A DNA stretch of 64,000 bases from Treponema sp. (GTDB lineage Bacteria > Spirochaetota > Spirochaetia > Treponematales > Treponemataceae). The first letter of the stretch is position 1, and every line of letters begins with the position of its first letter. The stretch is from NCBI GenBank assembly GCA_016286365.1, contig JAEESN010000006.1, positions 1-64,000 on the forward strand, read 5' to 3'. The notes beneath the pieces were generated by a model that was not told the origin of the DNA, made no database searches, and saw only the letters and a list, made by a program, of their open reading frames with translations. Positions 1-64,000 of the stretch are shown here, piece by piece. Made by a program: the position numbers and the translations under genes.

Positions 1-86
1 AAGCTCTATCTTGCCATTCGACTTGCATGCTTAAGACGCGCCGCCAGCGTTCGTTCTGAGCCAGGATCAAACTCTCCATGATTATT
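1..86 (-). rRNA. rrs: 16S ribosomal RNA, 5' end only
   Basis: Read on the minus strand, the first bases carry the universal 16S 5' segment (GAGTTTGATCCTGGCTCAG, then the region leading into GCATGCAAGTCG). Only about 85 nt of the gene lie in the window; the rest continues past position 1. The mature 5' end is estimated near 84-88 from the conserved start and is not exact. It is preceded on the same strand by a leader with hairpins, a boxA-like element and a strong promoter. Confidence 0.97.
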
Positions 87-378
87 TCAAAACCCCGAAG
101 GGTTATGATTTCATAAAGTAATTTAATTCAGGCTTTTTATTTGCTGAATTGATTTATTCAAGTTTAAGAACTAAACTTGCGGGTTATTCTGAAACAGAGT
201 TTCAGAATGTCGAGTTTTATAAACTCGAGTTATGACATATTTCTACAATATGCTACAATCATTTCTGACTGTTATTGTCAATTGTTTCCTTCCCTGATTT
301 GTCAAAGAGCTTTTTTTCTTCTAAAGAATCAGAAGCTTTTAATAAGACCCGTCGTGTACTGAAGCGACGGTGAATAAG
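87..378 (-). other. rRNA operon leader with a series of hairpins
   Basis: This stretch contains no convincing protein gene. Between the promoter and 16S, the minus-strand transcript can form six stems: 349-370 (CCGTCG/CGACGG, next to the predicted transcript start), 210-228, 187-207, 159-179, 125-150, and 91-104, where a C(UUCG)G tetraloop lies just before the mature end. A boxA-like element lies at 298-310. Stems next to the mature end are typical of rRNA processing sites. The role of the three consecutive AT-rich stems at 159-228 is inferred only. Confidence 0.7.
298..310 (-). promoter_or_regulatory. boxA-like antitermination element
   Basis: The minus strand reads GCTCTTTGACAAA, close to the bacterial rRNA boxA consensus (TGCTCTTTAACA) bound by NusB/S10 in other bacteria. 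It lies in the 16S leader downstream of the promoter, the usual place for boxA. Confidence 0.7.
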
Positions 379-407
379 AATATATACCCTAAATCAAAAA
401 GTGTCAA
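379..407 (-). promoter_or_regulatory. rRNA promoter (sigma70 type)
   Basis: The minus strand has TTGACA (402-407), a 17-nt spacer and TATATT (379-384). The -35 matches the consensus exactly and the -10 differs at one base (TATATT versus TATAAT). The predicted start is near 372, just before the first leader hairpin. Confidence 0.8.
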
Positions 408-551
408 CATAAATTTTGAGAATTTTGTAAAATTTTTAAAAAAATTTACTCCTTCTCGGCAGAGCCATCAGAGGTTCTATGGCCTCCCGGTTGTTAATTT
501 GTAGAAGTGATAATTATATGATAAAATTAAAAATATTTTTAAGGAGTAAAT
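408..551. other. Intergenic region between divergent rRNA operon and DJ-1 gene
   Basis: This AT-rich stretch lies upstream of both the leftward rRNA promoter and the rightward DJ-1/PfpI gene. I see no gene in it. A weak rightward promoter is possible near 492-521 (TTGTTA and TATATG, about 18 nt apart). A clear Shine-Dalgarno AAGGAG precedes the ATG at 552. Confidence 0.5.
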
Positions 552-1136
552 ATGCGCGCAGCTGTTTTTTTTGCAGATGGCTTTGAAGACATCGAAGCAT
601 TAAGCCCGGTTGATTACATGAGAAGAGCCGGAATAGAAGTTATAACTGTTGGAGTTAAAGGAACCCCTTTTAATAAAACACTCATCGTTACAAGCTCACA
701 CAATGTGCCAATGATTATGGATATATCTTTTCAGGATTTTCTTTCTGATTATGAAACAAATCTTCCGGACTGCATTGTATGCCCCGGCGGTGGAAAGGGT
801 GCCATCAATCTTTCGGAATGTAAAGAGCTTTTGGATTATATAGAAAAATGTAATCAGGCAGGAAAGCTTGTTACCGCAATATGCGCTTCTCCGGCTGTTG
901 TGTTTGGAAAGACTAACGTTTTAAAAGATAAAAAATGGACATGCTACCCTGGAATGGAAGGCGAAGCAGATGCCTCTTTTGCAGTCGGATATTCAAACAA
1001 GGTTTTTGAGCACGACGGGAACTTAATCACTTCCAGAGGGCCTGGTGCTTCGGAAGAGTTTGCAATGGAGATTGTAAAAACTTTGTGCGGCGATGAGGTT
1101 TATACAAAAGTAAAAACAGCAAGCCAGCAGAGATAA
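552..1136 (+). CDS. DJ-1/PfpI family protein
   Basis: A 194-residue cytosolic protein of the DJ-1/PfpI/YajL superfamily (flavodoxin-like fold). The N-terminal FADGFEDIEAL segment carries the conserved Glu, GGGKGAIN forms the glycine-rich turn, and Cys111 sits in the nucleophile-elbow motif AICAS. Length fits the DJ-1 branch. Family members have been described as glyoxalase/deglycase, chaperone or oxidative-stress proteins; the sequence does not choose among these. The start is supported by AAGGAG eight bases upstream. Transcription likely ends at the hairpin at 1166-1206. No operon partner is seen, and the next gene converges. Confidence 0.9.
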   Translation: MRAAVFFADGFEDIEALSPVDYMRRAGIEVITVGVKGTPFNKTLIVTSSHNVPMIMDISFQDFLSDYETNLPDCIVCPGGGKGAINLSECKELLDYIEKCNQAGKLVTAICASPAVVFGKTNVLKDKKWTCYPGMEGEADASFAVGYSNKVFEHDGNLITSRGPGASEEFAMEIVKTLCGDEVYTKVKTASQQR

Positions 1137-1165
1137 AAATCCCACAGATAAATAATCATAAAAGT

Positions 1166-1206
1166 AATCCGGCTTATTCTGGAAGTTCCAGCGGCCGGAT
1201 TTTTTA
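1166..1206 (+). terminator. Rho-independent terminator after the DJ-1 gene
   Basis: AATCCGGC (1166-1173) pairs with GCCGGATT (1194-1201), followed by a T-rich run, so it should terminate the rightward gene. The FecR gene converges on the same hairpin, which may act in both directions although the leftward T-tract is poor. Confidence 0.8.
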
Positions 1207-3366
1207 TTCTGTAATCAGATTTGAGCTGTCAATTTCTACTGTAGAAAGTTTTCCTAAATCGATTTTAATTGTATTTACGGAAGACTTTCTTTTTGTTATG
1301 CCGTCGCGGGTTTTTGCATTTGCAGTTACATACCACTTAAATGTTCCACCGTCACCAAGAATAGAAATATCATCCCGCAGGGTAAACTCTGTTCTTTCTA
1401 CTTCTTTTTCTAAAAGAACTTTATCTTTTGAATCTGTAATCACAATTGTATAAGATTTAGCACCTTGTATTTCTGACCATTCAAACTTTATCTCTGGTTT
1501 TGCCTGTGCTTTAAAATACGGTGTTTTAAATACAGTTTTATTTTCAGGCTTTTTTAAATCCGGAGCTTTAAACTTTTTGAGTAATTCATCGCTGATTATA
1601 TCATCATTTGCTGGTTCTTCGGGCTTTGTTTGTGCGGCTGTTTCCTGTGGCTGTGTTTCCTGTTGTTGTTCTTCGCCCTCGTTTATTTCTTCCTGGGGCA
1701 CTTCTTCTACAGGCAGCTCTTCTATCTGCGCTTCTTCTACAGGGATTTTTTCTGCCTCTTCTTGCTGCATTTCTTTTTCAAGGCGTTCTTTTTCAAGCCG
1801 CTCTTTTTCGAGTCGTTCTTTTTCCCTTAATTCAGCTTCTTTTTTCTCTCTTTCTTTCTTTGCCTTTTCTGCTTTTTTTCTTTCTGCCTCGCGTTTCTGT
1901 GCTGCTTTTTTCTGTGCTTCAAGTCGCTTTTTTTCTGCCTGCTTCTGGGCCTTTAATTCTGCTTCTTCTTTCTGCTTTTGAATTTTAGCGGCTTCTTCTT
2001 TTTTCTTTTCTGCTTCTTTTCTTATTTCTTTTACTGCCTGATTAAAATCTTTCTGAACGCCTGTATCCACAAAAACAGTTTTAGTTGATTCAGCTTTCTG
2101 TGTCTTAGAAAGATTATTATCCTGGGCCTTCTGATTAATTTCTGCAGCAGACTGAACATCCTTCGAAATACCATCAGCTTTATCTTTTCCAAAAACAGAA
2201 CCTGCTGCATCCTTTAATTGCTTTTGATAGTCACCGCTAACATTTATTTTTCCCAAGGGATAATTAAATCCCTTTTTAAACTCTTTTGAATCATCGGTCG
2301 CACGCCAGTATAAAACATCACCGGGGATAGCGTAATCAAGAACGACAAAGCCTTTTTTATCTCTAGAAGAAATCCTCTGAGTATCGACTACGGTATTAAA
2401 GTTTTTGTCGTATGCAAATTCAATCCTGATTTTTTGTGCACCACTCCAGTAAAACGGAATTTTCTCTTTATGATTTTCGCTCAGGGTGATTTTATAATTT
2501 TCCGGTGGCATTAAAACATTAAACCTGTCGCCTGTTAAATCAATACTTACAACATCACTTTCTTTTGAAGCCGGAACTGCAGGTGTTTTTTCTATTATAT
2601 TTTCTTCATAAACAAAAGGCTTTTTAATCACATTTGTGACCTGGGCAACAACTTCGCTTTCGTTTATTTTTTGATTAACATCCTGCATCACTTCTTTTAA
2701 AGAATCGGGGATGTAAGGATTATCATTTTTATCCTGAGCTATGATTTTTGTTTTAAATGTGACGATTTCTCCGCTCGAAACTTTCTGCACGGCATTTTTA
2801 TTTTCTGAATCGCTTACGGAAACTTCGCCCGATTTTACATACAAAACCGGTTTTATATAACCGTCATCAGTTCCATCTGCAGGATTAAAATTTAAAACAA
2901 CAGAAGTATTTTTTTCCAGAGTGATGATTTTTGTTCCCGCCCTGATTATCATCGGTTTATCCTGATTCTGTTTTGTAGAATTTAAGATTAAACTTCCGCT
3001 TATAAAATCAATCACATTATCTGAATCTTCGGGGATACGGATTAAAGTATTTTCATCAAGGTCGATTCTTCTTGAATCAGAAAAAACAATGTACACCTGG
3101 GAATTTTCTTTTGTGCGGATTCTGTCTCCCTTATAAACAGGAGTTTCTTCCTTAAGTCTTTCCCAGAGATTTCTTCCACTAAAGCACCTCTGCGCAGAAT
3201 TCTTTTTAAAATATACAACACCGGCCGGCTCATCATCCTTCTGATAAGTTGAATTCATATCCTTATACAAAAGAAAAAGCGCTGCTGCCATTCCGCAAAG
3301 ACAAAAGAGAATTGAAATTAAATCTGTAAATTTATGCCTGAATCTCGTACTTCTTTTCTTCTTCAT
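1204..3366 (-). CDS. FecR-domain membrane protein with charged coiled region and fibronectin-III-like C-terminus
   Basis: A 720-residue protein with one N-terminal transmembrane segment (about 15-35), so the bulk is probably periplasmic. Residues about 50-200 form a FecR domain (GDRIRTKENSQVYIVFSD and the repeated strands after it). Residues about 440-560 are extremely rich in Lys, Glu, Ala and Arg, with three consecutive RLEKE units, and look like a helical spacer. The last 110 residues (KPEIKFEWSEIQGAKSYTIVI onward) resemble a fibronectin type III module. The gene overlaps the 3' end of the adenylate cyclase gene by 35 bp, so the two are co-transcribed and probably translationally coupled. 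FecR domains in general are periplasmic sensor or scaffold modules; the ligand here is unknown. Confidence 0.8.
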   Translation of the reverse strand: MKKKRSTRFRHKFTDLISILFCLCGMAAALFLLYKDMNSTYQKDDEPAGVVYFKKNSAQRCFSGRNLWERLKEETPVYKGDRIRTKENSQVYIVFSDSRRIDLDENTLIRIPEDSDNVIDFISGSLILNSTKQNQDKPMIIRAGTKIITLEKNTSVVLNFNPADGTDDGYIKPVLYVKSGEVSVSDSENKNAVQKVSSGEIVTFKTKIIAQDKNDNPYIPDSLKEVMQDVNQKINESEVVAQVTNVIKKPFVYEENIIEKTPAVPASKESDVVSIDLTGDRFNVLMPPENYKITLSENHKEKIPFYWSGAQKIRIEFAYDKNFNTVVDTQRISSRDKKGFVVLDYAIPGDVLYWRATDDSKEFKKGFNYPLGKINVSGDYQKQLKDAAGSVFGKDKADGISKDVQSAAEINQKAQDNNLSKTQKAESTKTVFVDTGVQKDFNQAVKEIRKEAEKKKEEAAKIQKQKEEAELKAQKQAEKKRLEAQKKAAQKREAERKKAEKAKKEREKKEAELREKERLEKERLEKERLEKEMQQEEAEKIPVEEAQIEELPVEEVPQEEINEGEEQQQETQPQETAAQTKPEEPANDDIISDELLKKFKAPDLKKPENKTVFKTPYFKAQAKPEIKFEWSEIQGAKSYTIVITDSKDKVLLEKEVERTEFTLRDDISILGDGGTFKWYVTANAKTRDGITKRKSSVNTIKIDLGKLSTVEIDSSNLITE

Positions 3367-5290
3367 CTGTATTTACCCTGCTTAAATCTGGAGCTTTATT
3401 TCCAAGGAAAAGTCTGAGCTCATCTATATTTGTAGGTCCCTTTACTCCAATTGCATTTATTACTGCATAAATTTTAATTGCGTCGGTTTTTCCTTTTACG
3501 TGAACCGGCGGCATTTCATGGACTATTATACGATTTTTAATCAGCTTATAAGTATTTTCTGTGATGAGGATATCTGTGGCAAATGGTTTATTGAGCGCTT
3601 CTGTTCTGCTAGCAAGATTTACAGCATCGCCGATAACGGTATATTCCATTCTCTGTTCGCATCCCATCTGGCCTGCTACAACATCACCTGTATTTATACC
3701 ACAACCGATTTTTACTGCCGGCTTTCCTTCCTTCTTTCTCTGAACATTGTATTCATAAAGGGCAACGCGCATCAAAAGTGCTGTCTTAACTGCGTTCCAG
3801 GCATCTGTAGAAGCCGAGCCGCTTGTTATTGCTCCACCCCACACTGCCATAATTGAATCACCAATGTATTTATCTACAACACCGTTTGTCCTTGTAACAC
3901 AGTTTACCATTCGTGTCATATAATCATTTAAGAAATCTACAACTTCCTGCGGTTTTAAATTTTCACTCATCGCCGTAAAGCTTCTGATATCCGAAAAGAA
4001 AATCGTTGCTTTTTTTGTAACACCGCCAAGCTCAAGTTCTCCGCTGGCAGCTTTTTCTGCAACTACCCTGTTTGTAAATTTGCTGAATGAACTCATGAGC
4101 CTCTGTCTTTCTGAAAGACCAACTGTCATGTTCATAAAGTTTTTTGTAAGATAGCCGATTTCGTCGTGTGTACGCGCTTTAATCGAAATATCATAATCAC
4201 CCGCTTCGATGCTCGAGGTTGCATCCACAAGGCGTTCGATTGGAGCTGTAAGGGAACGGCTGAAAAATCTGATAATAATGATTGCAAAGAATAAAACTGC
4301 AAGCGAAATCAGGATGATCCAGTAAGTTGTTTTCTGAATTGTTTCGAATACGACAGATTTATCGGCACAGGTTACAACAAACATCGTTCTGTCTAAAATA
4401 GGCTCGCCGGCATAAAACCATTCAATTCCGTTGTCGTCTGCATAAACGCTCTGCTGATTTTCTTTTTCTTTTATAGCCTTGATTCCTGCAAGATGAGAAA
4501 CATTTTCTACATTAAGAATTTTTGTGTTATCCGGGTGAATAAGGATTTTTCCGTCTGTGTTGATTATGAAAGTTGTGTTGTAAGTTCCGGTACTCAAGAC
4601 ATCTATGTATTTCTGAACTGAAAATCCAACTGCCACAATTTCGTTTTTATTTATTTCTGAATTATAGTGATTGAACAAAATACAGATGAGCGGCTCCTGA
4701 AAAACCTGCGAAATATTTTCTACACGATTTCTTCCGTTTATGACTGCTGTTTTTATTGTGTCGTTTGTATTAAGCCAGTTTTCGAACATTCCGAGCGCAG
4801 ATGGATGTGCCTTTAGAAAATCTGCTTCACCAATCATTCCTTTCTGAGAGGTATAGATAAAAGCAATTTCGTCGTTTCTGTTACACAAATCTGCAAATAA
4901 AAGACTTGCTTTTTCATCGTAGCTTACATCGTTATCTAAGACTAACAGGGTATTAAGATATCCGTTTACATTTCCCTGAATATTCTGGAAAAGCTGCTGT
5001 ATTGTCTGTGAAGTTCTGGAGTTTATATCCTGATTATTTGTCTGTGCCTTTTTGCCTTCGTCATCACTAACAAAATAATAAACCATGGCGGTAGAAAATC
5101 CTAAAACACAGATTACAAGAATAGAAAAAATCACAATGAGCTTAAAGCTGATTGGAAAACCAACCTTAATCTTTTTATTTTTTCTTTTCTTTTCGATTTT
5201 TGCTGAGTCATTTATTGCTTCTGCGGGCGCAGCTGCATTTACGGGTGCGTTGCCTGCTTCCTGTTTAATTTCCTCTTTCATTTCTTCCAT
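3332..5290 (-). CDS. Membrane class III adenylate cyclase with Cache-type sensor and HAMP
   Basis: A 652-residue sensor cyclase. A cytosolic Lys-rich N-terminus leads to TM1 (about 49-73), a large extracytoplasmic region resembling a Cache sensor, TM2 (WIILISLAVLFFAIIII), a HAMP segment and a C-terminal class III nucleotide cyclase domain. The two metal-binding Asp are visible in FFSDIRSFT and YIGDSIMAVWG, followed by GINTGDVVAG and YTVIGDAVNLASR, so it should be catalytically competent for cAMP synthesis. I start at the ATG at 5290, six bases after GGAG, rather than the TTG twelve bases upstream. It is in an operon with the fibronectin-III/barrel protein upstream and FecR downstream, suggesting that an envelope signal is converted to cAMP. 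Confidence 0.9.
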   Translation of the reverse strand: MEEMKEEIKQEAGNAPVNAAAPAEAINDSAKIEKKRKNKKIKVGFPISFKLIVIFSILVICVLGFSTAMVYYFVSDDEGKKAQTNNQDINSRTSQTIQQLFQNIQGNVNGYLNTLLVLDNDVSYDEKASLLFADLCNRNDEIAFIYTSQKGMIGEADFLKAHPSALGMFENWLNTNDTIKTAVINGRNRVENISQVFQEPLICILFNHYNSEINKNEIVAVGFSVQKYIDVLSTGTYNTTFIINTDGKILIHPDNTKILNVENVSHLAGIKAIKEKENQQSVYADDNGIEWFYAGEPILDRTMFVVTCADKSVVFETIQKTTYWIILISLAVLFFAIIIIRFFSRSLTAPIERLVDATSSIEAGDYDISIKARTHDEIGYLTKNFMNMTVGLSERQRLMSSFSKFTNRVVAEKAASGELELGGVTKKATIFFSDIRSFTAMSENLKPQEVVDFLNDYMTRMVNCVTRTNGVVDKYIGDSIMAVWGGAITSGSASTDAWNAVKTALLMRVALYEYNVQRKKEGKPAVKIGCGINTGDVVAGQMGCEQRMEYTVIGDAVNLASRTEALNKPFATDILITENTYKLIKNRIIVHEMPPVHVKGKTDAIKIYAVINAIGVKGPTNIDELRLFLGNKAPDLSRVNTDEEEKKYEIQA

Positions 5291-5307
5291 CTTAAACTCC
5301 AATTTAT

Positions 5308-6540
5308 TTAATCATCCTTATTTCTAAACCGCCATTTATATCCAAGCTCGATGTATAAGCCCGAACCTGAATCATCATCTAAAAGCTCTGTTGCCTGATA
5401 TTCAACCCTCACATCAATATTATCTATAATCCTAAAGCCTATATATGCCCCGGCCCAAAGATTATTATTCTTCTGACCACCAACTTCTATGATATTAATT
5501 CCGACTTCTCCACCCAGGAAAAGCTCGAACTTACCCATGAATCCGTTTAAAAGCTCAAGCCCTGTCCTTATTCCAAACTCCGGACTGAACATGCTGTCTT
5601 TCTGATTCGAAAGAACAAAGTCGCATCCGCAATAGCAGTCAAAACGATTAAACTCGCAGAAATAAAAATCAAAGACAAGATTCGAGTTATACCATTCAAA
5701 CTCTTTATCTTCCATCAGCTTATTCCACGGGAGCCCCATTCCAAAACGCATGGAAGAGAAAAACAATCTTCGTCCGAGTTCGGTATCTATCCTTAATTCA
5801 AGCGACGAAGTATTCCCGTTATTTTTTGTAACAAGAATTTCAAAATCCCCCTTATTAAGTTTGTCTACCGGGCACGAAACATAAACAAGTCCGCGTGCTT
5901 CTTTTTTTTCTACAACCGTGAGCGGAATACTCTCTGATTTTTCATCGTGACTTCCGTCTTTTTTAAGCTTGTACAATGCAAAAACGGTGTCGTCATCAAA
6001 AATATTTTTTCCATACAGGGTGAATACGTTGTCTTCGTGACCTTCGGCCGCCATGATGTCCGAGCGGGCAAAATCAATCTTATAGTTTTTTCCACGCTTT
6101 CTGTAAATTAAAACAGGCTTTCTTGAACCCTTAATTTCTTTAAAACTTGCTTTACTTAAATATGGAGAAGAATTATCAAGTACTTTGAATCGCAGAGGCT
6201 TTGAGGGCTGTCCCCGTTTACCAAGAATATTTACAGGAGTGATTGTAATCTGATAGCTTCCGCTTTTAAGGGGAACAAGGAGCTGTGTAGAAGAGGTTTC
6301 GTTCGAATATACTGTTTCCCAAGTCTCGCCCTTTTTAATCTTGATTTCTACAAAATAAGAGGCTGCATTTTCTGCTTCTTTCCACGAAAATTTCTCGTTT
6401 GAATATGAGATTCCAGACTGTTCATCTTTTTTTTCTGCAGATTCTGTTTCTGAATCTTCTAGCGGGACAAAAACACCCTGGGCAAAAAGTCTTGAGGAAA
6501 TTAGAAAAAGGACTGTTAATAAAAAAATACTTCTTCTCAT
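5308..6540 (-). CDS. Fibronectin-III-like outer membrane or surface protein
   Basis: A 410-residue exported protein with a signal peptide ending near LFAQG. Residues about 50-125 form one fibronectin type III-like module (FSWKEAENAASYFVEIK, then YQITITPVN). A central Ig-like region follows, and the C-terminal 150 residues alternate hydrophobic and polar positions like a small beta-barrel (FFLGGEVGIN, YIGFRIIDNIDVRVEYQ). It lacks the usual terminal Phe, ending WRFRNKDD. It is the first gene of an operon with adenylate cyclase and the FecR protein, with about 17 bp to the cyclase ATG. The start codon follows a -10-like TAATAT by six bases with no SD. Function is not recognised; adhesion or cell-wall contact is a guess. 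Confidence 0.7.
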   Translation of the reverse strand: MRRSIFLLTVLFLISSRLFAQGVFVPLEDSETESAEKKDEQSGISYSNEKFSWKEAENAASYFVEIKIKKGETWETVYSNETSSTQLLVPLKSGSYQITITPVNILGKRGQPSKPLRFKVLDNSSPYLSKASFKEIKGSRKPVLIYRKRGKNYKIDFARSDIMAAEGHEDNVFTLYGKNIFDDDTVFALYKLKKDGSHDEKSESIPLTVVEKKEARGLVYVSCPVDKLNKGDFEILVTKNNGNTSSLELRIDTELGRRLFFSSMRFGMGLPWNKLMEDKEFEWYNSNLVFDFYFCEFNRFDCYCGCDFVLSNQKDSMFSPEFGIRTGLELLNGFMGKFELFLGGEVGINIIEVGGQKNNNLWAGAYIGFRIIDNIDVRVEYQATELLDDDSGSGLYIELGYKWRFRNKDD

Positions 6541-6546
6541 ATCGTT

Positions 6547-6552
6547 ATATTA
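6547..6552 (-). promoter_or_regulatory. -10 element with leaderless-type spacing
   Basis: The minus strand has TAATAT six bases before the ATG at 6540, and no Shine-Dalgarno. The arrangement CCGATAATATAA-GATATG is nearly repeated at the gene starting at 9658. The tandem repeat lies just upstream. Confidence 0.45.
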
Positions 6553-6596
6553 TCGGTATAAGAAGAAGTTTTTATGAATTTTGTGATTTTTTTATC

Positions 6597-6717
6597 ATCC
6601 GGCGGATTTTCCCGGGGGATTTTCTCCGGCAATTTTATCCGGCGGATTTTCCCGGGGGATTTTCTCCGGCAATTTTATCCGGCGGTTTTTCCCGGGGGAT
6701 TTTATCCGGCGGATTTT
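6597..6717. repeat. Three tandem copies of a 40-bp GC-rich repeat
   Basis: Units are 6597-6636, 6637-6676 and a diverged 6677-6717. Each unit is itself built from about 13-base modules of the form CCGGxGGATTTT. It occupies the spacer between ackA (ending at 6744) and the start of the fibronectin-III gene at 6540, so copy number could alter distance or structure in that leader or terminator region. The composition is strikingly GC-rich compared with neighbouring spacers. Confidence 0.9.
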
Positions 6718-6743
6718 GATGATTTTTCCGCCAGATTTTCGCC

Positions 6744-8090
6744 TTATTTATTAGGGATGATGTCGCGCGCAAGGATTTTTGCGATGTTAGGACGTTTTAC
6801 GAGGTCGCCTTTTAATCCTTCTTCGCGGGCTTTATTTACGTAATTCTTATCCTGGAAGCTGTACTTAAAGTTTGTGTGAACATCGTAAGTTCCCTTCATA
6901 AGAGCGTATGCATCTTCTGTCATTACAAGCTCTTCGTCTGTAGGAATTACAAAAATCTTTGTTTCTGAATCGTCTGCATGGATATATGTTTCTGCGTTTC
7001 CTGTGAATGACCATTCGTTTCTCTGTGGATCAATTTTGATTCCGTATTTTTCAAGACCGGAACAAGCCTTACCACGAGTGATTGGACCTCTTTCTCCAAC
7101 TCCTGCTGTCCATACGATTGCATCTACGTGACCAAGTTCTGCCATGAATGCACCGATGTATTTTTTAATGCGGAGAGCTTCCATGTCTATAGAAAGCTGA
7201 CAGAGCTTGTCGCCCTTTGCAGCATCAATTTCGATGTCGCGGCGGTCTGAATATTTACCTGTAATACCAAGACAACCACATTTTTTGTTCAATGCTGTGT
7301 CCATTTCGTCGGCGCTCATACCAGTTTTTCTCATGATGTAGAAAGGAAGAGCTGGGTCTAAGTCTCCTGAACGAGTTCCCATTACAAGACCTTCGAGTGG
7401 AGTAATACCCATTGTTGTATCATAACAAACACCGTTTTTAACAGCACACATAGAAGAACCGTTTCCAATGTGGCAGATGATGAGGTTGCAGTCTTTTGGA
7501 TCTTTTCCGAGTAATACTGCGGCACGTTTTGCTGTATAAAGGAATGATGTTCCGTGGAAACCATAGCGGCGTGCAGCATATTTTTCGTACCATTCACGTG
7601 GGATTGCATACTGGAATGTTTCTTCCGGCATTGTCTGGTGCCATGCAGTATCCATGATTGCTGCGTGTGGAATATTTGGCATAACCTTCTGTGCAGCTTC
7701 AATACCCATGATGTTTGCAGGCATGTGAAGTGGTCCAAGGTCGATTACTTCGCGGAATCCGTCTAAAACTTCCGGTGTAATAAGAACAGACTTTGTGAAC
7801 TTTTCTCCACCATGAAGTACGCGATGACCAACTGCCCCGATTTCGTCCATAGATTTAATAACACCAACGTTTGGGTCAGTGATTTCTTTAATGATTAATT
7901 CAATTGCTTCTTTGTGAGTAGGACAAGGGCTTTCGATTTCTGTCTTATTTCCCTTTGCCTTGTGAGTAATAACGGAACCTTCAATTCCAATTCGTTCTAC
8001 TACTCCGTTTGCCATTACTTCTTTGTTGTCCCAGTCATAAACCTGGTACTTTGCAGATGATGAACCGCAGTTCAAAGTTAAAATTACCAT
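6744..8090 (-). CDS. ackA: Acetate kinase
   Basis: A 448-residue cytosolic enzyme that transfers phosphate between acetyl phosphate and ADP to make ATP and acetate in fermentation. Family motifs are in order: [11 protein letters not shown] at the N-terminus, [26 protein letters not shown], a [11 protein letters not shown] segment and TAGVGERGP. It is slightly longer than the usual 400 residues because of a C-terminal extension ending [11 protein letters not shown]. No phosphotransacetylase gene is adjacent. AAAGGAAAT precedes the ATG as a plausible ribosome site, and a TTGAAT-N17-TATAAT promoter lies 51-79 bases upstream. Confidence 0.96.
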
Positions 8091-8140
8091 AATGTATTTC
8101 CTTTTAAAATAAATTTAAAATAATTTCGAAATAGAATATC

Positions 8141-8169
8141 ATTATATTAATATAGAAAAGATTATTCAA
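8141..8169 (-). promoter_or_regulatory. ackA promoter
   Basis: The minus strand has TTGAAT (8164-8169), a 17-nt spacer and a perfect TATAAT (8141-8146). It predicts a leader of about 45 nt before ackA. Confidence 0.75.
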
Positions 8170-8180
8170 TAAAGAGATAT

Positions 8181-8249
8181 CGCACCGCGGGATAATTAAT
8201 CAGCAGGACTTCATTGCATCGCATCGTGGGATAATTAATCAGCAGGACC
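8181..8249. repeat. Two copies of a 30-bp repeat, 39 bp apart
   Basis: Copies at 8181-8210 and 8220-8249 differ at three positions and share the core GGGATAATTAATCAGCAGGA. They sit between ackA and the stop codon of the gene ending at 8249; the second copy overlaps that stop. The function is unknown. Confidence 0.85.
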
Positions 8250-9658
8250 TATTTATTTATTCCCAGTTTTTTCATCTGTTCGATTTCTTCTTTGAGTGCA
8301 ACATATTCACCGCGTTTTTTATTCACAGTGATGATTATGTTTCTGTAAGAAGAAAGATCGATTTTCATACCCTTGATTCTTGGCCTTAAAAGAATTTCGA
8401 TGCTCGATTTAAAATAATCATCCAGGGCATTTATAATGGTATAAATCTTCTGGTTTTCCGAAATCTGTTTGTTCAAAAATCCAAGGATAGATTCTTCCGA
8501 AGCACTTTTGATTTTATTATATTCAGGTCCGTTTACAGAGAATGAACCGTAAATCCTCTTTTTCTTTTCAAGATCAATAAGAAAATCATTTACCTTAACT
8601 GTATTCATCACGCGGGCGCCGGTTTTTGCATCAACAATAGGAACATCAACTGAACGCTCTTTTTCTTTTATATTAAATGCCTTTCTTAAAAGTGCCTTGA
8701 GCCTCTGTATAAATCCTTTTTTCTCTGTAAAAAGAAGATCAAAATTTTCTTTGAGTTTAAGTTCAAGCTGCCCTATTACAGGAGACAATCCCGACAAAGA
8801 TAAAACACCCTGCATTACAAGTTCGTGAGTATCGGGTCCTTTTTCTTCTTTTTTTACTTCCTTACGGACAATCTTTAATTTTTCTAATATTCTTGCCCTT
8901 AGTTCATCACGGTTTGGCGCATGATCTTCGTTTAAAATTTCCTGTACTAAATCATGATAAAAGCTCTTCTTTCCCATAACTTTGGAATAAAGCTTTTTGA
9001 TTTCGGCAAGTTCATCATCAGCGGAAATAGAAGCCTTCTGTTTATTAAATTCAGGATGTTCAAAAATATCATTTCTGAGTCGTCCCTTATATAATTCTTT
9101 CTGGAAAGCTGCAAGTTCATTAAGTTTTCTGTCGATTGAATTTACTGCTTCGGTACATTTTTCAAGGCTGTCGTTGATTGTGCTTAAAAGAACCGGAGTT
9201 CCATTCTGTCTTGCAGTTGTTAATGCCATTGCAAGGCTTCTTGTATTTGAGCTTGTATTATTCTGCGAAAGATTGTTCCAGTCAAAAACTTTATTCAAAT
9301 CAAGGAGTTTTTTGATGCTGGAAATTGTGATATTTTCTACGGAAAAGCGGAAGTAGGTACAGATATAATCAAGCATCATTTCGTAAGCAGAAAGTCGTTC
9401 ACCAAGAATTGTAGGTGCTTCACTTTCCGGAAAGCTTGTCATATCGGGTACAACAATTTCTGAAATCTTTTTTTCGAGTTTATATGGGTCTTCAATAATC
9501 AGTGATTTTTTTGTCAGAAGTTCGTTGATGTTCTTAACACAGGTATATAAAAGCCGGTAATCGTTGAGCATATCCGGCAGGCATTCAGAATTAAACCATT
9601 CCTGTTTCTGTGCAAGAGCAATTTCAAGTTGATTTGTAAACGCTGTATTTTCTTCCAT
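8249..9658 (-). CDS. Hypothetical protein, mostly helical
   Basis: A 469-residue protein that I do not recognise. It has no signal peptide or membrane segment. It is rich in Lys, Glu, Leu and Asn with long predicted helices (for example residues 150-260 and the C-terminal KKRGEYVALKEEIEQMKKLG), so a coiled-coil cytosolic protein is likely. The TAG stop overlaps the second 30-bp repeat. The ATG at 9658 lacks a Shine-Dalgarno but follows TAATAT by five bases, as at 6540. It is divergent from the peptidase gene. No function can be assigned. Confidence 0.6.
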   Translation of the reverse strand: MEENTAFTNQLEIALAQKQEWFNSECLPDMLNDYRLLYTCVKNINELLTKKSLIIEDPYKLEKKISEIVVPDMTSFPESEAPTILGERLSAYEMMLDYICTYFRFSVENITISSIKKLLDLNKVFDWNNLSQNNTSSNTRSLAMALTTARQNGTPVLLSTINDSLEKCTEAVNSIDRKLNELAAFQKELYKGRLRNDIFEHPEFNKQKASISADDELAEIKKLYSKVMGKKSFYHDLVQEILNEDHAPNRDELRARILEKLKIVRKEVKKEEKGPDTHELVMQGVLSLSGLSPVIGQLELKLKENFDLLFTEKKGFIQRLKALLRKAFNIKEKERSVDVPIVDAKTGARVMNTVKVNDFLIDLEKKKRIYGSFSVNGPEYNKIKSASEESILGFLNKQISENQKIYTIINALDDYFKSSIEILLRPRIKGMKIDLSSYRNIIITVNKKRGEYVALKEEIEQMKKLGINK

Positions 9659-9663
9659 ATCTT

Positions 9664-9669
9664 ATATTA
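9664..9669 (-). promoter_or_regulatory. -10 element with leaderless-type spacing
   Basis: TAATAT on the minus strand, five bases upstream of the ATG at 9658, with no SD in between. The context nearly matches that of the gene starting at 6540. Confidence 0.45.
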
Positions 9670-9742
9670 TCGGAGATTATGAGAAATTTTTCTATATATT
9701 TTTTATTTTCCCAAAATCCTTTAATTTATTCAGTTTTTTCTG

Positions 9743-9748
9743 TATTAT
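9743..9748 (+). promoter_or_regulatory. -10 element with leaderless-type spacing
   Basis: TATTAT lies seven bases upstream of the ATG at 9756; no Shine-Dalgarno is present and the -35 is weak. Confidence 0.35.
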
Positions 9749-9755
9749 CTTGCAT

Positions 9756-10949
9756 ATGAATGATATAAGCACTAGTCAAAAATATAAAAATACATTAAAA
9801 GACCGCTTTATCCGCTACGTAAAAATCTGGTCGGAAAGCGATGGTAAAAAAGCTGATGATGGAGTTTTCCCTTCCACAAAACAGCAGTGGGATTTTGCAA
9901 AAGTTCTTTTTAAAGAGATGAAAAAGCTCGGGCTCAAAAACGTTCAGCTTACAAAAAAATGCTATGTTTACGGAAATCTTCCGGGAAAAGGGGAACTCTC
10001 TTCTGCTCCATCAATTCTTTTTTTAGCACACATGGACACAGTTGATGAAGTTACCGGAAAAAACGTAAAACCCATGATTGCCCAAAAGCCGGAACAGTTT
10101 TCGGGTGATAAATCAGATACTGTAATCACAACGGACGGAAATACCCTTCTTGGTGCCGATGACAAAGCGGGAGTTAGTGCAATCATGACTGCACTGGAAT
10201 ATTTAATCCGCGAGAAAAAAGATCACTGCCCTGTAGAAATCATCTTTTCGCCGGACGAAGAGACAGGGCACGGAATGGATTACGTTCCTTTTGAGCTCAT
10301 AAAGTCTAAATTTGCATACACTGTAGACGGCGGTGACGAAGGAGAAATGGAAACTGAATGTTTTAATGCTTTTTCTGCCCTGGTAACTTTTACCGGAAAC
10401 GCATGCCACACAGGAGATGCAAAAAAACTCAAAATGGTGAACGCAGGTCTTCTTGCTTCAGAGTTTGTTTCTGCCCTCCCGGAAAATATGAGACCCGAAA
10501 CAACAGAAAAATACGAAGGCTTTATTGCCCCTATGAGCATAAACGCCACAATAGAAAAATCAACTGTGACACTTCTTCTACGCTCTTTTGATTTAAAAGA
10601 AATCGAAGAAGAGAAAAAAATTGTAAAAGAGACGGCAGAAAAAATCTGCAAAAAAACCGGTGGAAAAGTAACAGTATCTTTCCGCCAGCAGTACCTTAAC
10701 ATGCGTGAAAATCTTGATAAAAATCCGCACGTTGTAGAAAAACTCATAGCCGCATATAAAAAAGCCGGAGTAAAAATCGTAAACAAACCAATCCGGGGCG
10801 GAACAGACGGTTCAAGGCTCACAGAAATTGGGATTCCATGCCCGAATATCTTTACAGGCGCACATAACTTTCATTCCAGAAACGAGTGGTGTTCTCTAAA
10901 CCAGATGAGTAAAAGTGCCGATATTATTATAAACTTACTTACGGAGTAA
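9756..10949 (+). CDS. pepT: Peptidase T-like M20 tripeptidase
   Basis: A 397-residue zinc aminopeptidase of family M20. The metal and catalytic motifs are all visible: FLAHMDTVDEV (His and Asp), LLGADDKAG (bridging Asp), FSPDEETGHGM (Glu pair), YTVDGGDEGEME (Asp) and GAHNFHSRNEW (terminal His). The dimerisation domain lies between them. It should remove N-terminal residues from small peptides in the cytosol. I start at the ATG at 9756; a TTG two codons upstream is possible. There is no SD, and TATTAT lies seven bases before the ATG, so the message may be leaderless. The murA start follows six bases after its stop, so the two are probably co-transcribed. Confidence 0.9.
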   Translation: MNDISTSQKYKNTLKDRFIRYVKIWSESDGKKADDGVFPSTKQQWDFAKVLFKEMKKLGLKNVQLTKKCYVYGNLPGKGELSSAPSILFLAHMDTVDEVTGKNVKPMIAQKPEQFSGDKSDTVITTDGNTLLGADDKAGVSAIMTALEYLIREKKDHCPVEIIFSPDEETGHGMDYVPFELIKSKFAYTVDGGDEGEMETECFNAFSALVTFTGNACHTGDAKKLKMVNAGLLASEFVSALPENMRPETTEKYEGFIAPMSINATIEKSTVTLLLRSFDLKEIEEEKKIVKETAEKICKKTGGKVTVSFRQQYLNMRENLDKNPHVVEKLIAAYKKAGVKIVNKPIRGGTDGSRLTEIGIPCPNIFTGAHNFHSRNEWCSLNQMSKSADIIINLLTE

Positions 10950-10955
10950 ATTTTT

Positions 10956-12242
10956 ATGCATGAATATTTAATCGAAGGCGGATATCCTATTAACGGAACA
11001 ATCACTGCAAGCGGAAACAAAAACGCAGCACTCCCATGTATCGCTGCCTGCCTTCTTACAAAAGAACCTGTAATCCTGCACAATATTCCGCAGATTCAGG
11101 ACACAAACGTAATGTTTGAAATTTTAAAATCACTTGGCGCAAAAGTAGAAAACTTAAGCAAAAACAACTGGAAAATCCAGTGCGACGAAATAAAAACTCA
11201 CGAGCTTCCGGCTGATTTAACAAAAAAAGTGCGTGGTTCAATCGTTTTTGCAGGACCACTCACAGCACGTCTTGGAAAATGCGATATGATGCCTCCTGGT
11301 GGAGACGTAATCGGACGCCGCCGTGTAGACACACACTTTTTAGCATTGAAACAGCTTGGAGTAAATGTTGCAGTAAACGGACACTTTTCTTTTGCAACAA
11401 ATAAACTCGTTGGCGCAGACATCTTCTTAGACGAAGCATCCGTAACGGCAACAGAAAACGCAGTTATGGCCGCATCGGTAGCGGAAGGAAAGACAATCAT
11501 CCAGAACTGTGCAAGCGAACCACACGTTCAGGATATCTGTAAGATGCTCAACGCAATGGGTGCAAAGATTTCAGGAATCGGAAGCAACATCCTTACAATC
11601 GAAGGTGTAAAAGAATTAAAGGGATGCGAATATACAATCGGACCTGATTACATCGAAATCGGCTCTTACATCGGAATGGCAGCAGCAACAGGCGGAAAAA
11701 TCACGATTAAGGGAATCAGACCCGAAGAAATGCGTCCTTTAAAATACAATTTTGCAAAACTCGGAATTACCTGGAGCATAAATGGTGATGAGCTTACAGT
11801 TCCAAATACACAGGAATTAAAAGTTCACGACGACATCGGAAGCGCAATCCCAAAAATCGACGACATGCCTTGGCCTGGATTCCCTGCAGACTTAACTTCG
11901 ATTATGACTGTAGTGGCAACTCAGGTAAACGGAACAGTTTTAATATTCGAAAAAATGTTCGAAAGCCGAATGTTCTTTGTAGATAAGCTTATAAGCATGG
12001 GTGCAAAAATCACACTCTGCGATCCACACCGTGCAGTCGTTTGCGGACCTTCTAAACTTCATGGCGATAACCTTGTATCCCCTGATATCCGTGCAGGTAT
12101 GGCAATGGTAATTGCAGCGCTTTGTGCACACGGCGAAAGTCACATCCGAAACGTCTATCAGATTGAACGCGGATACGAAGATTTAGTCGGAAGCCTCCAG
12201 AGTCTTGGCGCACATATTAAACAGGTTGAACTCGAAGAATAA
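10956..12242 (+). CDS. murA: UDP-N-acetylglucosamine 1-carboxyvinyltransferase with Asp active site
   Basis: A 428-residue enzyme of the EPSP synthase/MurA family that adds enolpyruvate to UDP-GlcNAc in the first committed step of peptidoglycan synthesis. It has the SGNKNAALP start (Lys22 region), the R-containing KVRGSIVFAG segment, and a late PGFPADLTS motif. The loop that normally reads PGGC has PGGD (Asp117), so the usual fosfomycin-reactive Cys is replaced by Asp, as known for some naturally resistant MurA enzymes. It follows pepT by six bases. The upstream GGAG lies in the end of pepT and serves as ribosome site. Confidence 0.94.
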   Translation: MHEYLIEGGYPINGTITASGNKNAALPCIAACLLTKEPVILHNIPQIQDTNVMFEILKSLGAKVENLSKNNWKIQCDEIKTHELPADLTKKVRGSIVFAGPLTARLGKCDMMPPGGDVIGRRRVDTHFLALKQLGVNVAVNGHFSFATNKLVGADIFLDEASVTATENAVMAASVAEGKTIIQNCASEPHVQDICKMLNAMGAKISGIGSNILTIEGVKELKGCEYTIGPDYIEIGSYIGMAAATGGKITIKGIRPEEMRPLKYNFAKLGITWSINGDELTVPNTQELKVHDDIGSAIPKIDDMPWPGFPADLTSIMTVVATQVNGTVLIFEKMFESRMFFVDKLISMGAKITLCDPHRAVVCGPSKLHGDNLVSPDIRAGMAMVIAALCAHGESHIRNVYQIERGYEDLVGSLQSLGAHIKQVELEE

Positions 12243-12251
12243 CAAAAATCA

Positions 12252-12260
12252 TGTTATAAT
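12252..12260 (+). promoter_or_regulatory. Extended -10 promoter of the ATPase-invertase unit
   Basis: TG-T-TATAAT (TATAAT at 12255-12260) is an extended -10 element. The GTG start at 12267 follows by six bases, implying a leaderless transcript independent of murA. Confidence 0.5.
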
Positions 12261-12266
12261 TAGAAT

Positions 12267-13814
12267 GTGATTAAGTGCGAAGTAAAAATCCGAATCCCTT
12301 TTTTATGGGGCAAGGCTGTATTCAAAAAAGAAAACTGGTCTCAGATAAACCTGATTGTAGGTCCAAACGGCTCGGGTAAAACTTTACTCGCACAGGCAGT
12401 TACAAAGGAATTCAGCCTTCACGGATACTCTGTAAGCGACTCGGTCAAAATCAGTTCAAAAAATCATAATCAGCCAAACGACGAAAACACTCTATTAATC
12501 TTAAAAGACGACGAAACAATCAAAGAAAAAATCGAAACAGTTCTTTCGAGCATGTTCGGAAAATCAATCAAATTTATAGAAGATATAGATACTTCGCTCA
12601 TCCCGATTGTAGAAAACAAAGCCTGGAATGTGGAATATATGCTCGAGGATGCAGAATGCCACGGACTGCGCGAAATCATTGCGCTTTTAATCAAACTTTA
12701 CAGCAGTAAGGATGACATTCTTGTTTTTGATGAACCGGAGCTTCACCTTCACCCCCAGCTTCAGATGTTTTTTATGAACGAGATTAAAAAAGAAGCGCAG
12801 AAAAATCCAAAAAAGATTTTCTTTATCATCTCGCACTCCCCTTTCTTTATTGATTTACGTTACGCCGAAGATTTAATTGGAGTTATAGTCTGCCACACAA
12901 ATAAGGTTCCCACCCATATTGAGCAGCTTTCCCAGGACGACAGCATTTTATTCAAAAGATTTTTACCGCGTTTTAATACTTACCATAAGCAATTCTTTTT
13001 TTCCGATAACCAGATTTTCGTAGAAGGCTATACCGACCAGCAGATGTTCACAAATCTTCTTCCTTTTATTCACGATGAATATTCGAGCACGGGAACCGGA
13101 ATTATAGATGTAGGCGGAAAAGATGAGCTTGGAGTTTTCTGTAAAGTATGCTCGCTTCTTGGTACAAACGGCCGGATTATCACAGATTTGGATTCTTTAT
13201 TCAGCGGAAAACTTCGTGATGTTTTTTGTAAGGACGAAAGAGTTAATGCCTGGCTTTTAAAAGTATACGAAAGACAGCTTCCTTTTTACGAGCGTATTTT
13301 TACACAAAAAGAACTTTTACATCCGATCAGCCTTGATAAACTGATTTTCCGTCTTGAGCGATACCTTGTTACCATCGGACAGGAAATTACACAGAAAAAC
13401 GACGAGCCACCAAAAAAACTTGCAACTTATGTGAGTAAACTTTTATCGCTTTTGGAAAAACACGAAAACGCAGAAAATGTGGACACATATAAAACAGTAA
13501 TCCTTCAGGGAATTTTAAAACAGGAAGATGATTTAATTAAATATCTTTCGCCAGAACTTTCCAGAACCATCCCCGATATAAAAAATCTTTACTCACTGAT
13601 TCTTGCCGCCGCCGAAGCTGCCCGTGTTTATATTTTACCAAAAGGCTGCATAGAACATTATTATACCCAGAACACAATAGAATACATGCCGGTTTCTGCC
13701 AAAGACCGCCTCTTTCATAACGAAATCGAATACCTTCTTGATTCAAACAAAAAAACTGTACAGAAAGAATATTCAGAGCTGATTACGATTTTAGAAAAAG
13801 CCTGTGCATTATGA
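12267..13814 (+). CDS. OLD-like AAA ATPase with TOPRIM-like domain
   Basis: A 515-residue protein. An ABC/RecF-type ATPase head carries Walker A GPNGSGKT (32-39), a signature-like HGLREII, Walker B LVFDEPELHLHPQ (Asp155-Glu156) and a switch IISHSP. A TOPRIM-like fold follows, with FVEGYTDQQ (Glu253) and TDLDSLFSG (Asp307, Asp309) in the order expected for metal binding. This matches OLD-family nucleases, although the C-terminal 200 residues are unfamiliar. The start is GTG without SD. It overlaps the serine invertase by four bases (ATGA), so the pair is translationally coupled. OLD nucleases often act in phage defence, but partnership with an invertase is not the usual setting. Confidence 0.75.
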   Translation: MIKCEVKIRIPFLWGKAVFKKENWSQINLIVGPNGSGKTLLAQAVTKEFSLHGYSVSDSVKISSKNHNQPNDENTLLILKDDETIKEKIETVLSSMFGKSIKFIEDIDTSLIPIVENKAWNVEYMLEDAECHGLREIIALLIKLYSSKDDILVFDEPELHLHPQLQMFFMNEIKKEAQKNPKKIFFIISHSPFFIDLRYAEDLIGVIVCHTNKVPTHIEQLSQDDSILFKRFLPRFNTYHKQFFFSDNQIFVEGYTDQQMFTNLLPFIHDEYSSTGTGIIDVGGKDELGVFCKVCSLLGTNGRIITDLDSLFSGKLRDVFCKDERVNAWLLKVYERQLPFYERIFTQKELLHPISLDKLIFRLERYLVTIGQEITQKNDEPPKKLATYVSKLLSLLEKHENAENVDTYKTVILQGILKQEDDLIKYLSPELSRTIPDIKNLYSLILAAAEAARVYILPKGCIEHYYTQNTIEYMPVSAKDRLFHNEIEYLLDSNKKTVQKEYSELITILEKACAL

Positions 13815-14410
13815 TTTACGGATATATCAGGGTGAGCACTGATAAGCAAACCGTAGAAAATCAGCGCTACGAAATAATTAAGTATGCCAGAAAAGAAAAA
13901 CTGAAGATTGATGAGTGGATAGAAGAAACAATCAGCGGAACCATTGCCCCCGATAAGCGTAACCTTGGAAAACTGATTCAAAAAGCACGCAAGGGAGACA
14001 TCATCATCTGTACCGAACTTTCGCGCCTTGGCAGAAATATGTTTATGATTATGTCCATTTTGAACACAATGATGGAACGCGAGGTAAAAATTTTTACGAT
14101 TAAAGAAGGATATAAACTCGGTGATGATTTAACAAGCAAGGTTCTTGCATTTGCATTCAGCATCTCGGCCGAAATAGAACGCTCTCTGATTTCACAACGC
14201 ACCCGCGAAGCCCTAAAACGAAAAAAAGCCGAAGGCATCAAACTCGGCCGCCCCAAAGGCACAAAATCTGCCTACTACAAACTCTCCGAATACAAAGACG
14301 TGATCGAAGAACTCTTATGCCTTGGAATCCCCAAAACAACCATCATCAAACTGTTTAATGTTTCTTCCCAGACCTTATATACTTTCTTGAAGAGGGAGAA
14401 ATTGTTTTAG
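13811..14410 (+). CDS. Serine recombinase, Mpi-type DNA invertase
   Basis: A 199-residue small serine recombinase. The catalytic Ser9 is in YIRVSTDKQ, followed by the conserved ELSRLGRN, a SAEIERSLISQRT helix, and a C-terminal helix-turn-helix (GIPKTTIIKLFNVSSQTLYTFL). Length and motif spacing resemble the Mpi master invertase family, which inverts promoter segments in Bacteroides. All expected catalytic-domain motifs are present, so it should be active. It shares a four-base start/stop overlap with the OLD-like ATPase. No terminal inverted repeats of a transposon were recognised. Possible targets in this window are the inverted porin blocks, which is an inference. Confidence 0.9.
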   Translation: MIYGYIRVSTDKQTVENQRYEIIKYARKEKLKIDEWIEETISGTIAPDKRNLGKLIQKARKGDIIICTELSRLGRNMFMIMSILNTMMEREVKIFTIKEGYKLGDDLTSKVLAFAFSISAEIERSLISQRTREALKRKKAEGIKLGRPKGTKSAYYKLSEYKDVIEELLCLGIPKTTIIKLFNVSSQTLYTFLKREKLF

Positions 14411-14424
14411 AAAATTGTTTTGTT

Positions 14425-15115
14425 TTATTTCTTTAATTCTTCTGCCAAGTCTTGTATTTTATCAATAGGTAACCCTACACAACGTGAAACAACTTCTTCT
14501 GCAATCCCTTCTTTTAGGAAGTTCACAGCATCTTCTTCTGCCTTTTTATTTGCTCCGTCTGTAAAACCTATATTCTTACCTTTTTCCATGCCATCTTCGA
14601 AGGCTTCTTCTTTCTGGACTTCTAAATCTAATTCATAGTTATATGGATCTAAAAACATATTGATAACCTCCGTGAGGTAAAATCGCAGTACTGCTTAAGG
14701 ATATCACATTTTTTTATAACAGGCAAACTTTCTGCAACCCCATTCTGAATATTAATAAGTTTTACGGTCACCTCAGAAAACGGTTCTTCCTGAGGAACAA
14801 TAAATGCATCTGAAAGTTTTAAGGTCTGTTCTTTGGGAAGCTTATCTTTCCCATTATAAAAAACATAAAACTCAGGACTCGGGATTTTAAACAACTTTTG
14901 CTTATATTTTGCCTTAGCTGGAATTATCCCGTACATAATATGCACAAAATATTCTGTGGGATAGTCTTTCTCTCGAGCACAGTATCTTCAAGCTTTAAAT
15001 CCGTTCCGTGAATCGCATTGTAAAGTGAAAGAAAATTCTTTTTTCCAACAAGTTCATCATCTGCAAAAAGATCCGCGAACAGCGATGACTTAATTTCTCG
15101 ATTTTCATTAGCCAT
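14425..15115 (-). pseudogene. Decayed Rpn-family (PD-(D/E)XK) nuclease gene
   Basis: Three consecutive reading frames add up to one broken protein of the Rpn/PDDEXK transposase-like family. The N-terminal piece starts at 15115 (IKSSLFADLFADDELVGKK), a middle piece lies around 14690-14960 (the alternative frame reads EYFVHIMYGIIPA), and a C-terminal piece ends at 14425 (GMEKGKNIGFTDGANKKAEE). The frame changes near 14960 and again near 14670, and at both joints family residues are missing, including the PD-(D/E)XK catalytic core. It is therefore a remnant with internal deletions, not a sequencing slip. It converges on the serine invertase gene. Confidence 0.8.
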
Positions 15116-15311
15116 ATTAAATCCTCCTCCAAAAGAAAAAAGTTCATACCTTAATATTGCTTTTTTACGCGATTTCGGACCATTTTTTGGAAAAAAAAAT
15201 TTAAAAAATTGAAGAAAAATAAATTATTTGCTTCCACCTCATTATTTCAATTTATTCTACCTTTCCAAATACTAACCTAATTTCATCTACTGCCTTCATT
15301 TGATTTATAGG

Positions 15312-15380
15312 GAGGATTTTTTCAAATGAAAAAAATCGTAGGAATTATTGCAGCAGTAGCAATGGCTGCTTCTGTATTCG
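15312..15380 (+). repeat. 69-bp porin 5' block, copy A
   Basis: A nucleotide-identical segment from GAGGATTTTTTCAA through the start codon to the end of the signal-peptide coding region. The same segment occurs at 17809-17877 and 21193-21261 in the opposite orientation. Confidence 0.9.
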
Positions 15381-16459
15381 CTGTAGACTTCTCAGCTGGA
15401 TTCCAGTTGAAGGGAAACCTCTTCTCATATTCAGATGACGGCGTAAAGGCTTTAGATCTTAACACAGGAAACTCAAAAGATGACAAACCTTTTATTTTCT
15501 CTGTAAACGGTGACAGAGCTGGTGGACAGCTTAAGTTGTTCACAAATGAAGCAGTTACAGCTAACGATGCTGTAGAATTCGATGCTCAGGCATTAAACAT
15601 CTGGTTCAAACCATTTGATGGACTCAGAATCGACCTTGGTAACTCTGATTTCGGTTTAAACTGTGAACAGATTACATGGTGGAGAGGAAAACTCTATGGT
15701 ACAGATGACTGGGGATTCAAGGCAACATACAATAAAGATGCTTTTGAAGTAGCTTTATTCTTAAGCGCTAAAAACGCTCCTTTCTTTGCTAACACAGTTA
15801 CAATCGCTGGTGACAATGCTTACAAAGCTGCTTACGATGCTGCTCTTGCTGGTATTACAGATCCAACAGAAGCACAGATTAACGCCGCTAAAGCTGCCGG
15901 TGATGCTGCTAAAGCTCTTGCATTAGCTGCTGGAGACAAAGAATCACTTATGGGTGAAATGGCTTTGAAACTCGGATACAATGCTGACTTCGGAAACATT
16001 TCTGCAATTTTTGATGCTACATCTAAATTCGATGTATTGAAATTCGGTGCTGGATACAAAGGATCATTCGGTGCTTCTTCAATCTTCGCTGATGTATTAT
16101 TCACAAAAGCTGCTGCTAATGGCCTCGGATTCGACGTAGACTACAAATACAGTGCAGATGCACTTACAATTGAACTCTATGCTGGAATCATCGCTGGTGA
16201 TATTTCTAACTTCTCTGATACAATGATCGTTCCACTCATGGCTAAAGTTAATTACTCATTGAATGGTGGTGCATTGTATGCTAAGTTTGTTTCTAACGAC
16301 GTAACACACACAGATGTTAAAGTTGACGGATACAAAGCTACAGAAATCGAAGCTGGTTATGATGGAAACTTAGGTGCTATTGCTTACAATGTTGCTCTTA
16401 ACTACAACATGGGAGACAAAGTATTCGCAGTTCCATTCTGGGTACGCCTTAGCTTCTAA
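15326..16459 (+). CDS. Porin-like outer membrane protein, paralogue 1
   Basis: A 377-residue protein with a signal peptide (cleavage near SVFA-VDF) and alternating-strand sequence to a terminal Phe (FAVPFWVRLSF), as expected for BAM-inserted beta-barrels. Residues about 35-145 and the last 180 closely match the paralogue at 20144-21247. Between them an Ala-rich insert (about 155-205) differs completely and may be a surface loop. GGAGG precedes the ATG by ten bases, and the gene ends with the family hairpin terminator. It is probably an abundant treponemal porin; substrate and ligand are unknown. The orientation is opposite to the other two copies. Confidence 0.85.
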   Translation: MKKIVGIIAAVAMAASVFAVDFSAGFQLKGNLFSYSDDGVKALDLNTGNSKDDKPFIFSVNGDRAGGQLKLFTNEAVTANDAVEFDAQALNIWFKPFDGLRIDLGNSDFGLNCEQITWWRGKLYGTDDWGFKATYNKDAFEVALFLSAKNAPFFANTVTIAGDNAYKAAYDAALAGITDPTEAQINAAKAAGDAAKALALAAGDKESLMGEMALKLGYNADFGNISAIFDATSKFDVLKFGAGYKGSFGASSIFADVLFTKAAANGLGFDVDYKYSADALTIELYAGIIAGDISNFSDTMIVPLMAKVNYSLNGGALYAKFVSNDVTHTDVKVDGYKATEIEAGYDGNLGAIAYNVALNYNMGDKVFAVPFWVRLSF

Positions 16460-16485
16460 TTTAGGCAATTAATTCCTAATTAAAT

Positions 16486-16515
16486 AAAAGGGCTTTCCTT
16501 ACGGAAAGTCCTTTT
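16486..16515 (+). terminator. Porin-family terminator 1
   Basis: GGCTTTCC and GGAAAGTCC pair around a short loop, with A-rich and T-rich flanks. The same stem sequence recurs at 16662-16694 and 20086-20117 after the paralogues. Confidence 0.9.
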
Positions 16516-16661
16516 ATTATTTTAAAGTTAACGGTATAAAGCTAAATCAGAAGACATAAGTACTGATTTTAGCCTTTTTTGCTTGAAAAATCCGTGTATT
16601 TCTATTAAATATAAAGAAATAAAAATTAGACATACAGCAATTATATAATGCTGTTAAATAT

Positions 16662-16694
16662 AAAAAGAGCTTTCCGTAAGGAAAGCTCTTTTTA
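16662..16694 (-). terminator. Porin-family terminator 2
   Basis: AAAAAGAGCTTTCC pairs with GGAAAGCTCTTTTT around a short loop. It sits just downstream of the leftward porin gene and is symmetric enough to work in both directions. Confidence 0.9.
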
Positions 16695-16717
16695 TTTTTT
16701 AGGAATTACTGCCTAAA

Positions 16718-17863
16718 TTAGAACTTAACAGAGAAGTTTACTGGTACAGAAATATTTACTTTATTAGCAATATCGAACTGTACAGCCATTTCATAAGACA
16801 TAGCTCCGAATGAAGCAGTGAAACCAGGCTTGATTGTACAAGCGAAGTTTTTAGCCATGAAGTTAGCATCTTTGAAATAGAGGTATGGAGTCATACCATT
16901 GTCTAAAGCGTATGTAACTTTAGCAATTTCCATTAATGATCCCTTACCTGTTGGTGCAGATTTGTACTGTGTATATGATTCAAATCCGAGTCCATTTGCA
17001 TTGTATTTAATGTCAAAGTCACCACCGAATGTTGTATCACAGTCTTTTACAAGGTAAACAGCACCGTCAGCGAAGATTGTTACATCACCGAATGATCCTT
17101 TGTAACCAGCTCCAATTGAGTTGATTGTGAAAGAATCTTTTGCATCATACATTGCAGAAATTGTTCCAAAGTCTGCAGCATATTCAGCATAGAAGTTTAC
17201 TTCACCAATGTAAGTCTTTGATGGTTCATTTAAAGCAATATATGCGTCTAAAGCAGCTTTAGCAGCATTTTCTGCATTTGTTTTCTGTGTCTCATCAGCA
17301 TCTTTTTCTTCAATACCAAGACCTTCATAGTATGCTTTTTTTGCATTCTCTTTAATCTTTAATCTTGAATCAACAGCATTTGTGTTAGCTTTTTTACCTT
17401 CATCACCATTTAAGAAGAAGAAACTATCTTTGTTATTTACTAAAGATAATCTTGCTGAGAATCCACCTGCAGAGAAATCAACTGCAATACCCCAGTTATC
17501 ATAATTGATAAGGCGGTTTGTCCAGTCGATAGAATCGTTGTTCATAGATTTATCGATTGTACCAAGGTTTACCTTAATTGCTTCTGCTGGTTTGAACCAG
17601 ATAGCCCATTTACCAGTTTTCATTGTGTCTCCAGATTCATCTGTCCACTTCCATGTAGCTCCTACATTGTCTGTAGAAACAGAGAAAGTAACCGGTGAAT
17701 GCCAGAACATGTTTTCGTTTTTAAGTTTTAATGCATCTGCTTCTTTCTTTTCACCGTTGTAGTTGAATAAATCTCCACTAAGACGGATAGCACCAGAAAC
17801 TTCAGCACCGAATACAGAAGCAGCCATTGCTACTGCTGCAATAATTCCTACGATTTTTTTCAT
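16718..17863 (-). CDS. Porin-like outer membrane protein, paralogue 2 (diverged)
   Basis: A 381-residue exported barrel protein ending NISVPVNFSVKF. It shares the nucleotide-identical 69-bp 5' block and the terminator stem with the other two, and the general plan (a WFKP motif near residue 92, an Ala/Lys-rich insert around 185-220, then strands such as GAGYKGSFGDVTIFADG), but it is otherwise clearly diverged. GAGG precedes the ATG. It is transcribed divergently from the AAA_14 ATPase, with an 18-bp palindrome between them. Function is probably porin-like; the cargo is unknown. Confidence 0.8.
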   Translation of the reverse strand: MKKIVGIIAAVAMAASVFGAEVSGAIRLSGDLFNYNGEKKEADALKLKNENMFWHSPVTFSVSTDNVGATWKWTDESGDTMKTGKWAIWFKPAEAIKVNLGTIDKSMNNDSIDWTNRLINYDNWGIAVDFSAGGFSARLSLVNNKDSFFFLNGDEGKKANTNAVDSRLKIKENAKKAYYEGLGIEEKDADETQKTNAENAAKAALDAYIALNEPSKTYIGEVNFYAEYAADFGTISAMYDAKDSFTINSIGAGYKGSFGDVTIFADGAVYLVKDCDTTFGGDFDIKYNANGLGFESYTQYKSAPTGKGSLMEIAKVTYALDNGMTPYLYFKDANFMAKNFACTIKPGFTASFGAMSYEMAVQFDIANKVNISVPVNFSVKF

Positions 17864-17877
17864 TTGAAAAAATCCTC
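17809..17877 (-). repeat. 69-bp porin 5' block, copy B
   Basis: The minus-strand copy of the segment that also occurs at 15312-15380 (plus) and 21193-21261 (minus), covering RBS, start and signal peptide codons. Confidence 0.9.
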
Positions 17878-17946
17878 GATTTAAAATGGAGAAAATAATG
17901 TTTGAAATTGTGAAAAAATTATGTAAAAAAATCTTGAATATGTGAA

Positions 17947-17964
17947 ATTTTATTATAATAAAAT
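17947..17964. promoter_or_regulatory. 18-bp perfect AT palindrome in a divergent promoter region
   Basis: ATTTTATTATAATAAAAT is its own reverse complement. It lies between the leftward porin gene and the rightward ATPase, immediately upstream of the ATPase -35. It could be an operator or a pair of overlapping AT-rich promoter elements. Confidence 0.5.
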
Positions 17965-17965
17965 C

Positions 17966-17994
17966 TTGATTTCGTGAAAAAACACATATATAAT
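17966..17994 (+). promoter_or_regulatory. Promoter of the AAA_14 ATPase gene
   Basis: TTGATT (17966-17971), a 17-nt spacer and TATAAT (17989-17994), with the start codon at 18018 after an AAAAGGTG ribosome site. Confidence 0.75.
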
Positions 17995-18017
17995 TAGCTT
18001 GAAAAGGTGCAAAAACT

Positions 18018-19367
18018 ATGAAAAGAAAAATATATGATGAACTTTTAAAATGGAAGAATGAGAGTGCCAGGGATTGTGCATTAATGATTGATGGTGCCAG
18101 ACGTGTTGGAAAAAGTTATATTGTCGAAGAATTTGCCAAGAAAGAATATGAATCTTATATTTTAATCGACTTTAATCTTGGAAATACTTATGTTGAATCT
18201 CTATTCGAAAATTATCTTTCGGACCTCGATACTTTTTTTATGATGCTCAGTACAATTTACAGAAAAAAACTTGTAGAACATAAATCACTGATTATTTTTG
18301 ATGAAGTGCAGAGGTTTCCAAAAGCCAGGGCTGCGATTAAATATCTTGTTAAGGATAATCGTTATGATTACATCGAAACGGGTTCTCTTGTTTCAATCAA
18401 AAAGAATGTAAAAGATATTCAGATTCCTTCGGAAGAAAGGCACATCAGGATGAATCCAATGGATTTTGAAGAATTCTGCTGGGCTATGGGGGATGAAACA
18501 ACCGTTCCTTTCATTAAAAAAATGTTTACTGAACGTAAAGAATTCGGGCCGGTCTACAGGCAGATTAATACTCTCTTCCGTCAGTACATTATTGTAGGGG
18601 GAATGCCAAAGGCAGTTTTAACTTTTGTAAATACTCGTGATTTTGAAAAGACTGATGCCATCAAAAGGGACATTCTCACTTTATACAGAAATGATATTCA
18701 AAAATATGCAGAAAAAGATGTTGAAAAAGTAACTGCTATTTTTGATGAAATTCCTTCACAGTTACAGCATCACGACAGGACATTTAAATTATCAGATCTT
18801 GATGAAGATGCGCGTTTTCGTGGATATGAAAATGCTTTTTTCTGGCTTAAGGATGCGGGTATTATAACTCCATGTTACAACACGACAGAACCATCTCTTG
18901 GATTAAAGATGAATAAAGACCGAACAACAATGAAATGTTTTATGGCTGATACAGGATTATTAATCAGTCATACCTTTGATGGAAATGGAATTGTTCAACA
19001 GGAAATCTATAAAAAACTGATGCTCGATAAGCTTTCTGTAAACTTTGGAAACATCATGGAAAACATTGTAGCCCAAATGCTCACGGCAAATAATCATTCA
19101 TTATATTTTTATACAAACAGCAGCAGGGATGATAGTGAATCAAGAATGGAAATTGATTTTCTTGTTCAGAAAACTACCGTTACAAATAAACACAATATTT
19201 ATCCCTTGGAAATAAAAACTGGTAAGAATTATACAATTACTTCGCTTAATAAGTTTAAGAAAAAATATGATGCTCAGCTTTGCGAACCTTTCGTCTTTCA
19301 CGAAGGAGAATACAAACAGGAGAATGGAATCACATTCATGCCTTTATTCATGGTGATGTGTTTGTAA
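18018..19367 (+). CDS. AAA_14/DUF4143 family ATPase
   Basis: A 449-residue protein of the widespread AAA_14-DUF4143 type. Walker A GARRVGKS is at 26-33, Walker B IIFDEVQRFPKA follows at about 95, and the Asp-rich ETGSLVS sensor segment comes next. The C-terminal half has the family MEIDFLVQK...YPLEIKTGKN pattern, reminiscent of a nuclease-like fold. The role of this family is not established. It has its own promoter and an SD (AAAAGGTG). The downstream Rpn gene is in the same orientation with a separate SD. Such genes are often duplicated in accessory regions of gut bacteria. Confidence 0.85.
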   Translation: MKRKIYDELLKWKNESARDCALMIDGARRVGKSYIVEEFAKKEYESYILIDFNLGNTYVESLFENYLSDLDTFFMMLSTIYRKKLVEHKSLIIFDEVQRFPKARAAIKYLVKDNRYDYIETGSLVSIKKNVKDIQIPSEERHIRMNPMDFEEFCWAMGDETTVPFIKKMFTERKEFGPVYRQINTLFRQYIIVGGMPKAVLTFVNTRDFEKTDAIKRDILTLYRNDIQKYAEKDVEKVTAIFDEIPSQLQHHDRTFKLSDLDEDARFRGYENAFFWLKDAGIITPCYNTTEPSLGLKMNKDRTTMKCFMADTGLLISHTFDGNGIVQQEIYKKLMLDKLSVNFGNIMENIVAQMLTANNHSLYFYTNSSRDDSESRMEIDFLVQKTTVTNKHNIYPLEIKTGKNYTITSLNKFKKKYDAQLCEPFVFHEGEYKQENGITFMPLFMVMCL

Positions 19368-19473
19368 GTTTGTGTGATTAAAATTTTTTAAACTTTTTTC
19401 CCAAAAACGCTCCTTTTTTCGACAAACTTTGTCTATATATAGGTGTGAAGTTTATAAACAAAGGAGATTTACT

Positions 19474-20052
19474 ATGGATGAAAAAACTTTGTCCCTTGAA
19501 GAAAAATGGGAGAACATCACTCTTGCAAACAACTTTATCTTTTACAAGGTAATGCACACCCACCCGGATGCCTGTAAGCATCTTCTCGAACTTTTATTAC
19601 ACATCAAAATCGAAAATATGGAGATGACAAACGAAGACACACTGATTATCGATCATGATGCAAAAGCAATCAGGCTTGATGTTTATGTAAAAGATTCAGA
19701 TCACGTTTATGACGTAGAAGTACAAGTTGTAAATACGCATGATCTTCCGGAGCGTGTACGATATTATCAGAGTGTGATGGATGTAGATATGTTAAAGCCG
19801 GGGCAGACGTATGATGAATTAAAAGATTCATATGTCATTTTTATATGCATGGATGACATTTTCGAGATGGGACTTCCATTGTATACATTCAAATATCTTT
19901 GTAAGGAAGATAAAAAAATAGAACTTAAAGACCGCACATTTAAACTCTTTTTTATTGCACCACTGTGTGCTAAAATGATTAAGGATGAAAAAGCAAAGAA
20001 CTTTTTTAACTTTTTTATCTCAAACAGAACTGGTGATGATTATACTTGTTAA
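19474..20052 (+). CDS. Rpn-family (PD-(D/E)XK) nuclease, C-terminally shortened
   Basis: A 192-residue protein of the Rpn/transposase-like PDDEXK family. LEEKWENITLANNFIFYKVM starts it, and the nuclease core RLDVYVKDSDHVYDVEVQV carries the D...E-x-Q residues at about 75-95. Family members usually continue another 80-100 residues past the ...KDEKAKNFF segment; here the frame stops at 20052, 34 bases before the terminator of the porin gene. The C-terminus has therefore been lost. I chose the ATG at 19474 because AAAGGAG precedes it by nine bases; an upstream TTG is not supported. The catalytic core looks intact, so activity is possible. Confidence 0.8.
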   Translation: MDEKTLSLEEKWENITLANNFIFYKVMHTHPDACKHLLELLLHIKIENMEMTNEDTLIIDHDAKAIRLDVYVKDSDHVYDVEVQVVNTHDLPERVRYYQSVMDVDMLKPGQTYDELKDSYVIFICMDDIFEMGLPLYTFKYLCKEDKKIELKDRTFKLFFIAPLCAKMIKDEKAKNFFNFFISNRTGDDYTC

Positions 20053-20085
20053 TTATAACAACGACTTAGAAATATGTTTTAAAAT

Positions 20086-20117
20086 AAAAAGAGCTTTCCA
20101 AAAGGAAAGCTCTTTTT
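20086..20117 (-). terminator. Porin-family terminator 3
   Basis: AAAAAGAGCTTTCC and GGAAAGCTCTTTTT form a stem almost identical to the one at 16662-16694. It follows the leftward porin gene and can also stop transcription from the Rpn gene. Confidence 0.9.
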
Positions 20118-20143
20118 ATTTGTTTAGGAATTAATTGCCTAAA

Positions 20144-21247
20144 TTAGAAGCTAAGGCGTACCCAGAATGGAACTGCGAAAGCTTTTGATCCAGTGTTGTA
20201 GTTAGCTGCAACATTGTATGCAATAGCACCTAAGTTTCCATCGTATCCAAGTTCGATTTCAGCAGCGAATGAATCTGCTTTGATGTTGTCATCGAGGAAC
20301 TTGAGGTATACTGTACCAGCATCCAAAGCGTAAGCTCCCTTGAAGTATACAGGGATTTTCAATGTATCACTGAAGTTAGAAATGTTATCAGCCTTTACAG
20401 CACCATAGATTTCTGCAGTGATTCCATCTGCACTGTATTTGTAGTCTACGTCGAATCCAAGAGCATTAGCAGCATCAGCCTTTGTGAACAATACATCTGT
20501 GAATACAGTTGAAGAACCGAATGATCCTTTGTATCCAGCACCGAACTTCAATGTCTTGAATGTATTTGTTGCATCAAAGATAACACTGATGTTACCGAAG
20601 TCAGCATTGTATCCGAACTTCAAAGCCATTTCAGCAAGAGCTGCTTTAGCATCATCACGAGCAGCAACAGCAGCGGCAGTAGCTGAAAGTTTTTCAGCAT
20701 CTGTTGGATCATCAGGATTTGCAGCATTGTCTTTAATCCATTTTGCATAAGCTGCATCATAAGCTGCTTTTCTTCCTGAATCGAACCAAGAAGCGTTCTT
20801 AGCAGATAAGAATAAAGCTACTTCAATAGCATCTTTGTTGTATGTTGCCTTGAATCCCCAGTCATCTGTACCAAAGAGTTTTCCTTTCCACCATGTGATC
20901 TGTTCACAGTTTAAACCGAAATCAGAGTTACCAAGGTCGATTTTAAATCCATCAAATGGTTTGAACCAGATGTTTAATGCCTGAGCATCGAATTCTACAG
21001 CATCATTAGCAGTTTTTCCTTCTGAAGTGAATAACTTAAGCTGTCCACCAGCTCTGTCTCCGCTTACAGAGAATACGAAAGGTTTATCATCTTTTGAGTT
21101 AGATGTGTTAAGATTTAATGCTCTTGCACCATCTGCTTCATCATACTGGAAAAGATTTCCCTTCAACTGGAATCCTGCAGTGAAGTCTACAGCGAATACA
21201 GAAGCAGCCATTGCTACTGCTGCAATAATTCCTACGATTTTTTTCAT
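20144..21247 (-). CDS. Porin-like outer membrane protein, paralogue 3
   Basis: A 367-residue exported beta-barrel protein nearly matching the gene at 15326-16459 over residues 1-145 and the C-terminal 170 (both end AVPFWVRLSF), but in the opposite orientation. The Ala/Asp-rich insert around 155-195 is different in sequence and length. The segments WFKPFDG, IDLGNSDFGLNCEQITWW and DDWGFKATYNKD are shared. GGAGG precedes the ATG, and a TTGACT-N17-TACTAT promoter lies about 70-100 bases upstream. It is probably a porin; cargo unknown. Recombination with paralogue 1 would invert the intervening genes. Confidence 0.86.
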   Translation of the reverse strand: MKKIVGIIAAVAMAASVFAVDFTAGFQLKGNLFQYDEADGARALNLNTSNSKDDKPFVFSVSGDRAGGQLKLFTSEGKTANDAVEFDAQALNIWFKPFDGFKIDLGNSDFGLNCEQITWWKGKLFGTDDWGFKATYNKDAIEVALFLSAKNASWFDSGRKAAYDAAYAKWIKDNAANPDDPTDAEKLSATAAAVAARDDAKAALAEMALKFGYNADFGNISVIFDATNTFKTLKFGAGYKGSFGSSTVFTDVLFTKADAANALGFDVDYKYSADGITAEIYGAVKADNISNFSDTLKIPVYFKGAYALDAGTVYLKFLDDNIKADSFAAEIELGYDGNLGAIAYNVAANYNTGSKAFAVPFWVRLSF

Positions 21248-21261
21248 TTGAAAAAATCCTC
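21193..21261 (-). repeat. 69-bp porin 5' block, copy C
   Basis: The third identical copy of the RBS-start-signal peptide segment, on the minus strand and inverted relative to 15312-15380. Confidence 0.9.
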
Positions 21262-21318
21262 CTTTTTTTTATAAACATGAACCAGTCAACGACTGTTAGC
21301 GTTCATATTCTTTATATA

Positions 21319-21347
21319 ATAGTAACACGGGTATTGGGCGAAGTCAA
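21319..21347 (-). promoter_or_regulatory. Porin paralogue 3 promoter
   Basis: The minus strand has TTGACT (21342-21347), 17 nt and TACTAT (21319-21324). It is the clearest promoter of the three porin genes; the other two have only weak matches. Confidence 0.75.
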
Positions 21348-21478
21348 ACTTTTTTTTATATTTTTTTGCTTTTTTTGCGTTTTTTTATGACATTTTTCAC
21401 GATTTTGTAATTTTCAAGATTTTATATGTAATTTTTTGTAATTTTATAGTATAATTTGACTAATCAAGGAGGTAAAAT

Positions 21479-21706
21479 ATGCCTTTATCAGATGTACAGG
21501 AAAAATTGAAAACAATTCCAGATGAATATCTTGCCGAAGTATATCACTATTTGGAACTATTACAATATAAAATTTTCTATGAACAACAAAAAAACTCTAC
21601 AAAAAAGAAATTCCCTAATCGTCATCCTGGAATTCTAAAGGATCCCAATTTTTATATGTCTCCTGATTTTGATAAACCTCTGGAAGATTTTAAGGAGTAT
21701 ATGTGA
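21479..21706 (+). CDS. DUF2281 antitoxin (VapB-like)
   Basis: A 75-residue protein with the DUF2281 pattern (LSDVQEKLKTIPDEYLAEVYHYLELLQYK, then a Pro- and Asp-rich C-terminal tail ending PLEDFKEYM). This family usually precedes PIN-domain toxins. AAGGAGG lies just upstream of the ATG. Its stop codon overlaps the GTG start of the toxin remnant in ATGTGA. Since the toxin is broken, this may be an orphan antitoxin. Confidence 0.75.
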   Translation: MPLSDVQEKLKTIPDEYLAEVYHYLELLQYKIFYEQQKNSTKKKFPNRHPGILKDPNFYMSPDFDKPLEDFKEYM

Positions 21707-21783
21707 AATATTTATTAGATACTCACACACTTCTATGGTATTTATTTGATGACTCAAATCTGTCAGAAACTGCTAAAATTTAA
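21703..21783 (+). pseudogene. Truncated PIN-domain (VapC) toxin
   Basis: From the GTG the frame gives KYLLDTHTLLWYLFDDSNLS, the classic first strand and helix of a PIN RNase including the first acidic residue, but stops after 26 codons of an expected 125-135. Only 22 bases separate the stop from the rluA-like gene, so the rest of the toxin is absent rather than shifted in frame. Confidence 0.85.
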
Positions 21784-21805
21784 TAAAATTACGGTTTAAG
21801 AAATT

Positions 21806-22600
21806 ATGAACACAAAAAACAATGATTATTCTGTAATATATGCAGATGATGATTTTATTGTATTGAACAAGAGGTCGGGGCTGTTGATTGCGGCAGACAG
21901 GTATAATCCGGATGAGCCGAGGCTCGATTTGCTTGCCCAAAAGGAATTCGGGGAGCTTTATGCGGTTCACAGAATCGATAAGGATACTTCGGGGATAATC
22001 ATCTATGCAAGAAATAAAGATGCTCATAAAAACCTTTCGATGCAGTTTGAAAATCGGGAGGTTCATAAAACTTACCACGCACTGGTTTACGGGCACCCTT
22101 TGTGGCAGGAGCTTGATGTAAAACTCGCCCTTAAGCCTGATGGAGATGCAAGACACCGCACTGTACCCGATAAAAAATTTGGAAAGCCATCCGAGACTTT
22201 ATTCCGTCTGATTGGGACTGCAGGGCCTTATTCGTGGGTAGAAGCAAAACCTGTTACGGGAAGAACTCATCAGATTCGTGTGCACCTTGCGGCAAACGGA
22301 TTCAGCATTGTGTGTGATCCTTTGTATGGCGGAAATCAGAAGCCTGTAAGATTAAGCGAAATTAAAAAGCGATGGAATGGGGATGAAAAATCAGAGCGGC
22401 CACTTCTTTCGCGCCTTGCCCTGCATGCCTATAAAATAGAATTAAAACATCCGCGAACAGGCGAAAGTGTATCTTTTACTGCCCCTTACCCTAAAGACAT
22501 GGAAGCGGTAAGAAATCAGCTTTGTAAGATATTCGGAGTGGATCCGCTGGCAGATGAGATGGCTAAGACCAAAGAAGATAATCACGGGGATGGCAAATAA
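21806..22600 (+). CDS. RluA-family 23S/tRNA pseudouridine synthase
   Basis: A 264-residue pseudouridine synthase. The catalytic Asp58 is in HRIDKDTSG, followed by GRTHQIRVHLA and DPLYGG. There is no N-terminal S4 domain, so it belongs to the shorter RluA-like group. Substrate position cannot be assigned. No clear SD is present before the ATG. It sits next to a broken toxin module; the exported barrel protein starts nine bases after its stop. Confidence 0.88.
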   Translation: MNTKNNDYSVIYADDDFIVLNKRSGLLIAADRYNPDEPRLDLLAQKEFGELYAVHRIDKDTSGIIIYARNKDAHKNLSMQFENREVHKTYHALVYGHPLWQELDVKLALKPDGDARHRTVPDKKFGKPSETLFRLIGTAGPYSWVEAKPVTGRTHQIRVHLAANGFSIVCDPLYGGNQKPVRLSEIKKRWNGDEKSERPLLSRLALHAYKIELKHPRTGESVSFTAPYPKDMEAVRNQLCKIFGVDPLADEMAKTKEDNHGDGK

Positions 22601-22608
22601 TAATCACT

Positions 22609-23658
22609 ATGAAAAAATTCCTTCTGCTCGTAGTTTTGATTTCTCTTTTAGGCCCTACTCCTTTTTTTGCAGAGGAGAATGGTGCTGCCGGTGAAAATAA
22701 TCAAACTCCCGAAAGCACTTCCCTAAAAACTCCATCTGATTTTTCTTTTTCTGCTTCGCCAAAAGTTTCTTACAAAAGCGGGATGAATAACGAATATGTT
22801 TTTGTTTACGACGACAATAACGAGGTGCAGAAGCTCAGTGAATTAAACTGGGAGATAAAAAATCTTATAAGACTTGGCTTTGATTTTACCATGAGCTATA
22901 AGGCTTGGGATTTTAAGGCTGATTTTCTTTTTGGAATAAAAAATAAAAACGGCAGCATGCGCGATTCCGACTGGATGAATTATACATCGGCTTACAATTA
23001 CATAGATCCTTCTGTTAAAACAACTTATTCAATTTCTTCGCTGGAACTTCTGGGCGACATCAAGGCGGAAATCACTGCATCATATAGTCTTAAAAGCCCT
23101 TACCTCACGTTCAGCCCGTATATAAGCTTTGATTATAACTACACTGATTATTCTTCTTTTAATACTGAAGGATGGCACGGCGAAACTGATTCAACCGGTA
23201 ATCCTCCTGTTAGCTGGAGTTCTCCTGATGCAGTACACTACCCTGTTGGCACACTTGGCGATATTGATTACACAAAAGAAACTTTCTGCTTTTACCTTGG
23301 AATAAATAATTACACAAGGTTTTCACGCTTTGCATTTTCGCTTGATATAGGAATCTCTCCTTTTATTTATGTTTCTTCGCTTGATTTACATAAATACCCT
23401 GGAGGTGCCCCGGCAAGTTATTATCTTGATAAGATGTACGGATTTTTTTCTGCATTTAAAATCAACTTTGGGGGGGAATTATTCATTACAGAAAATTCTT
23501 CCTTTTATATTTCGTTTCTTGGAAACCTTCAGAATCAGATAAGCGGAAAAACTCTGGCGTCGACAAATAAAGAAAACTGGTATAACGTCTCCTCAAGCTT
23601 TCCAAAATGCAGCGGCGAATATTTTGAAGCAGTCTTTGGCTGGCGCTACAGATTTTAA
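22609..23658 (+). CDS. Outer membrane beta-barrel protein, unknown function
   Basis: A 349-residue exported protein with signal peptide MKKFLLLVVLISLLGP... cleaved near FFAEE, a low-complexity linker to about residue 45, and then alternating aromatic/polar strands (YISFDYNYTDYS, FCFYLGINNYTRFSRF) to a terminal Phe (FGWRYRF). It is Tyr- and Ser-rich and unrelated in sequence to the three porin paralogues. It follows the pseudouridine synthase by nine bases. It is probably an outer membrane barrel; ligand unknown. Confidence 0.7.
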   Translation: MKKFLLLVVLISLLGPTPFFAEENGAAGENNQTPESTSLKTPSDFSFSASPKVSYKSGMNNEYVFVYDDNNEVQKLSELNWEIKNLIRLGFDFTMSYKAWDFKADFLFGIKNKNGSMRDSDWMNYTSAYNYIDPSVKTTYSISSLELLGDIKAEITASYSLKSPYLTFSPYISFDYNYTDYSSFNTEGWHGETDSTGNPPVSWSSPDAVHYPVGTLGDIDYTKETFCFYLGINNYTRFSRFAFSLDIGISPFIYVSSLDLHKYPGGAPASYYLDKMYGFFSAFKINFGGELFITENSSFYISFLGNLQNQISGKTLASTNKENWYNVSSSFPKCSGEYFEAVFGWRYRF

Positions 23659-23706
23659 TCAGATTTAATCAGCCTAAGTTCGGGCGGATTTTTCACAAGA
23701 GCATAA

Positions 23707-24999
23707 TCAGCTTAATTTAATCTTAACAAGGATAATCCGTCTCTGCGAAACATCTTCCACCGTGTACAAAACCTTATCCTTTACAATTACCATGCCGCTC
23801 GAAGGAAGGGAGCCGAATTGCTCTAAAAGCCATCCGCCAAGGGTGTTCATATCTTCTGATTCAAGATTGAGTTTTAAAATTGCATTTAAATCATCAATAT
23901 TTACATCGCCTGGAACAAGGAAGGTATCCGGACTTATGATTTTTATTCTGTCTTCTGCCGGAAGATTATTCACTGAATTTTCATCGGTCATACGGCCAAA
24001 AACAACGCGGAGGATATCTTCCATAGTAACAATGCCCGCTGTGGCTCCCTGCTCATTCAACACGACTGCAAATTTATGTTCTTCTTCGCGGAACTTTTGA
24101 AGGAGCTCTAAAACAGAAAGAGTTGCCGGAACATAGGTTACCTCGTGCATTTTTTTCTGCGCATAATTTTTTCCTTCGTCTATTTTCTGCGTTTCGACTA
24201 AAATCATTTTATAATTTATGATTCCAACGACATTTTCTTTTGTATCCTTGTAAACCGTAATCGTAGAAAATCCTGATTTTAAAAATTCTTCTTTTACTTC
24301 TTTTTTTGTTGCAGTTTCCGGAACCATACTTACAAAAGAGCGGTGCTTCATTATGTCGTTTACCAAAAGGTCGTTGAATTTTATGATTTTATTTAGCATA
24401 CGGCTTTCGTCTTTTTCGATTGTGCCTTCTTTTTCGCCAACATCGATCAGGGTTTTTAAATCATCCTCGGTAAAAGTCTGCGAATCTGATTTTAATAGCT
24501 TTTCGAACAGTTTTACGACAATGCCCGAAAGTTTTTCGAAGAGCCACACGACAGGGAAAAATACTGTCTGCAAAACTGAAAGCAAAACCGAAGTAAACTG
24601 AGCAATCTTGTCCGGGTGACGCACTGCAATAGTTTTTGGGATAATCTGTCCAAAGGTTGTTATAAAAAAAGCAACGGCAATTGTTTCAAAACCGACTCCA
24701 CCACCACCCCAAAGCTGAATGATGAGTGCCGTAGACAAAGCCGAAATGAGTGAGTTTAAGAAATTTGTTCCGATGAGCACTGTGGTTAAAAGAAAGCCCA
24801 TGTTCTGGCGGAGCTTAAACACAAGGCGCGCATTCTTTTTCTTTTCGCGGACCATTGTGCGCAGTTTAATCTTTGGAAGAGAAATAAATGCTGTCTCGGA
24901 CGAAGTAAAAAATCCTACGCAGAAGATGAGGAGAACAAGGCCAGCAATTCTTAAGATTAAAGTCTGTTTATCCATTGCTTTCCTCTCCTTCTGTTTCAA
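23707..24999 (-). CDS. CNNM/CorC-type membrane protein (HlyC/CorC family) A
   Basis: A 430-residue membrane protein with an N-terminal CNNM (DUF21) domain: TM segments in residues 10-30, 60-80, 95-115 and 125-155, including the GQIIPKTIAVRHP motif. A CBS pair follows at about 215-340 (NDIMKHRSFVSMVPE, HKFAVVLNEQGATAGIVTMEDIL), then a C-terminal CorC_HlyC domain (LGGWLLEQFGSLP). Such proteins are linked to Mg2+ or other divalent cation efflux. It overlaps the upstream paralogue by 32 bases, so they are coupled and may form a heteromer. Confidence 0.9.
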   Translation of the reverse strand: MKQKERKAMDKQTLILRIAGLVLLIFCVGFFTSSETAFISLPKIKLRTMVREKKKNARLVFKLRQNMGFLLTTVLIGTNFLNSLISALSTALIIQLWGGGGVGFETIAVAFFITTFGQIIPKTIAVRHPDKIAQFTSVLLSVLQTVFFPVVWLFEKLSGIVVKLFEKLLKSDSQTFTEDDLKTLIDVGEKEGTIEKDESRMLNKIIKFNDLLVNDIMKHRSFVSMVPETATKKEVKEEFLKSGFSTITVYKDTKENVVGIINYKMILVETQKIDEGKNYAQKKMHEVTYVPATLSVLELLQKFREEEHKFAVVLNEQGATAGIVTMEDILRVVFGRMTDENSVNNLPAEDRIKIISPDTFLVPGDVNIDDLNAILKLNLESEDMNTLGGWLLEQFGSLPSSGMVIVKDKVLYTVEDVSQRRIILVKIKLS

Positions 25000-26248
25000 G
25001 TTTTTTTATGAGCATGCGTTCAATTCTGTGTGCCTGAATTTTCCTTACTGCAAAAAGATAACCTGAGTATTCCACTGTGTCTCCGGCTTTAGGCATGCGG
25101 TTAATCTTTTCTGTAAACCATCCTCCGATTGTTTCGTTTATCTGAGATTCAAGCGGAATATTCAAATCTTTTTTAAGCTCGCGGATTAAAACTGAGCCGT
25201 TTATTTCGAACTCCTTCTGGTCTTCAACTGAATCATAATCAAAAACTTTACCTCTAAGACTGTCGTCGCCAGGGAGTGCAAAAATCTCGCGCGAAATATC
25301 TTTTTCTGTTACAATGCCGTCTGTACCCGAATACTCATCAACTACGATTGCCATGGACTGGCGGTTTTCAAAAAGCATTTCCTGAACCGACGACATTTTT
25401 TTTGTACCAAGAATGAAAATCGGTGGACGCATGACTTTCTGTGCAGAAAAACCAGAGGGACATCCCTCGAACTGCAGAAGATCTTTTAAATAAATTATTC
25501 CAACGATGTCATCAATTGACTCGCGGTAAACGGGAAAGCGGGTAAAACCAAGACGCTCGGAAAGTTCAACAAGGGCTCTGTAAGAAATATCAACGGGGAC
25601 AGCCCTTATTTTTGTTCGAGGAACCATGATGTCCTGAGCTTCTAAATCTGAAAATTTAAAGACCTGGGTCATAAGGCGGTTTTCGTTTTCTTCTATAATT
25701 CCGCTTTCCCAGCTCATATCAAAAAATGTTTTAATTTCTTCTTCGGTATATGTCTTTTTTGATTTTGATTTTTTAATTCCAAAGAGCCACAAAAATGCTC
25801 CCGCAAAGCTTGTAACAACTGCAACCACGGGCCTCATTATAAAAACAATCACCGAAACAAATCCGCTTAAGCCGTATGCAATCTTATCGGGACAGCGGGT
25901 GGCAATTGACTTTGGAGTAATCTCTCCGAATATTAAAAGAAGGATTGTTGCTGTTAGTGTTGCATAACTTACGCCTGACTGTCCGAATAAAGAAAGTGCA
26001 ATCGAAGTGAGAATAGAAGAAAGATAGATATTTACAAGGTCGTTCGAAATAAGAAGTGAGTTTATAAGATACTCTTTTTTGTCTAAGAGCTTTCCTACCC
26101 TAAGAGCCTTTTTTTCGCGGTTCTTTCTTTTAAGGCGAAGACGCAGTTTATTCATTCCGAGGAATGCACTTTCCGAGATCGAAAAGAGCATGGAGAGAAT
26201 TATTAAAACTGCGCAGATTATGAATAAATACGAGGGAACTTCTTCCAT
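24968..26248 (-). CDS. CNNM/CorC-type membrane protein (HlyC/CorC family) B
   Basis: A 426-residue paralogue of the next gene, with CNNM membrane helices and GEITPKSIATRCP, a CBS pair (QDIMVPRTKIRAVPVD, MAIVVDEYSGTDGIVTEKDI) and a CorC_HlyC tail (IGGWFTEKINRMPKAGD). It is closer to the consensus than its partner (intact VDEYSGT). It starts three bases after the thioredoxin-like lipoprotein stop and overlaps the following paralogue. It is likely a divalent cation transporter subunit or regulator; the ion specificity is not clear. Confidence 0.9.
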   Translation of the reverse strand: MEEVPSYLFIICAVLIILSMLFSISESAFLGMNKLRLRLKRKNREKKALRVGKLLDKKEYLINSLLISNDLVNIYLSSILTSIALSLFGQSGVSYATLTATILLLIFGEITPKSIATRCPDKIAYGLSGFVSVIVFIMRPVVAVVTSFAGAFLWLFGIKKSKSKKTYTEEEIKTFFDMSWESGIIEENENRLMTQVFKFSDLEAQDIMVPRTKIRAVPVDISYRALVELSERLGFTRFPVYRESIDDIVGIIYLKDLLQFEGCPSGFSAQKVMRPPIFILGTKKMSSVQEMLFENRQSMAIVVDEYSGTDGIVTEKDISREIFALPGDDSLRGKVFDYDSVEDQKEFEINGSVLIRELKKDLNIPLESQINETIGGWFTEKINRMPKAGDTVEYSGYLFAVRKIQAHRIERMLIKKLETEGEESNG

Positions 26249-26251
26249 ATA

Positions 26252-27253
26252 TTATTGTTCAACAGTTTTTACGGTATTCTGGAAATACTCTAGTCCGTTT
26301 TCCAGAAACAGTTTTAAATCATCATCAGGATTTAAAGAAAGAGCCTTATTCAGATATTCTAAAAGACGCGGATCATCAATGGAAACAAAGCGTTCAAGGA
26401 TATAAGCAGCCATGTAGTAACAGTGGATTTTTTCGTCTTTAGAAAGCCAGTCACTCTCTGCTATATCAAGATATTTTTTTACTGCAGCTTCGTAATCATG
26501 ACTCTGAACACAAAGCTCCGAAGCTTCTGAATCGGCAATCATATAAACATACTTTCCGATTTTACCGGTTTTGTTTTCGGGATCGAGTGTTACTGCAAGG
26601 CGGGCAAGGTCAATCAAAGAGGAATGAAACTTTACAGGCGTTGTTTCGTAAAGCGATTCTATAGAAGTAAATTTTTCTGAATCCGAAGATGCATTTTCTA
26701 TGAGCTCTACAAGATGCGAACTCATCTTTGTTTCTTCGTAATAATAATCAAGGATGGCGCCGAATTTCTGTGCATCCATTTTATCTTCATCATAAGAAAT
26801 TTCGTTTACGACATATCCCTGAGGAAGAATAAAAGCAAAGAACGGTGTATATTCTACGGCAAGAGTTGCAATGAGTTCAAAGCCTTCGCCAATCGCATCG
26901 GAATAAAACTGATTTTCTTCTTTCTGGGCTTTTGTTCCGTCTTCTACAATTACAGATTTCTGGAAAGTCTTCTGGGAACAATCCATCCTGTAAAGAACGA
27001 ATTTATCTTTTGCCTGATTTTTAAACTCTTTTGAGGAAAGAATATTTTTAAGGAAAAAAGCACTTCCGCCGCCCTGCTCCCCTTCTTCCTGAGTTATGAT
27101 TGCTAAAATCGGGAGTTTTTTCTTAAGAGCTTCTTTCTGTGCTTCCGAATAGCTTACGTAACATCCATATTCATCAATATGGTAGCCTTTTGAACATCCG
27201 GCAAAAAGGAGACAGATAATCAGTGATATTATAACGGCATAAGTCTTTTTCAT
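26252..27253 (-). CDS. Lipoprotein with thioredoxin-like and TPR-like regions
   Basis: A 333-residue lipoprotein (lipobox LLFAGC near residue 19). Residues about 40-150 suggest a thioredoxin-like fold (KLPILAIITQEE..., YTPFFAFILPQGYVV) but the CXXC redox pair is absent, so it is unlikely to be an oxidoreductase. The C-terminal 170 residues are helical with TPR-like spacing (YMAAYILERFVSIDDPRLLEYLNKAL). It lies between purL and the CNNM pair, with 12 and 3 bases to its neighbours. Its role is unknown. Confidence 0.65.
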   Translation of the reverse strand: MKKTYAVIISLIICLLFAGCSKGYHIDEYGCYVSYSEAQKEALKKKLPILAIITQEEGEQGGGSAFFLKNILSSKEFKNQAKDKFVLYRMDCSQKTFQKSVIVEDGTKAQKEENQFYSDAIGEGFELIATLAVEYTPFFAFILPQGYVVNEISYDEDKMDAQKFGAILDYYYEETKMSSHLVELIENASSDSEKFTSIESLYETTPVKFHSSLIDLARLAVTLDPENKTGKIGKYVYMIADSEASELCVQSHDYEAAVKKYLDIAESDWLSKDEKIHCYYMAAYILERFVSIDDPRLLEYLNKALSLNPDDDLKLFLENGLEYFQNTVKTVEQ

Positions 27254-27265
27254 TCTTTGTCCTTA

Positions 27266-30200
27266 TTATTTAAAGTAAGAAACACCGGCAGCAAAGAGGT
27301 TTTCGCAGGTTGTTTCGTTCTGGTTTGTCAAAGGATTTCCTCCGACATTCTTGAATAAATCAAAGCTTGCTCCACCATTTTCCATGCCAACGCCACGTTC
27401 AGAGTGTCCCATCTTTCCAAGAACGTGTCCGTCCGGAGAAGTGATTCCTTCGATTGCATAAGCAGAACCGTTTGGATTGTCAGGCTCTGTGATTGCAGGC
27501 TTTCCGAACTCATTTACGTACTGTGTGAATACCTGTCCGTTTTCGAAGAGTTTTTTAGCTGTTGCTTCGTCGCAGACAAATCGTCCTTCACCATGGCTTA
27601 TTGCAATAAGGTGATTTCTTTCGTCCACTACTGATGGATGCATTGCCCAAGGGCTTGTTGCAGAAACAATTCGTGTACGAACGATGCGTGAAATATGGCG
27701 TCCGATTCTGTTGTATGTAAGGGTAGGCATATCGTCTTTCATGTCTACGATTTCGCCGTACATTGCAAGACCGGTTTTTACCAAAGCCTGGAAGCCGTTA
27801 CAGATTCCAAGAACAAGTCCGTTACGCTTTTTCAAAAGGTTCATAACTTCGTCGCTGATGTTTCCAGCCTTTAATACGTTTGCAATAAATTTTGCAGAAC
27901 CATCCGGCTCATCACCGGCAGAGAATCCTCCGGAAAGGGCAAGAATCTGAGTATCTTTGAGTTCTTTTTCGAGCTCTAAAAGAGACTGAGCGAGCATATC
28001 AGGAGTTTTATTTCTTAATACGACAATCTTTGTATTTCCGCCAGCAAGATTGAATGCGCGTGCCATATCCATTTCGCAGTTTGTTCCAGGGAATACAGGA
28101 AGCAGTACTTTTGGATGAGATTTTGGCTGTACGAATGCAGGAGCCTTTCTTACGTCGCTCAAGGATTTATGAACGGAAGTTGCCCATTCAGGGAGTTCAG
28201 GCTGAACTTCGGCACCGCTTACGCGAGGGAATACTTTGCTTAATTTTTCTTCCCATGTATCAACACAATCATAAAGGCTGATTTCGATTTCTTTCTTTTC
28301 TATATTATTGAGTGATGCATTCTTAATGAGGATGCGCGGTTCGTCTAAGGTAAGACCAAGTTTTACAAGGGTACCTTTTTCGAACGATGCTTTTTCAAAA
28401 TCAGAAACATATGCAGAAGGAACTTCTACGATGATGTTTCCGTAGGTTGGAACAAAGAGGTCGTTTACAGAGATTTCTTTAGAAAGGTCTAATCTTACAC
28501 CAACAAGATTTCCCATTGCCATCTTTGTTAATGCTTCTGCAATACCACCTGCCTGAACAGGATACATAGAAGCAATCTTATTTGCTTTATTGAGTTCGTA
28601 TAAAACATCTGAGTTTTTAAGGAAGGTTTCAAAGTCAGGTGCAAGAAGCTCTGAATAAGGAACCTTTACCATATAAACATTGTTTCCCGAAGTTTTAAAT
28701 GAACCGCTTATTACGTTTTCTGCTTCGTCGTGACCGACTGCAAAACTTACAAGAGTGTGAGGAACATTGATGTGTTCAAATGTTCCCGACATTGAGTCCT
28801 TTCCACCAATAGAAGCACAACCTGATTCAATCTGTGCATCTACAGAACCGAGCAAAGCTGCAGCAGGATAACCCCAGGTTTTTTCGCTTACTGCACGACC
28901 AAAGAATTCCTGGAAGCTTAAACGGCTGTCGCGTGCCTTACCACCAATACAGGTGATTTTAGCAAGAGAACTCAAAACTGCTGTTTTTGCACCGTGCCAT
29001 GGAGACCACTGGCCAACACGCGGATCAAAGCCGTAAGACATTAAAGAAACAGTTGAAGTTTCACGAGGGCTTACGACAGGAATCTTTGCAGACATTCCGG
29101 CTTCCGGTGTATTCTGATATTTTCCTCCGTACGGGAACAAAACAGTTGAAGCACCAATAGAACCGTCAAAGCGTTCACCAAGTCCACGCTGAGAACAGCA
29201 GGCAAGGTCGTTCATATTTGTAAGCCAGGCTTCTTTTACGTTGCGTTCTACGCAGTTTTCGCATTTTACTGTCTGACTAAGTTTTTCTTTTACAGAATCA
29301 AGAGGATTTAAAAGCGGAGATTTTTCAGGTGCGGCAGGCTGTTCAATAAGGGCAGTCGCTTCGTGATGAGCACCGGCAGCATCTAAAAATTCGCGTCCGA
29401 TATTTACGATTGTTTTTCCGCGCCACTTCATTACAAGGCGGTTTGTATCTGTAACAACTGCAACAACAACTGCGTTAAGATTTTCTTTGTTTGCAGCTTC
29501 TATAAATTTATCTACATCCTTTTTGCGTACAACTACTGCCATTCTTTCCTGGCTTTCGCTGATTGCAAGCTCTGTACCGTTTAAACCTTCGTACTTCTTT
29601 GGAACCTTATCAAGGTCGATTTCAAGTCCCGGGGCAAGTTCACCGATTGCAACAGAAACACCACCGGCACCAAAGTCGTTACAGCGGCGGATCATAAGGC
29701 TTACGTCTTTATTGCGGAAAAGGCGCTGAATCTTACGCTCTTCTACGGCATTACCCTTCTGAACTTCTGCGGCTGCTGTAGTAACTGACTTTTCTGTGTG
29801 TACTTTAGAAGAACCTGTTGCACCACCAATACCATCGCGGCCAGTTCCACCACCCAAAAGAATGATGATGTCCCCTGCTTCCGGGCGTTCGCGGATTACT
29901 GTATCAACAGGAGCAGCGGCAATAACAGCACCAAGCTCCATTCTTTTTGCAAGGTAACCCGGATGGTAGATTTCTTCTACCTGACCTGTTGTAAGACCAA
30001 TCTGGTTTCCGTAGCTTGAAAATCCCTGTGCTGCTTCGCGGCAGAGTTTAATCTGAGGAAGTTTTCCTTTTAATGTATCTTTTAAAGGAACTGTAGGGTC
30101 TGCAGCACCTGTAATACGCATAGACTGATATACCCATGAGCGTCCCGAAAGCGGGTCACGGATGGCACCACCAAGACAGGTTGCGGCTCCACCAAAAGGT

Positions 30201-31255
30201 TCAATTTCTGTAGGGTGATTGTGAGTTTCGTTTTTGAACATCAAAAGCCAGCGTTCTGTTGCACGCTTATCATCCTTTTTAAGAGGACGGCCTTTTTCGT
30301 CTGCAGTGTAATGAACATCAATATAAACAGAGCAGGCATTGTTTTCTTCGGAAACTTCCATATCCTCAAGCTTTCCGTGCTTTTTAAGATACTTCATTCC
30401 GATTACAGCCATATCCATGAGGCAGACTGGTTTATCTGTACGTCCGGCATAAAGGTCGGTACGCATATTTGTATAATTTTCAAGTGATTTTTTGAAGAGC
30501 GGTGCATAAGGTCCGTCTTCGATTTTGATGTCTTTTAATTCTGTTAAGAATGTTGTATGGCGGCAGTGATCAGACCAGTAAGTGTCGAGTACACGGATTT
30601 CTGTTTCTACAGGATCACGTCCTTCGCCCTTAAAATAATCCTGAAGGAATTTGATATCCGCAAAGTCCATCGCAAGACCCATTTTGTTGCGGTATTCTTC
30701 GAGCTTTTTATCGTTGAATCCGATAAAGCCTTTTACAACAGGGATATCATCAGGATTTTCGATCTTCATCGCAAGAGTTGCAGGCTTTTTATCGTCTGTA
30801 AGGCGTGAATCAACCGGGTTTATTACATAGTTCTGAATTTTTTCTATATCTTTTTTAGAGATTTTTCCTTTTAACAAAAGAACTTTTGCACAGCGTACAA
30901 CAGGAGGCTCAGAATTAACCTTTACATTTTTAAGCCCCGCACGTAAAAGAGAAATACACTGTTCTGCACTGTCGGCTCTCTGATCATACTGTCCCGGAAG
31001 ATATTCCCAGATGATTACGGTGTCCTTGTCGGGATTTGGAAGAAAATCGAAGGTAACAAAATCGCTCTGCGGCTCGGAGAAAATACGTGTGGCCGCAATC
31101 TTTGCTACTTCGTCAGAAACATTTTCTATATCATAACGATTTAAATAACGAACGCCTGTAACTCCAGGAATTCCCAAAAATCCATTAATCTGTGATAAAA
31201 AATTGCGTGCTTCGTTTTCGAACCCTGCACGTCTTTCTACGTAGAGTCTGTACAT
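27266..31255 (-). CDS. purL: Phosphoribosylformylglycinamidine synthase, single-chain type
   Basis: A 1329-residue enzyme that converts FGAR to FGAM using glutamine and ATP in purine synthesis. The first part includes the PurS-like domain and linker. The AIRS-type domains follow (NETHNHPTEIEPFGGAATC, ...GGGTGRDGIGGATG), and the C-terminal glutaminase has the catalytic Cys in GICNGFQ and the His in GHSERG. Subunits that are separate in many Gram-positives are fused here. The ATG has no SD; TATACT lies seven bases upstream with TTGTAC 17 bases further, suggesting a leaderless message. It heads an operon with the lipoprotein and CNNM genes. Confidence 0.95.
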   Translation of the reverse strand: MYRLYVERRAGFENEARNFLSQINGFLGIPGVTGVRYLNRYDIENVSDEVAKIAATRIFSEPQSDFVTFDFLPNPDKDTVIIWEYLPGQYDQRADSAEQCISLLRAGLKNVKVNSEPPVVRCAKVLLLKGKISKKDIEKIQNYVINPVDSRLTDDKKPATLAMKIENPDDIPVVKGFIGFNDKKLEEYRNKMGLAMDFADIKFLQDYFKGEGRDPVETEIRVLDTYWSDHCRHTTFLTELKDIKIEDGPYAPLFKKSLENYTNMRTDLYAGRTDKPVCLMDMAVIGMKYLKKHGKLEDMEVSEENNACSVYIDVHYTADEKGRPLKKDDKRATERWLLMFKNETHNHPTEIEPFGGAATCLGGAIRDPLSGRSWVYQSMRITGAADPTVPLKDTLKGKLPQIKLCREAAQGFSSYGNQIGLTTGQVEEIYHPGYLAKRMELGAVIAAAPVDTVIRERPEAGDIIILLGGGTGRDGIGGATGSSKVHTEKSVTTAAAEVQKGNAVEERKIQRLFRNKDVSLMIRRCNDFGAGGVSVAIGELAPGLEIDLDKVPKKYEGLNGTELAISESQERMAVVVRKKDVDKFIEAANKENLNAVVVAVVTDTNRLVMKWRGKTIVNIGREFLDAAGAHHEATALIEQPAAPEKSPLLNPLDSVKEKLSQTVKCENCVERNVKEAWLTNMNDLACCSQRGLGERFDGSIGASTVLFPYGGKYQNTPEAGMSAKIPVVSPRETSTVSLMSYGFDPRVGQWSPWHGAKTAVLSSLAKITCIGGKARDSRLSFQEFFGRAVSEKTWGYPAAALLGSVDAQIESGCASIGGKDSMSGTFEHINVPHTLVSFAVGHDEAENVISGSFKTSGNNVYMVKVPYSELLAPDFETFLKNSDVLYELNKANKIASMYPVQAGGIAEALTKMAMGNLVGVRLDLSKEISVNDLFVPTYGNIIVEVPSAYVSDFEKASFEKGTLVKLGLTLDEPRILIKNASLNNIEKKEIEISLYDCVDTWEEKLSKVFPRVSGAEVQPELPEWATSVHKSLSDVRKAPAFVQPKSHPKVLLPVFPGTNCEMDMARAFNLAGGNTKIVVLRNKTPDMLAQSLLELEKELKDTQILALSGGFSAGDEPDGSAKFIANVLKAGNISDEVMNLLKKRNGLVLGICNGFQALVKTGLAMYGEIVDMKDDMPTLTYNRIGRHISRIVRTRIVSATSPWAMHPSVVDERNHLIAISHGEGRFVCDEATAKKLFENGQVFTQYVNEFGKPAITEPDNPNGSAYAIEGITSPDGHVLGKMGHSERGVGMENGGASFDLFKNVGGNPLTNQNETTCENLFAAGVSYFK

Positions 31256-31262
31256 AGAAAAA

Positions 31263-31291
31263 AGTATAATATTTTTTTTTAGTTAGTACAA
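31263..31291 (-). promoter_or_regulatory. purL promoter, leaderless spacing
   Basis: TTGTAC (31286-31291), 17 nt, TATACT (31263-31268) on the minus strand, then seven bases to the ATG. Confidence 0.6.
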
Positions 31292-31364
31292 TGAGGGAAA
31301 ATCTTTCTGCCGGTTCTGATTAGCAATACTGATTGCCGGTCTGAATATCACTCTGATTAAATGC

Positions 31365-31859
31365 TTACACCGTAAACTTTATCTCGCGGCCGGTTTTCTG
31401 ATACTGGTAGTAGCGGACGCCGGCGGCATTCATCAGTTTTTTGGAAACTTCTACGGATGGGGTTCCGTCGTATTTATTTTCGTCGTAAACAACTGTTTTA
31501 ATTCCGGACTGGATGATTGCTTTTGCACATTCGTTGCACGGAAAGAGTGTTACATAGATTTTACAGCCTTCGAGAGAGCCACCCCTGTAATTCAGGATTG
31601 CATTTAATTCGCTGTGGCATACGTATGCATATTTTGTATCCATTGTGTCGCCTTCGCGTGCCCACGGAAATTCATCATCGGAACAGCCGAGCGGAAATCC
31701 GTTGTATCCCATTGAACGGATTTTATTATCAGGCCCAACGATGCACGCTCCAACCTGAGAGTTTGGATCCTTTGAACGTAAGGAAGAAAGACGCGCTACT
31801 CCCATAAAATATTCATCCCAAGAAATATAATCTGCTCTTTTTGGTACACCTGTTCCCAT
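31365..31859 (-). CDS. Deoxycytidylate (dCMP) deaminase
   Basis: A 164-residue zinc deaminase of the ComEB/dCMP deaminase family, producing dUMP for thymidylate synthesis. Zinc ligands are visible in HSELNAIL and PCNEC, and RSKDPNSQVGACIV is the family N-terminal motif. GGAG precedes the ATG. It lies downstream of the CarB-DapF fusion gene with a 60-base gap. Confidence 0.94.
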   Translation of the reverse strand: MGTGVPKRADYISWDEYFMGVARLSSLRSKDPNSQVGACIVGPDNKIRSMGYNGFPLGCSDDEFPWAREGDTMDTKYAYVCHSELNAILNYRGGSLEGCKIYVTLFPCNECAKAIIQSGIKTVVYDENKYDGTPSVEVSKKLMNAAGVRYYQYQKTGREIKFTV

Positions 31860-31921
31860 TTTTTTCTCCTATAAAATAATCATCATAAAATTATCAGATA
31901 ATCTATTTAATTTTTTACAAA

Positions 31922-34900
31922 TTACTGTACTGAGATTTCTCCCTGGAAGAGGCACGAAACTCCTCCGGTAAGACTCACTCCATCATCAGTGTATTTAACT
32001 GTAAGCACACCACCCGGAAGTTCAACCGAAATCTCCTGATTTTTTTTGCAGTAACCGTTTATTACAGAAGCAATTACTGCAGCTACAGCTCCCGACGGAG
32101 ATGACTGAACTTCGCCTGTTCCCATCTGCCAGCTTCGCATCTTTATTTTATTCGGAGATTCAACCTTTACAAACTGGATATCGGCTCCATCGGGGAAGGC
32201 TTCGTTTCGTTCGAACACAGGACCATTCTTTTCTACATCGACCATATCAACATAATTAGAAAAAAGTACACAATTATCTCTTTCGAATAAAACTTTAACG
32301 GCGTTATAATTTAATCCTTCTGCGCAGACTGTGATATTCTGTGGGGCAGATTCCGGAAGATGCATAAAAAGTTCTACGCTCGAAACTTTATTGTTGTTTT
32401 TATAAAGAGTCACATTCTGAACTCCGGCCTTTGTTTCTATAGAAACCGTTCTTGTGTTCTGCGAAGAAAGAAGATTATTATCGTTTACATATTTTGCTAC
32501 GGCACGGATTTCGTTTCCATACTGAGTCTGAAGTTCACCTTTTGATGAATAAACTTCCATAGAAAAATCAGCGGTTTTAGCTTTTTTTACGATGATTAAT
32601 TTTTCGGCTCCGATCGAAGTCTTTCTGTTACAAAGCTTAACTGCAAACGCACAGGGGTTATAAATATTATAATCATCCGCATTAAGAATGATATAATCGT
32701 CGCCTGTACAATCGTATTTTTCGAAGTGCATTTTCTGCTCGGAGTCGAACAGATTTCTGATGTTTATAAGCTGTGTATTTTCAGGCGAAAAACCAAGAAG
32801 CAGACAGTCGGCGACTGAATCAGCAATGTCGAAAGATGTGATGCACGGAATCTTTTTATCTATTGAATAAGATTTAAATCCGGTTGCACTCGAAGTGATT
32901 ATATAATCAAGCTTTTCTTCAAAATTTCCAGATGTGAATGTTCCCGCTTTAATTCCGAATTCATTTAAGACAGGAATGTTTTCTTCGGACGCATAAAGAT
33001 TAAATCCAAGGCTTTCGAATTTTTTTGCAACAGGTGGAAGCTTTTGAATATCGCTCTTCTGGATATTAAAAAGGATATTTCCCTTAGAGCTCATCGTATT
33101 GCCGGAAGCTATAAGACCTTTATAAATTGCTTCTTTTTTGATAGAAGAAAGTCCAAGCACCTGCCCGTGATTCTGCCTTTTATAATCATAAACCGGATAC
33201 TTAACTGCAAAATATGGCGGAACTGAATGAATCTGAGTTTTAATGCCAACTTCTTCGAGGCTCTGACCAAGCATAACTCTTGAAGCAAGAGAAACAACAG
33301 GAAGCCCCGTAATTTTAGAAATGAACGGAATATTTGCAGAAACAACGGCGCTCACTTCTTTTACGTAAAGATCGTTATTGTAATTTATAAATCTGATTGT
33401 CAAAAGACCGCGTACTTCGAGCTTTAATGCAATCTCTGATGATTTTTTTATCATCATCTCGCGGAGCACGTCGCTCAAATTCATTACAGGATAAACTTCT
33501 ACAACATCTTTTTCTTCGGAAACAAAGCGTTCCATTATGCCCGGAATGAATGTGTTTCTTGTGTCGCTTATGAGGTTTACTTCGAATTCCGGTCCGTCCA
33601 TAAAGCTCTGTGTTGTAACAAGGTTTTTGGAAATAAAGGTTGCTTCTGCGTTTGCACCAAGAATCTTTACATCCTGCTGTTCCAGGAATTTTGTAAGCTT
33701 TATAGAATCTTCTCCGCCAAAAGCTGTAACTACGCCTACCGGCTTTTCCATGTAAATAACATTCATCACGTCTTCGGCAGTTACCGGTTCTATGTAAAGA
33801 CGGTCTGCATAGCCGAAGTCGGAAGCAACGTCTATAGGGCTGTTGTTCATTATTACAACTTCGTAACCCATCTGGCGGTAAGTCTTGGCGCAAAGGATAG
33901 AAGCATAATCAGTTTCGCAAGATTGTCCGTAAAGGTTACTGCCCGAATCTATAATCAGGATTGTTCCCTTCTGAGATCTTTGTGCAATGGAAGAAAGATA
34001 AGGTTCTGCTTCGTCCATTGTGTCGTATGCGCAGTAAAAATATGGATGATAATTTTCGAAATGAGGCTCTGAATAAGAAACCCTTTTATAAACTGAATTA
34101 ACGTGTGCAAGTTTTCTGCTCTTTGTTAAAGAAAGCGCATCCTGGCTCTGTGCCTTTACGCCGTTTGCCCCGATTATCGAAAGGCTTGTGATTGCTTGAA
34201 TAAGATCATCACTATAACCGAATTTCTTTAAATCTACATAAAGGTCTATAGAAAGTGTACCTATTCCTTTCTTTACATCTTCGAGCTTCTTTTCTAAATC
34301 TGCAATATTCTGAATGTGATCTAAGAACCACCAGTCTACCTTTGTTTCGCGGTAGATTTCTTCGTGCGACATGATGTTTCTTTTAATTGCTTCGAAGATT
34401 GCATAAACCTTGAGTGCTTTTTCTTCCTGAACGTGCTTACGGATATCGTCGTTTGTTTCGCCTTCGTAATCCTTGAGTCTTAAACCTAAAGTGCCATCGG
34501 TATTTGTTCTTAAAGCCTTCATCAAAGCTTCTTCGAAGGTTCGTCCGAAAGCCATTGAAGGATTTTTTATATTGCATGAAACACAGATGCTGTCCGGCTT
34601 TGGAGAAAAACAGGTTCTGTCGTCGTTTACTTTTGAAACTTCCGGAAGTGAATATCCTATGGCTAAAAGACCTGCAACGCGTGGAATCGGGTAACCTGTT
34701 GCTTTTGTAACAAAAGGAGTGAACTCACAGGCGCGGGGATTTACTTCTATTACAACGTATTCTTTTGAATTAGGTTTTAATCCGAATTTGATGTTACATT
34801 CACCGGTGATTCCAAATGCATTTGTAATCCTTATGGCCGCACTCTGTAAAATCTGCATTTCATCTTCGCTTAAAGAAACTGCAGGGCTTACGCTTATAAA

Positions 34901-35641
34901 CCTTCCGTCCGAAGTGCCCACAGGATCAAAATTTTCTACAGAACCGGCTGTTATGCAGTGACCGTATTCATCGCGCATTAAGATAAAATCAATTTCTTTC
35001 CAGCCCGCAATACATTTTTCTACGAGCACCTGGTGAAGAGGTGATTTTTTTAAAAGCTGAGTTACAGTTTCTATCATCTCTTCCTGATTATTTACAATGC
35101 GACCGGGAGCACGTCCGAATAAAACTGCAGGGCGCACAGTTACAGGATAACCGATTGAACTTTCCGCAAATAAAACTGCATCTTTAAGAGACGCTGCCAT
35201 TTTGGACGGAATGCACGGTTCATTCATCTTGAGCATTACATCTTTGAATGCCTGGAATTCCTGTGAATTATTTATAGACTGAGTAGTTACGCCAAGAAGA
35301 GTAACATTATTATTCGAAAGAAATGTAGAAACAGAAAGCTGGAGCGCAAGTGTTAATCCGCTCTGACCTGCCAAAACCGGAAAGAGGGAATCGACCTTTT
35401 CTTTTATTATGATTCTTTTTACGGTTTCTAAAGTTAAAGGTTCAATATAAATCTGAGCAACCAGACACTTATCTGTAATTATTGAATTTGGATTTGGGGA
35501 AATTAAAACAACTTCAAGTCCTTTTTCGTGAAAAACCCTGCAAGCCTGAGCAACGGCAAAATCATTTTCAGAGATATGATTTTCGTTTAAGGATGAGGCT
35601 CCGAACACTAAGACTTTTTTTAAAGAAACATTCTGAGGCAT
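31922..35641 (-). CDS. Degenerate CarB-like protein fused to an inactive DapF-like domain
   Basis: A 1239-residue fusion. Residues 1-330 follow the first half of carbamoyl-phosphate synthase large subunit (ENFDPVG and VVIEVNPRA retained), but the nucleotide loop is changed (RPAVLFGRAPG) and SRSS after NPR is CEFT. Residues 340-545 resemble the oligomerisation domain (FENYHPYFYCAYD). In the second half (556-800) the core of the second ATP-grasp domain is missing. An MGS-like domain follows (850-945). Residues 970-1239 are DapF-like (TGEVQSSPSGAVAAV, LPGGVLTVKY, FQGEI), but the two catalytic Cys are Tyr1041 and Ser1181. Both halves look inactive. It has its own promoter with leaderless spacing. 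It may be a binding or regulatory pseudoenzyme. Confidence 0.85.
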   Translation of the reverse strand: MPQNVSLKKVLVFGASSLNENHISENDFAVAQACRVFHEKGLEVVLISPNPNSIITDKCLVAQIYIEPLTLETVKRIIIKEKVDSLFPVLAGQSGLTLALQLSVSTFLSNNNVTLLGVTTQSINNSQEFQAFKDVMLKMNEPCIPSKMAASLKDAVLFAESSIGYPVTVRPAVLFGRAPGRIVNNQEEMIETVTQLLKKSPLHQVLVEKCIAGWKEIDFILMRDEYGHCITAGSVENFDPVGTSDGRFISVSPAVSLSEDEMQILQSAAIRITNAFGITGECNIKFGLKPNSKEYVVIEVNPRACEFTPFVTKATGYPIPRVAGLLAIGYSLPEVSKVNDDRTCFSPKPDSICVSCNIKNPSMAFGRTFEEALMKALRTNTDGTLGLRLKDYEGETNDDIRKHVQEEKALKVYAIFEAIKRNIMSHEEIYRETKVDWWFLDHIQNIADLEKKLEDVKKGIGTLSIDLYVDLKKFGYSDDLIQAITSLSIIGANGVKAQSQDALSLTKSRKLAHVNSVYKRVSYSEPHFENYHPYFYCAYDTMDEAEPYLSSIAQRSQKGTILIIDSGSNLYGQSCETDYASILCAKTYRQMGYEVVIMNNSPIDVASDFGYADRLYIEPVTAEDVMNVIYMEKPVGVVTAFGGEDSIKLTKFLEQQDVKILGANAEATFISKNLVTTQSFMDGPEFEVNLISDTRNTFIPGIMERFVSEEKDVVEVYPVMNLSDVLREMMIKKSSEIALKLEVRGLLTIRFINYNNDLYVKEVSAVVSANIPFISKITGLPVVSLASRVMLGQSLEEVGIKTQIHSVPPYFAVKYPVYDYKRQNHGQVLGLSSIKKEAIYKGLIASGNTMSSKGNILFNIQKSDIQKLPPVAKKFESLGFNLYASEENIPVLNEFGIKAGTFTSGNFEEKLDYIITSSATGFKSYSIDKKIPCITSFDIADSVADCLLLGFSPENTQLINIRNLFDSEQKMHFEKYDCTGDDYIILNADDYNIYNPCAFAVKLCNRKTSIGAEKLIIVKKAKTADFSMEVYSSKGELQTQYGNEIRAVAKYVNDNNLLSSQNTRTVSIETKAGVQNVTLYKNNNKVSSVELFMHLPESAPQNITVCAEGLNYNAVKVLFERDNCVLFSNYVDMVDVEKNGPVFERNEAFPDGADIQFVKVESPNKIKMRSWQMGTGEVQSSPSGAVAAVIASVINGYCKKNQEISVELPGGVLTVKYTDDGVSLTGGVSCLFQGEISVQ

Positions 35642-35647
35642 ATTTTC

Positions 35648-35676
35648 TTTATAAAACGATTAGACAATAAAGTCAA
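35648..35676 (-). promoter_or_regulatory. Promoter of the CarB-DapF fusion gene, leaderless spacing
   Basis: TTGACT (35671-35676), 17 nt, TATAAA (35648-35653) on the minus strand, and six bases to the ATG. Confidence 0.7.
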
Positions 35677-35693
35677 TCTTTTGTTATGAGCCT

Positions 35694-35721
35694 TTTACAA
35701 AAGTCTAAAAAAAAGTATTCT
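35694..35721 (+). promoter_or_regulatory. CapA-like gene promoter, leaderless spacing
   Basis: TTTACA (35694-35699), 16 nt, TATTCT (35716-35721), six bases before the ATG at 35728. Confidence 0.5.
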
Positions 35722-35727
35722 TATGGA

Positions 35728-37332
35728 ATGAAAAATTTTTATAAGCTTATTATTTTGTTACTACCCCTCTTTCTTTTTGTTTCCTGCGGAAAAAGGATTT
35801 ACGAAATCTCCATGGATGATAAACTTTTTGAACAGTTTAAGGAAAAAGGCTTTTTTGAAGGAAAGATTACATTTAAAAAATATCCCGAAGGAAAAGCTTA
35901 CGAAATCATAGAAATGAAAAAGTTCCGTATAGAACTTGTTTCTTCTGAACTTGAAAAATTAGAAAAACCGGTTTATAAAAAAGCAATTAAAGGCGGAACA
36001 ATAAAAAAAGTTACCATAAAAAATCCCGATAAAACCTGGTTCTCTTTTAATGTTCCGTTAGAAAGACGAACACTTTATCCATGCATTCCTTTTACAGAGG
36101 ACTGTCCCGCTAGTATTAATATAGAAGAAATTAACGAAGATTCACTTTATACAATCGAAAATATTCCTCAGAACTACATCGCACTTCCCGTAAAAATTAA
36201 TTCAGGCAAAGAAGATGAAAAAATCCTTTATTCTGAAGATGAAGGCTATCCTCTTTTCGAAGCTGATTTTGCAAAGACAGATTCTCCTGATGTATTTGAC
36301 CCACTTAAAAAAGAAAACAAAACTGATGACACTGATCTTGTAGCATTTATGCTTATGCAAAGCTGGATATATGCATTCGATTATAATCCAGGCTATGATC
36401 GTGAGCAGCATAATGCTTTACTGGTAACAGACTATATTTTCTCCAAACCCGAAAAAGAAGAAATCACCTTTGTTTCTGCCGTAGGAGACATGATGCTTGG
36501 TCGCGGTGTTCAGGATTCCATGTTTGCTACAAAAAAAGCGGAAACTGTTTTTACAGACACAATGCCAATCCTTAAAGAAAGTGATTACACAATCGGAAAC
36601 CTTGAATGCGTTGTTACAGAGCGTAACCTTAAGACGCCGAAAACCTATAATTTTAAAGTTTCTAAAGAAAGCCTAAAGTATCTTAGCGAAGCCGGTTTTG
36701 ATTATCTTATGATGACAAATAATCACTCCTATGATTACGGGGAAGAAGGATTTAAAGACACCCTTAAAGCAGTAGCCGAGGCGGGTTTTGCAACTTCGGG
36801 TGCCGGCTATACCAAAGAAGAAGCAATGAAGTTTTACCGCACAATTATAAACGGTCAACATTATTCCATTCTTTCTGTGGGTGCCTACCCTGTTGAAAAT
36901 TCAGGCTTTAACGGAGAAAAACAGGCAACCGCTACGGACACAAGAGCGGGTGTTATCTGGAAAAGTCCCGAAGTAATTGAACTTGTAAAAGAAGAAAAAA
37001 AGACCGGAGCTGTAATCATCATAAACGTGCATGCGGGCTCGGAATACGTTAAAAAACCGAATGCAGTGCAACAGAGTTTTTATAAAGAGCTTTGCGATGC
37101 CGGTGCCGATGTAATTTTTGGCTCACATCCGCACATCCTTCAGCCGGTAGAAATGTATAACGGAAGCCTTATTGTGTGGTCGCTTGGAAACTACATCTTT
37201 CCTGGAATGGATGGAATGGCTGGCGCTACAGACACAATGATTATTCGTGCAGGTTTTAACAAAAATAAGCTTATTTATTACAGAAAATTCCCAGCCCGGA
37301 TTGATAACACTAAGGTGCGCTTAAAAAAATAA
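35728..37332 (+). CDS. CapA-family (PGA_cap) lipoprotein
   Basis: A 534-residue lipoprotein from the ATG at 35728, which puts the lipobox LFVSC right after the hydrophobic stretch. An in-frame ATG at 35686 would add 14 charged residues before the signal and is less likely. The first 225 residues are unique (a long N-terminal region of unknown fold). A CapA/PGA_cap metallophosphatase-like domain follows, with FVSAVGDMMLGRGV, IGNLECVVT, MTNNHSYDYG, INVHAGSEY and FGSHPHILQP. CapA enzymes act in poly-gamma-glutamate capsule formation, but no capBC genes are nearby, so the substrate here is unknown. Confidence 0.85.
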   Translation: MKNFYKLIILLLPLFLFVSCGKRIYEISMDDKLFEQFKEKGFFEGKITFKKYPEGKAYEIIEMKKFRIELVSSELEKLEKPVYKKAIKGGTIKKVTIKNPDKTWFSFNVPLERRTLYPCIPFTEDCPASINIEEINEDSLYTIENIPQNYIALPVKINSGKEDEKILYSEDEGYPLFEADFAKTDSPDVFDPLKKENKTDDTDLVAFMLMQSWIYAFDYNPGYDREQHNALLVTDYIFSKPEKEEITFVSAVGDMMLGRGVQDSMFATKKAETVFTDTMPILKESDYTIGNLECVVTERNLKTPKTYNFKVSKESLKYLSEAGFDYLMMTNNHSYDYGEEGFKDTLKAVAEAGFATSGAGYTKEEAMKFYRTIINGQHYSILSVGAYPVENSGFNGEKQATATDTRAGVIWKSPEVIELVKEEKKTGAVIIINVHAGSEYVKKPNAVQQSFYKELCDAGADVIFGSHPHILQPVEMYNGSLIVWSLGNYIFPGMDGMAGATDTMIIRAGFNKNKLIYYRKFPARIDNTKVRLKK

Positions 37333-37366
37333 GTGCAAAATCCCTAAAGTCTTGTATAAAAAAGAG

Positions 37367-37394
37367 TTGATATTGGGCGAAAGTCTGTTAAAAT
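37367..37394 (+). promoter_or_regulatory. Promoter of the hydrogenase-like sensor gene
   Basis: TTGATA (37367-37372), 16 nt, TAAAAT (37389-37394). The ATG at 37402 follows after seven bases and there is no SD, so leaderless. Confidence 0.6.
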
Positions 37395-37401
37395 TAATAT
37401 A

Positions 37402-40400
37402 ATGTCCAGATTCGAAAAAGGCATATTATTTACCAACGACAACTGTATTGGCTGTAACAAATGTATTTCTCAGTGCTCGATTATCGGGGCCAACATTTCC
37501 GTTCTTTCGAATGGAAAGAGACGTATTCATATAGACGCCAATAAATGTAATCACTGCGGTAAATGTATAATCCAGTGCTCTCACAACGCAAGAGACTATA
37601 CCGACGATGCCGGCAAATTCCTTTCGGATCTTAAAAAAGGCAAAAAGATCTCGCTCATCGTTTCTTCATCATTCTTTACACTTTACCGCGAAAAAGCCCC
37701 GAATATTCTTGGGTACTTAAAATCGCTTGGTGTAGAAAAAATTTACGATTCATCTTTTGGTAGCGAGATTTCTGTCTGGGCTCATACAAACTATATTTTA
37801 AAACACTATGATGATCCGCCGGAAGAAAAAGCATTCATTGCACAGCTCTGCCCGGCTCTTGTAAATACAATTGAACTTTATCATCCGGCCCTTTTGAATA
37901 AAATAATTCCGGTTCAGTCGCCTTCTTCGTGCGTTGCAATCTATGCAAAAAAATATCTTAACGACACAAACGACTTTGCATACCTTTGTTCCTGCATCGC
38001 AAAAAAAGACGAAATCGACTCGCCTGATTCATTCAAAATCTTCCAGTACAGCATCACTTTTGATCACCTTTTCCGCGAGCTTCCGGAAGCAGAAAATTTC
38101 AAAAAAACTGCAATCCCTGAATTACGTGCTGTAGGACTTGGAAGACTCATCACAACCTGCGGTGGATTTAAAGAAGCTGTAAGTTACTTCCTTCCTCACG
38201 GTGAATATCTTCTTTCTATGGAAGGAATGACTGAATATAACCTTAAGACTCTGGAAGATTACACAACAAAGGATTACTCTTCTTCGCAGCCTCTTATGGT
38301 AGATATTCATGCCTGCATCCATGGATGTATTGAAGGCCCTGGTATTGAACGTAAGAAATTTAATTCTTCGGACATCCACAAAAAAATTGCAGAGATTCAC
38401 AAGGGCTCTGTTTTCTCGGTTGCAAAATACGACGACCACGAAAAAAACCTTGAATCATTAAACGAACTATTTTCCAAGCTCGACATAAACGATTTTCACA
38501 GAAACTTTACCGACCGCTACAAACAGCCTATGCATATACCGGATTCAACTTTCAACGAGATTTTTGAATCGATGTATAAAAACACTCTGGAAAAACGAAA
38601 CATAAACTGCAGTTCCTGCGGATATAAAACCTGCTGGCAGATGGTAAGCGCAATTGCCTACGGCTACAACAAAAAAGAAAACTGCATCAACTACATGAAC
38701 GAAGAGCTTGAACGCCGCCTCTACCTTGATTCCCAGGTTGATTTAAGGAACAAACAGGCTTACATAAGAGACACCGCAGAATTAATAAACAATAATCCTG
38801 GAGTTGATTATCTTATTGGCTCGGGCGACATAAACCGATTTAAAATCATCAACGACTTATACGGAAACATAACGGGAGACTTAGTTCTTAAAAGAGTTGC
38901 CGATGTCTTAAAACAAACCATTGAATCTGAAGGAATTGTTGCAAGATTGAACGGCGGCCAGTTTGCATTCTGTGTTGAACATACGGTAGAAAATCTTGAG
39001 CGGCTCAGAAGCGTACAAGCTTTTGACTGTTCAGACCTTGGCGTTTCCTTCCCTGTTACCATGAGGTGGGGTCTTTACGTTACAGAACATATTCCCGAAG
39101 AACAGGTAATCATGTTCATGATAAACTGCGCAAACCTCGCAATGGATAAGACAAATTCACCTTTTAAAAATACCTACACGGTATTCACAAAGGATTTACG
39201 CGAGCAGCTTAAGCAGGAAACAATCATCTCGACTCAGTTAAAACCGGCTCTGGAAAACAACGAATTTAAGCTTTACTTCCAGCCGCAATATTCAACTGCT
39301 ACCGGAGAGCTTGCAGGAACAGAAACCTTGTGCCGTTGGATTAAACCAGACGGAGAAATAATCACACCGGGAGTTTTCATTCCTATTGCAGAAAAAAACG
39401 GCTTTATAAGAAATTTAGACGAAGCAATCTGGAAGATGGCATTCCAGACTATGCGTAAATGGCTCGACAAGGGTTATTCTCCGGTTCCTCTTTCTGTAAA
39501 TATTTCGCGCATAAGCTTAACAACAGACGCACTCATCTATTACATTGCAAGATTAAAGAGCGAATTCAACATGCCTACCGAATTAATCCACTTTGAAGTA
39601 ACCGAAAGTGCATATATGTCGGAACAGACTGAGCTTGTAGAACGAATACAAAAAATCCGTGAGCTTGGTTTCCAGGTTGCAATGGACGACTTTGGTTCGG
39701 GCTATTCTTCTTTAAACAGCTTAAAAGACATTCCTATAGATATCTTAAAGCTCGATATGGGCTTTTTACGCTCGAGCCAGAATCTTGAACGAGGCGGCTG
39801 TATTCTTAATTCCATAATCAAAATGGCACAGGCGCTCGAATTCATAACGATTGCAGAAGGTGTAGAAACAGAAAGTCAGGCAAATTTCCTTAAGAGTCTT
39901 GGCTGCGACATCATTCAGGGATTTTTATATGCCCGCCCTATGCCCGAAAAGGATTACGAAAAACTGATTATTTCTAAAGAAAAGCATTTTGTGGTACAGC
40001 GCCCGAGTGTTCATGGAAAAATCAGTGCAGAGCATTTTAACGACCCTGATTCTGTAGAAAACCTGATGTTCGAACATTATTCAGGCCCATCGCTTTTTAT
40101 CCAGTACGACGAAAGTTCAGAAAAATTCTCTGTATTAAAAATCAACGAAAAATTCATCAACTTACTGGAAAAGCAGAATCTTTCTGTAAATAAAATCCAT
40201 CATCAGATAGAAAATCTTTTAAACTCAAAGGCACGAAAGGAACTTCAGACTACACTTAAAGAAACTCTTTCAAGCGCAAACGAACAGACGCTAGTCTTCC
40301 CTATCAGAACCGAAAAAACACGAAAAACCATCTGGCTTAAAAATCACATCTGGCACATAAGTTCAATCGGAAACATTCATACCCTTTTTGTTTTGAGTGA

Positions 40401-40866
40401 TGATGTTACAAAAGAGCAGACTTCCAACGATATTGTTTCTTTAACGAACAAGCAGATTATGCTTTTACTCCACCTGCCTCACGTTGGAATGACTTTAACT
40501 CATATTTCTTTTGATCCTTCAAGAATTTTTGATTCTGTAAGAGCCGATGTCCTTCAGGTAAACGACGCCTTCTGTGAATATTCGGGTTACAGCCGCGAAG
40601 AAATTTTAAGCATGGAAGGAAGAAAGTTTATAGAGATTATGCATCCGCTTGATATTCCAAAATTCCTTACAAAGGGATGGCAGCTTATAAAATCGGGATT
40701 AAAAGATCCTCTTACCTTAATCTACCGCGCTAAAAACGGAAAAGGCAAATACGTAAAAGTTAAGATGATAAGCGTTGGCGAAAAGCTTGCAGACGGCTCG
40801 TACCTCTTTGTAACAAATTACTACTACCCGGAAGCCATAACAGAAGTTGCCCCTGAAGAAGTTTAA
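37402..40866 (+). CDS. [FeFe]-hydrogenase-like sensor with degenerate GGDEF, intact EAL and PAS
   Basis: A 1154-residue modular protein. Two 4Fe-4S ferredoxin motifs use Cys15/18/21/25 and 49/52/55/59. A hydrogenase-like H domain covers about 80-360, with candidate H-cluster Cys150 (LCPAL), Cys198 (CIAKKDE), and Cys305/309 (ACIHGCIEGPG). A third Fe-S motif follows (Cys403, 406, 411, 428; CSSCGYKTC). The GGDEF domain has GGQF instead of GGDEF and is probably inactive. The EAL domain keeps Glu641, Asn700, Glu732, Asp762-763, Lys783 and Glu819, so it should hydrolyse c-di-GMP. A PAS-like segment (1020-1140) ends the protein. It resembles sensory HsfB-type hydrogenase proteins. Expected role: coupling H2 or redox state to c-di-GMP. 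Confidence 0.85.
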   Translation: MSRFEKGILFTNDNCIGCNKCISQCSIIGANISVLSNGKRRIHIDANKCNHCGKCIIQCSHNARDYTDDAGKFLSDLKKGKKISLIVSSSFFTLYREKAPNILGYLKSLGVEKIYDSSFGSEISVWAHTNYILKHYDDPPEEKAFIAQLCPALVNTIELYHPALLNKIIPVQSPSSCVAIYAKKYLNDTNDFAYLCSCIAKKDEIDSPDSFKIFQYSITFDHLFRELPEAENFKKTAIPELRAVGLGRLITTCGGFKEAVSYFLPHGEYLLSMEGMTEYNLKTLEDYTTKDYSSSQPLMVDIHACIHGCIEGPGIERKKFNSSDIHKKIAEIHKGSVFSVAKYDDHEKNLESLNELFSKLDINDFHRNFTDRYKQPMHIPDSTFNEIFESMYKNTLEKRNINCSSCGYKTCWQMVSAIAYGYNKKENCINYMNEELERRLYLDSQVDLRNKQAYIRDTAELINNNPGVDYLIGSGDINRFKIINDLYGNITGDLVLKRVADVLKQTIESEGIVARLNGGQFAFCVEHTVENLERLRSVQAFDCSDLGVSFPVTMRWGLYVTEHIPEEQVIMFMINCANLAMDKTNSPFKNTYTVFTKDLREQLKQETIISTQLKPALENNEFKLYFQPQYSTATGELAGTETLCRWIKPDGEIITPGVFIPIAEKNGFIRNLDEAIWKMAFQTMRKWLDKGYSPVPLSVNISRISLTTDALIYYIARLKSEFNMPTELIHFEVTESAYMSEQTELVERIQKIRELGFQVAMDDFGSGYSSLNSLKDIPIDILKLDMGFLRSSQNLERGGCILNSIIKMAQALEFITIAEGVETESQANFLKSLGCDIIQGFLYARPMPEKDYEKLIISKEKHFVVQRPSVHGKISAEHFNDPDSVENLMFEHYSGPSLFIQYDESSEKFSVLKINEKFINLLEKQNLSVNKIHHQIENLLNSKARKELQTTLKETLSSANEQTLVFPIRTEKTRKTIWLKNHIWHISSIGNIHTLFVLSDDVTKEQTSNDIVSLTNKQIMLLLHLPHVGMTLTHISFDPSRIFDSVRADVLQVNDAFCEYSGYSREEILSMEGRKFIEIMHPLDIPKFLTKGWQLIKSGLKDPLTLIYRAKNGKGKYVKVKMISVGEKLADGSYLFVTNYYYPEAITEVAPEEV

Positions 40867-40919
40867 TCCCCCGGACAATCAGTAAAATCATCCGGGAAAC
40901 TGCAGAAGTCCCTTCATCC

Positions 40920-42506
40920 TTATTTCATTTTATCGTAGAAATTGTAATCGTAACCGTTATCGCTTGAAAGAGGTGCCTCTTTTAATTCAAAATAAATTAC
41001 GGCATTCTTTTTTGCGCTAAGGTTTATCAAGCCATTTTCTTTTGCCTTAATCCTCTGGGACTGAATAAGAGGTTTTCCACTCATCCTTAAAACTTCAATC
41101 TGTTCTTTGTCGGGGTGGGCAGGTTCTCCCATGTCGTGCCAGATTTTAAGAGGATTTGTGGTTTCTTCATCTACTGTTTTTGTAAGAAGAAGATAATCAT
41201 TCTGTGCCTTAGCACTAAGCGGAAGTTCAAAACTGTAAGAAAGACTATTCTTTTTTGTTTCGAGTGTAAGATTCCAGAGAATGCCCTTATATTCACCGCC
41301 TTTTGTCTTTACTATTACACAGTTTTTGTCGCGGTAAACACATTTTTCTTCGTCCTGTTTTAAATCTTTAAAGAATTTAAATGTCCAGTAAGTAGGTTTT
41401 TGAATAAGACCGTTTGCCACAAGACCAAATCCACCGTAGAAAGGAGTAAAAGGAACACCGCCTTCTTCGAATACATCGCCAAAAGTCCAGTAAGAATAGC
41501 CTGTCACATAATCTCCAATTTCGCTTAAAGTTCTGGCAATATATGCGGCATTCAAATTTGTGTCGTGCAGAGGACAGTTTGGAATGTATGATGTATTAAA
41601 TTCTGTGATATAAAATGGAAGCTTTTTATAATCAGGATATTTTTCGATAATCTTCCGGCAGTTTTTGAGTGTGTCTAAGGTGTAATCAAGATTCATAAGC
41701 TTTGCATAACCGTAATGACCTTTGTACTCAGGTAATTCTGTCGTGTAGTGATGGCGTGAAATAAAATCGATTGGAGGCTTGTTCTTTTTACAGAATTCCA
41801 TAAAACCTTTCATCCATTTTTCATCAGCTCCACCACAGATTGCAGGACCGCCGACCATAAAAGCCTTATTCACTTTTTTAATAGCCTTTGCTGTTTTTTC
41901 GTAGAGTTTAAAATATTCTTCCATGTCTGCATCTTTCCAAAATCCCGGAAGATTAGGTTCGTTCCACACTTCGATCGGCCAGCTAAGAACTTCGTCTCCA
42001 TAGCGTTCAAGAAGGTGACGCAAAGTAGCCTGAACTAAATCACACCATTTATTATAATCAGCTGGTGGAGTTGTATTTCCTTTCCAGTAGAAGATGGTCT
42101 GTTCGCCCGAAGCAAGTTTATAAGGCATAAATCCAAGCTCTAAGAAAGGACGGATATTCAGAGAGATATAATCATCAACTACCCTGTCTAAATATGTAAA
42201 ATTATATTCAATTTTCTGAGGTGCATTTTTCTTTACAAAATCCCAGTATTCTTTATAAGACGGAAAATCTTTGGAAGTCTTTTTTAATTTTGATGTATCG
42301 TAAAAAACCTGATAGATGGACATATCATCGCAGAAAAGCCCGTGTCCTCTTATAAATTTAAAACCGATATCTTTCTGTACAAGGGCAAGCTCATCAAGAT
42401 ATTCTTTTGTAAGGGCAAGACCCATTCTTCCGGTTCCAACACAAAAATCAACATTATTATTGAACTGAACTTTTTCGTTTCCTTTTAATTTTACGCTGTA
42501 ATCCAT
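40920..42506 (-). CDS. GH39 family beta-xylosidase-like glycosidase
   Basis: A 528-residue glycoside hydrolase without a signal peptide, so probably cytosolic. The GH39 acid/base Glu is in VWNEPNLPGFW and the nucleophile Glu in PFYITEFNTSY; the N-terminal GTGRMGLAL and the C-terminal beta-sandwich also fit. GH39 members release xylose or related sugars from oligosaccharides. I start at the ATG at 42506, where AGAGGA is seven bases upstream; a longer frame reading begins 42 codons earlier but has no ribosome site. It is divergent from the ABC exporter pair and isolated from other xylan genes. Confidence 0.9.
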   Translation of the reverse strand: MDYSVKLKGNEKVQFNNNVDFCVGTGRMGLALTKEYLDELALVQKDIGFKFIRGHGLFCDDMSIYQVFYDTSKLKKTSKDFPSYKEYWDFVKKNAPQKIEYNFTYLDRVVDDYISLNIRPFLELGFMPYKLASGEQTIFYWKGNTTPPADYNKWCDLVQATLRHLLERYGDEVLSWPIEVWNEPNLPGFWKDADMEEYFKLYEKTAKAIKKVNKAFMVGGPAICGGADEKWMKGFMEFCKKNKPPIDFISRHHYTTELPEYKGHYGYAKLMNLDYTLDTLKNCRKIIEKYPDYKKLPFYITEFNTSYIPNCPLHDTNLNAAYIARTLSEIGDYVTGYSYWTFGDVFEEGGVPFTPFYGGFGLVANGLIQKPTYWTFKFFKDLKQDEEKCVYRDKNCVIVKTKGGEYKGILWNLTLETKKNSLSYSFELPLSAKAQNDYLLLTKTVDEETTNPLKIWHDMGEPAHPDKEQIEVLRMSGKPLIQSQRIKAKENGLINLSAKKNAVIYFELKEAPLSSDNGYDYNFYDKMK

Positions 42507-42699
42507 ATGAATTCCTCTTTTATATAATACAGAATAAACCCTTTTGCCACATTTTAACATAATCAAAATACGAAAAAATTGTATATTTTTATTAGTTTTT
42601 ATTATTCTATTAACAACGGGGACAGCCCTCATTAAAGTAATTCTTTAAAACCAGGCCTTTTTATTGACAGTTTTATTTTTCCATAATAACTTAAAACTT

Positions 42700-44484
42700 A
42701 TGAACAAATTAAATTTAGGACATTACATTAAGAAGTACTCTTTATTCTATGTGATTGCAATTATTACTGTATGTGCAAGTATCCTCTTAGATATGATTGC
42801 GCCTAAAGCAGTTCAGCATATTATTGATGATGTTATTATAGAAAAAAACATAGACGTCTTAAAAATATGGCTCTTAGTAATTCTTGGAATCGGAGTTGGA
42901 CGCTGTATCTTTCAGTATACAAAAGAATTTGCGTGTGATTATGCGGGAAGTAAAATTGCTTCGGAAGTAAGAATCAATCTCTTTCAGAAAATTCAGAGCC
43001 TTTCTGCAAATTTCTTTGACGGGATAAATTCCGGAGAACTGATGTCTCGCGTAAAGGATGATGTAGACAGAATCTGGGATATTGCCGCTTTTATGGGAAT
43101 TTTGATGATTGAAGTAATCGTTCGAACCATAAGCGCCATGTATTTTATGATAAGAATCAACTGGCAGCTTTCTCTGATTCCTATAATCGGGATGTCGATT
43201 ACCGCAGTGATTGCAATCCTTATGGAAAAAAAGCTCGATGTTTTATTCGGAAACCTGGCTCAGAAAAACTCCGAATTGAACAACACAGCCGCAGAAAACC
43301 TTGCCGGAATAAGAACTGTAAAAGCTTTTGCAAGGGAAAAATACGAAATAAACAAATTTCATAAGCACAATCAGAAGTATTACGAGATAAACATCGATTT
43401 AAGCCGTGTTTTTGTAAAATATAATCCGATTATCCAGATTATTACACGCCTTATTTCGATTGCAACCCTCTTTCTTGGCGGACTTGTGGTTATAAAAGGT
43501 AATCCATTTAATGGAGGAAAACCTCTTTCTCTTGGTGAACTTGTTGCCCTTACCCAGTATTGTGGAGGAATTGTATGGCCAATGGAAATGCTCGGCTGGC
43601 TTACAAACGGATTTTCGAGTGCAAAGGCAAGTGTTAAACGCCTGGAAAAGATTTACAGCGAGATGCCGGACATCAACGATGAATCTTCACTTTCGGAAAA
43701 CCTTGAAGACAGGGACATGGCCGAAAATATTTCTTCCAAGCTTTTTACTCCGGACGACATAAGCGGGGAAATAAGTTTTGAAAACGTAAGTTATAAGGCC
43801 GGCGGGAAATACATTCTTAAGGATGTGAGCTTTGATATTAAAGCCGGCCAGACGCTTGGTATTATGGGCGCCACAGGGTCTGGTAAAACAACTATAATCA
43901 ACCTGTTAAAGCGTATGTATAATGTCACAGGCGGAAGTATAAAAATCGATGGTGTTGATATAAAAGATCTACCTCTTCCAACACTTCGCCGCTCAATCTC
44001 GTGTGTTATGCAGGATATCTTCTTATTCAGCGACACAATCGACGGAAACGTGCGTCTTGGAGAAAGAGAGACAATGACTACGGTACAGGTAAGATCGGCA
44101 CTGGAACAGTCGCTTGCCTCTGAATTTGTAGACAAGATGGAAGAAAAAGAACAGACGGTAATCGGTGAACGCGGCGTTGGATTAAGTGGAGGCCAGAAGC
44201 AGCGTATTACGATTGCCCGAGCCCTTGCGCGAAGAACACCGATTCTTGTACTGGACGATTCAACTTCGGCGCTCGACACAGAAACCGAGCAGGATATACA
44301 GAAGGTTTTGGCAAATCTTAAGGGTATGACTAAAATCATCATCGCACACAGAATAAGTGCAGTAAGAAAGGCCGATAAAATCATCGTTTTGGATAAGGGA
44401 AAAGTATGCGAATGCGGAACCCACAATGAACTTATTAAAAAGGGTGGATTGTATAAAGAAACTTACGATTCACAGTATTCATAA
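42700..44484 (+). CDS. ABC exporter half-transporter A
   Basis: A 594-residue fused TMD-NBD half transporter with six TM helices in the first 320 residues. NBD: Walker A GATGSGKT, LSGGQKQR signature, and Walker B VLDDSTSALD, where the catalytic Glu is Asp. It overlaps functionally with the next gene: this half has a noncanonical Walker B and the other a noncanonical signature, the arrangement of heterodimeric type IV exporters with one degenerate ATP site. I start at the ATG at 42700; the TTG at 42664 is less likely. The partner follows after 17 bases. Confidence 0.92.
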   Translation: MNKLNLGHYIKKYSLFYVIAIITVCASILLDMIAPKAVQHIIDDVIIEKNIDVLKIWLLVILGIGVGRCIFQYTKEFACDYAGSKIASEVRINLFQKIQSLSANFFDGINSGELMSRVKDDVDRIWDIAAFMGILMIEVIVRTISAMYFMIRINWQLSLIPIIGMSITAVIAILMEKKLDVLFGNLAQKNSELNNTAAENLAGIRTVKAFAREKYEINKFHKHNQKYYEINIDLSRVFVKYNPIIQIITRLISIATLFLGGLVVIKGNPFNGGKPLSLGELVALTQYCGGIVWPMEMLGWLTNGFSSAKASVKRLEKIYSEMPDINDESSLSENLEDRDMAENISSKLFTPDDISGEISFENVSYKAGGKYILKDVSFDIKAGQTLGIMGATGSGKTTIINLLKRMYNVTGGSIKIDGVDIKDLPLPTLRRSISCVMQDIFLFSDTIDGNVRLGERETMTTVQVRSALEQSLASEFVDKMEEKEQTVIGERGVGLSGGQKQRITIARALARRTPILVLDDSTSALDTETEQDIQKVLANLKGMTKIIIAHRISAVRKADKIIVLDKGKVCECGTHNELIKKGGLYKETYDSQYS

Positions 44485-44501
44485 TTTGATGTGAGGAAAG
44501 A

Positions 44502-46265
44502 ATGAACAGTTATAAAATTGATGAGGCACAGGTAAACAGCTCAAAATTTAAGACAATGCCCCGTCTTTTTAAATATCTTTTAAAATATAAAAAACGAATT
44601 CTCCTTGTTTTTCTTCTTATGGGAATTGGAACTGCGGTAGACCTTATTAATCCGCTTTTGATTAAATCTTCCATAGATAATTATATTTCAATAAAAGATA
44701 TTCAGGGACTAATCAAGCTTACAATTATCGGGCTTGTTATAAACATTGTTGCCGTTATTGCAATCAAACTCCGAATGTATCTTATGGCTAAAACAAGTAA
44801 CAAGGTAATTCAGGAGCTCAGACAACAGTTGTACGATCACATTCAGACTCTGGACCTTGCATTTTTTGATTCACGTCCAAGCGGAAAAATTCTTGCCCGC
44901 CTTATTGGTGATACAAACTCGCTTAAAGACATCATCGAAAATGCCGTTACAACCTTAATTCCAAACCTGGTTTCCGTAATCGCCGTTATGATTATCATGT
45001 TCATAATGAACTGGAAGCTTGCTCTTGCGGCCCTCTGTTCCCTTCCATTCTTAATCGCCGGTGTCTTCCTCATCTCGATTAAGGCAGAAAAACACTGGAA
45101 AGCTAAAAGGCAGAAATCTTCGAACATGAATGCATTCATAAACGAAGACCTTTCCGGAATTAAAATCATCCAAAGCTTTAGAGCCGAAGACGAAACAGAT
45201 AAAACCTTCCAGAGCCTTGTATGGGATGACCGAAAAGAATTTATTAAGGCTGTCCGCTGGTGCGATGCATTTGGTTCCTGGATTGATTTATGCTGGAGCG
45301 TAGGCACAATGTGTCTTTACCTCGTAGGTATATGGATTTTGGGAATAGATACTGTTTCCATTGGTACATACATCGCTTTTGGTTCTTACGTTGGAATGTT
45401 CTGGCAGCCGATTATGAACTTAAGTAACTTTTACAATCAGTTTATAAATGCTGCAAGCGGTGCCGAGCGTATTTTCGAAATCATCGATAACAAGGCTTCA
45501 ATCGTAAGTAAACCTGATGCTCCTCTTATGCCTGCCATAAACGGTAAAGTTGATTTTAAAAAGGTAACTTTCGGATATACCGGCGAAACAAAGATCTTAA
45601 AAAAGGTTGATTTTTCTGTAAAGGAAGGAGAAACCATTGCTCTTGTAGGACCAACGGGTGCCGGAAAATCTACAATCGTAAACCTTATAAGCAGATTTTA
45701 CGATGTTGATGATGGTTCAATTCTTATAGATGGTCAGGATATCCGCGATGTAGAACTGGAAAGCCTGAGAACCCAGATGGGTATAATGACTCAGGATAAC
45801 TACATATTCAGCGGTACAATACGCGAAAATATTATGTACGGAAAACTTGACGCAACCGAAGAAGAAATGCTTAAGGCTGCAAAAGCTGTTCACGCTGATG
45901 ATTTTATCCGCTTACTAGAAAAAGGCTACGACACAAAACTCACAGCCCGCGGTGGAGAACTTTCGAACGGACAGAGGCAGCTTGTGGCTTTTGCAAGGAC
46001 TATGCTTTCGAATCCACGAATCCTTATTCTGGACGAAGCAACCAGCAGCATCGATACAAAAACTGAGCTTCAGGTACAGGCCGGCATTGCAAACCTTCTT
46101 AAAGGAAGAACAAGTTTTGTAATTGCGCACAGGCTTTCTACCATTCAGAACGCAGACAGAATTTTTGTAATCGATAAGGGTGGAATTGTCGAAAGCGGAA
46201 GCCCTGCAGAGCTCATGAAGAAAAAAGGTGAATACTATAAATTACGCCAGGCCCAGTTTGCATAA
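44502..46265 (+). CDS. ABC exporter half-transporter B
   Basis: A 587-residue half transporter with six TM helices, Walker A GPTGAGKST, signature LSNGQRQL (Asn for Gly) and a complete Walker B ILDEATSSID with catalytic Glu. It pairs with the preceding gene as a heterodimer in which one ATP site (this Walker B with the partner signature) should be hydrolytic. GAGGAAAG precedes the ATG. The substrate (drug, lipid or peptide) is unknown. Confidence 0.92.
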   Translation: MNSYKIDEAQVNSSKFKTMPRLFKYLLKYKKRILLVFLLMGIGTAVDLINPLLIKSSIDNYISIKDIQGLIKLTIIGLVINIVAVIAIKLRMYLMAKTSNKVIQELRQQLYDHIQTLDLAFFDSRPSGKILARLIGDTNSLKDIIENAVTTLIPNLVSVIAVMIIMFIMNWKLALAALCSLPFLIAGVFLISIKAEKHWKAKRQKSSNMNAFINEDLSGIKIIQSFRAEDETDKTFQSLVWDDRKEFIKAVRWCDAFGSWIDLCWSVGTMCLYLVGIWILGIDTVSIGTYIAFGSYVGMFWQPIMNLSNFYNQFINAASGAERIFEIIDNKASIVSKPDAPLMPAINGKVDFKKVTFGYTGETKILKKVDFSVKEGETIALVGPTGAGKSTIVNLISRFYDVDDGSILIDGQDIRDVELESLRTQMGIMTQDNYIFSGTIRENIMYGKLDATEEEMLKAAKAVHADDFIRLLEKGYDTKLTARGGELSNGQRQLVAFARTMLSNPRILILDEATSSIDTKTELQVQAGIANLLKGRTSFVIAHRLSTIQNADRIFVIDKGGIVESGSPAELMKKKGEYYKLRQAQFA

Positions 46266-46311
46266 TCACAGTGCATTCGGGGAGAGCATTTGGCGGCATG
46301 CATTTTTGGGT

Positions 46312-46725
46312 TTAAACAGCCTGATTCAGTTTTGAGCGGAGTTCGTAACACTTATCCCGCAGGCGTCGGACTTCGCTAAGACTGTTCATTATTTTTGCAG
46401 TTACATAAACATCGATTATACCGCTGTCAAAAAAGAAATCAGCAAAAGTAAGAAAACCGCCAACGTTCATGCTGTAATCCTGCGGCATGGTAATCCCACC
46501 AAGAACATTCTTAAGCTCACGTAAATAATAATTCACATTTTCCATTGAACCCGCTGCATCATTCAGTTTTGAATGCTTGATTAAATCTGTTATAAGGCCA
46601 CCGCCAAGAACATCAACAATTCCCCAGTTTCGTGCGGAGGAAAGCTTTTTTTCTGCCTCATCGAGCGTAGAAATAAGCTGATGTGTAAGACTGAGCGCGC
46701 GATTTATCTGTGTCTGATCATTCAT
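46312..46725 (-). CDS. Hypothetical protein, helical
   Basis: A 137-residue protein with no signal peptide, not recognised. Mostly amphipathic helices (ALSLTHQLISTLDEAEKKLS, MNSLSEVRRLRDKCYELRSKL) around a glycine-rich stretch (GGGLITDLIKH), which could contact a membrane. GGAGG lies upstream of the ATG, so it is likely expressed. It stands alone between the ABC exporter and cdd. No function assigned. Confidence 0.65.
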   Translation of the reverse strand: MNDQTQINRALSLTHQLISTLDEAEKKLSSARNWGIVDVLGGGLITDLIKHSKLNDAAGSMENVNYYLRELKNVLGGITMPQDYSMNVGGFLTFADFFFDSGIIDVYVTAKIMNSLSEVRRLRDKCYELRSKLNQAV

Positions 46726-46814
46726 ATTAAAACCTCCGGGGGAAATTAATGTGGAATCATTGTCCCTGTCGTTTTAAAATATAACACCTTTTATAGTGAA
46801 ATTAAATAAAAATA

Positions 46815-46823
46815 TGATAAAAT
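46815..46823 (+). promoter_or_regulatory. Extended -10 of cdd, leaderless spacing
   Basis: TGA-TAAAAT (TAAAAT at 46818-46823), six bases before the ATG at 46830; no SD. Confidence 0.45.
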
Positions 46824-46829
46824 ATAAAT

Positions 46830-47246
46830 ATGAATTACGATGAATTGATTAAAACTGCCATGATGATGACGGAAAAATCTTATGCGCCTTACTCGCACTT
46901 TCATGTGGGGGCTGCCCTTTTAGACAAAAACGGGAAAATCTGGAGCGGATGCAATGTGGAAAATGCTGCATACGGACCTAGTAACTGTGCCGAACGAACT
47001 GCCGTATTCAAAGCCGTGAGCGAAGGGGTTAAAGAATTCCAGGCGATTGCGATTGCAGGTGGACCGGAAGATTCAAACGGAAAAGTCGTGATTCAGGATT
47101 TCTGCCCGCCTTGTGGAGTATGCCGCCAGGTTTTGAGTGAATTCTGTACAAAGGATTTTAAAATAATTTTAGTAAATGGAAAATCAGAGACAAAAGAATT
47201 TACACTTGGAGAATTATTGCCGGAAAGCTTTTCGCTAAAGGATTAA
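46830..47246 (+). CDS. cdd: Cytidine deaminase
   Basis: A 138-residue homotetrameric-type zinc cytidine deaminase for pyrimidine salvage. NVENAAYGPSNCAERTAVF holds the zinc Cys and catalytic Glu, and PPCGVCRQV the other two Cys. The length is normal. It is convergent with purN. Confidence 0.96.
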   Translation: MNYDELIKTAMMMTEKSYAPYSHFHVGAALLDKNGKIWSGCNVENAAYGPSNCAERTAVFKAVSEGVKEFQAIAIAGGPEDSNGKVVIQDFCPPCGVCRQVLSEFCTKDFKIILVNGKSETKEFTLGELLPESFSLKD

Positions 47247-47304
47247 GATAGCAGCCTCGGAAATCAATGGTATTTCGGAGAAAAAAAGCCCTACCCCAGA
47301 ATAA

Positions 47305-47934
47305 TTAAAATCTCTTACACAAAAGTAAAAGGCCTTCGAGCAGTGCTTCGTGTTCGTGCGGTGCAATTCTTGCATAAAGAGTTTCGGGGGTGTCGCCTTC
47401 CATAACGGGAACTTTTTTCTGTAAAAGGATTTCGCCGCCGTCGCAAACTTCGTTTACAAGATGAACGGTACAACCGCTTTCTTTTTCTTTATTTGCTAAA
47501 ACCGCTTCGTGAACGTGATGTCCCCACATTCCAACCCCACCGTATTTTGGTAAGAGAGCCGGATGCAAGTTTATGATTTTATCTTTATATTCGTTTAAGA
47601 TTTCGCCTGCAAGGACAGTAAGGCATCCGGCTTCTACAATCACCTGAACGCCCTTCTCCTTACAATCTTTGAGCATTGCGTTACTTACTGCTGTTCGTTT
47701 TTCGTCTCTGGAAGAATCTTGTGCTACCTCTTTTCCCATTACTGCATAGGGACTTCTAACTGTTGCAGGAATCCCCGCTTTCCCCGCACGCTCTAAGGCA
47801 AAGGCATCTTTATGATCACTTATTACAAGGACAATCTCGTAAGGACAGTCTTCTTTATGCTCCTTTTCGTAATCAATAAGAGCCTGAAGGTTTGTTCCTC
47901 CACCCGAAACTAAAACAGCAGTCTTTACGCGCAT
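47305..47934 (-). CDS. purN: Phosphoribosylglycinamide formyltransferase
   Basis: A 209-residue GAR transformylase in purine synthesis. LVSGGGTNLQALID is the substrate loop, and HPALLPKYGG plus GCTVHLVNEVCDGGEIL carry the catalytic Asn-His-Asp region. It follows purM after five bases and is transcribed with it. Its ribosome site lies in the last purM codons. Confidence 0.94.
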   Translation of the reverse strand: MRVKTAVLVSGGGTNLQALIDYEKEHKEDCPYEIVLVISDHKDAFALERAGKAGIPATVRSPYAVMGKEVAQDSSRDEKRTAVSNAMLKDCKEKGVQVIVEAGCLTVLAGEILNEYKDKIINLHPALLPKYGGVGMWGHHVHEAVLANKEKESGCTVHLVNEVCDGGEILLQKKVPVMEGDTPETLYARIAPHEHEALLEGLLLLCKRF

Positions 47935-47939
47935 CGCTC

Positions 47940-49034
47940 TTAGTCCTCAAAAACAAGGTTATCTTTCTGAGTTTTTACTTCGTCTTTTGCGTATGCAACT
48001 TTACCGATTTTATAAGCCTTCATTTCCGGAATATCTTCCTTGGCATATTTATAGGCATTGTTATTGAACATCTTTAAGATTGCATCTGCATCTGCTTCTT
48101 TTACAGCAAGAACAAATCCGATTCCCATGTTGAATGTATTATAAATAGTAGAAACATCGGCACCGCGGCGGATAAGTTCCCCGAATACAGGAGGGATGTC
48201 CCAGCTGTCTCTTTTAATTACAGAGATGAGCTGCTTTTTACCAGGCTTTGCTTTTGGATACATTCTAGGAATATTTTCGTAGAATCCGCCGCCTGTTACG
48301 TGTACCATACCGTGTACCGACTTTCTGAATTTTTTGAGGACTTCCATGACAGGGCGCACATAGATGCGTGTTGGTGTTAAAAGAACTTCACCGATTGTCT
48401 TTCCTGTCTTTTTCCCGCTGATGATGAAAGGATCATCAAAATTAGTAACGAGTTTTCTTACAAGGCTGAATCCATTTGAATGAACACCTGTAGAGCTTAA
48501 ACCAATAAGAACATCACCTTCGGAAATTTTATCTCCTGTAATCATGTCTTTCTTTTCGCCAACGCCTACACCAAAGCCTGCAAGATCATATTTTCCTTTA
48601 TCGTAAAAACCAGGCATTTCTGCAGTTTCACCACCAAGGAGCGCACAACCTGTATCAACACAACCGTCTGCAACACCTTTAACAAGTTCTGCTGCAACAC
48701 CTGCTTCGAGTTTTCCACATGCAATATAATCAAGGAAGAATAATGGCTGAACACCCGAACAAAGAATGTCGTTTACGCTCATAGCAACACAGTCAATTCC
48801 AACTGTATCGTATTTTTTCATCTGGAAAGCGATGTCTAATTTTGTTCCAACACCGTCTGTTCCACTTACCATTACAGGATTCTTATATCCCTTTGGAACT
48901 TCGAACATTCCGTTAAAGCTTCCAAGACCTGTTAAAAGACCAGGAATTGCAGTTCTTCTTGCATGTTCCTTGTATTTATTAACAGCGCGATAACCTTCTT
49001 CAACGTCAACACCAGATTCTTTATAAGATGCCAT
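47940..49034 (-). CDS. purM: Phosphoribosylformylglycinamidine cyclo-ligase
   Basis: A 364-residue AIR synthetase. GVDVEEGYRAVNKYK, GTDGVGTK, LGGETAEMPG, GLSSTGVHSNG and HVTGGGFYENIPR are the family motifs in order. AAAGGAG precedes the ATG. Operon with purN; purL lies 17 kb away in the window. Confidence 0.96.
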   Translation of the reverse strand: MASYKESGVDVEEGYRAVNKYKEHARRTAIPGLLTGLGSFNGMFEVPKGYKNPVMVSGTDGVGTKLDIAFQMKKYDTVGIDCVAMSVNDILCSGVQPLFFLDYIACGKLEAGVAAELVKGVADGCVDTGCALLGGETAEMPGFYDKGKYDLAGFGVGVGEKKDMITGDKISEGDVLIGLSSTGVHSNGFSLVRKLVTNFDDPFIISGKKTGKTIGEVLLTPTRIYVRPVMEVLKKFRKSVHGMVHVTGGGFYENIPRMYPKAKPGKKQLISVIKRDSWDIPPVFGELIRRGADVSTIYNTFNMGIGFVLAVKEADADAILKMFNNNAYKYAKEDIPEMKAYKIGKVAYAKDEVKTQKDNLVFED

Positions 49035-49113
49035 ATTTTTCTCCTTTAAAATGATGGAAAATATACAAAAGAATATATCATAATGATATTTTTTTTTCTA
49101 TAAAATTAATTTC

Positions 49114-49138
49114 AAAAACCCGGGAATCAATATCCCGG
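49114..49138 (-). terminator. Terminator after the lipoprotein gene
   Basis: On the minus strand CCGGGA and TCCCGG pair around a seven-base loop, followed by a T run. It separates the lipoprotein gene from purM. Confidence 0.7.
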
Positions 49139-49146
49139 ATATTAAA

Positions 49147-49845
49147 TTAATCACTGAATCCTGAATAAGTCTGATTCAATTCGTAAAGAGAAAGAAGTAA
49201 TGCTGCTGCAAAATCAGTTTCTTCCTGTGTAAGTTCTTTATTGAATTTGTTATTCATAAGGATTGTCGGAGTTTCGCTGATGTAATCAACTACTGCATAA
49301 TCCTGACCATAAAGATTGATTTTTACACCGGCATTTGCATTTGCAAGCATGTTATAAACTTTTCCATCTCTGAGCATCTGATTAATCGGAGTAACTTTTA
49401 CAGGCATATAAGAATTATCCGAGATGATTACAGATTCTGTAGAAGGATTTACCTTGAGCTTTGTCTTGTCGATTACGATATAATTTTCCGAAGCATTTTT
49501 TACGATGTTATCCTTACTGAGCTTTTTTGTACCGCTTAAGAAAACAACTTCGTAAATCAGCTTTTTAGATTTTTTAAAATCAGAAATAAAACCGCTCTTG
49601 CTGTCGTAGTCTGCCATTCCGTATTTAGAAAAATCAATTTTCTTTTCTTTTGTCTGACTGTCGCTTACAAGTTTATAATCGCCCCATGTAAATGTATAAA
49701 CATCCCAGTCAATTTCTGATTTAAAAGTTGTTGATGTATATTTATTTACATCCTTAAGATAAACAGTTCCGGTTGCACAGGAAACAACCCCACAAATTAA
49801 AACCACGGCTATAATCAAGCCTTTAAAAAATGTATTTCTTTTCAT
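49147..49845 (-). CDS. Lipoprotein, unknown function
   Basis: A 232-residue lipoprotein (lipobox GVVSC near residue 23). The mature part is rich in Lys, Tyr, Asp and Ser with alternating strands and no recognised domain. No SD; TATACT is seven bases upstream and TTTACA lies 17 bases further, so a leaderless start is likely. It ends in a hairpin terminator before purM. It lies downstream of thiBP but has its own promoter. Confidence 0.65.
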   Translation of the reverse strand: MKRNTFFKGLIIAVVLICGVVSCATGTVYLKDVNKYTSTTFKSEIDWDVYTFTWGDYKLVSDSQTKEKKIDFSKYGMADYDSKSGFISDFKKSKKLIYEVVFLSGTKKLSKDNIVKNASENYIVIDKTKLKVNPSTESVIISDNSYMPVKVTPINQMLRDGKVYNMLANANAGVKINLYGQDYAVVDYISETPTILMNNKFNKELTQEETDFAAALLLSLYELNQTYSGFSD

Positions 49846-49852
49846 ACTAAAG

Positions 49853-49881
49853 AGTATATTTTTTATAAGTTTTTTTGTAAA
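49853..49881 (-). promoter_or_regulatory. Lipoprotein gene promoter, leaderless spacing
   Basis: TTTACA (49876-49881), 17 nt, TATACT (49853-49858) on the minus strand, seven bases before the ATG at 49845. Confidence 0.6.
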
Positions 49882-49884
49882 TAA

Positions 49885-51324
49885 CTAGCGTGTTTTTCTG
49901 AATCTGTTTGTAAGAATGCAGAGGATTGTGAGGATGAGTCCGCAGGCACAGGCAGTGTTGAATTTATAGCTTCCCGCAAGATTATAAGTATAAAGCGCCA
50001 GAGTCGGAAAATCTCTGATAGAAAGAACTAATGGAAGAGATGCATCTCCAAGGCTTACTGCAAAACAATAAAAAAATGCTGAACGTAAAACCTTTTTGCA
50101 CGAAGGAAGATAAAGCCTTAAAAGCATGTCGAATTTATTTTTTGAAAGAAGCTTTGCTGCATTTTCTGTTTCCGGTAAAATCTGATTGATCCCGTTCTGA
50201 ATCTGTCGGTATGCGATGGGCCAGTATAAAAGAAACTCCAAAAAAACTAAAAGTGATGCTGATGTATTATGGAAGATGAGCGAGAAAACCCACGAAATTA
50301 CAACAGAAGAAATTGCCATCGGGATAAATGGAATTACAGAAAAAATTAATCTTCCCTGCTTTTTAAAAACACGTACTAAATATGAATATAAAAATGCCAC
50401 CACACTGCATAAAAGAGAGGTCACTACCGCAACAGTGAGTGAGTTTTTAAGGGCTGCAAGGAATTTTTTAGAAGAAAAAAGAGTTGAAAAATTATAAAAA
50501 GAAAAAATCCTTTCCCCCGCTGCCTTTTTTGTAAATGACGAAATCGCGATAGAAAAAGCAGGCCCCATAAAAAAGAGCAAAATTAAAAGTGCAAGGATTA
50601 TAAAACCGATAACTTCCGGACCTTTTTTTATGGAAGATTTCTTTCGCTCAGGGAAGAAAATGCCCGGTGTATATATCTGACTTTTTTTAGAAACAAAGCC
50701 GTATAAAACTACAAAGAGTAAAGCTGCAATTGTTTCTATAACCGCAAGTTTGACGGCAGAAGAAGTTTCCAGCGTTGTTCTTATGGAATGATAGATTTCT
50801 ACTTCCAGAGTTGATTTTCCAACCGGAGAAAACAAAAGAACAATCATAAAGCTGAAAAAACAGAAAAGGAAAACCGGAATACATGCCGCCCCGATTGCCC
50901 CGCTGAGCTGTCTTAAAGTGATTGTAAAAAAAATGCGTCCTTCGCCCGCTCCCAATAGACGAGCCGCATTTTCATTTTCCTTTGGAAGCTGTTCCCAGGC
51001 ATCGTGCACAATTCCTGTTACAAGGGGGAAATTATAAAATCCCTGTGCAAGAACAAGCCCTGTTGTAGAATACAGGAATGTGAGGGAAGTATTTAAGGCA
51101 GTATTGACCGTACCGTTTATACCAAAAAAACTTACGTATCCTAAAGCAACAATGAGCGGTGGTACACAAAGGGGAACAGCCGAAAGAGATAATAAAAATT
51201 TCCGTCCTGCAAATTTTCTATGGGAGGTATAATATGCCGCTCCTACACCGATTATAGAAGCGACAAGGGTTGATAAAAAAGCAGTTTCTAAGGTATAGAC
51301 GAAAACTTCCATCAGCTCTTTCAC
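49885..51324 (-). CDS. thiP: Thiamine ABC transporter permease
   Basis: A 479-residue fused permease of the ThiP/FbpB type with about 12 TM helices and two EAA-like loops (NAARLLGAGEGRIFF and NAAKLLSKNKFDML). It starts six bases after thiB, and both are under a TPP riboswitch, so the substrate is thiamine or a precursor. It is shorter than Escherichia coli ThiP. No ATPase follows; the likely partner is the gene at 56125. Confidence 0.88.
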   Translation of the reverse strand: MKELMEVFVYTLETAFLSTLVASIIGVGAAYYTSHRKFAGRKFLLSLSAVPLCVPPLIVALGYVSFFGINGTVNTALNTSLTFLYSTTGLVLAQGFYNFPLVTGIVHDAWEQLPKENENAARLLGAGEGRIFFTITLRQLSGAIGAACIPVFLFCFFSFMIVLLFSPVGKSTLEVEIYHSIRTTLETSSAVKLAVIETIAALLFVVLYGFVSKKSQIYTPGIFFPERKKSSIKKGPEVIGFIILALLILLFFMGPAFSIAISSFTKKAAGERIFSFYNFSTLFSSKKFLAALKNSLTVAVVTSLLCSVVAFLYSYLVRVFKKQGRLIFSVIPFIPMAISSVVISWVFSLIFHNTSASLLVFLEFLLYWPIAYRQIQNGINQILPETENAAKLLSKNKFDMLLRLYLPSCKKVLRSAFFYCFAVSLGDASLPLVLSIRDFPTLALYTYNLAGSYKFNTACACGLILTILCILTNRFRKTR

Positions 51325-51330
51325 GGATTT

Positions 51331-52353
51331 TTAGTTTAATGTTTTAGAAGGAATAGGAGCAGCTTTGTGATAGCTTACAGGCAAGTCGACCCTCTTATTT
51401 ACCGGGAACATCCACTGAGTTAAAGGAATTACGTTCTGAGCCTCTTCGCTTACTAAAAAGTCGATTAAAAGCTCTGCAGCCTTTTTATTTTTTGCGCCCT
51501 TAACAATTCCGGCTCCTTCTACCTGCATTACGTGTCCATCTGTAAACAAAAGCGCATGGTTTTCGTCGCCTTCGTCGTATTCAACGTGATATGCAGGACT
51601 TGTTGTATAACTTATTACAAGCGGTGCTTCTCCGTCTGTGAACATTCCGTATCCTACAGACCAGCTTGGTGCAACTGTGAGTAATGATGGTTCAAGACGC
51701 TTCATATAGTCATCAGCTTTGTCTCCATAAACTTTGTCTACCCATGTTTTAAAACCAAGACCCGGTGTACTTGTTCGTGGATCCATGATGATGATTTTTT
51801 TTGCATAAACCGGAAGAGTTAAATCTTCAAGACAGGTTGGAGCAGGTAAATCTGATTTTGTATTAAAGATGAATGCAAAGTGGCTGTAATCATAAGGAGT
51901 TAAAATGATTTTTGCCTTTTTTACATCTTCTTCGCTCTGAATCTTCTGTTCCGGATTTAAGTCTCCATAGAATTTATAGTCAATATCTTTGTAAGAAGAC
52001 GGAACATAAGGAGTTAAAACGCCGCTTTCGTAAGCCTGAACAGCAAGGTTATTATCAAGACCAATGATAACATCTGCATAAGGGTCATCTTTTTCTAAAA
52101 TAGCTTTAGGAAGAATCTGACCGCTATCCGGACATTCAGCGTATTCAACTTTGATGCCGTATTTTGCTTCGAAGAGCTCTGCAATTTTCGGGCCTGCACC
52201 CCATTCATCAGAGAATGAATGATACGTGTAGACAACAACTTTCTTTGCACGCTCAGAATCAGTTTTTTTACAGCCAAAAAGACTGCAAACCAGTAATAAT
52301 GAAATGATTAAAAATCGGACAGACTTTGCCCGCTTAAGGTATGTGTTATTCAT
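51331..52353 (-). CDS. thiB: Thiamine-binding lipoprotein
   Basis: A 340-residue solute-binding lipoprotein (lipobox SLFGC near residue 28) of the ThiB/Fbp class: VVVYTYHSFSDEWGAG near the mature start, YADVIIGLDNN, DPRTSTPGLGF, SPAYHVEYDE. It is directly preceded by a TPP riboswitch whose 3' end contains its ribosome site. It delivers thiamine to the ThiP permease. Confidence 0.92.
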   Translation of the reverse strand: MNNTYLKRAKSVRFLIISLLLVCSLFGCKKTDSERAKKVVVYTYHSFSDEWGAGPKIAELFEAKYGIKVEYAECPDSGQILPKAILEKDDPYADVIIGLDNNLAVQAYESGVLTPYVPSSYKDIDYKFYGDLNPEQKIQSEEDVKKAKIILTPYDYSHFAFIFNTKSDLPAPTCLEDLTLPVYAKKIIIMDPRTSTPGLGFKTWVDKVYGDKADDYMKRLEPSLLTVAPSWSVGYGMFTDGEAPLVISYTTSPAYHVEYDEGDENHALLFTDGHVMQVEGAGIVKGAKNKKAAELLIDFLVSEEAQNVIPLTQWMFPVNKRVDLPVSYHKAAPIPSKTLN

Positions 52354-52354
52354 G

Positions 52355-52440
52355 CCTTCCTCCGCCGGTACTAACCGGATCAGGTTCTAGGGTATAATCT
52401 CAGCAAATTACTGTGCCAACGGCCGTAAAATGCACCCCTG
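52355..52440 (-). promoter_or_regulatory. TPP riboswitch (thi box)
   Basis: The minus strand has GGGGTGC (52432-52438), CTGAGA (52398-52403) and the conserved CCTGATCCGGTTAGTACCGG (52365-52384), the THI element. GGAGGA at the 3' end is both part of the element and the ribosome site for thiB, so control is probably translational. Confidence 0.96.
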
Positions 52441-52452
52441 CAATTTTTTGAG

Positions 52453-52489
52453 TAAAAAAAATCACACGAAAGAAATCTTCCGTGTGATT
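52453..52489 (-). terminator. Terminator of the 52524 outer membrane gene
   Basis: AATCACACG (52460-52468) pairs with CGTGTGATT (52481-52489) and a T run follows on the minus strand, so readthrough into thiB is blocked. Confidence 0.85.
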
Positions 52490-52523
52490 AGTTATAGACT
52501 AAAATCTAAACTTTGTCTATCGA

Positions 52524-53198
52524 TTAGAAGAATTTAAATTCAAGTCCGATTCCGGCATAGAATGAGTTACGCTGGAACTCGATTGTTGGATAGTCGATTC
52601 CACCAATTGGTGTACCAGTATCATAAGTTGCTGTCTTCTTCTGGAAGTCGATAATCCATCTTGCATCAAGAACAAGACCAATGTGGTTTGTAAGATAGAA
52701 CTTAAAGTCAGCTCCACAAACAAATCCCATCTTGAACACATTGTCTTTTACAAGTGACTTTGTCTGTTCATAAACTTCACTAAGGTTTCCTGCATTAAGG
52801 TCGAAAGCAAAGTTTACACCGGCACCAAATCCTACTGTGAATTTCCAGAGGTCAAGGTTGAGCCATGCCATTACAGGTACATCCAAAAGCCATGTATCGT
52901 AATCATAAGTTGTGTAATCTGGATTCATAGAAGCGTTATTGAACTGAATCTTACTCTTTGTAAGGTTTAATTCAGCCTGTACACCAAGTCCGCCGAGTAA
53001 TGCGAAGTTAGCATATGCTCCAAATCCGAATTCAAATGGAGTTTCCATTGTAGTGTCAGCAATTTGTGACCATGTAGAATCCATGTCAGTAGACAGGTTG
53101 CGTCCGAAGTTTCCTCTTGCACCAACTTCAAAATCGAGTGCGAAAGTTGCGCTTACCATACAAACTGTCATTACAATTGCAGCAATAATCTTTTTCAT
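52524..53198 (-). CDS. Small outer membrane beta-barrel protein
   Basis: A 224-residue exported protein (signal peptide cleaved near SATFA-LDF) of the OmpA/outer membrane beta-barrel size class. Alternating strands end YAGIGLEFKFF, with terminal Phe. I start at the ATG at 53198, preceded by AAAGGAG; codons further upstream lack a ribosome site. A possible promoter with AAGACA-N17-TATAAT lies about 60-90 bases upstream. Function unknown; porin-like or structural. Confidence 0.8.
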   Translation of the reverse strand: MKKIIAAIVMTVCMVSATFALDFEVGARGNFGRNLSTDMDSTWSQIADTTMETPFEFGFGAYANFALLGGLGVQAELNLTKSKIQFNNASMNPDYTTYDYDTWLLDVPVMAWLNLDLWKFTVGFGAGVNFAFDLNAGNLSEVYEQTKSLVKDNVFKMGFVCGADFKFYLTNHIGLVLDARWIIDFQKKTATYDTGTPIGGIDYPTIEFQRNSFYAGIGLEFKFF

Positions 53199-53329
53199 GA
53201 TAATTTTCTCCTTTAATAAGAAAAATTTATACATACAACAACGTTGCATAAAATGTATATGTAATTATAAACTTTTTTTACTGGAATGTCTTAAAAAATA
53301 TCATAAGATATTTCTTATTATTGCTAACC

Positions 53330-53935
53330 TTAATTATTTACTACTTTTTTGATGGCGTCAAGCAATTCCGAATACTCAGTAAAAGCCGGGTATTCGGGGT
53401 AATCCTTTATAATCTGAGGAGTTGAGCGGAACAAAAATCCGGCTTTAGAAGCCTTAATCATGCCAAGGTCGTTAAAGCTGTCGCCTGATGCAATTGTCTC
53501 AAATCCGCATGACTGAAGTGCTTTTACGGTAGTTAATTTACTGTTTTCGCACCTCATTTTATAACCTGTGATTTCTCCGTCCGGTGAAACAATCAGTTCG
53601 TTACAGAAAATTGCAGGATAGCCGAGCTTTGCCATAAGAGGAGATGCAAACTGGCTGAAGGTGTCGCTCAAGATGATTACCTGACCAAAAGCCCTTAATT
53701 CATCTAAGAATTCTTTTGCGCCCGGAAGAGGATCTATCTTTTTAATTGTATCCTGGATTTCTTTAAGACCAAGCTTATGCTCTTTTAAAATATTGATGCG
53801 GTATTTCATCAATTTATCATAATCCGGTTCATCGCGTGTTGTGCGTCTTAATTCCGGAATACCAACTGTATCTGCGAATGCAATCCAGATTTCTGGTACA
53901 AGTACGCCTTCTAAATCTAAACAAGTAATATACAT
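53330..53935 (-). CDS. thrH: ThrH-like phosphoserine phosphatase/homoserine kinase
   Basis: A 201-residue HAD hydrolase of the ThrH type: CLDLEGVLVPEIWIAFA (nucleophile Asp), LSDTFSQFASPLM, and SGDSFNDLGMI. ThrH enzymes dephosphorylate phosphoserine and can transfer phosphate to homoserine. I start at the ATG at 53935, which aligns with the family start; TTGACA-N17-TATTTT ends seven bases upstream, so the mRNA may be leaderless. Divergent from the deacetylase gene. Confidence 0.88.
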   Translation of the reverse strand: MYITCLDLEGVLVPEIWIAFADTVGIPELRRTTRDEPDYDKLMKYRINILKEHKLGLKEIQDTIKKIDPLPGAKEFLDELRAFGQVIILSDTFSQFASPLMAKLGYPAIFCNELIVSPDGEITGYKMRCENSKLTTVKALQSCGFETIASGDSFNDLGMIKASKAGFLFRSTPQIIKDYPEYPAFTEYSELLDAIKKVVNN

Positions 53936-53942
53936 AATCAAT

Positions 53943-53971
53943 AAAATAGTACATTTCTTGAAAACTGTCAA
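53943..53971 (-). promoter_or_regulatory. thrH promoter, leaderless spacing
   Basis: TTGACA (53966-53971), 17 nt, TATTTT (53943-53948) on the minus strand. Confidence 0.55.
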
Positions 53972-53986
53972 AGAAAACAATAAAAT
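53958..53986 (+). promoter_or_regulatory. Promoter of the deacetylase gene
   Basis: TTGAAA (53958-53963), 17 nt, TAAAAT (53981-53986), overlapping the thrH promoter on the other strand. The ATG at 53996 is nine bases later; AAGG in between leaves a very short leader at most. Confidence 0.45.
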
Positions 53987-53995
53987 AAGGATGTT

Positions 53996-55081
53996 ATGGC
54001 AAGAAAAAGAAAAGTCAATATTTCAAAGGGAAAGGCGTTTTTCCTCGTGCTTGTGATTACGGCATTCTGCGGAGCCCTCCTTTATTTTATGAATAAACCT
54101 TCAGGCGAAAAAACAAAAACAAAGGATAATCTTCCTTCGATTGCACAAAGGTTCGAAGACGAAAATCCCGCTGCTTCACAAAACCCTTCTGTAAAACCGG
54201 ATAAACCTTCTTCGGTAAAGCCTTCCAGAACAGAAAAACCATCAGACTCTTCGGGGGTAAGCAGAACATCATCAGACTCTTCATCATCACAAAATACAAA
54301 ACCACAGGAAAACACTGTTACAAATCCTGCAAACACAACACAAAATACACCCGCTCCTGCAACACAAAATACAACCACATCAAATTTCAATTTCCCGAAA
54401 GCACAGAATAAGGCACAGCTCATCTTTGTTTTTGACGACGGCGGACAAAACCTTAATCAGCTACAGAAATTCTTAGAGCTTCCTTTCCCTATTACAGTTG
54501 CAGTTTTACCGGGGCTTTCACACTCAAAGGAAAGTGCACAGAAAATCCGTAAATCAGGAAACGAAGTAATGCTCCATCAGCCGATGCAGGCAGTTTCTAA
54601 AACAAATCTGGGGCCCGGAGCAATCACATCGGATATGACAGATGATCAGATTCTTTCGACCCTTTTTACAAATATTACAGAGATTGGTCCTGTTGCCGGA
54701 ATCAATAATCACGAAGGTTCTTTAATCACAGCTGACGAAAACAAGATGGCTTTAATCCTTAAATTTACTTCCGAAAACGAACTTTTCTTTTTAGACTCAC
54801 GCACTAACGTCGAGACAAAGGTTCCGTACGTAGCACAGGAAATGGGATTTTCTTATTACGAGCGAAACATCTTTTTGGACAATGTAAAGACAAAGGAAAA
54901 TGCCCTGGCTGAACTTAAAAAAGGCCTTGCTCTTGCCAATAAAAATGGAACAGTTATAATGATAGGACATATCTGGAGTGCCGATTTTCTTCCCGCTTTT
55001 CTTAAAGAAGTTTATCCCGAACTCAAAAAACAGGGATACCGATTCAGCGTGGTAAGTAAATCTGATGCATTAAAGTATTGA
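53996..55081 (+). CDS. Divergent polysaccharide deacetylase
   Basis: A 361-residue membrane-anchored protein. One TM segment (about 13-30), a low-complexity Ser/Thr/Asn/Pro linker (about 35-130), then a divergent polysaccharide deacetylase (YibQ/DUF610-like) domain: FVFDDGGQNLNQL, PFPITVAVLPGLSHS, EVMLHQPMQ, GINNHEGSL and FFLDSRTNV. The DD and the NNHEGS motif are the metal-site candidates. It likely acts on a cell-wall or surface glycan. tsaD follows after 15 bases, with a GAGGTAAA ribosome site. Confidence 0.85.
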   Translation: MARKRKVNISKGKAFFLVLVITAFCGALLYFMNKPSGEKTKTKDNLPSIAQRFEDENPAASQNPSVKPDKPSSVKPSRTEKPSDSSGVSRTSSDSSSSQNTKPQENTVTNPANTTQNTPAPATQNTTTSNFNFPKAQNKAQLIFVFDDGGQNLNQLQKFLELPFPITVAVLPGLSHSKESAQKIRKSGNEVMLHQPMQAVSKTNLGPGAITSDMTDDQILSTLFTNITEIGPVAGINNHEGSLITADENKMALILKFTSENELFFLDSRTNVETKVPYVAQEMGFSYYERNIFLDNVKTKENALAELKKGLALANKNGTVIMIGHIWSADFLPAFLKEVYPELKKQGYRFSVVSKSDALKY

Positions 55082-55096
55082 TTTTGAGGTAAACGA

Positions 55097-56125
55097 ATGA
55101 AGGTTTTAGGAATAGAATCCAGCTGCGACGAAACTGCCTGCGCAATAGTTGAAGACGGAAAAAAGATTTTAAGCAATGTTGTTGCAACTCAGATTCCTTT
55201 TCATAAGGTTTACAAGGGTGTTGTTCCCGAAATTGCAAGCCGTAAACATGCAGAATGGATTTTACCGGTAGTAAGACAGGCACTCAAAGAAGCTGATTTA
55301 AAAATGGATGATATAGACGCCATTGCTGCCACAAACAGACCGGGACTCATGGGCTCCCTTTTAGTTGGATTTACCTTTGGAAAAACTCTTGCATGGGCTA
55401 CCGGAAAACCTTTTATCGCAATAAATCACATGCTGGGGCACCTCTATGCAGCACACCTCGAAAACGATATTCCTTATCCATATATGGGACTTTTAGTTTC
55501 GGGCGGACACAGCATCATCTGTAAGGTTTCTGATTTTGACCAGCTTGAAATTCTTGGAACAACAGTTGATGATTCAGTTGGCGAAGCTTTTGATAAGGTT
55601 GCAAAATTCTACGGACTTGGATACCCGGGCGGTGTAATAATCGATAAGCTTGCAAAGGAAGGAGATGCAAAAGCAGCAGCCTTCCCTATCCCAAAGCTCG
55701 ACGAAAAAGAACACCGCTACGACGTTTCTTTTTCAGGTTTAAAAACTGCAGTAATCCACCAGTGCGACACTTTCTGGAAAGAAGGATACGAACATTCAAA
55801 AGAAAACATGTGTGCGGCATTCCAGGAAGCTGCTGTAGGCTCTCTTGTAAAAAAACTCTTACTCGCATGCGACGACACAGGCTTAAAAACAGTTGTAGCG
55901 GGTGGCGGTGTTGCGGCAAACTCAAGATTAAGACAGATGCTTTCCGAAAGAAAAGATTTAAACTGCATCTTCCCTCCTTTAAAACTCTGCGGAGACAACG
56001 GGGCAATGATTGCGGGCGTAGCATATCACTTTTTAAAACGCGGCGACAGAGACGGCTGGAACACGGTAACATGTGCCAGAATCCCTCAGTTTAAAAGGGG
56101 CCTTGCACAGGTACAGAAAAAATAA
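55097..56125 (+). CDS. tsaD: tRNA t6A37 threonylcarbamoyltransferase
   Basis: A 342-residue enzyme that transfers the threonylcarbamoyl group to A37 of ANN-decoding tRNAs. GIESSCDETACAIV, the metal-binding HMLGHLYAAHLE (two His), LVSGGHS, and the late VAGGGVAANSRLR motif are intact. Its last codon overlaps the start of the ABC ATPase (TAATG), so translation is coupled. Confidence 0.96.
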   Translation: MKVLGIESSCDETACAIVEDGKKILSNVVATQIPFHKVYKGVVPEIASRKHAEWILPVVRQALKEADLKMDDIDAIAATNRPGLMGSLLVGFTFGKTLAWATGKPFIAINHMLGHLYAAHLENDIPYPYMGLLVSGGHSIICKVSDFDQLEILGTTVDDSVGEAFDKVAKFYGLGYPGGVIIDKLAKEGDAKAAAFPIPKLDEKEHRYDVSFSGLKTAVIHQCDTFWKEGYEHSKENMCAAFQEAAVGSLVKKLLLACDDTGLKTVVAGGGVAANSRLRQMLSERKDLNCIFPPLKLCGDNGAMIAGVAYHFLKRGDRDGWNTVTCARIPQFKRGLAQVQKK

Positions 56126-56757
56126 TGTTTTTTGAAGCAAAAAATATCCATAAAACATGGGATTCGGTAACAGTTGATTTTTCTCTTGAATGCGAAAAAA
56201 ATACAATGACCTGTCTTTTAGGTCCGAGCGGAAGCGGAAAATCAACAATTTTAAACATAATCGCCGGGCTCGAAGAAAACGACAAAGACTTTCAGGATCA
56301 ATTAAAAATCACACTGGACGGAAACGACATAACAAAGCTTCCTCCCGCAAAAAGACAGATTGGTTTCGTGTTCCAAAGCGGAGCGCTTTTTAATCACCTT
56401 AATGTTGTGGACAATGTTGCTTACGGTCTTATTACAGCAGGAATGAAAAAAAAGGATGCAAGAATAAAAGCATCTGAATATCTTAATAAATTTGACCTTG
56501 GTGGTTTTGACAAACGCATGCCGCAGACACTTTCGGGTGGAGAAAAACAGAGAGTTGCGCTTGCAAGAACACTGATTATTAATCCAAAACTGATTTTACT
56601 TGATGAACCGCTTTCTGCCTTGGATGCAGATTTAAGAAAAAAGATGGCAACACAGCTTAAAAACTGGCAGAAGGAATTTGGTTTTACGGCTATTATGGTA
56701 ACTCATGACTTAGTCGAAGCTGAAGCCGTTGGTGATGTAATTATAAAACTGAATTGA
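56125..56757 (+). CDS. ABC ATPase, ThiQ-like
   Basis: A 210-residue ATP-binding subunit: Walker A GPSGSGKST, Q-loop FQSGALFNHL, signature LSGGEKQR, Walker B LILLDEPLSALD, H-loop VTHD. The small size and the ITKLPPAKRQIGFVFQ region resemble ThiQ/PotA/FbpC-class importers. The thiBP operon nearby lacks an ATPase, so this is its best candidate; it overlaps tsaD by one base. The 3' end runs 48 bases into the convergent SLT-like gene. It lacks the extra C-terminal domain of PotA-type ATPases. Confidence 0.8.
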   Translation: MFFEAKNIHKTWDSVTVDFSLECEKNTMTCLLGPSGSGKSTILNIIAGLEENDKDFQDQLKITLDGNDITKLPPAKRQIGFVFQSGALFNHLNVVDNVAYGLITAGMKKKDARIKASEYLNKFDLGGFDKRMPQTLSGGEKQRVALARTLIINPKLILLDEPLSALDADLRKKMATQLKNWQKEFGFTAIMVTHDLVEAEAVGDVIIKLN

Positions 56758-57648
56758 AAGCGCTGAATAATTCCACATAGAACCCTTTGCGTTTGTTCCG
56801 TTAGGAAAGGCCTTTACCTTTGCAATCTGCTCTAAATCATCTATTGAATAAGAAAGCCCTGCGTTGTAAGCGGTAGAAAGAATCTTAAGCTGAAACTCCG
56901 GCTCCTTTTCCGAAAGATTATATCTTTTTACAGCATAATCGATGAATGCACTCAAATACTGAATCTGATAGTCTATTGTCTTAAGCCTTTTGATTCTGTC
57001 GCGCCTCTGGTCAAAGGTAAAATCTTTTCCTTCCTGATTGAGCATTCCGTAACGTTCTTCTAAATCGGGGTAATTTTTTACACAGCGTTCAATGTGGCTT
57101 GCAAAATTGGGCTTCATCTGCATGTAACCTATGGAACAGATAAGGCTGTCTGAACCGCAGGAATACATTACAGAAGTAACACGGGTTTCTATTTCGTCAC
57201 GGAAAGCAGAATAACGCATCATCTCGGGGAAAACTATAGAAAGCATAAAAACTGCCTTGATATCTTTTTCATCTTCTTCGAGTAAGACTGCTTTTTTATC
57301 TTTAGCTCTAAGCTGCTTTTTCCGTTCGGCAATGATTTTATTAAGCGAGCACACAGGATAGCATTCTGATTTTTTTAGAAGCATTTTTGTCTGATTATAA
57401 TAATCCATGGCAGACACAAAATCTGAATTATGCATGGTTGCAAAATCTTTTAAAGTTAAATCTCTTTCTGATTCTGTTTCACCGCCTTCTAAAAGAAAAT
57501 CATCTTCCGCTTCCAAAGGTAAATCATCAGCATTTACTTCCCCGGATTCTTCCCCAAGCCCCTCAGCTTTATCTTTCTTCCCAAGCGGAAAGCTTAAAAC
57601 AAAAGAGAAAATACAGATTATAAAACAGAGGGCTTTTTTTAAGCGCAT
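56710..57648 (-). CDS. Exported SLT-like lytic transglycosylase (putative)
   Basis: A 312-residue protein with a hydrophobic N-terminal export segment (ALCFIICIFSFVLSFPLG). Residues 135-312 resemble a lytic transglycosylase fold: SVMYSCGSDSLICSIGYMQMKPNF and a late STAYNAGLSY motif. The exact catalytic Glu is not certain; EM in VFPEMMRYS is one candidate. The last 16 codons overlap the 3' end of the convergent ABC ATPase gene by 48 bases. It is probably a periplasmic peptidoglycan enzyme. Confidence 0.65.
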   Translation of the reverse strand: MRLKKALCFIICIFSFVLSFPLGKKDKAEGLGEESGEVNADDLPLEAEDDFLLEGGETESERDLTLKDFATMHNSDFVSAMDYYNQTKMLLKKSECYPVCSLNKIIAERKKQLRAKDKKAVLLEEDEKDIKAVFMLSIVFPEMMRYSAFRDEIETRVTSVMYSCGSDSLICSIGYMQMKPNFASHIERCVKNYPDLEERYGMLNQEGKDFTFDQRRDRIKRLKTIDYQIQYLSAFIDYAVKRYNLSEKEPEFQLKILSTAYNAGLSYSIDDLEQIAKVKAFPNGTNAKGSMWNYSALSIQFYNYITNGFSFD

Positions 57649-57690
57649 GGCAATTTAATTCCGGATGATTAATCAGTTTTGAGTAAGATC

Positions 57691-58572
57691 CTAATAAATC
57701 ATAGTTCCGATACCGCGGTCGGAGAACATTTCGATTAAGAGGGAATGTGGTACTCTGCCGTCGATAATATGAGTGCGTGGGACACCGCCTGTAAGAGCGA
57801 TTTCGCAGCAGTCAATTTTTGGAATCATACCGCCCGAGATTATTCCGGTTGCTTTTAATGAGCCGATTGCAGTGCGTTCAATGCGTTTAATCAAAGTAGA
57901 AGGATCATCTATGTTTCTGAGGATTCCTGCAACGTTTGTAAGCTGAACGAATTTTTCTGCCTTTAATGCAACGGCTATTTTTGCAGCAGCAGTATCGGCA
58001 TTAATATTATAACGGGCATCATCACCCTGTTCTCCAAGAGCAACAGTAGAAACTACAGGAATAAAGCCTTCGTCCAAAAGCGATGTAAGAATTTCAGGAT
58101 GTACCTCTGTTACTTCTCCTACAAAACCAAGGTCCTTTTCTGTTTTCTTGGCGCGGATTAAACCAGAGTCTACACCCGAAAGTCCAACAGCTCTTCCGCC
58201 CTTCTGCAAAAGAATACCAACAATGTCCTTATTCAATTTACCGGTTAAAACCATCTGAACAATTTCCATTGTTTCGCCGTCTGTGTAGCGAAGTCCGTCT
58301 ACAAATTTACTTTCCTTTCCAACCTTGTCGAGCATCTTATTGATTTCCGGGCCACCACCGTGCACCAGAACAACCTTAATACCGATTGTGTTCAAAAGAA
58401 CAATGTCTTCCATTACGGCCTGTTTTAATTCTTCGTTGAGCATGGCATTTCCACCGTACTTAACAACAACAATTTTACCAACCCATTTTTTAAAATAAGG
58501 AAGCGCTTCTACAAGTACGTTTGACCAGGCTTCTGTAGGAAGATTTTCTTTTGTATCCTTTGTATTTTCCAT
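57691..58572 (-). CDS. argB: Acetylglutamate kinase
   Basis: A 293-residue amino acid kinase for arginine synthesis: VVKYGGNAMLN, VLVHGGGPEINKML, GLSGVDSGLIRA and ISGGMIPKI. It has no C-terminal extension. It lies 50 bases downstream of argJ with GGAG before the ATG, so both share one operon. Confidence 0.95.
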   Translation of the reverse strand: MENTKDTKENLPTEAWSNVLVEALPYFKKWVGKIVVVKYGGNAMLNEELKQAVMEDIVLLNTIGIKVVLVHGGGPEINKMLDKVGKESKFVDGLRYTDGETMEIVQMVLTGKLNKDIVGILLQKGGRAVGLSGVDSGLIRAKKTEKDLGFVGEVTEVHPEILTSLLDEGFIPVVSTVALGEQGDDARYNINADTAAAKIAVALKAEKFVQLTNVAGILRNIDDPSTLIKRIERTAIGSLKATGIISGGMIPKIDCCEIALTGGVPRTHIIDGRVPHSLLIEMFSDRGIGTMIY

Positions 58573-58622
58573 ATATAACTCCGTTAGTAATCTTCTGTCT
58601 GATTATTGATCGCAGAACTTTG

Positions 58623-59900
58623 CTAGGTTCTGTAATCCCCGTTGATTTTTACATAATCATATGTCAAATCACATCCCCAGGCAGTTCCGCTTGATTTTCC
58701 ATCCTTACATTCAATTAAGATTTCTATTGCAGATTCACTCAAAATCTTTTTAGCCTTATCTTCGTCGATTGTAACAGGAACGCCGTTATCGTAAACCTGA
58801 ATGCTCTGTTCTCCGTGTACAGTTGAATCCTTGGTTGGATCAAAGTAGCGGTCAAAGCCTTTTTTAGAAGTAAACCAGATGCTTGTTGTATCAGGATTAA
58901 ATTCAATTCCAGAATAACCCATGGCACACAAGAAGCGTCCAAAGTTAGCATCGGCACCAAAAATAGCGGCCTTAGATAAAGAAGAACAGATGATTGCTTT
59001 TGCAAGTCCGCGTGCAGCTTCTACAGATTTAGCACCGTTTACATTACATTCAATCAAACGTGTAGCGCCTTCGCCGTCTGCAGCAATCTTCATAGCCATA
59101 ATTCTGTTCATTTTATTCAATGCTTCGAGGAAGATGTCGTAATCCTTTCCGGCCTTTTTGATTTCCTTGTTTTTTGCAAGACCATTTGCCATGATTGTTA
59201 ATGTGTCGTTTGTAGAAGTATCGCCGTCTACAGAAACACAGTTGTATGTTCCGGCAATTGATTCATGCAAAGCCTTAGAAAGCATTTTTGAAGAGATTGC
59301 ACAGTCTGTTGTGATAAAGCTGAGCATAGTTCCCATGTTGATATGAATCATTCCAGAGCCCTTACACATAGTTCCCATGCGGCAGATTTTTCCGTCGATT
59401 TCAAATTCAACGGCGCATTCTTTGTAGTGAGTATCTGTAGTCATGATTGCAACACGTGCTTCTTCGTGACCTTTTTTTGAAAGTCCGTTTTTGAGGGCAT
59501 CAATATTATTTTCAACCTTTGTTACATCAAACTGAGCTCCGATTACACCGGTTGAATAAACCATAACATCTTCTGTTTTAATTCCAAGTGCTTTAGATGC
59601 AGCCTTAGCCATTCTTAAAGCATTTTCTGCACCCTGAGGACCTGTACATGTATTTGCATTACCGCTGATTTCAATTGCAGCCTGAGCCTTTCCGTTCTTA
59701 AGAAAGCTTTGAGTAAGTTTTACACTTTCTGATTTTACCCTGTTCTGAGTAAAAACACCTGCAGCAGTACAAGGCACTTCTGAATAAACAAGAGCCAGGT
59801 CGTTGATTTTTCGGCTTTCCTTAATTCCGACCCTCATTCCATTTGCAGTAAAACCCTGTGGAGCACAAACCCCGCCTTCAATAAATTTAATCTCACTCAT
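58623..59900 (-). CDS. argJ: Bifunctional glutamate N-acetyltransferase/ornithine acetyltransferase
   Basis: A 425-residue enzyme that recycles the acetyl group in arginine synthesis. NANTCTGPQG and the self-cleavage region KGSGMIHINMGTML, with Thr before ML as the expected N-terminal nucleophile, are present (Gly replaces the usual Ala before Thr). ANFGRFLCAMG closes the family pattern. I start at the ATG at 59900; an upstream TTG overlaps the ribosome site AGGAGG. The promoter and a possible ArgR operator lie just upstream. Confidence 0.95.
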   Translation of the reverse strand: MSEIKFIEGGVCAPQGFTANGMRVGIKESRKINDLALVYSEVPCTAAGVFTQNRVKSESVKLTQSFLKNGKAQAAIEISGNANTCTGPQGAENALRMAKAASKALGIKTEDVMVYSTGVIGAQFDVTKVENNIDALKNGLSKKGHEEARVAIMTTDTHYKECAVEFEIDGKICRMGTMCKGSGMIHINMGTMLSFITTDCAISSKMLSKALHESIAGTYNCVSVDGDTSTNDTLTIMANGLAKNKEIKKAGKDYDIFLEALNKMNRIMAMKIAADGEGATRLIECNVNGAKSVEAARGLAKAIICSSLSKAAIFGADANFGRFLCAMGYSGIEFNPDTTSIWFTSKKGFDRYFDPTKDSTVHGEQSIQVYDNGVPVTIDEDKAKKILSESAIEILIECKDGKSSGTAWGCDLTYDYVKINGDYRT

Positions 59901-59943
59901 AAAAACTCCCAAGCCTCCTTTGTTGTATATATATGCAATTATT

Positions 59944-59959
59944 ATGAATATTTATGCAT
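59944..59959. promoter_or_regulatory. Possible ArgR operator
   Basis: ATGAATATTTATGCAT resembles the ARG box palindrome (TGAAT-N4-ATTCA) with one mismatch. It lies one base downstream of the argJ -10, where repressor binding would block transcription. Regulation by arginine is inferred. Confidence 0.5.
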
Positions 59960-59988
59960 ATTATACTCAAAGCCGAGACGGATTACAA
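59960..59988 (-). promoter_or_regulatory. argJB promoter
   Basis: TTGTAA (59983-59988), 17 nt, TATAAT (59960-59965) on the minus strand. Confidence 0.75.
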
Positions 59989-60008
59989 GAGAAAGTATAC
60001 CTCAAAAT

Positions 60009-60045
60009 AAAAAAAACACATCACCCGAAAATGGATGATGTGTTT
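60009..60045 (-). terminator. Terminator of the large surface protein gene
   Basis: AAACACATCA (60014-60023) pairs with TGATGTGTTT (60036-60045), followed on the minus strand by a T run. It lies between this gene and argJ. Confidence 0.85.
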
Positions 60046-60073
60046 GGTTATTCTGATTATTTACCGCAAGGCT

Positions 60074-63000
60074 TTATTTCATCTGGGCTGTTTCCAGGTG
60101 ACCACGGGTACCAACACGGGTTGCATAAGCCATTACAGGGTTTGCAGTGCCGTTTCCGTAAGTTTTGGAAGTGTTTTCCTGTCCAAGACCGGCCTTATTG
60201 CTATAAGCTACGTCTATTCCACTCATAACCTTAGCCTTACCTGTTGTTTCATCCTTATATAAACCGATATTTACATAACTATATGCATAGTTATCGGCAT
60301 ATCGACTTATTGTAGGCACAATAGAAGATTCCCAGTTTCCAGTTACAGCTTCAGACTCATCTACTCCCTGTTTAACTGTTACGTCTTCTCTTATTGATTT
60401 TGTTGTAGAAGAAGAAATAACACCAGGAAGATATGCCATCTTAGGTCTCTGTGTAGAGCTCATATAGTAACCGATGTAAGGAACAATATATTTTCCATCA
60501 TCAGATACTACAGTATCGAGTCTTATATTAGTACCTGTGAAGGCATAAGAATCTACCGTTACAACCTGTGGAGTTGTATCATCATAGCTTGAAAGATATG
60601 CATAAACTAAATCTGCGTTTGTGCTGTCATAAGAAGCAATATGAATACCACCAACCTTATCTACAGCTATCTGACAGCTTTCTCCAGCATTTGCCTTTAA
60701 TTCAATAGGCTTTCTCCAGTTTCCGGCAGTTGGTGTTGCAGAAGGTTCTGCTGCCATGTCATTATCATTACATGGATTTACTTTATAACTGTAATACCAT
60801 TTGCTTGTTGAAGCATCATACCATGTAGCGACTATAACATCACCTGCAGCAGTATCACCCTTAATTACATCTATAGACAGATAGTTTCCGGCTTTTGCTG
60901 TCTGATCAGGCCCTGCTATTACACTGAAATATTCCGTTTTATTGTTTGAATCATATGCTGTATGAGCTTTTTGTCCAACACCGTACTTCATTTGATCTGC
61001 AAACTGTTCAAAACTAATGCCTATATTTCCAGTTGGATTAGTGTTGATAGTAGAGCTTGTACCAACAGTTGTCTTTGACAAATTTCCATACTTAAAGCGT
61101 ATCTGACCGTTCAAATCATCATAGTAAGCAAGATATACGTAAGTATCAGAACCATGTACCGCAGTTGTAAGAGAAGGAGAAGCAAATCTATCTTCAATAA
61201 ATACATAACCGCTGAATGTAATGCCATTATAGGTATTTGGAGGAGCACCTATGTTATCTATTCTGGATGAATTATATCCTTCATAGTTACCTTTTGTATC
61301 AAGCTGACTTCTTCCCCATTTACTGTTGAAATACTGTAAACGTCCGGCACTATTATTGCCATCTCCAGGGTTTGTATCCAAACCTACTGTAATACCATGT
61401 GTTACACCGTTTTCATCAACAGTAAATCCACATGTAGAGAAGCGGGCAAAATTACCAACCCATGTTGTATAAGAAGTTTGTTTATTAGCAGCAGCATTAA
61501 AACCGTTTGCCATACAGAAGTTTGCGGGACCTGAGTTGAAGGCAAAGTTTAACATACCACTCTTAGGATTTACCTTCATGATTGGTTCTGTAATATAACC
61601 GGAAGTCTGCGAAATGCCGGCATCCTTGAACTGCCAGATGTCGAGTACTACATCGTCTGTAAGGAGGTTATTGTTATCTCCGTTTGGCTGGCGGTTATAG
61701 TAGTTTTCGTATATAGACTTAACGCCTGTTGGATTTGTTGTAAGGTTTACAGTCTTGTTGTAAGAACCCTTTGCATCGTTTGCGTTAGTGTTATTAAGAG
61801 AATCAATACTGTTTACGCTAATGCTTACTTTTCCAGACTTAGCATCGGAAGGAATCTTATATCCTCCAACTCCAGATCCAGTTCCGCCTGCATCTGCATC
61901 ATAGCTTGCACTTGTAGTCGCAGTATCTGATTTTGTAAACTTAACCGTACCGCCCTCAATATTAAATCCTTCAAAGTTCAAAACTTCGTCTACGTGTACA
62001 GGATAGTGACCCTTTGCACTTCTTGCGTAAACAGAAGGGTTATTTGACTTAAGGCTCTTAAGATTTGTGATTACCTTTGTAATATAAGGAACAATATCTA
62101 CCCTGTAGCAGCCTGTAAGAGCTCCGGTCTTTGTGCTTGTACTTCCAGGAGTAGATGGTCTTGCATTTGTATAAGAAACTCTCTTATTAGTTCCATCATT
62201 ATCTGGATCGGTATTATCATCAACTAAAATTGGAGATCCCTTATCCATTGCAGTAAACTGGATGGAAACATTTAACGCAGCCTTTGTAGAAATCTGTTCT
62301 GTGTCAAAGTGGAATCTGAAGGTTACAATATTCTTACCGTCTGCATCATATTCATCGCTTATAAGCTGGAATACCCAAGGCTTAGCACTAGCTCCTGTGA
62401 GGAGAGAATCACCACCTGTTACAGGGTTACCTTCTTCATCCTCGTAGTACATATTTGTAGAAGTCCAGCCCGCAGTTGTTGTAGCGCTTGAATCTCTCTG
62501 TGCTATAACAAATTCGTTTCCGCTGTTATAACCAGGGATCTTAGCCTTAATCTTTTCTACAATTACGTTATCTGTAGCAACTCCATCAAAACTGATTTTT
62601 CCTGAAACTTTAGCATCACGGTCGCCAGCTCCGGAACCGTTAGTCGTAAATGATGAAGGAAGCTCATTTTCGAGTTCTATGTGTCCGTTCTTCGGATTAT
62701 TCTGATAAATCGAGTTATCATCAGCATTCTTCCAGTAGAATGGAGAAACAACAGCTGTTGGAGCCGCACTGTCTGCAATAATGATGTTTACAGGAAGTGT
62801 GATTTCTGCCTTTGCGCTGCCGGAAGTTTCATCACCTAAAGTTGAACCATCGGTCTTATCCCAGATTGTAAACTTAAGGTTCTGATTTCCTTCACCAATA
62901 TTGATTGCAAGGAAATTCTTAAGAGAAATATTTATAGAAAGATCCGAAGTTCGTACAGAGCCGTCGTTAGAATGTCCTACTCCCGCATAAGTTGTTACTG

Positions 63001-64000
63001 CCGTAGACTGAGTAGCCCCTGTCTTTGTCTTATAAGTATACTGCCAGCCGAGCGCTGTATTACCACCGACAATCATCGGCTTAAGTTTTACTGCACCCTT
63101 AACGGTGATAGATTCCGGAATTGTGTATTCTGTAATCCATTCGCCGTCTGTATTCTGACCGTTATAGTATAAACCATCCTTTACGTTGACTACGTTTGTA
63201 AAGGCAGCAGAGTATGTTTCTGTCATTTCGTTTACGGCAATAGAACCGTCGAGGTCTATATCTGTACCAAAGCTTACACCCGCAATTCTTGGAGCGTTGT
63301 TAGAAATCTTTTGTGCAATTGAACATTCTGTATAGTTTCCGGCAGCATCGTAACCCACAAAGCTCATAGTTACGTTACCATCGAGCATATTAGAAGAGTC
63401 GATAGAAGCGTTCCAGCTGTATTCACCGCCAGAGAACTGAACACCTTCAATCATACAGTCACCGTCTCCGTTAGTGATTACATCTGTGTTAGAGTAAACA
63501 ACAGTCTTACCACTTTCCTGAGAGAGGTTATCGATTATCTGTGCATAAGCAAAGTAAACAGGTTTTGCAGTGCCAAAGTCCGGAATAGTTCCATCGAGGA
63601 TAACATTATTACCTGAGATACGTGTAATGCGGTACATTACGTTATCAATCATACATAAGCCGCCTGCACGGATAGTCTTATTTGTGATGTAAGTATTATC
63701 TGTAAGAGTAAGCTCGTTAGAGTTTTCAAGTGTTCCGTTTACCATACGCCAGTATAAGCCGTTTGCCTTACTTACATTTGTTTCGTATGTAATAGCACCT
63801 CCGTTACCAATGCTTCCAAGCTTGATAAAGTTAGAAGTTCCGTCGGCACCTGAGTCAATCATTGAATCTATGAGGTAAAGTCCTTTTACACCGCTTACAG
63901 TTCTTTCGCGTGTATAGAACATTGCAATTCGCTTGAATCCGCTCTGGTTATTTGTACCATTACTTGCTTCTGCGAATGTACCCTGTACAGTGTATGCACC
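60074..64000 (-). CDS. Very large surface protein, 3' part (gene continues beyond window)
   Basis: The frame is open to the window edge (residues such as GAYTVQGTFAEASNGT precede the first Met in the window), so at least 1308 residues are coded here and the start lies outside. The visible part has repeated immunoglobulin-like beta-sandwich segments (about 145-240, 330-420, 450-600) and a C-terminal part with six or more blade-like repeats (TYVYLAYYDDLNGQIRFKYG, IHIASYDSTNADLVYAYLSS), suggesting a beta-propeller. Ser, Thr, Asn and Gly are very frequent. Large Ig-like adhesins are typical of treponemal surfaces; ligand unknown. Confidence 0.75.
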   Translation of the reverse strand, partial: GAYTVQGTFAEASNGTNNQSGFKRIAMFYTRERTVSGVKGLYLIDSMIDSGADGTSNFIKLGSIGNGGAITYETNVSKANGLYWRMVNGTLENSNELTLTDNTYITNKTIRAGGLCMIDNVMYRITRISGNNVILDGTIPDFGTAKPVYFAYAQIIDNLSQESGKTVVYSNTDVITNGDGDCMIEGVQFSGGEYSWNASIDSSNMLDGNVTMSFVGYDAAGNYTECSIAQKISNNAPRIAGVSFGTDIDLDGSIAVNEMTETYSAAFTNVVNVKDGLYYNGQNTDGEWITEYTIPESITVKGAVKLKPMIVGGNTALGWQYTYKTKTGATQSTAVTTYAGVGHSNDGSVRTSDLSINISLKNFLAINIGEGNQNLKFTIWDKTDGSTLGDETSGSAKAEITLPVNIIIADSAAPTAVVSPFYWKNADDNSIYQNNPKNGHIELENELPSSFTTNGSGAGDRDAKVSGKISFDGVATDNVIVEKIKAKIPGYNSGNEFVIAQRDSSATTTAGWTSTNMYYEDEEGNPVTGGDSLLTGASAKPWVFQLISDEYDADGKNIVTFRFHFDTEQISTKAALNVSIQFTAMDKGSPILVDDNTDPDNDGTNKRVSYTNARPSTPGSTSTKTGALTGCYRVDIVPYITKVITNLKSLKSNNPSVYARSAKGHYPVHVDEVLNFEGFNIEGGTVKFTKSDTATTSASYDADAGGTGSGVGGYKIPSDAKSGKVSISVNSIDSLNNTNANDAKGSYNKTVNLTTNPTGVKSIYENYYNRQPNGDNNNLLTDDVVLDIWQFKDAGISQTSGYITEPIMKVNPKSGMLNFAFNSGPANFCMANGFNAAANKQTSYTTWVGNFARFSTCGFTVDENGVTHGITVGLDTNPGDGNNSAGRLQYFNSKWGRSQLDTKGNYEGYNSSRIDNIGAPPNTYNGITFSGYVFIEDRFASPSLTTAVHGSDTYVYLAYYDDLNGQIRFKYGNLSKTTVGTSSTINTNPTGNIGISFEQFADQMKYGVGQKAHTAYDSNNKTEYFSVIAGPDQTAKAGNYLSIDVIKGDTAAGDVIVATWYDASTSKWYYSYKVNPCNDNDMAAEPSATPTAGNWRKPIELKANAGESCQIAVDKVGGIHIASYDSTNADLVYAYLSSYDDTTPQVVTVDSYAFTGTNIRLDTVVSDDGKYIVPYIGYYMSSTQRPKMAYLPGVISSSTTKSIREDVTVKQGVDESEAVTGNWESSIVPTISRYADNYAYSYVNIGLYKDETTGKAKVMSGIDVAYSNKAGLGQENTSKTYGNGTANPVMAYATRVGTRGHLETAQMK

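Follow-up and report, generated by a model that had tools for sequence, protein, structure and literature searches.

Inactive paralogues and the parent enzymes

Enzyme paralogues that have lost catalysis can be kept beside their active homologues and put to another use. The prozyme, a dead paralogue, activates AdoMetDC (PMC5201418), and DHS is likewise activated by its inactive paralogue (PMC3663545). Folds may also be used without their catalytic residues. In PddB, a DapF-like racemase, mutation of either cysteine almost completely abolishes activity (PMC8225329), but a double cysteine mutant of E. coli DapF retains the ability to bind RppH and stimulate it (PMC4227774). In E. coli carbamoyl-phosphate synthase, CarA contacts both the carboxyphosphate domain and the D3 domain of CarB, D3 joins dimers into tetramers, and oligomerization alone leaves regulation of the enzyme unchanged (PMC6245113). 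A search of the open-access literature found no paper on a fusion of CarB with DapF, and the family considered here is apparently undescribed.

A CarB-DapF frame in a rumen Treponema

The window, by which we mean the whole stretch of 64,000 nucleotides that was analysed, belongs to a rumen Treponema genome of 2.68 Mb. A complete ATG-to-stop frame of 1239 residues occupies positions 31922..35641 of its reverse strand, on which the parts of the gene, its promoter, and its two neighboring genes described below also lie. Pfam finds CPSase_L_D1, D2, and D3 as well as DAP_epimerase in it, and NCBIfam scores it at 649 bits for CarB and 146 bits for DapF, the latter above the cut-off, in agreement with an earlier note that a single frame joins CarB-like and DapF-like parts. 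The D1-D2-D3-D1-D2-MGS order of CarB is present, with homology in both sequence and fold, although the second D2 is shortened. An orthologue (L083:1089-4808) that is 82% identical and aligns without a gap rules out an assembly error or a chance frame. Viral origin was also rejected, as 114 pattern-matching viral stretches contained no gene for a relative.

Loss of the catalytic sites

Alignment places the carboxyphosphate half, consisting of the preATP-grasp and first ATP-grasp domains, at residues 8-345 (34607..35620). Here, Phe129, Arg177, Ser244, and Lys285 replace R, G, H, and Q, with Arg177 lying in a nucleotide loop that has changed from GGTGGGI to GRAPGRI. The second preATP-grasp domain (residues 557-670; 33632..33973, from Pfam and alignment) is followed, between residues 672 and 673 (33625..33626), by a site at which the second ATP-grasp lacks ∼74 residues, Arg715 among them, corresponding roughly to E. 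coli CarB 676-749. The same gap occurs in all four homologues of this dead type. In E. coli numbering, the changes in the window protein are R129F, H243S, and Q285K in the first half, H788E, Q829R, N843S, R845V, and R848A in the second ATP-grasp remnant (residues 673-850; 33092..33625), and K993S at the UMP site of the MGS-like domain (residues 851-962; 32756..33091). When the CarB sites were tested at R129, H243, Q285, E299, N301, and R303 of the first ATP-grasp and at R715, H788, Q829, E841, N843, and R845 of the second, only E299, N301, R303, and E841 remained. Nine residues (R129, H243, Q285, R715, H788, Q829, N843, R845, and R848) are absent from all four dead homologues, as is Lys993, and N301 is the only tested CarB residue that all four retain. 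The altered loop and the missing ATP-grasp core had already been noticed; the alignments bear out both and extend the list of losses considerably. Relative to E. coli CarB (PDB 1a9x; NF003671), the window protein therefore agrees in domain order, in overall fold, and in having D3 and an MGS domain, but both ATP-grasp sites are dead. On the evidence of these residues, it would not be expected to synthesize carbamoyl phosphate with CarA.

The DapF-like domain fares no better. Spanning residues 965-1239 (31925..32749), it is full-length, with Tyr1041 and Ser1181, as the earlier note had read them, in the places of Cys73 and Cys217 (numbering of the H. influenzae enzyme). Both cysteines are absent from all four dead homologues, and in the window protein the pocket residues N11, N64, N157, H159, N190, E208, R209, and G218 are lost as well. 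The domain thus retains the DapF fold (TIGR00652; PDB 2otn), but other residues stand in place of the two catalytic cysteines and across most of the ligand pocket, and it lacks the features of both a two-cysteine epimerase and a DAP-binding protein.

Intact carAB and dapF genes elsewhere in the genome

The earlier note proposed a search for true carAB and dapF genes, and all are present. A standalone dapF is intact with both cysteines, carA lies on contig 31 together with a carB split into halves of 536 and 527 residues, and contig 6 carries a second, full-length carB. The cell therefore needs the pseudoenzyme for neither reaction, and the possibility that it is the sole source of CarB or DapF is ruled out. 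The halves of the split carB (L009:6549-8159 and 16763-18346) are both complete and lie 8.6 kb apart, separated by about eight genes that include an ABC transporter, cysK, and an Rrf2-type regulator; carB is likewise split in genomes G003, G015, G080, G095, G097, and G142. The genome also encodes dapB, lysA, ddh, and dapL, and the presence of dapL, ddh, and lysA beside a two-cysteine dapF counters the view that DapF activity is unexpected in treponemes.

The fusion family and its history

A search for the CarB-DapF joint across genomes, another check that had been proposed, shows fusions to be widespread, both in the genus and in Clostridia. Roughly 80 Treponema genomes encode one, with complete frames mostly of 1310-1500 residues, and a scan of GTDB genomes found others across Clostridia, including Ruminococcus albus. 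The Clostridial (R. albus L139) and Treponema (L032, L036) fusions have the same architecture and joint as the window protein, which, with both parts in one frame and common descent, is a member of this family. They differ from it in what they have kept. The aligned Treponema fusions retain every CarB ATP-grasp residue within the span covered, and every one examined in the genus has Ala for Cys73 and keeps Cys217 where covered; standalone DapFs retain both cysteines. Most fusions outside Treponema have both, several lack the first, and two or three lack the second.

The first DapF cysteine is Ser, Ala, or Gly in L110, L112, L115, L118, L121, L143, L144, L149, L159, L160, L172, and L185, and its loss outside Treponema is apparently repeated; two of the non-Treponema fusions, L149 and L160, have lost both cysteines. 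Clostridial fusions with both include L111, L116, L120, L139, L141, L145, and L154, and for some of these genomes the search turned up no second DapF. The fusion was the sole DapF identified in R. albus and other Ruminococcus genomes, and Sporotomaculum has a fusion devoid of both cysteines together with a separate dapF.

Trees built from the CarB part and from the DapF part unite the dead clade with the Treponema fusions, although its long branches leave the exact branching point uncertain. Treponema CarB that is unfused or split is nested among the fusions, as though it had shed a DapF part. The relatives show a history in three steps: full Clostridial fusions, mostly with both cysteines; Treponema fusions with all tested CarB residues in place and with Cys73 changed to Ala; and the clade of the window protein, which lost the rest.

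Treponema genomes with a fusion (L032:9550-13785, L036:7727-11944, and others, single-contig ones included) have dapB, dapL, and lysA, with neither ddh nor a two-cysteine DapF found, and in G001, G014, G018, G020, and T. ruminis RU1 (L182) no DapF at all was found. Fusion-type genomes and those with a standalone dapF also differ in the type of lysA (∼285 versus 370 bits) and of dCMP deaminase, so that two separate lineages seem to exist within the genus.

Orthologues and purifying selection

Among the 200 genomes of the genus searched, the pseudoenzyme type is present in four: the window genome, G168, G112, and G105. At least three of these, like most of the genomes compared, are metagenome-assembled, and the assemblies of G168, G112, and G105 are fragmented. 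The copy in G168 (yak rumen MAG RGIG10130, L083/L108) also has 1239 residues and is the gap-free orthologue described above. Those of G112 and G105 (horse feces MAG), with 1210 and 1257 residues, are only ∼36% identical and carry the ATP-grasp deletion of the window protein.

The dN/dS between the window and G168 copies is 0.098 over 1239 gap-free codons, a value that is approximate because dS is near saturation. Housekeeping genes compared between these two genomes are constrained to a similar degree: dapF gives 0.103, nadE 0.107, carA 0.063, and dCMP deaminase 0.095. The pseudoenzymes of G112 and G105 give 0.17. Within the pseudoenzyme, the DapF part has the lowest value, 0.075. A neutral frame would not survive intact over a distance at which dS nears saturation. 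Restriction to four genomes is what a pseudogene in early decay might show, but an open frame, a gap-free alignment at such dS, a dN/dS of 0.10, and a conserved promoter make that reading extremely improbable, and we reject it on dN/dS. The view that the frame is undamaged and under selection is upheld, all the more because two divergent copies occupy the same neighborhood. The earlier note had also held that intact homologues would point to a normal enzyme and damaged frames in relatives to decay. In part this was so, as relatives have a normal CarB and the fusion is a real enzyme family; the window member, however, fits neither a normal enzyme nor a gene in decay.

Lost catalytic sites, purifying selection, and active paralogues in the same cell are among the marks of a regulatory dead-paralogue subunit, and all three are found here. 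With its active sites destroyed and its intact frame changing slowly, the protein has been kept for a non-catalytic job; it is almost certainly a conserved, non-catalytic paralogue of the CarB-DapF fusion enzyme.

A shift of constraint within a predicted fold

AlphaFold2 models, made as the structure prediction that the earlier note had advised, are good for both parts (pLDDT 83 for CarB and 93.8 for DapF), matching CarB 1a9x with a TM score of 0.89 and, as best PDB match, DapF 2otn with 0.90. Both folds are thus kept in the models. The Pfam-defined CPSase_L_D3 oligomerization domain (residues 396-512; 34106..34456) is among the most confident regions, with pLDDT >90 over most of its length.

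D3 is also where conservation within the dead clade is at its maximum. Between the two dead sub-clades, identity is 50-52% in D3, 42-43% in the first ATP-grasp, 34% in DapF, and 21-28% in MGS, the least conserved domain, and a sliding window peaks at ∼421-500. In the active fusions, no CarB region is less conserved than D3 (52%), against ∼85% for the other main CarB domains. Invariant sites follow the same pattern: in the dead clade they make up 44% of positions inside D3 and 24% outside it (p 2e-5), and in the active fusions 14% and 61%, respectively (p 4e-24). From these identities and invariant sites, it follows that constraint has moved from catalysis to the interaction domain, in a pseudoenzyme that, by its models, stays folded. 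Conservation of D3 means that the domain matters and does not by itself show a binding partner.

One candidate partner is CarA alone, for which the pseudoenzyme could act as a decoy or, CarA being the glutaminase subunit, as an alternative carrier, and so hold back or redirect the assembly of CarAB. The two surfaces that CarA touches in E. coli are the carboxyphosphate domain and D3 (PMC6245113); D3 is better kept than any other stretch of CarB and is followed by parts of the carboxyphosphate half, but that half as a whole (0.32-0.43) is less conserved than D3 (0.50-0.52), and we consider this role unlikely.

The metabolite-binding regulator suggested in the earlier note, a sensor of ornithine, UMP, or a DAP-like amino acid that binds without catalysis, fits poorly because both pockets are eroded. 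The DapF pocket is lost in the window protein, Lys993 of the UMP site is gone from all four homologues, and MGS has diverged most. What keeps the idea alive, if quite improbable, is that the modeled fold is retained and that E783, D791, and T1042 (E. coli numbering) on the ornithine side remain in the window protein.

A new catalytic activity in an altered site is more doubtful still. DapF-fold relatives with a single cysteine or none, such as PhzF and the hydroxyproline dehydratases, perform other chemistry; folds of this type are among the structure matches of the DapF-like domain, and purifying selection would suit an enzyme. However, no tested catalytic residue of the second ATP-grasp or the DapF site survives in all four homologues and only Asn301 does in the first ATP-grasp, and the dead clade has no invariant cluster specific to it, only 34 scattered positions. 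We regard a new activity as very unlikely.

Promoter and neighboring genes

The promoter that had been noted from the sequence is real by the measure of conservation: TTGACT-17-TATAAA (35648..35676) ends 6 nucleotides before the ATG, and the orthologue in L083 has TTGAGT-17-TATAAT. A consensus scan missed the window promoter because it requires a final T in the -10 box. In both genomes, the -10 box lies just 6 nucleotides from the ATG (35641-35653 in the window), which suggests a leaderless transcript.

In all four genomes, which represent four species, the pseudoenzyme gene is followed on its strand by one for a dCMP deaminase (31365..31859 in the window) of 164 residues. The third of the run is a PurL-like phosphoribosylformylglycinamidine synthase (27266..31255), also present in G112, the contigs of G168 and G105 ending before that position. 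In nine other genomes, the dCMP deaminase locus has different neighbors and no trace of a pseudoenzyme, so an ancestral remnant at this locus in other species was set aside. Elsewhere in the window, three related frames (15326-16459, 16718-17863, and 20144-21247), two of them very similar, have the signal-peptide start MKKIVGIIAAVAMAASVF in common and are probably outer-membrane proteins.

Conserved adjacency raises the prospect of a scaffold or regulator that serves its operon partners, dCMP deaminase and PurL, or another protein bound through the DapF module as RppH is by E. coli DapF. The DapF domain folds well in the models and has the lowest dN/dS, and catalytically dead DapF can indeed stimulate RppH (PMC4227774); still, co-expression is not interaction, and the DapF part, at 34% identity between sub-clades, is less conserved than D3. 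Such a role strikes us as unlikely, although together with binding of CarA alone it makes up the main competition for the explanation favored below.

A possible subunit of carbamoyl-phosphate synthase

Partnership with the working CarAB is the explanation that we favor, and we hold it as plausible while giving it somewhat less than even chances. The pseudoenzyme would be a structural or regulatory subunit that joins the working synthase (CarA with the CarB, unfused or split, of other loci) through D3, tuning its assembly or activity, and the folded, empty DapF module would serve as an interaction surface rather than as a racemase. Given the CarA and tetramer contacts of D3 in E. coli, a dead CarB that retains this domain is well-placed to enter CarAB assemblies. 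Counting against the partnership are the unchanged regulation of the E. coli enzyme upon oligomerization (PMC6245113) and the location of the gene beside dCMP deaminase and purL, not carAB; near-saturated dS and the small number of carriers, four genomes, weigh against it as well. For the AdoMetDC prozyme and the DHS paralogue, complex formation and activation are proven, whereas for the window protein they are proposed from sequence, and E. coli DapF, unlike the window protein, is also an active epimerase. A more specific and more tentative version is that a dead synthase large subunit with a dead epimerase module might be a dedicated regulatory subunit of CarAB (or CarA), one whose expression alongside deoxypyrimidine and purine genes would tie the supply of carbamoyl phosphate to the demand for nucleotides.

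The family sharpens the question of the route from LL-DAP to lysine, as the tested Treponema genomes have the fusion as their only DapF, yet its first catalytic cysteine is missing. It also provides a clear natural series from bifunctional enzyme through half-dead fusion to a conserved protein that is fully dead, for which active homologues within the genus can serve as controls. If the favored explanation is true, a dead CarB maintained by selection would represent a new form of control at the branch point between arginine and pyrimidine synthesis.
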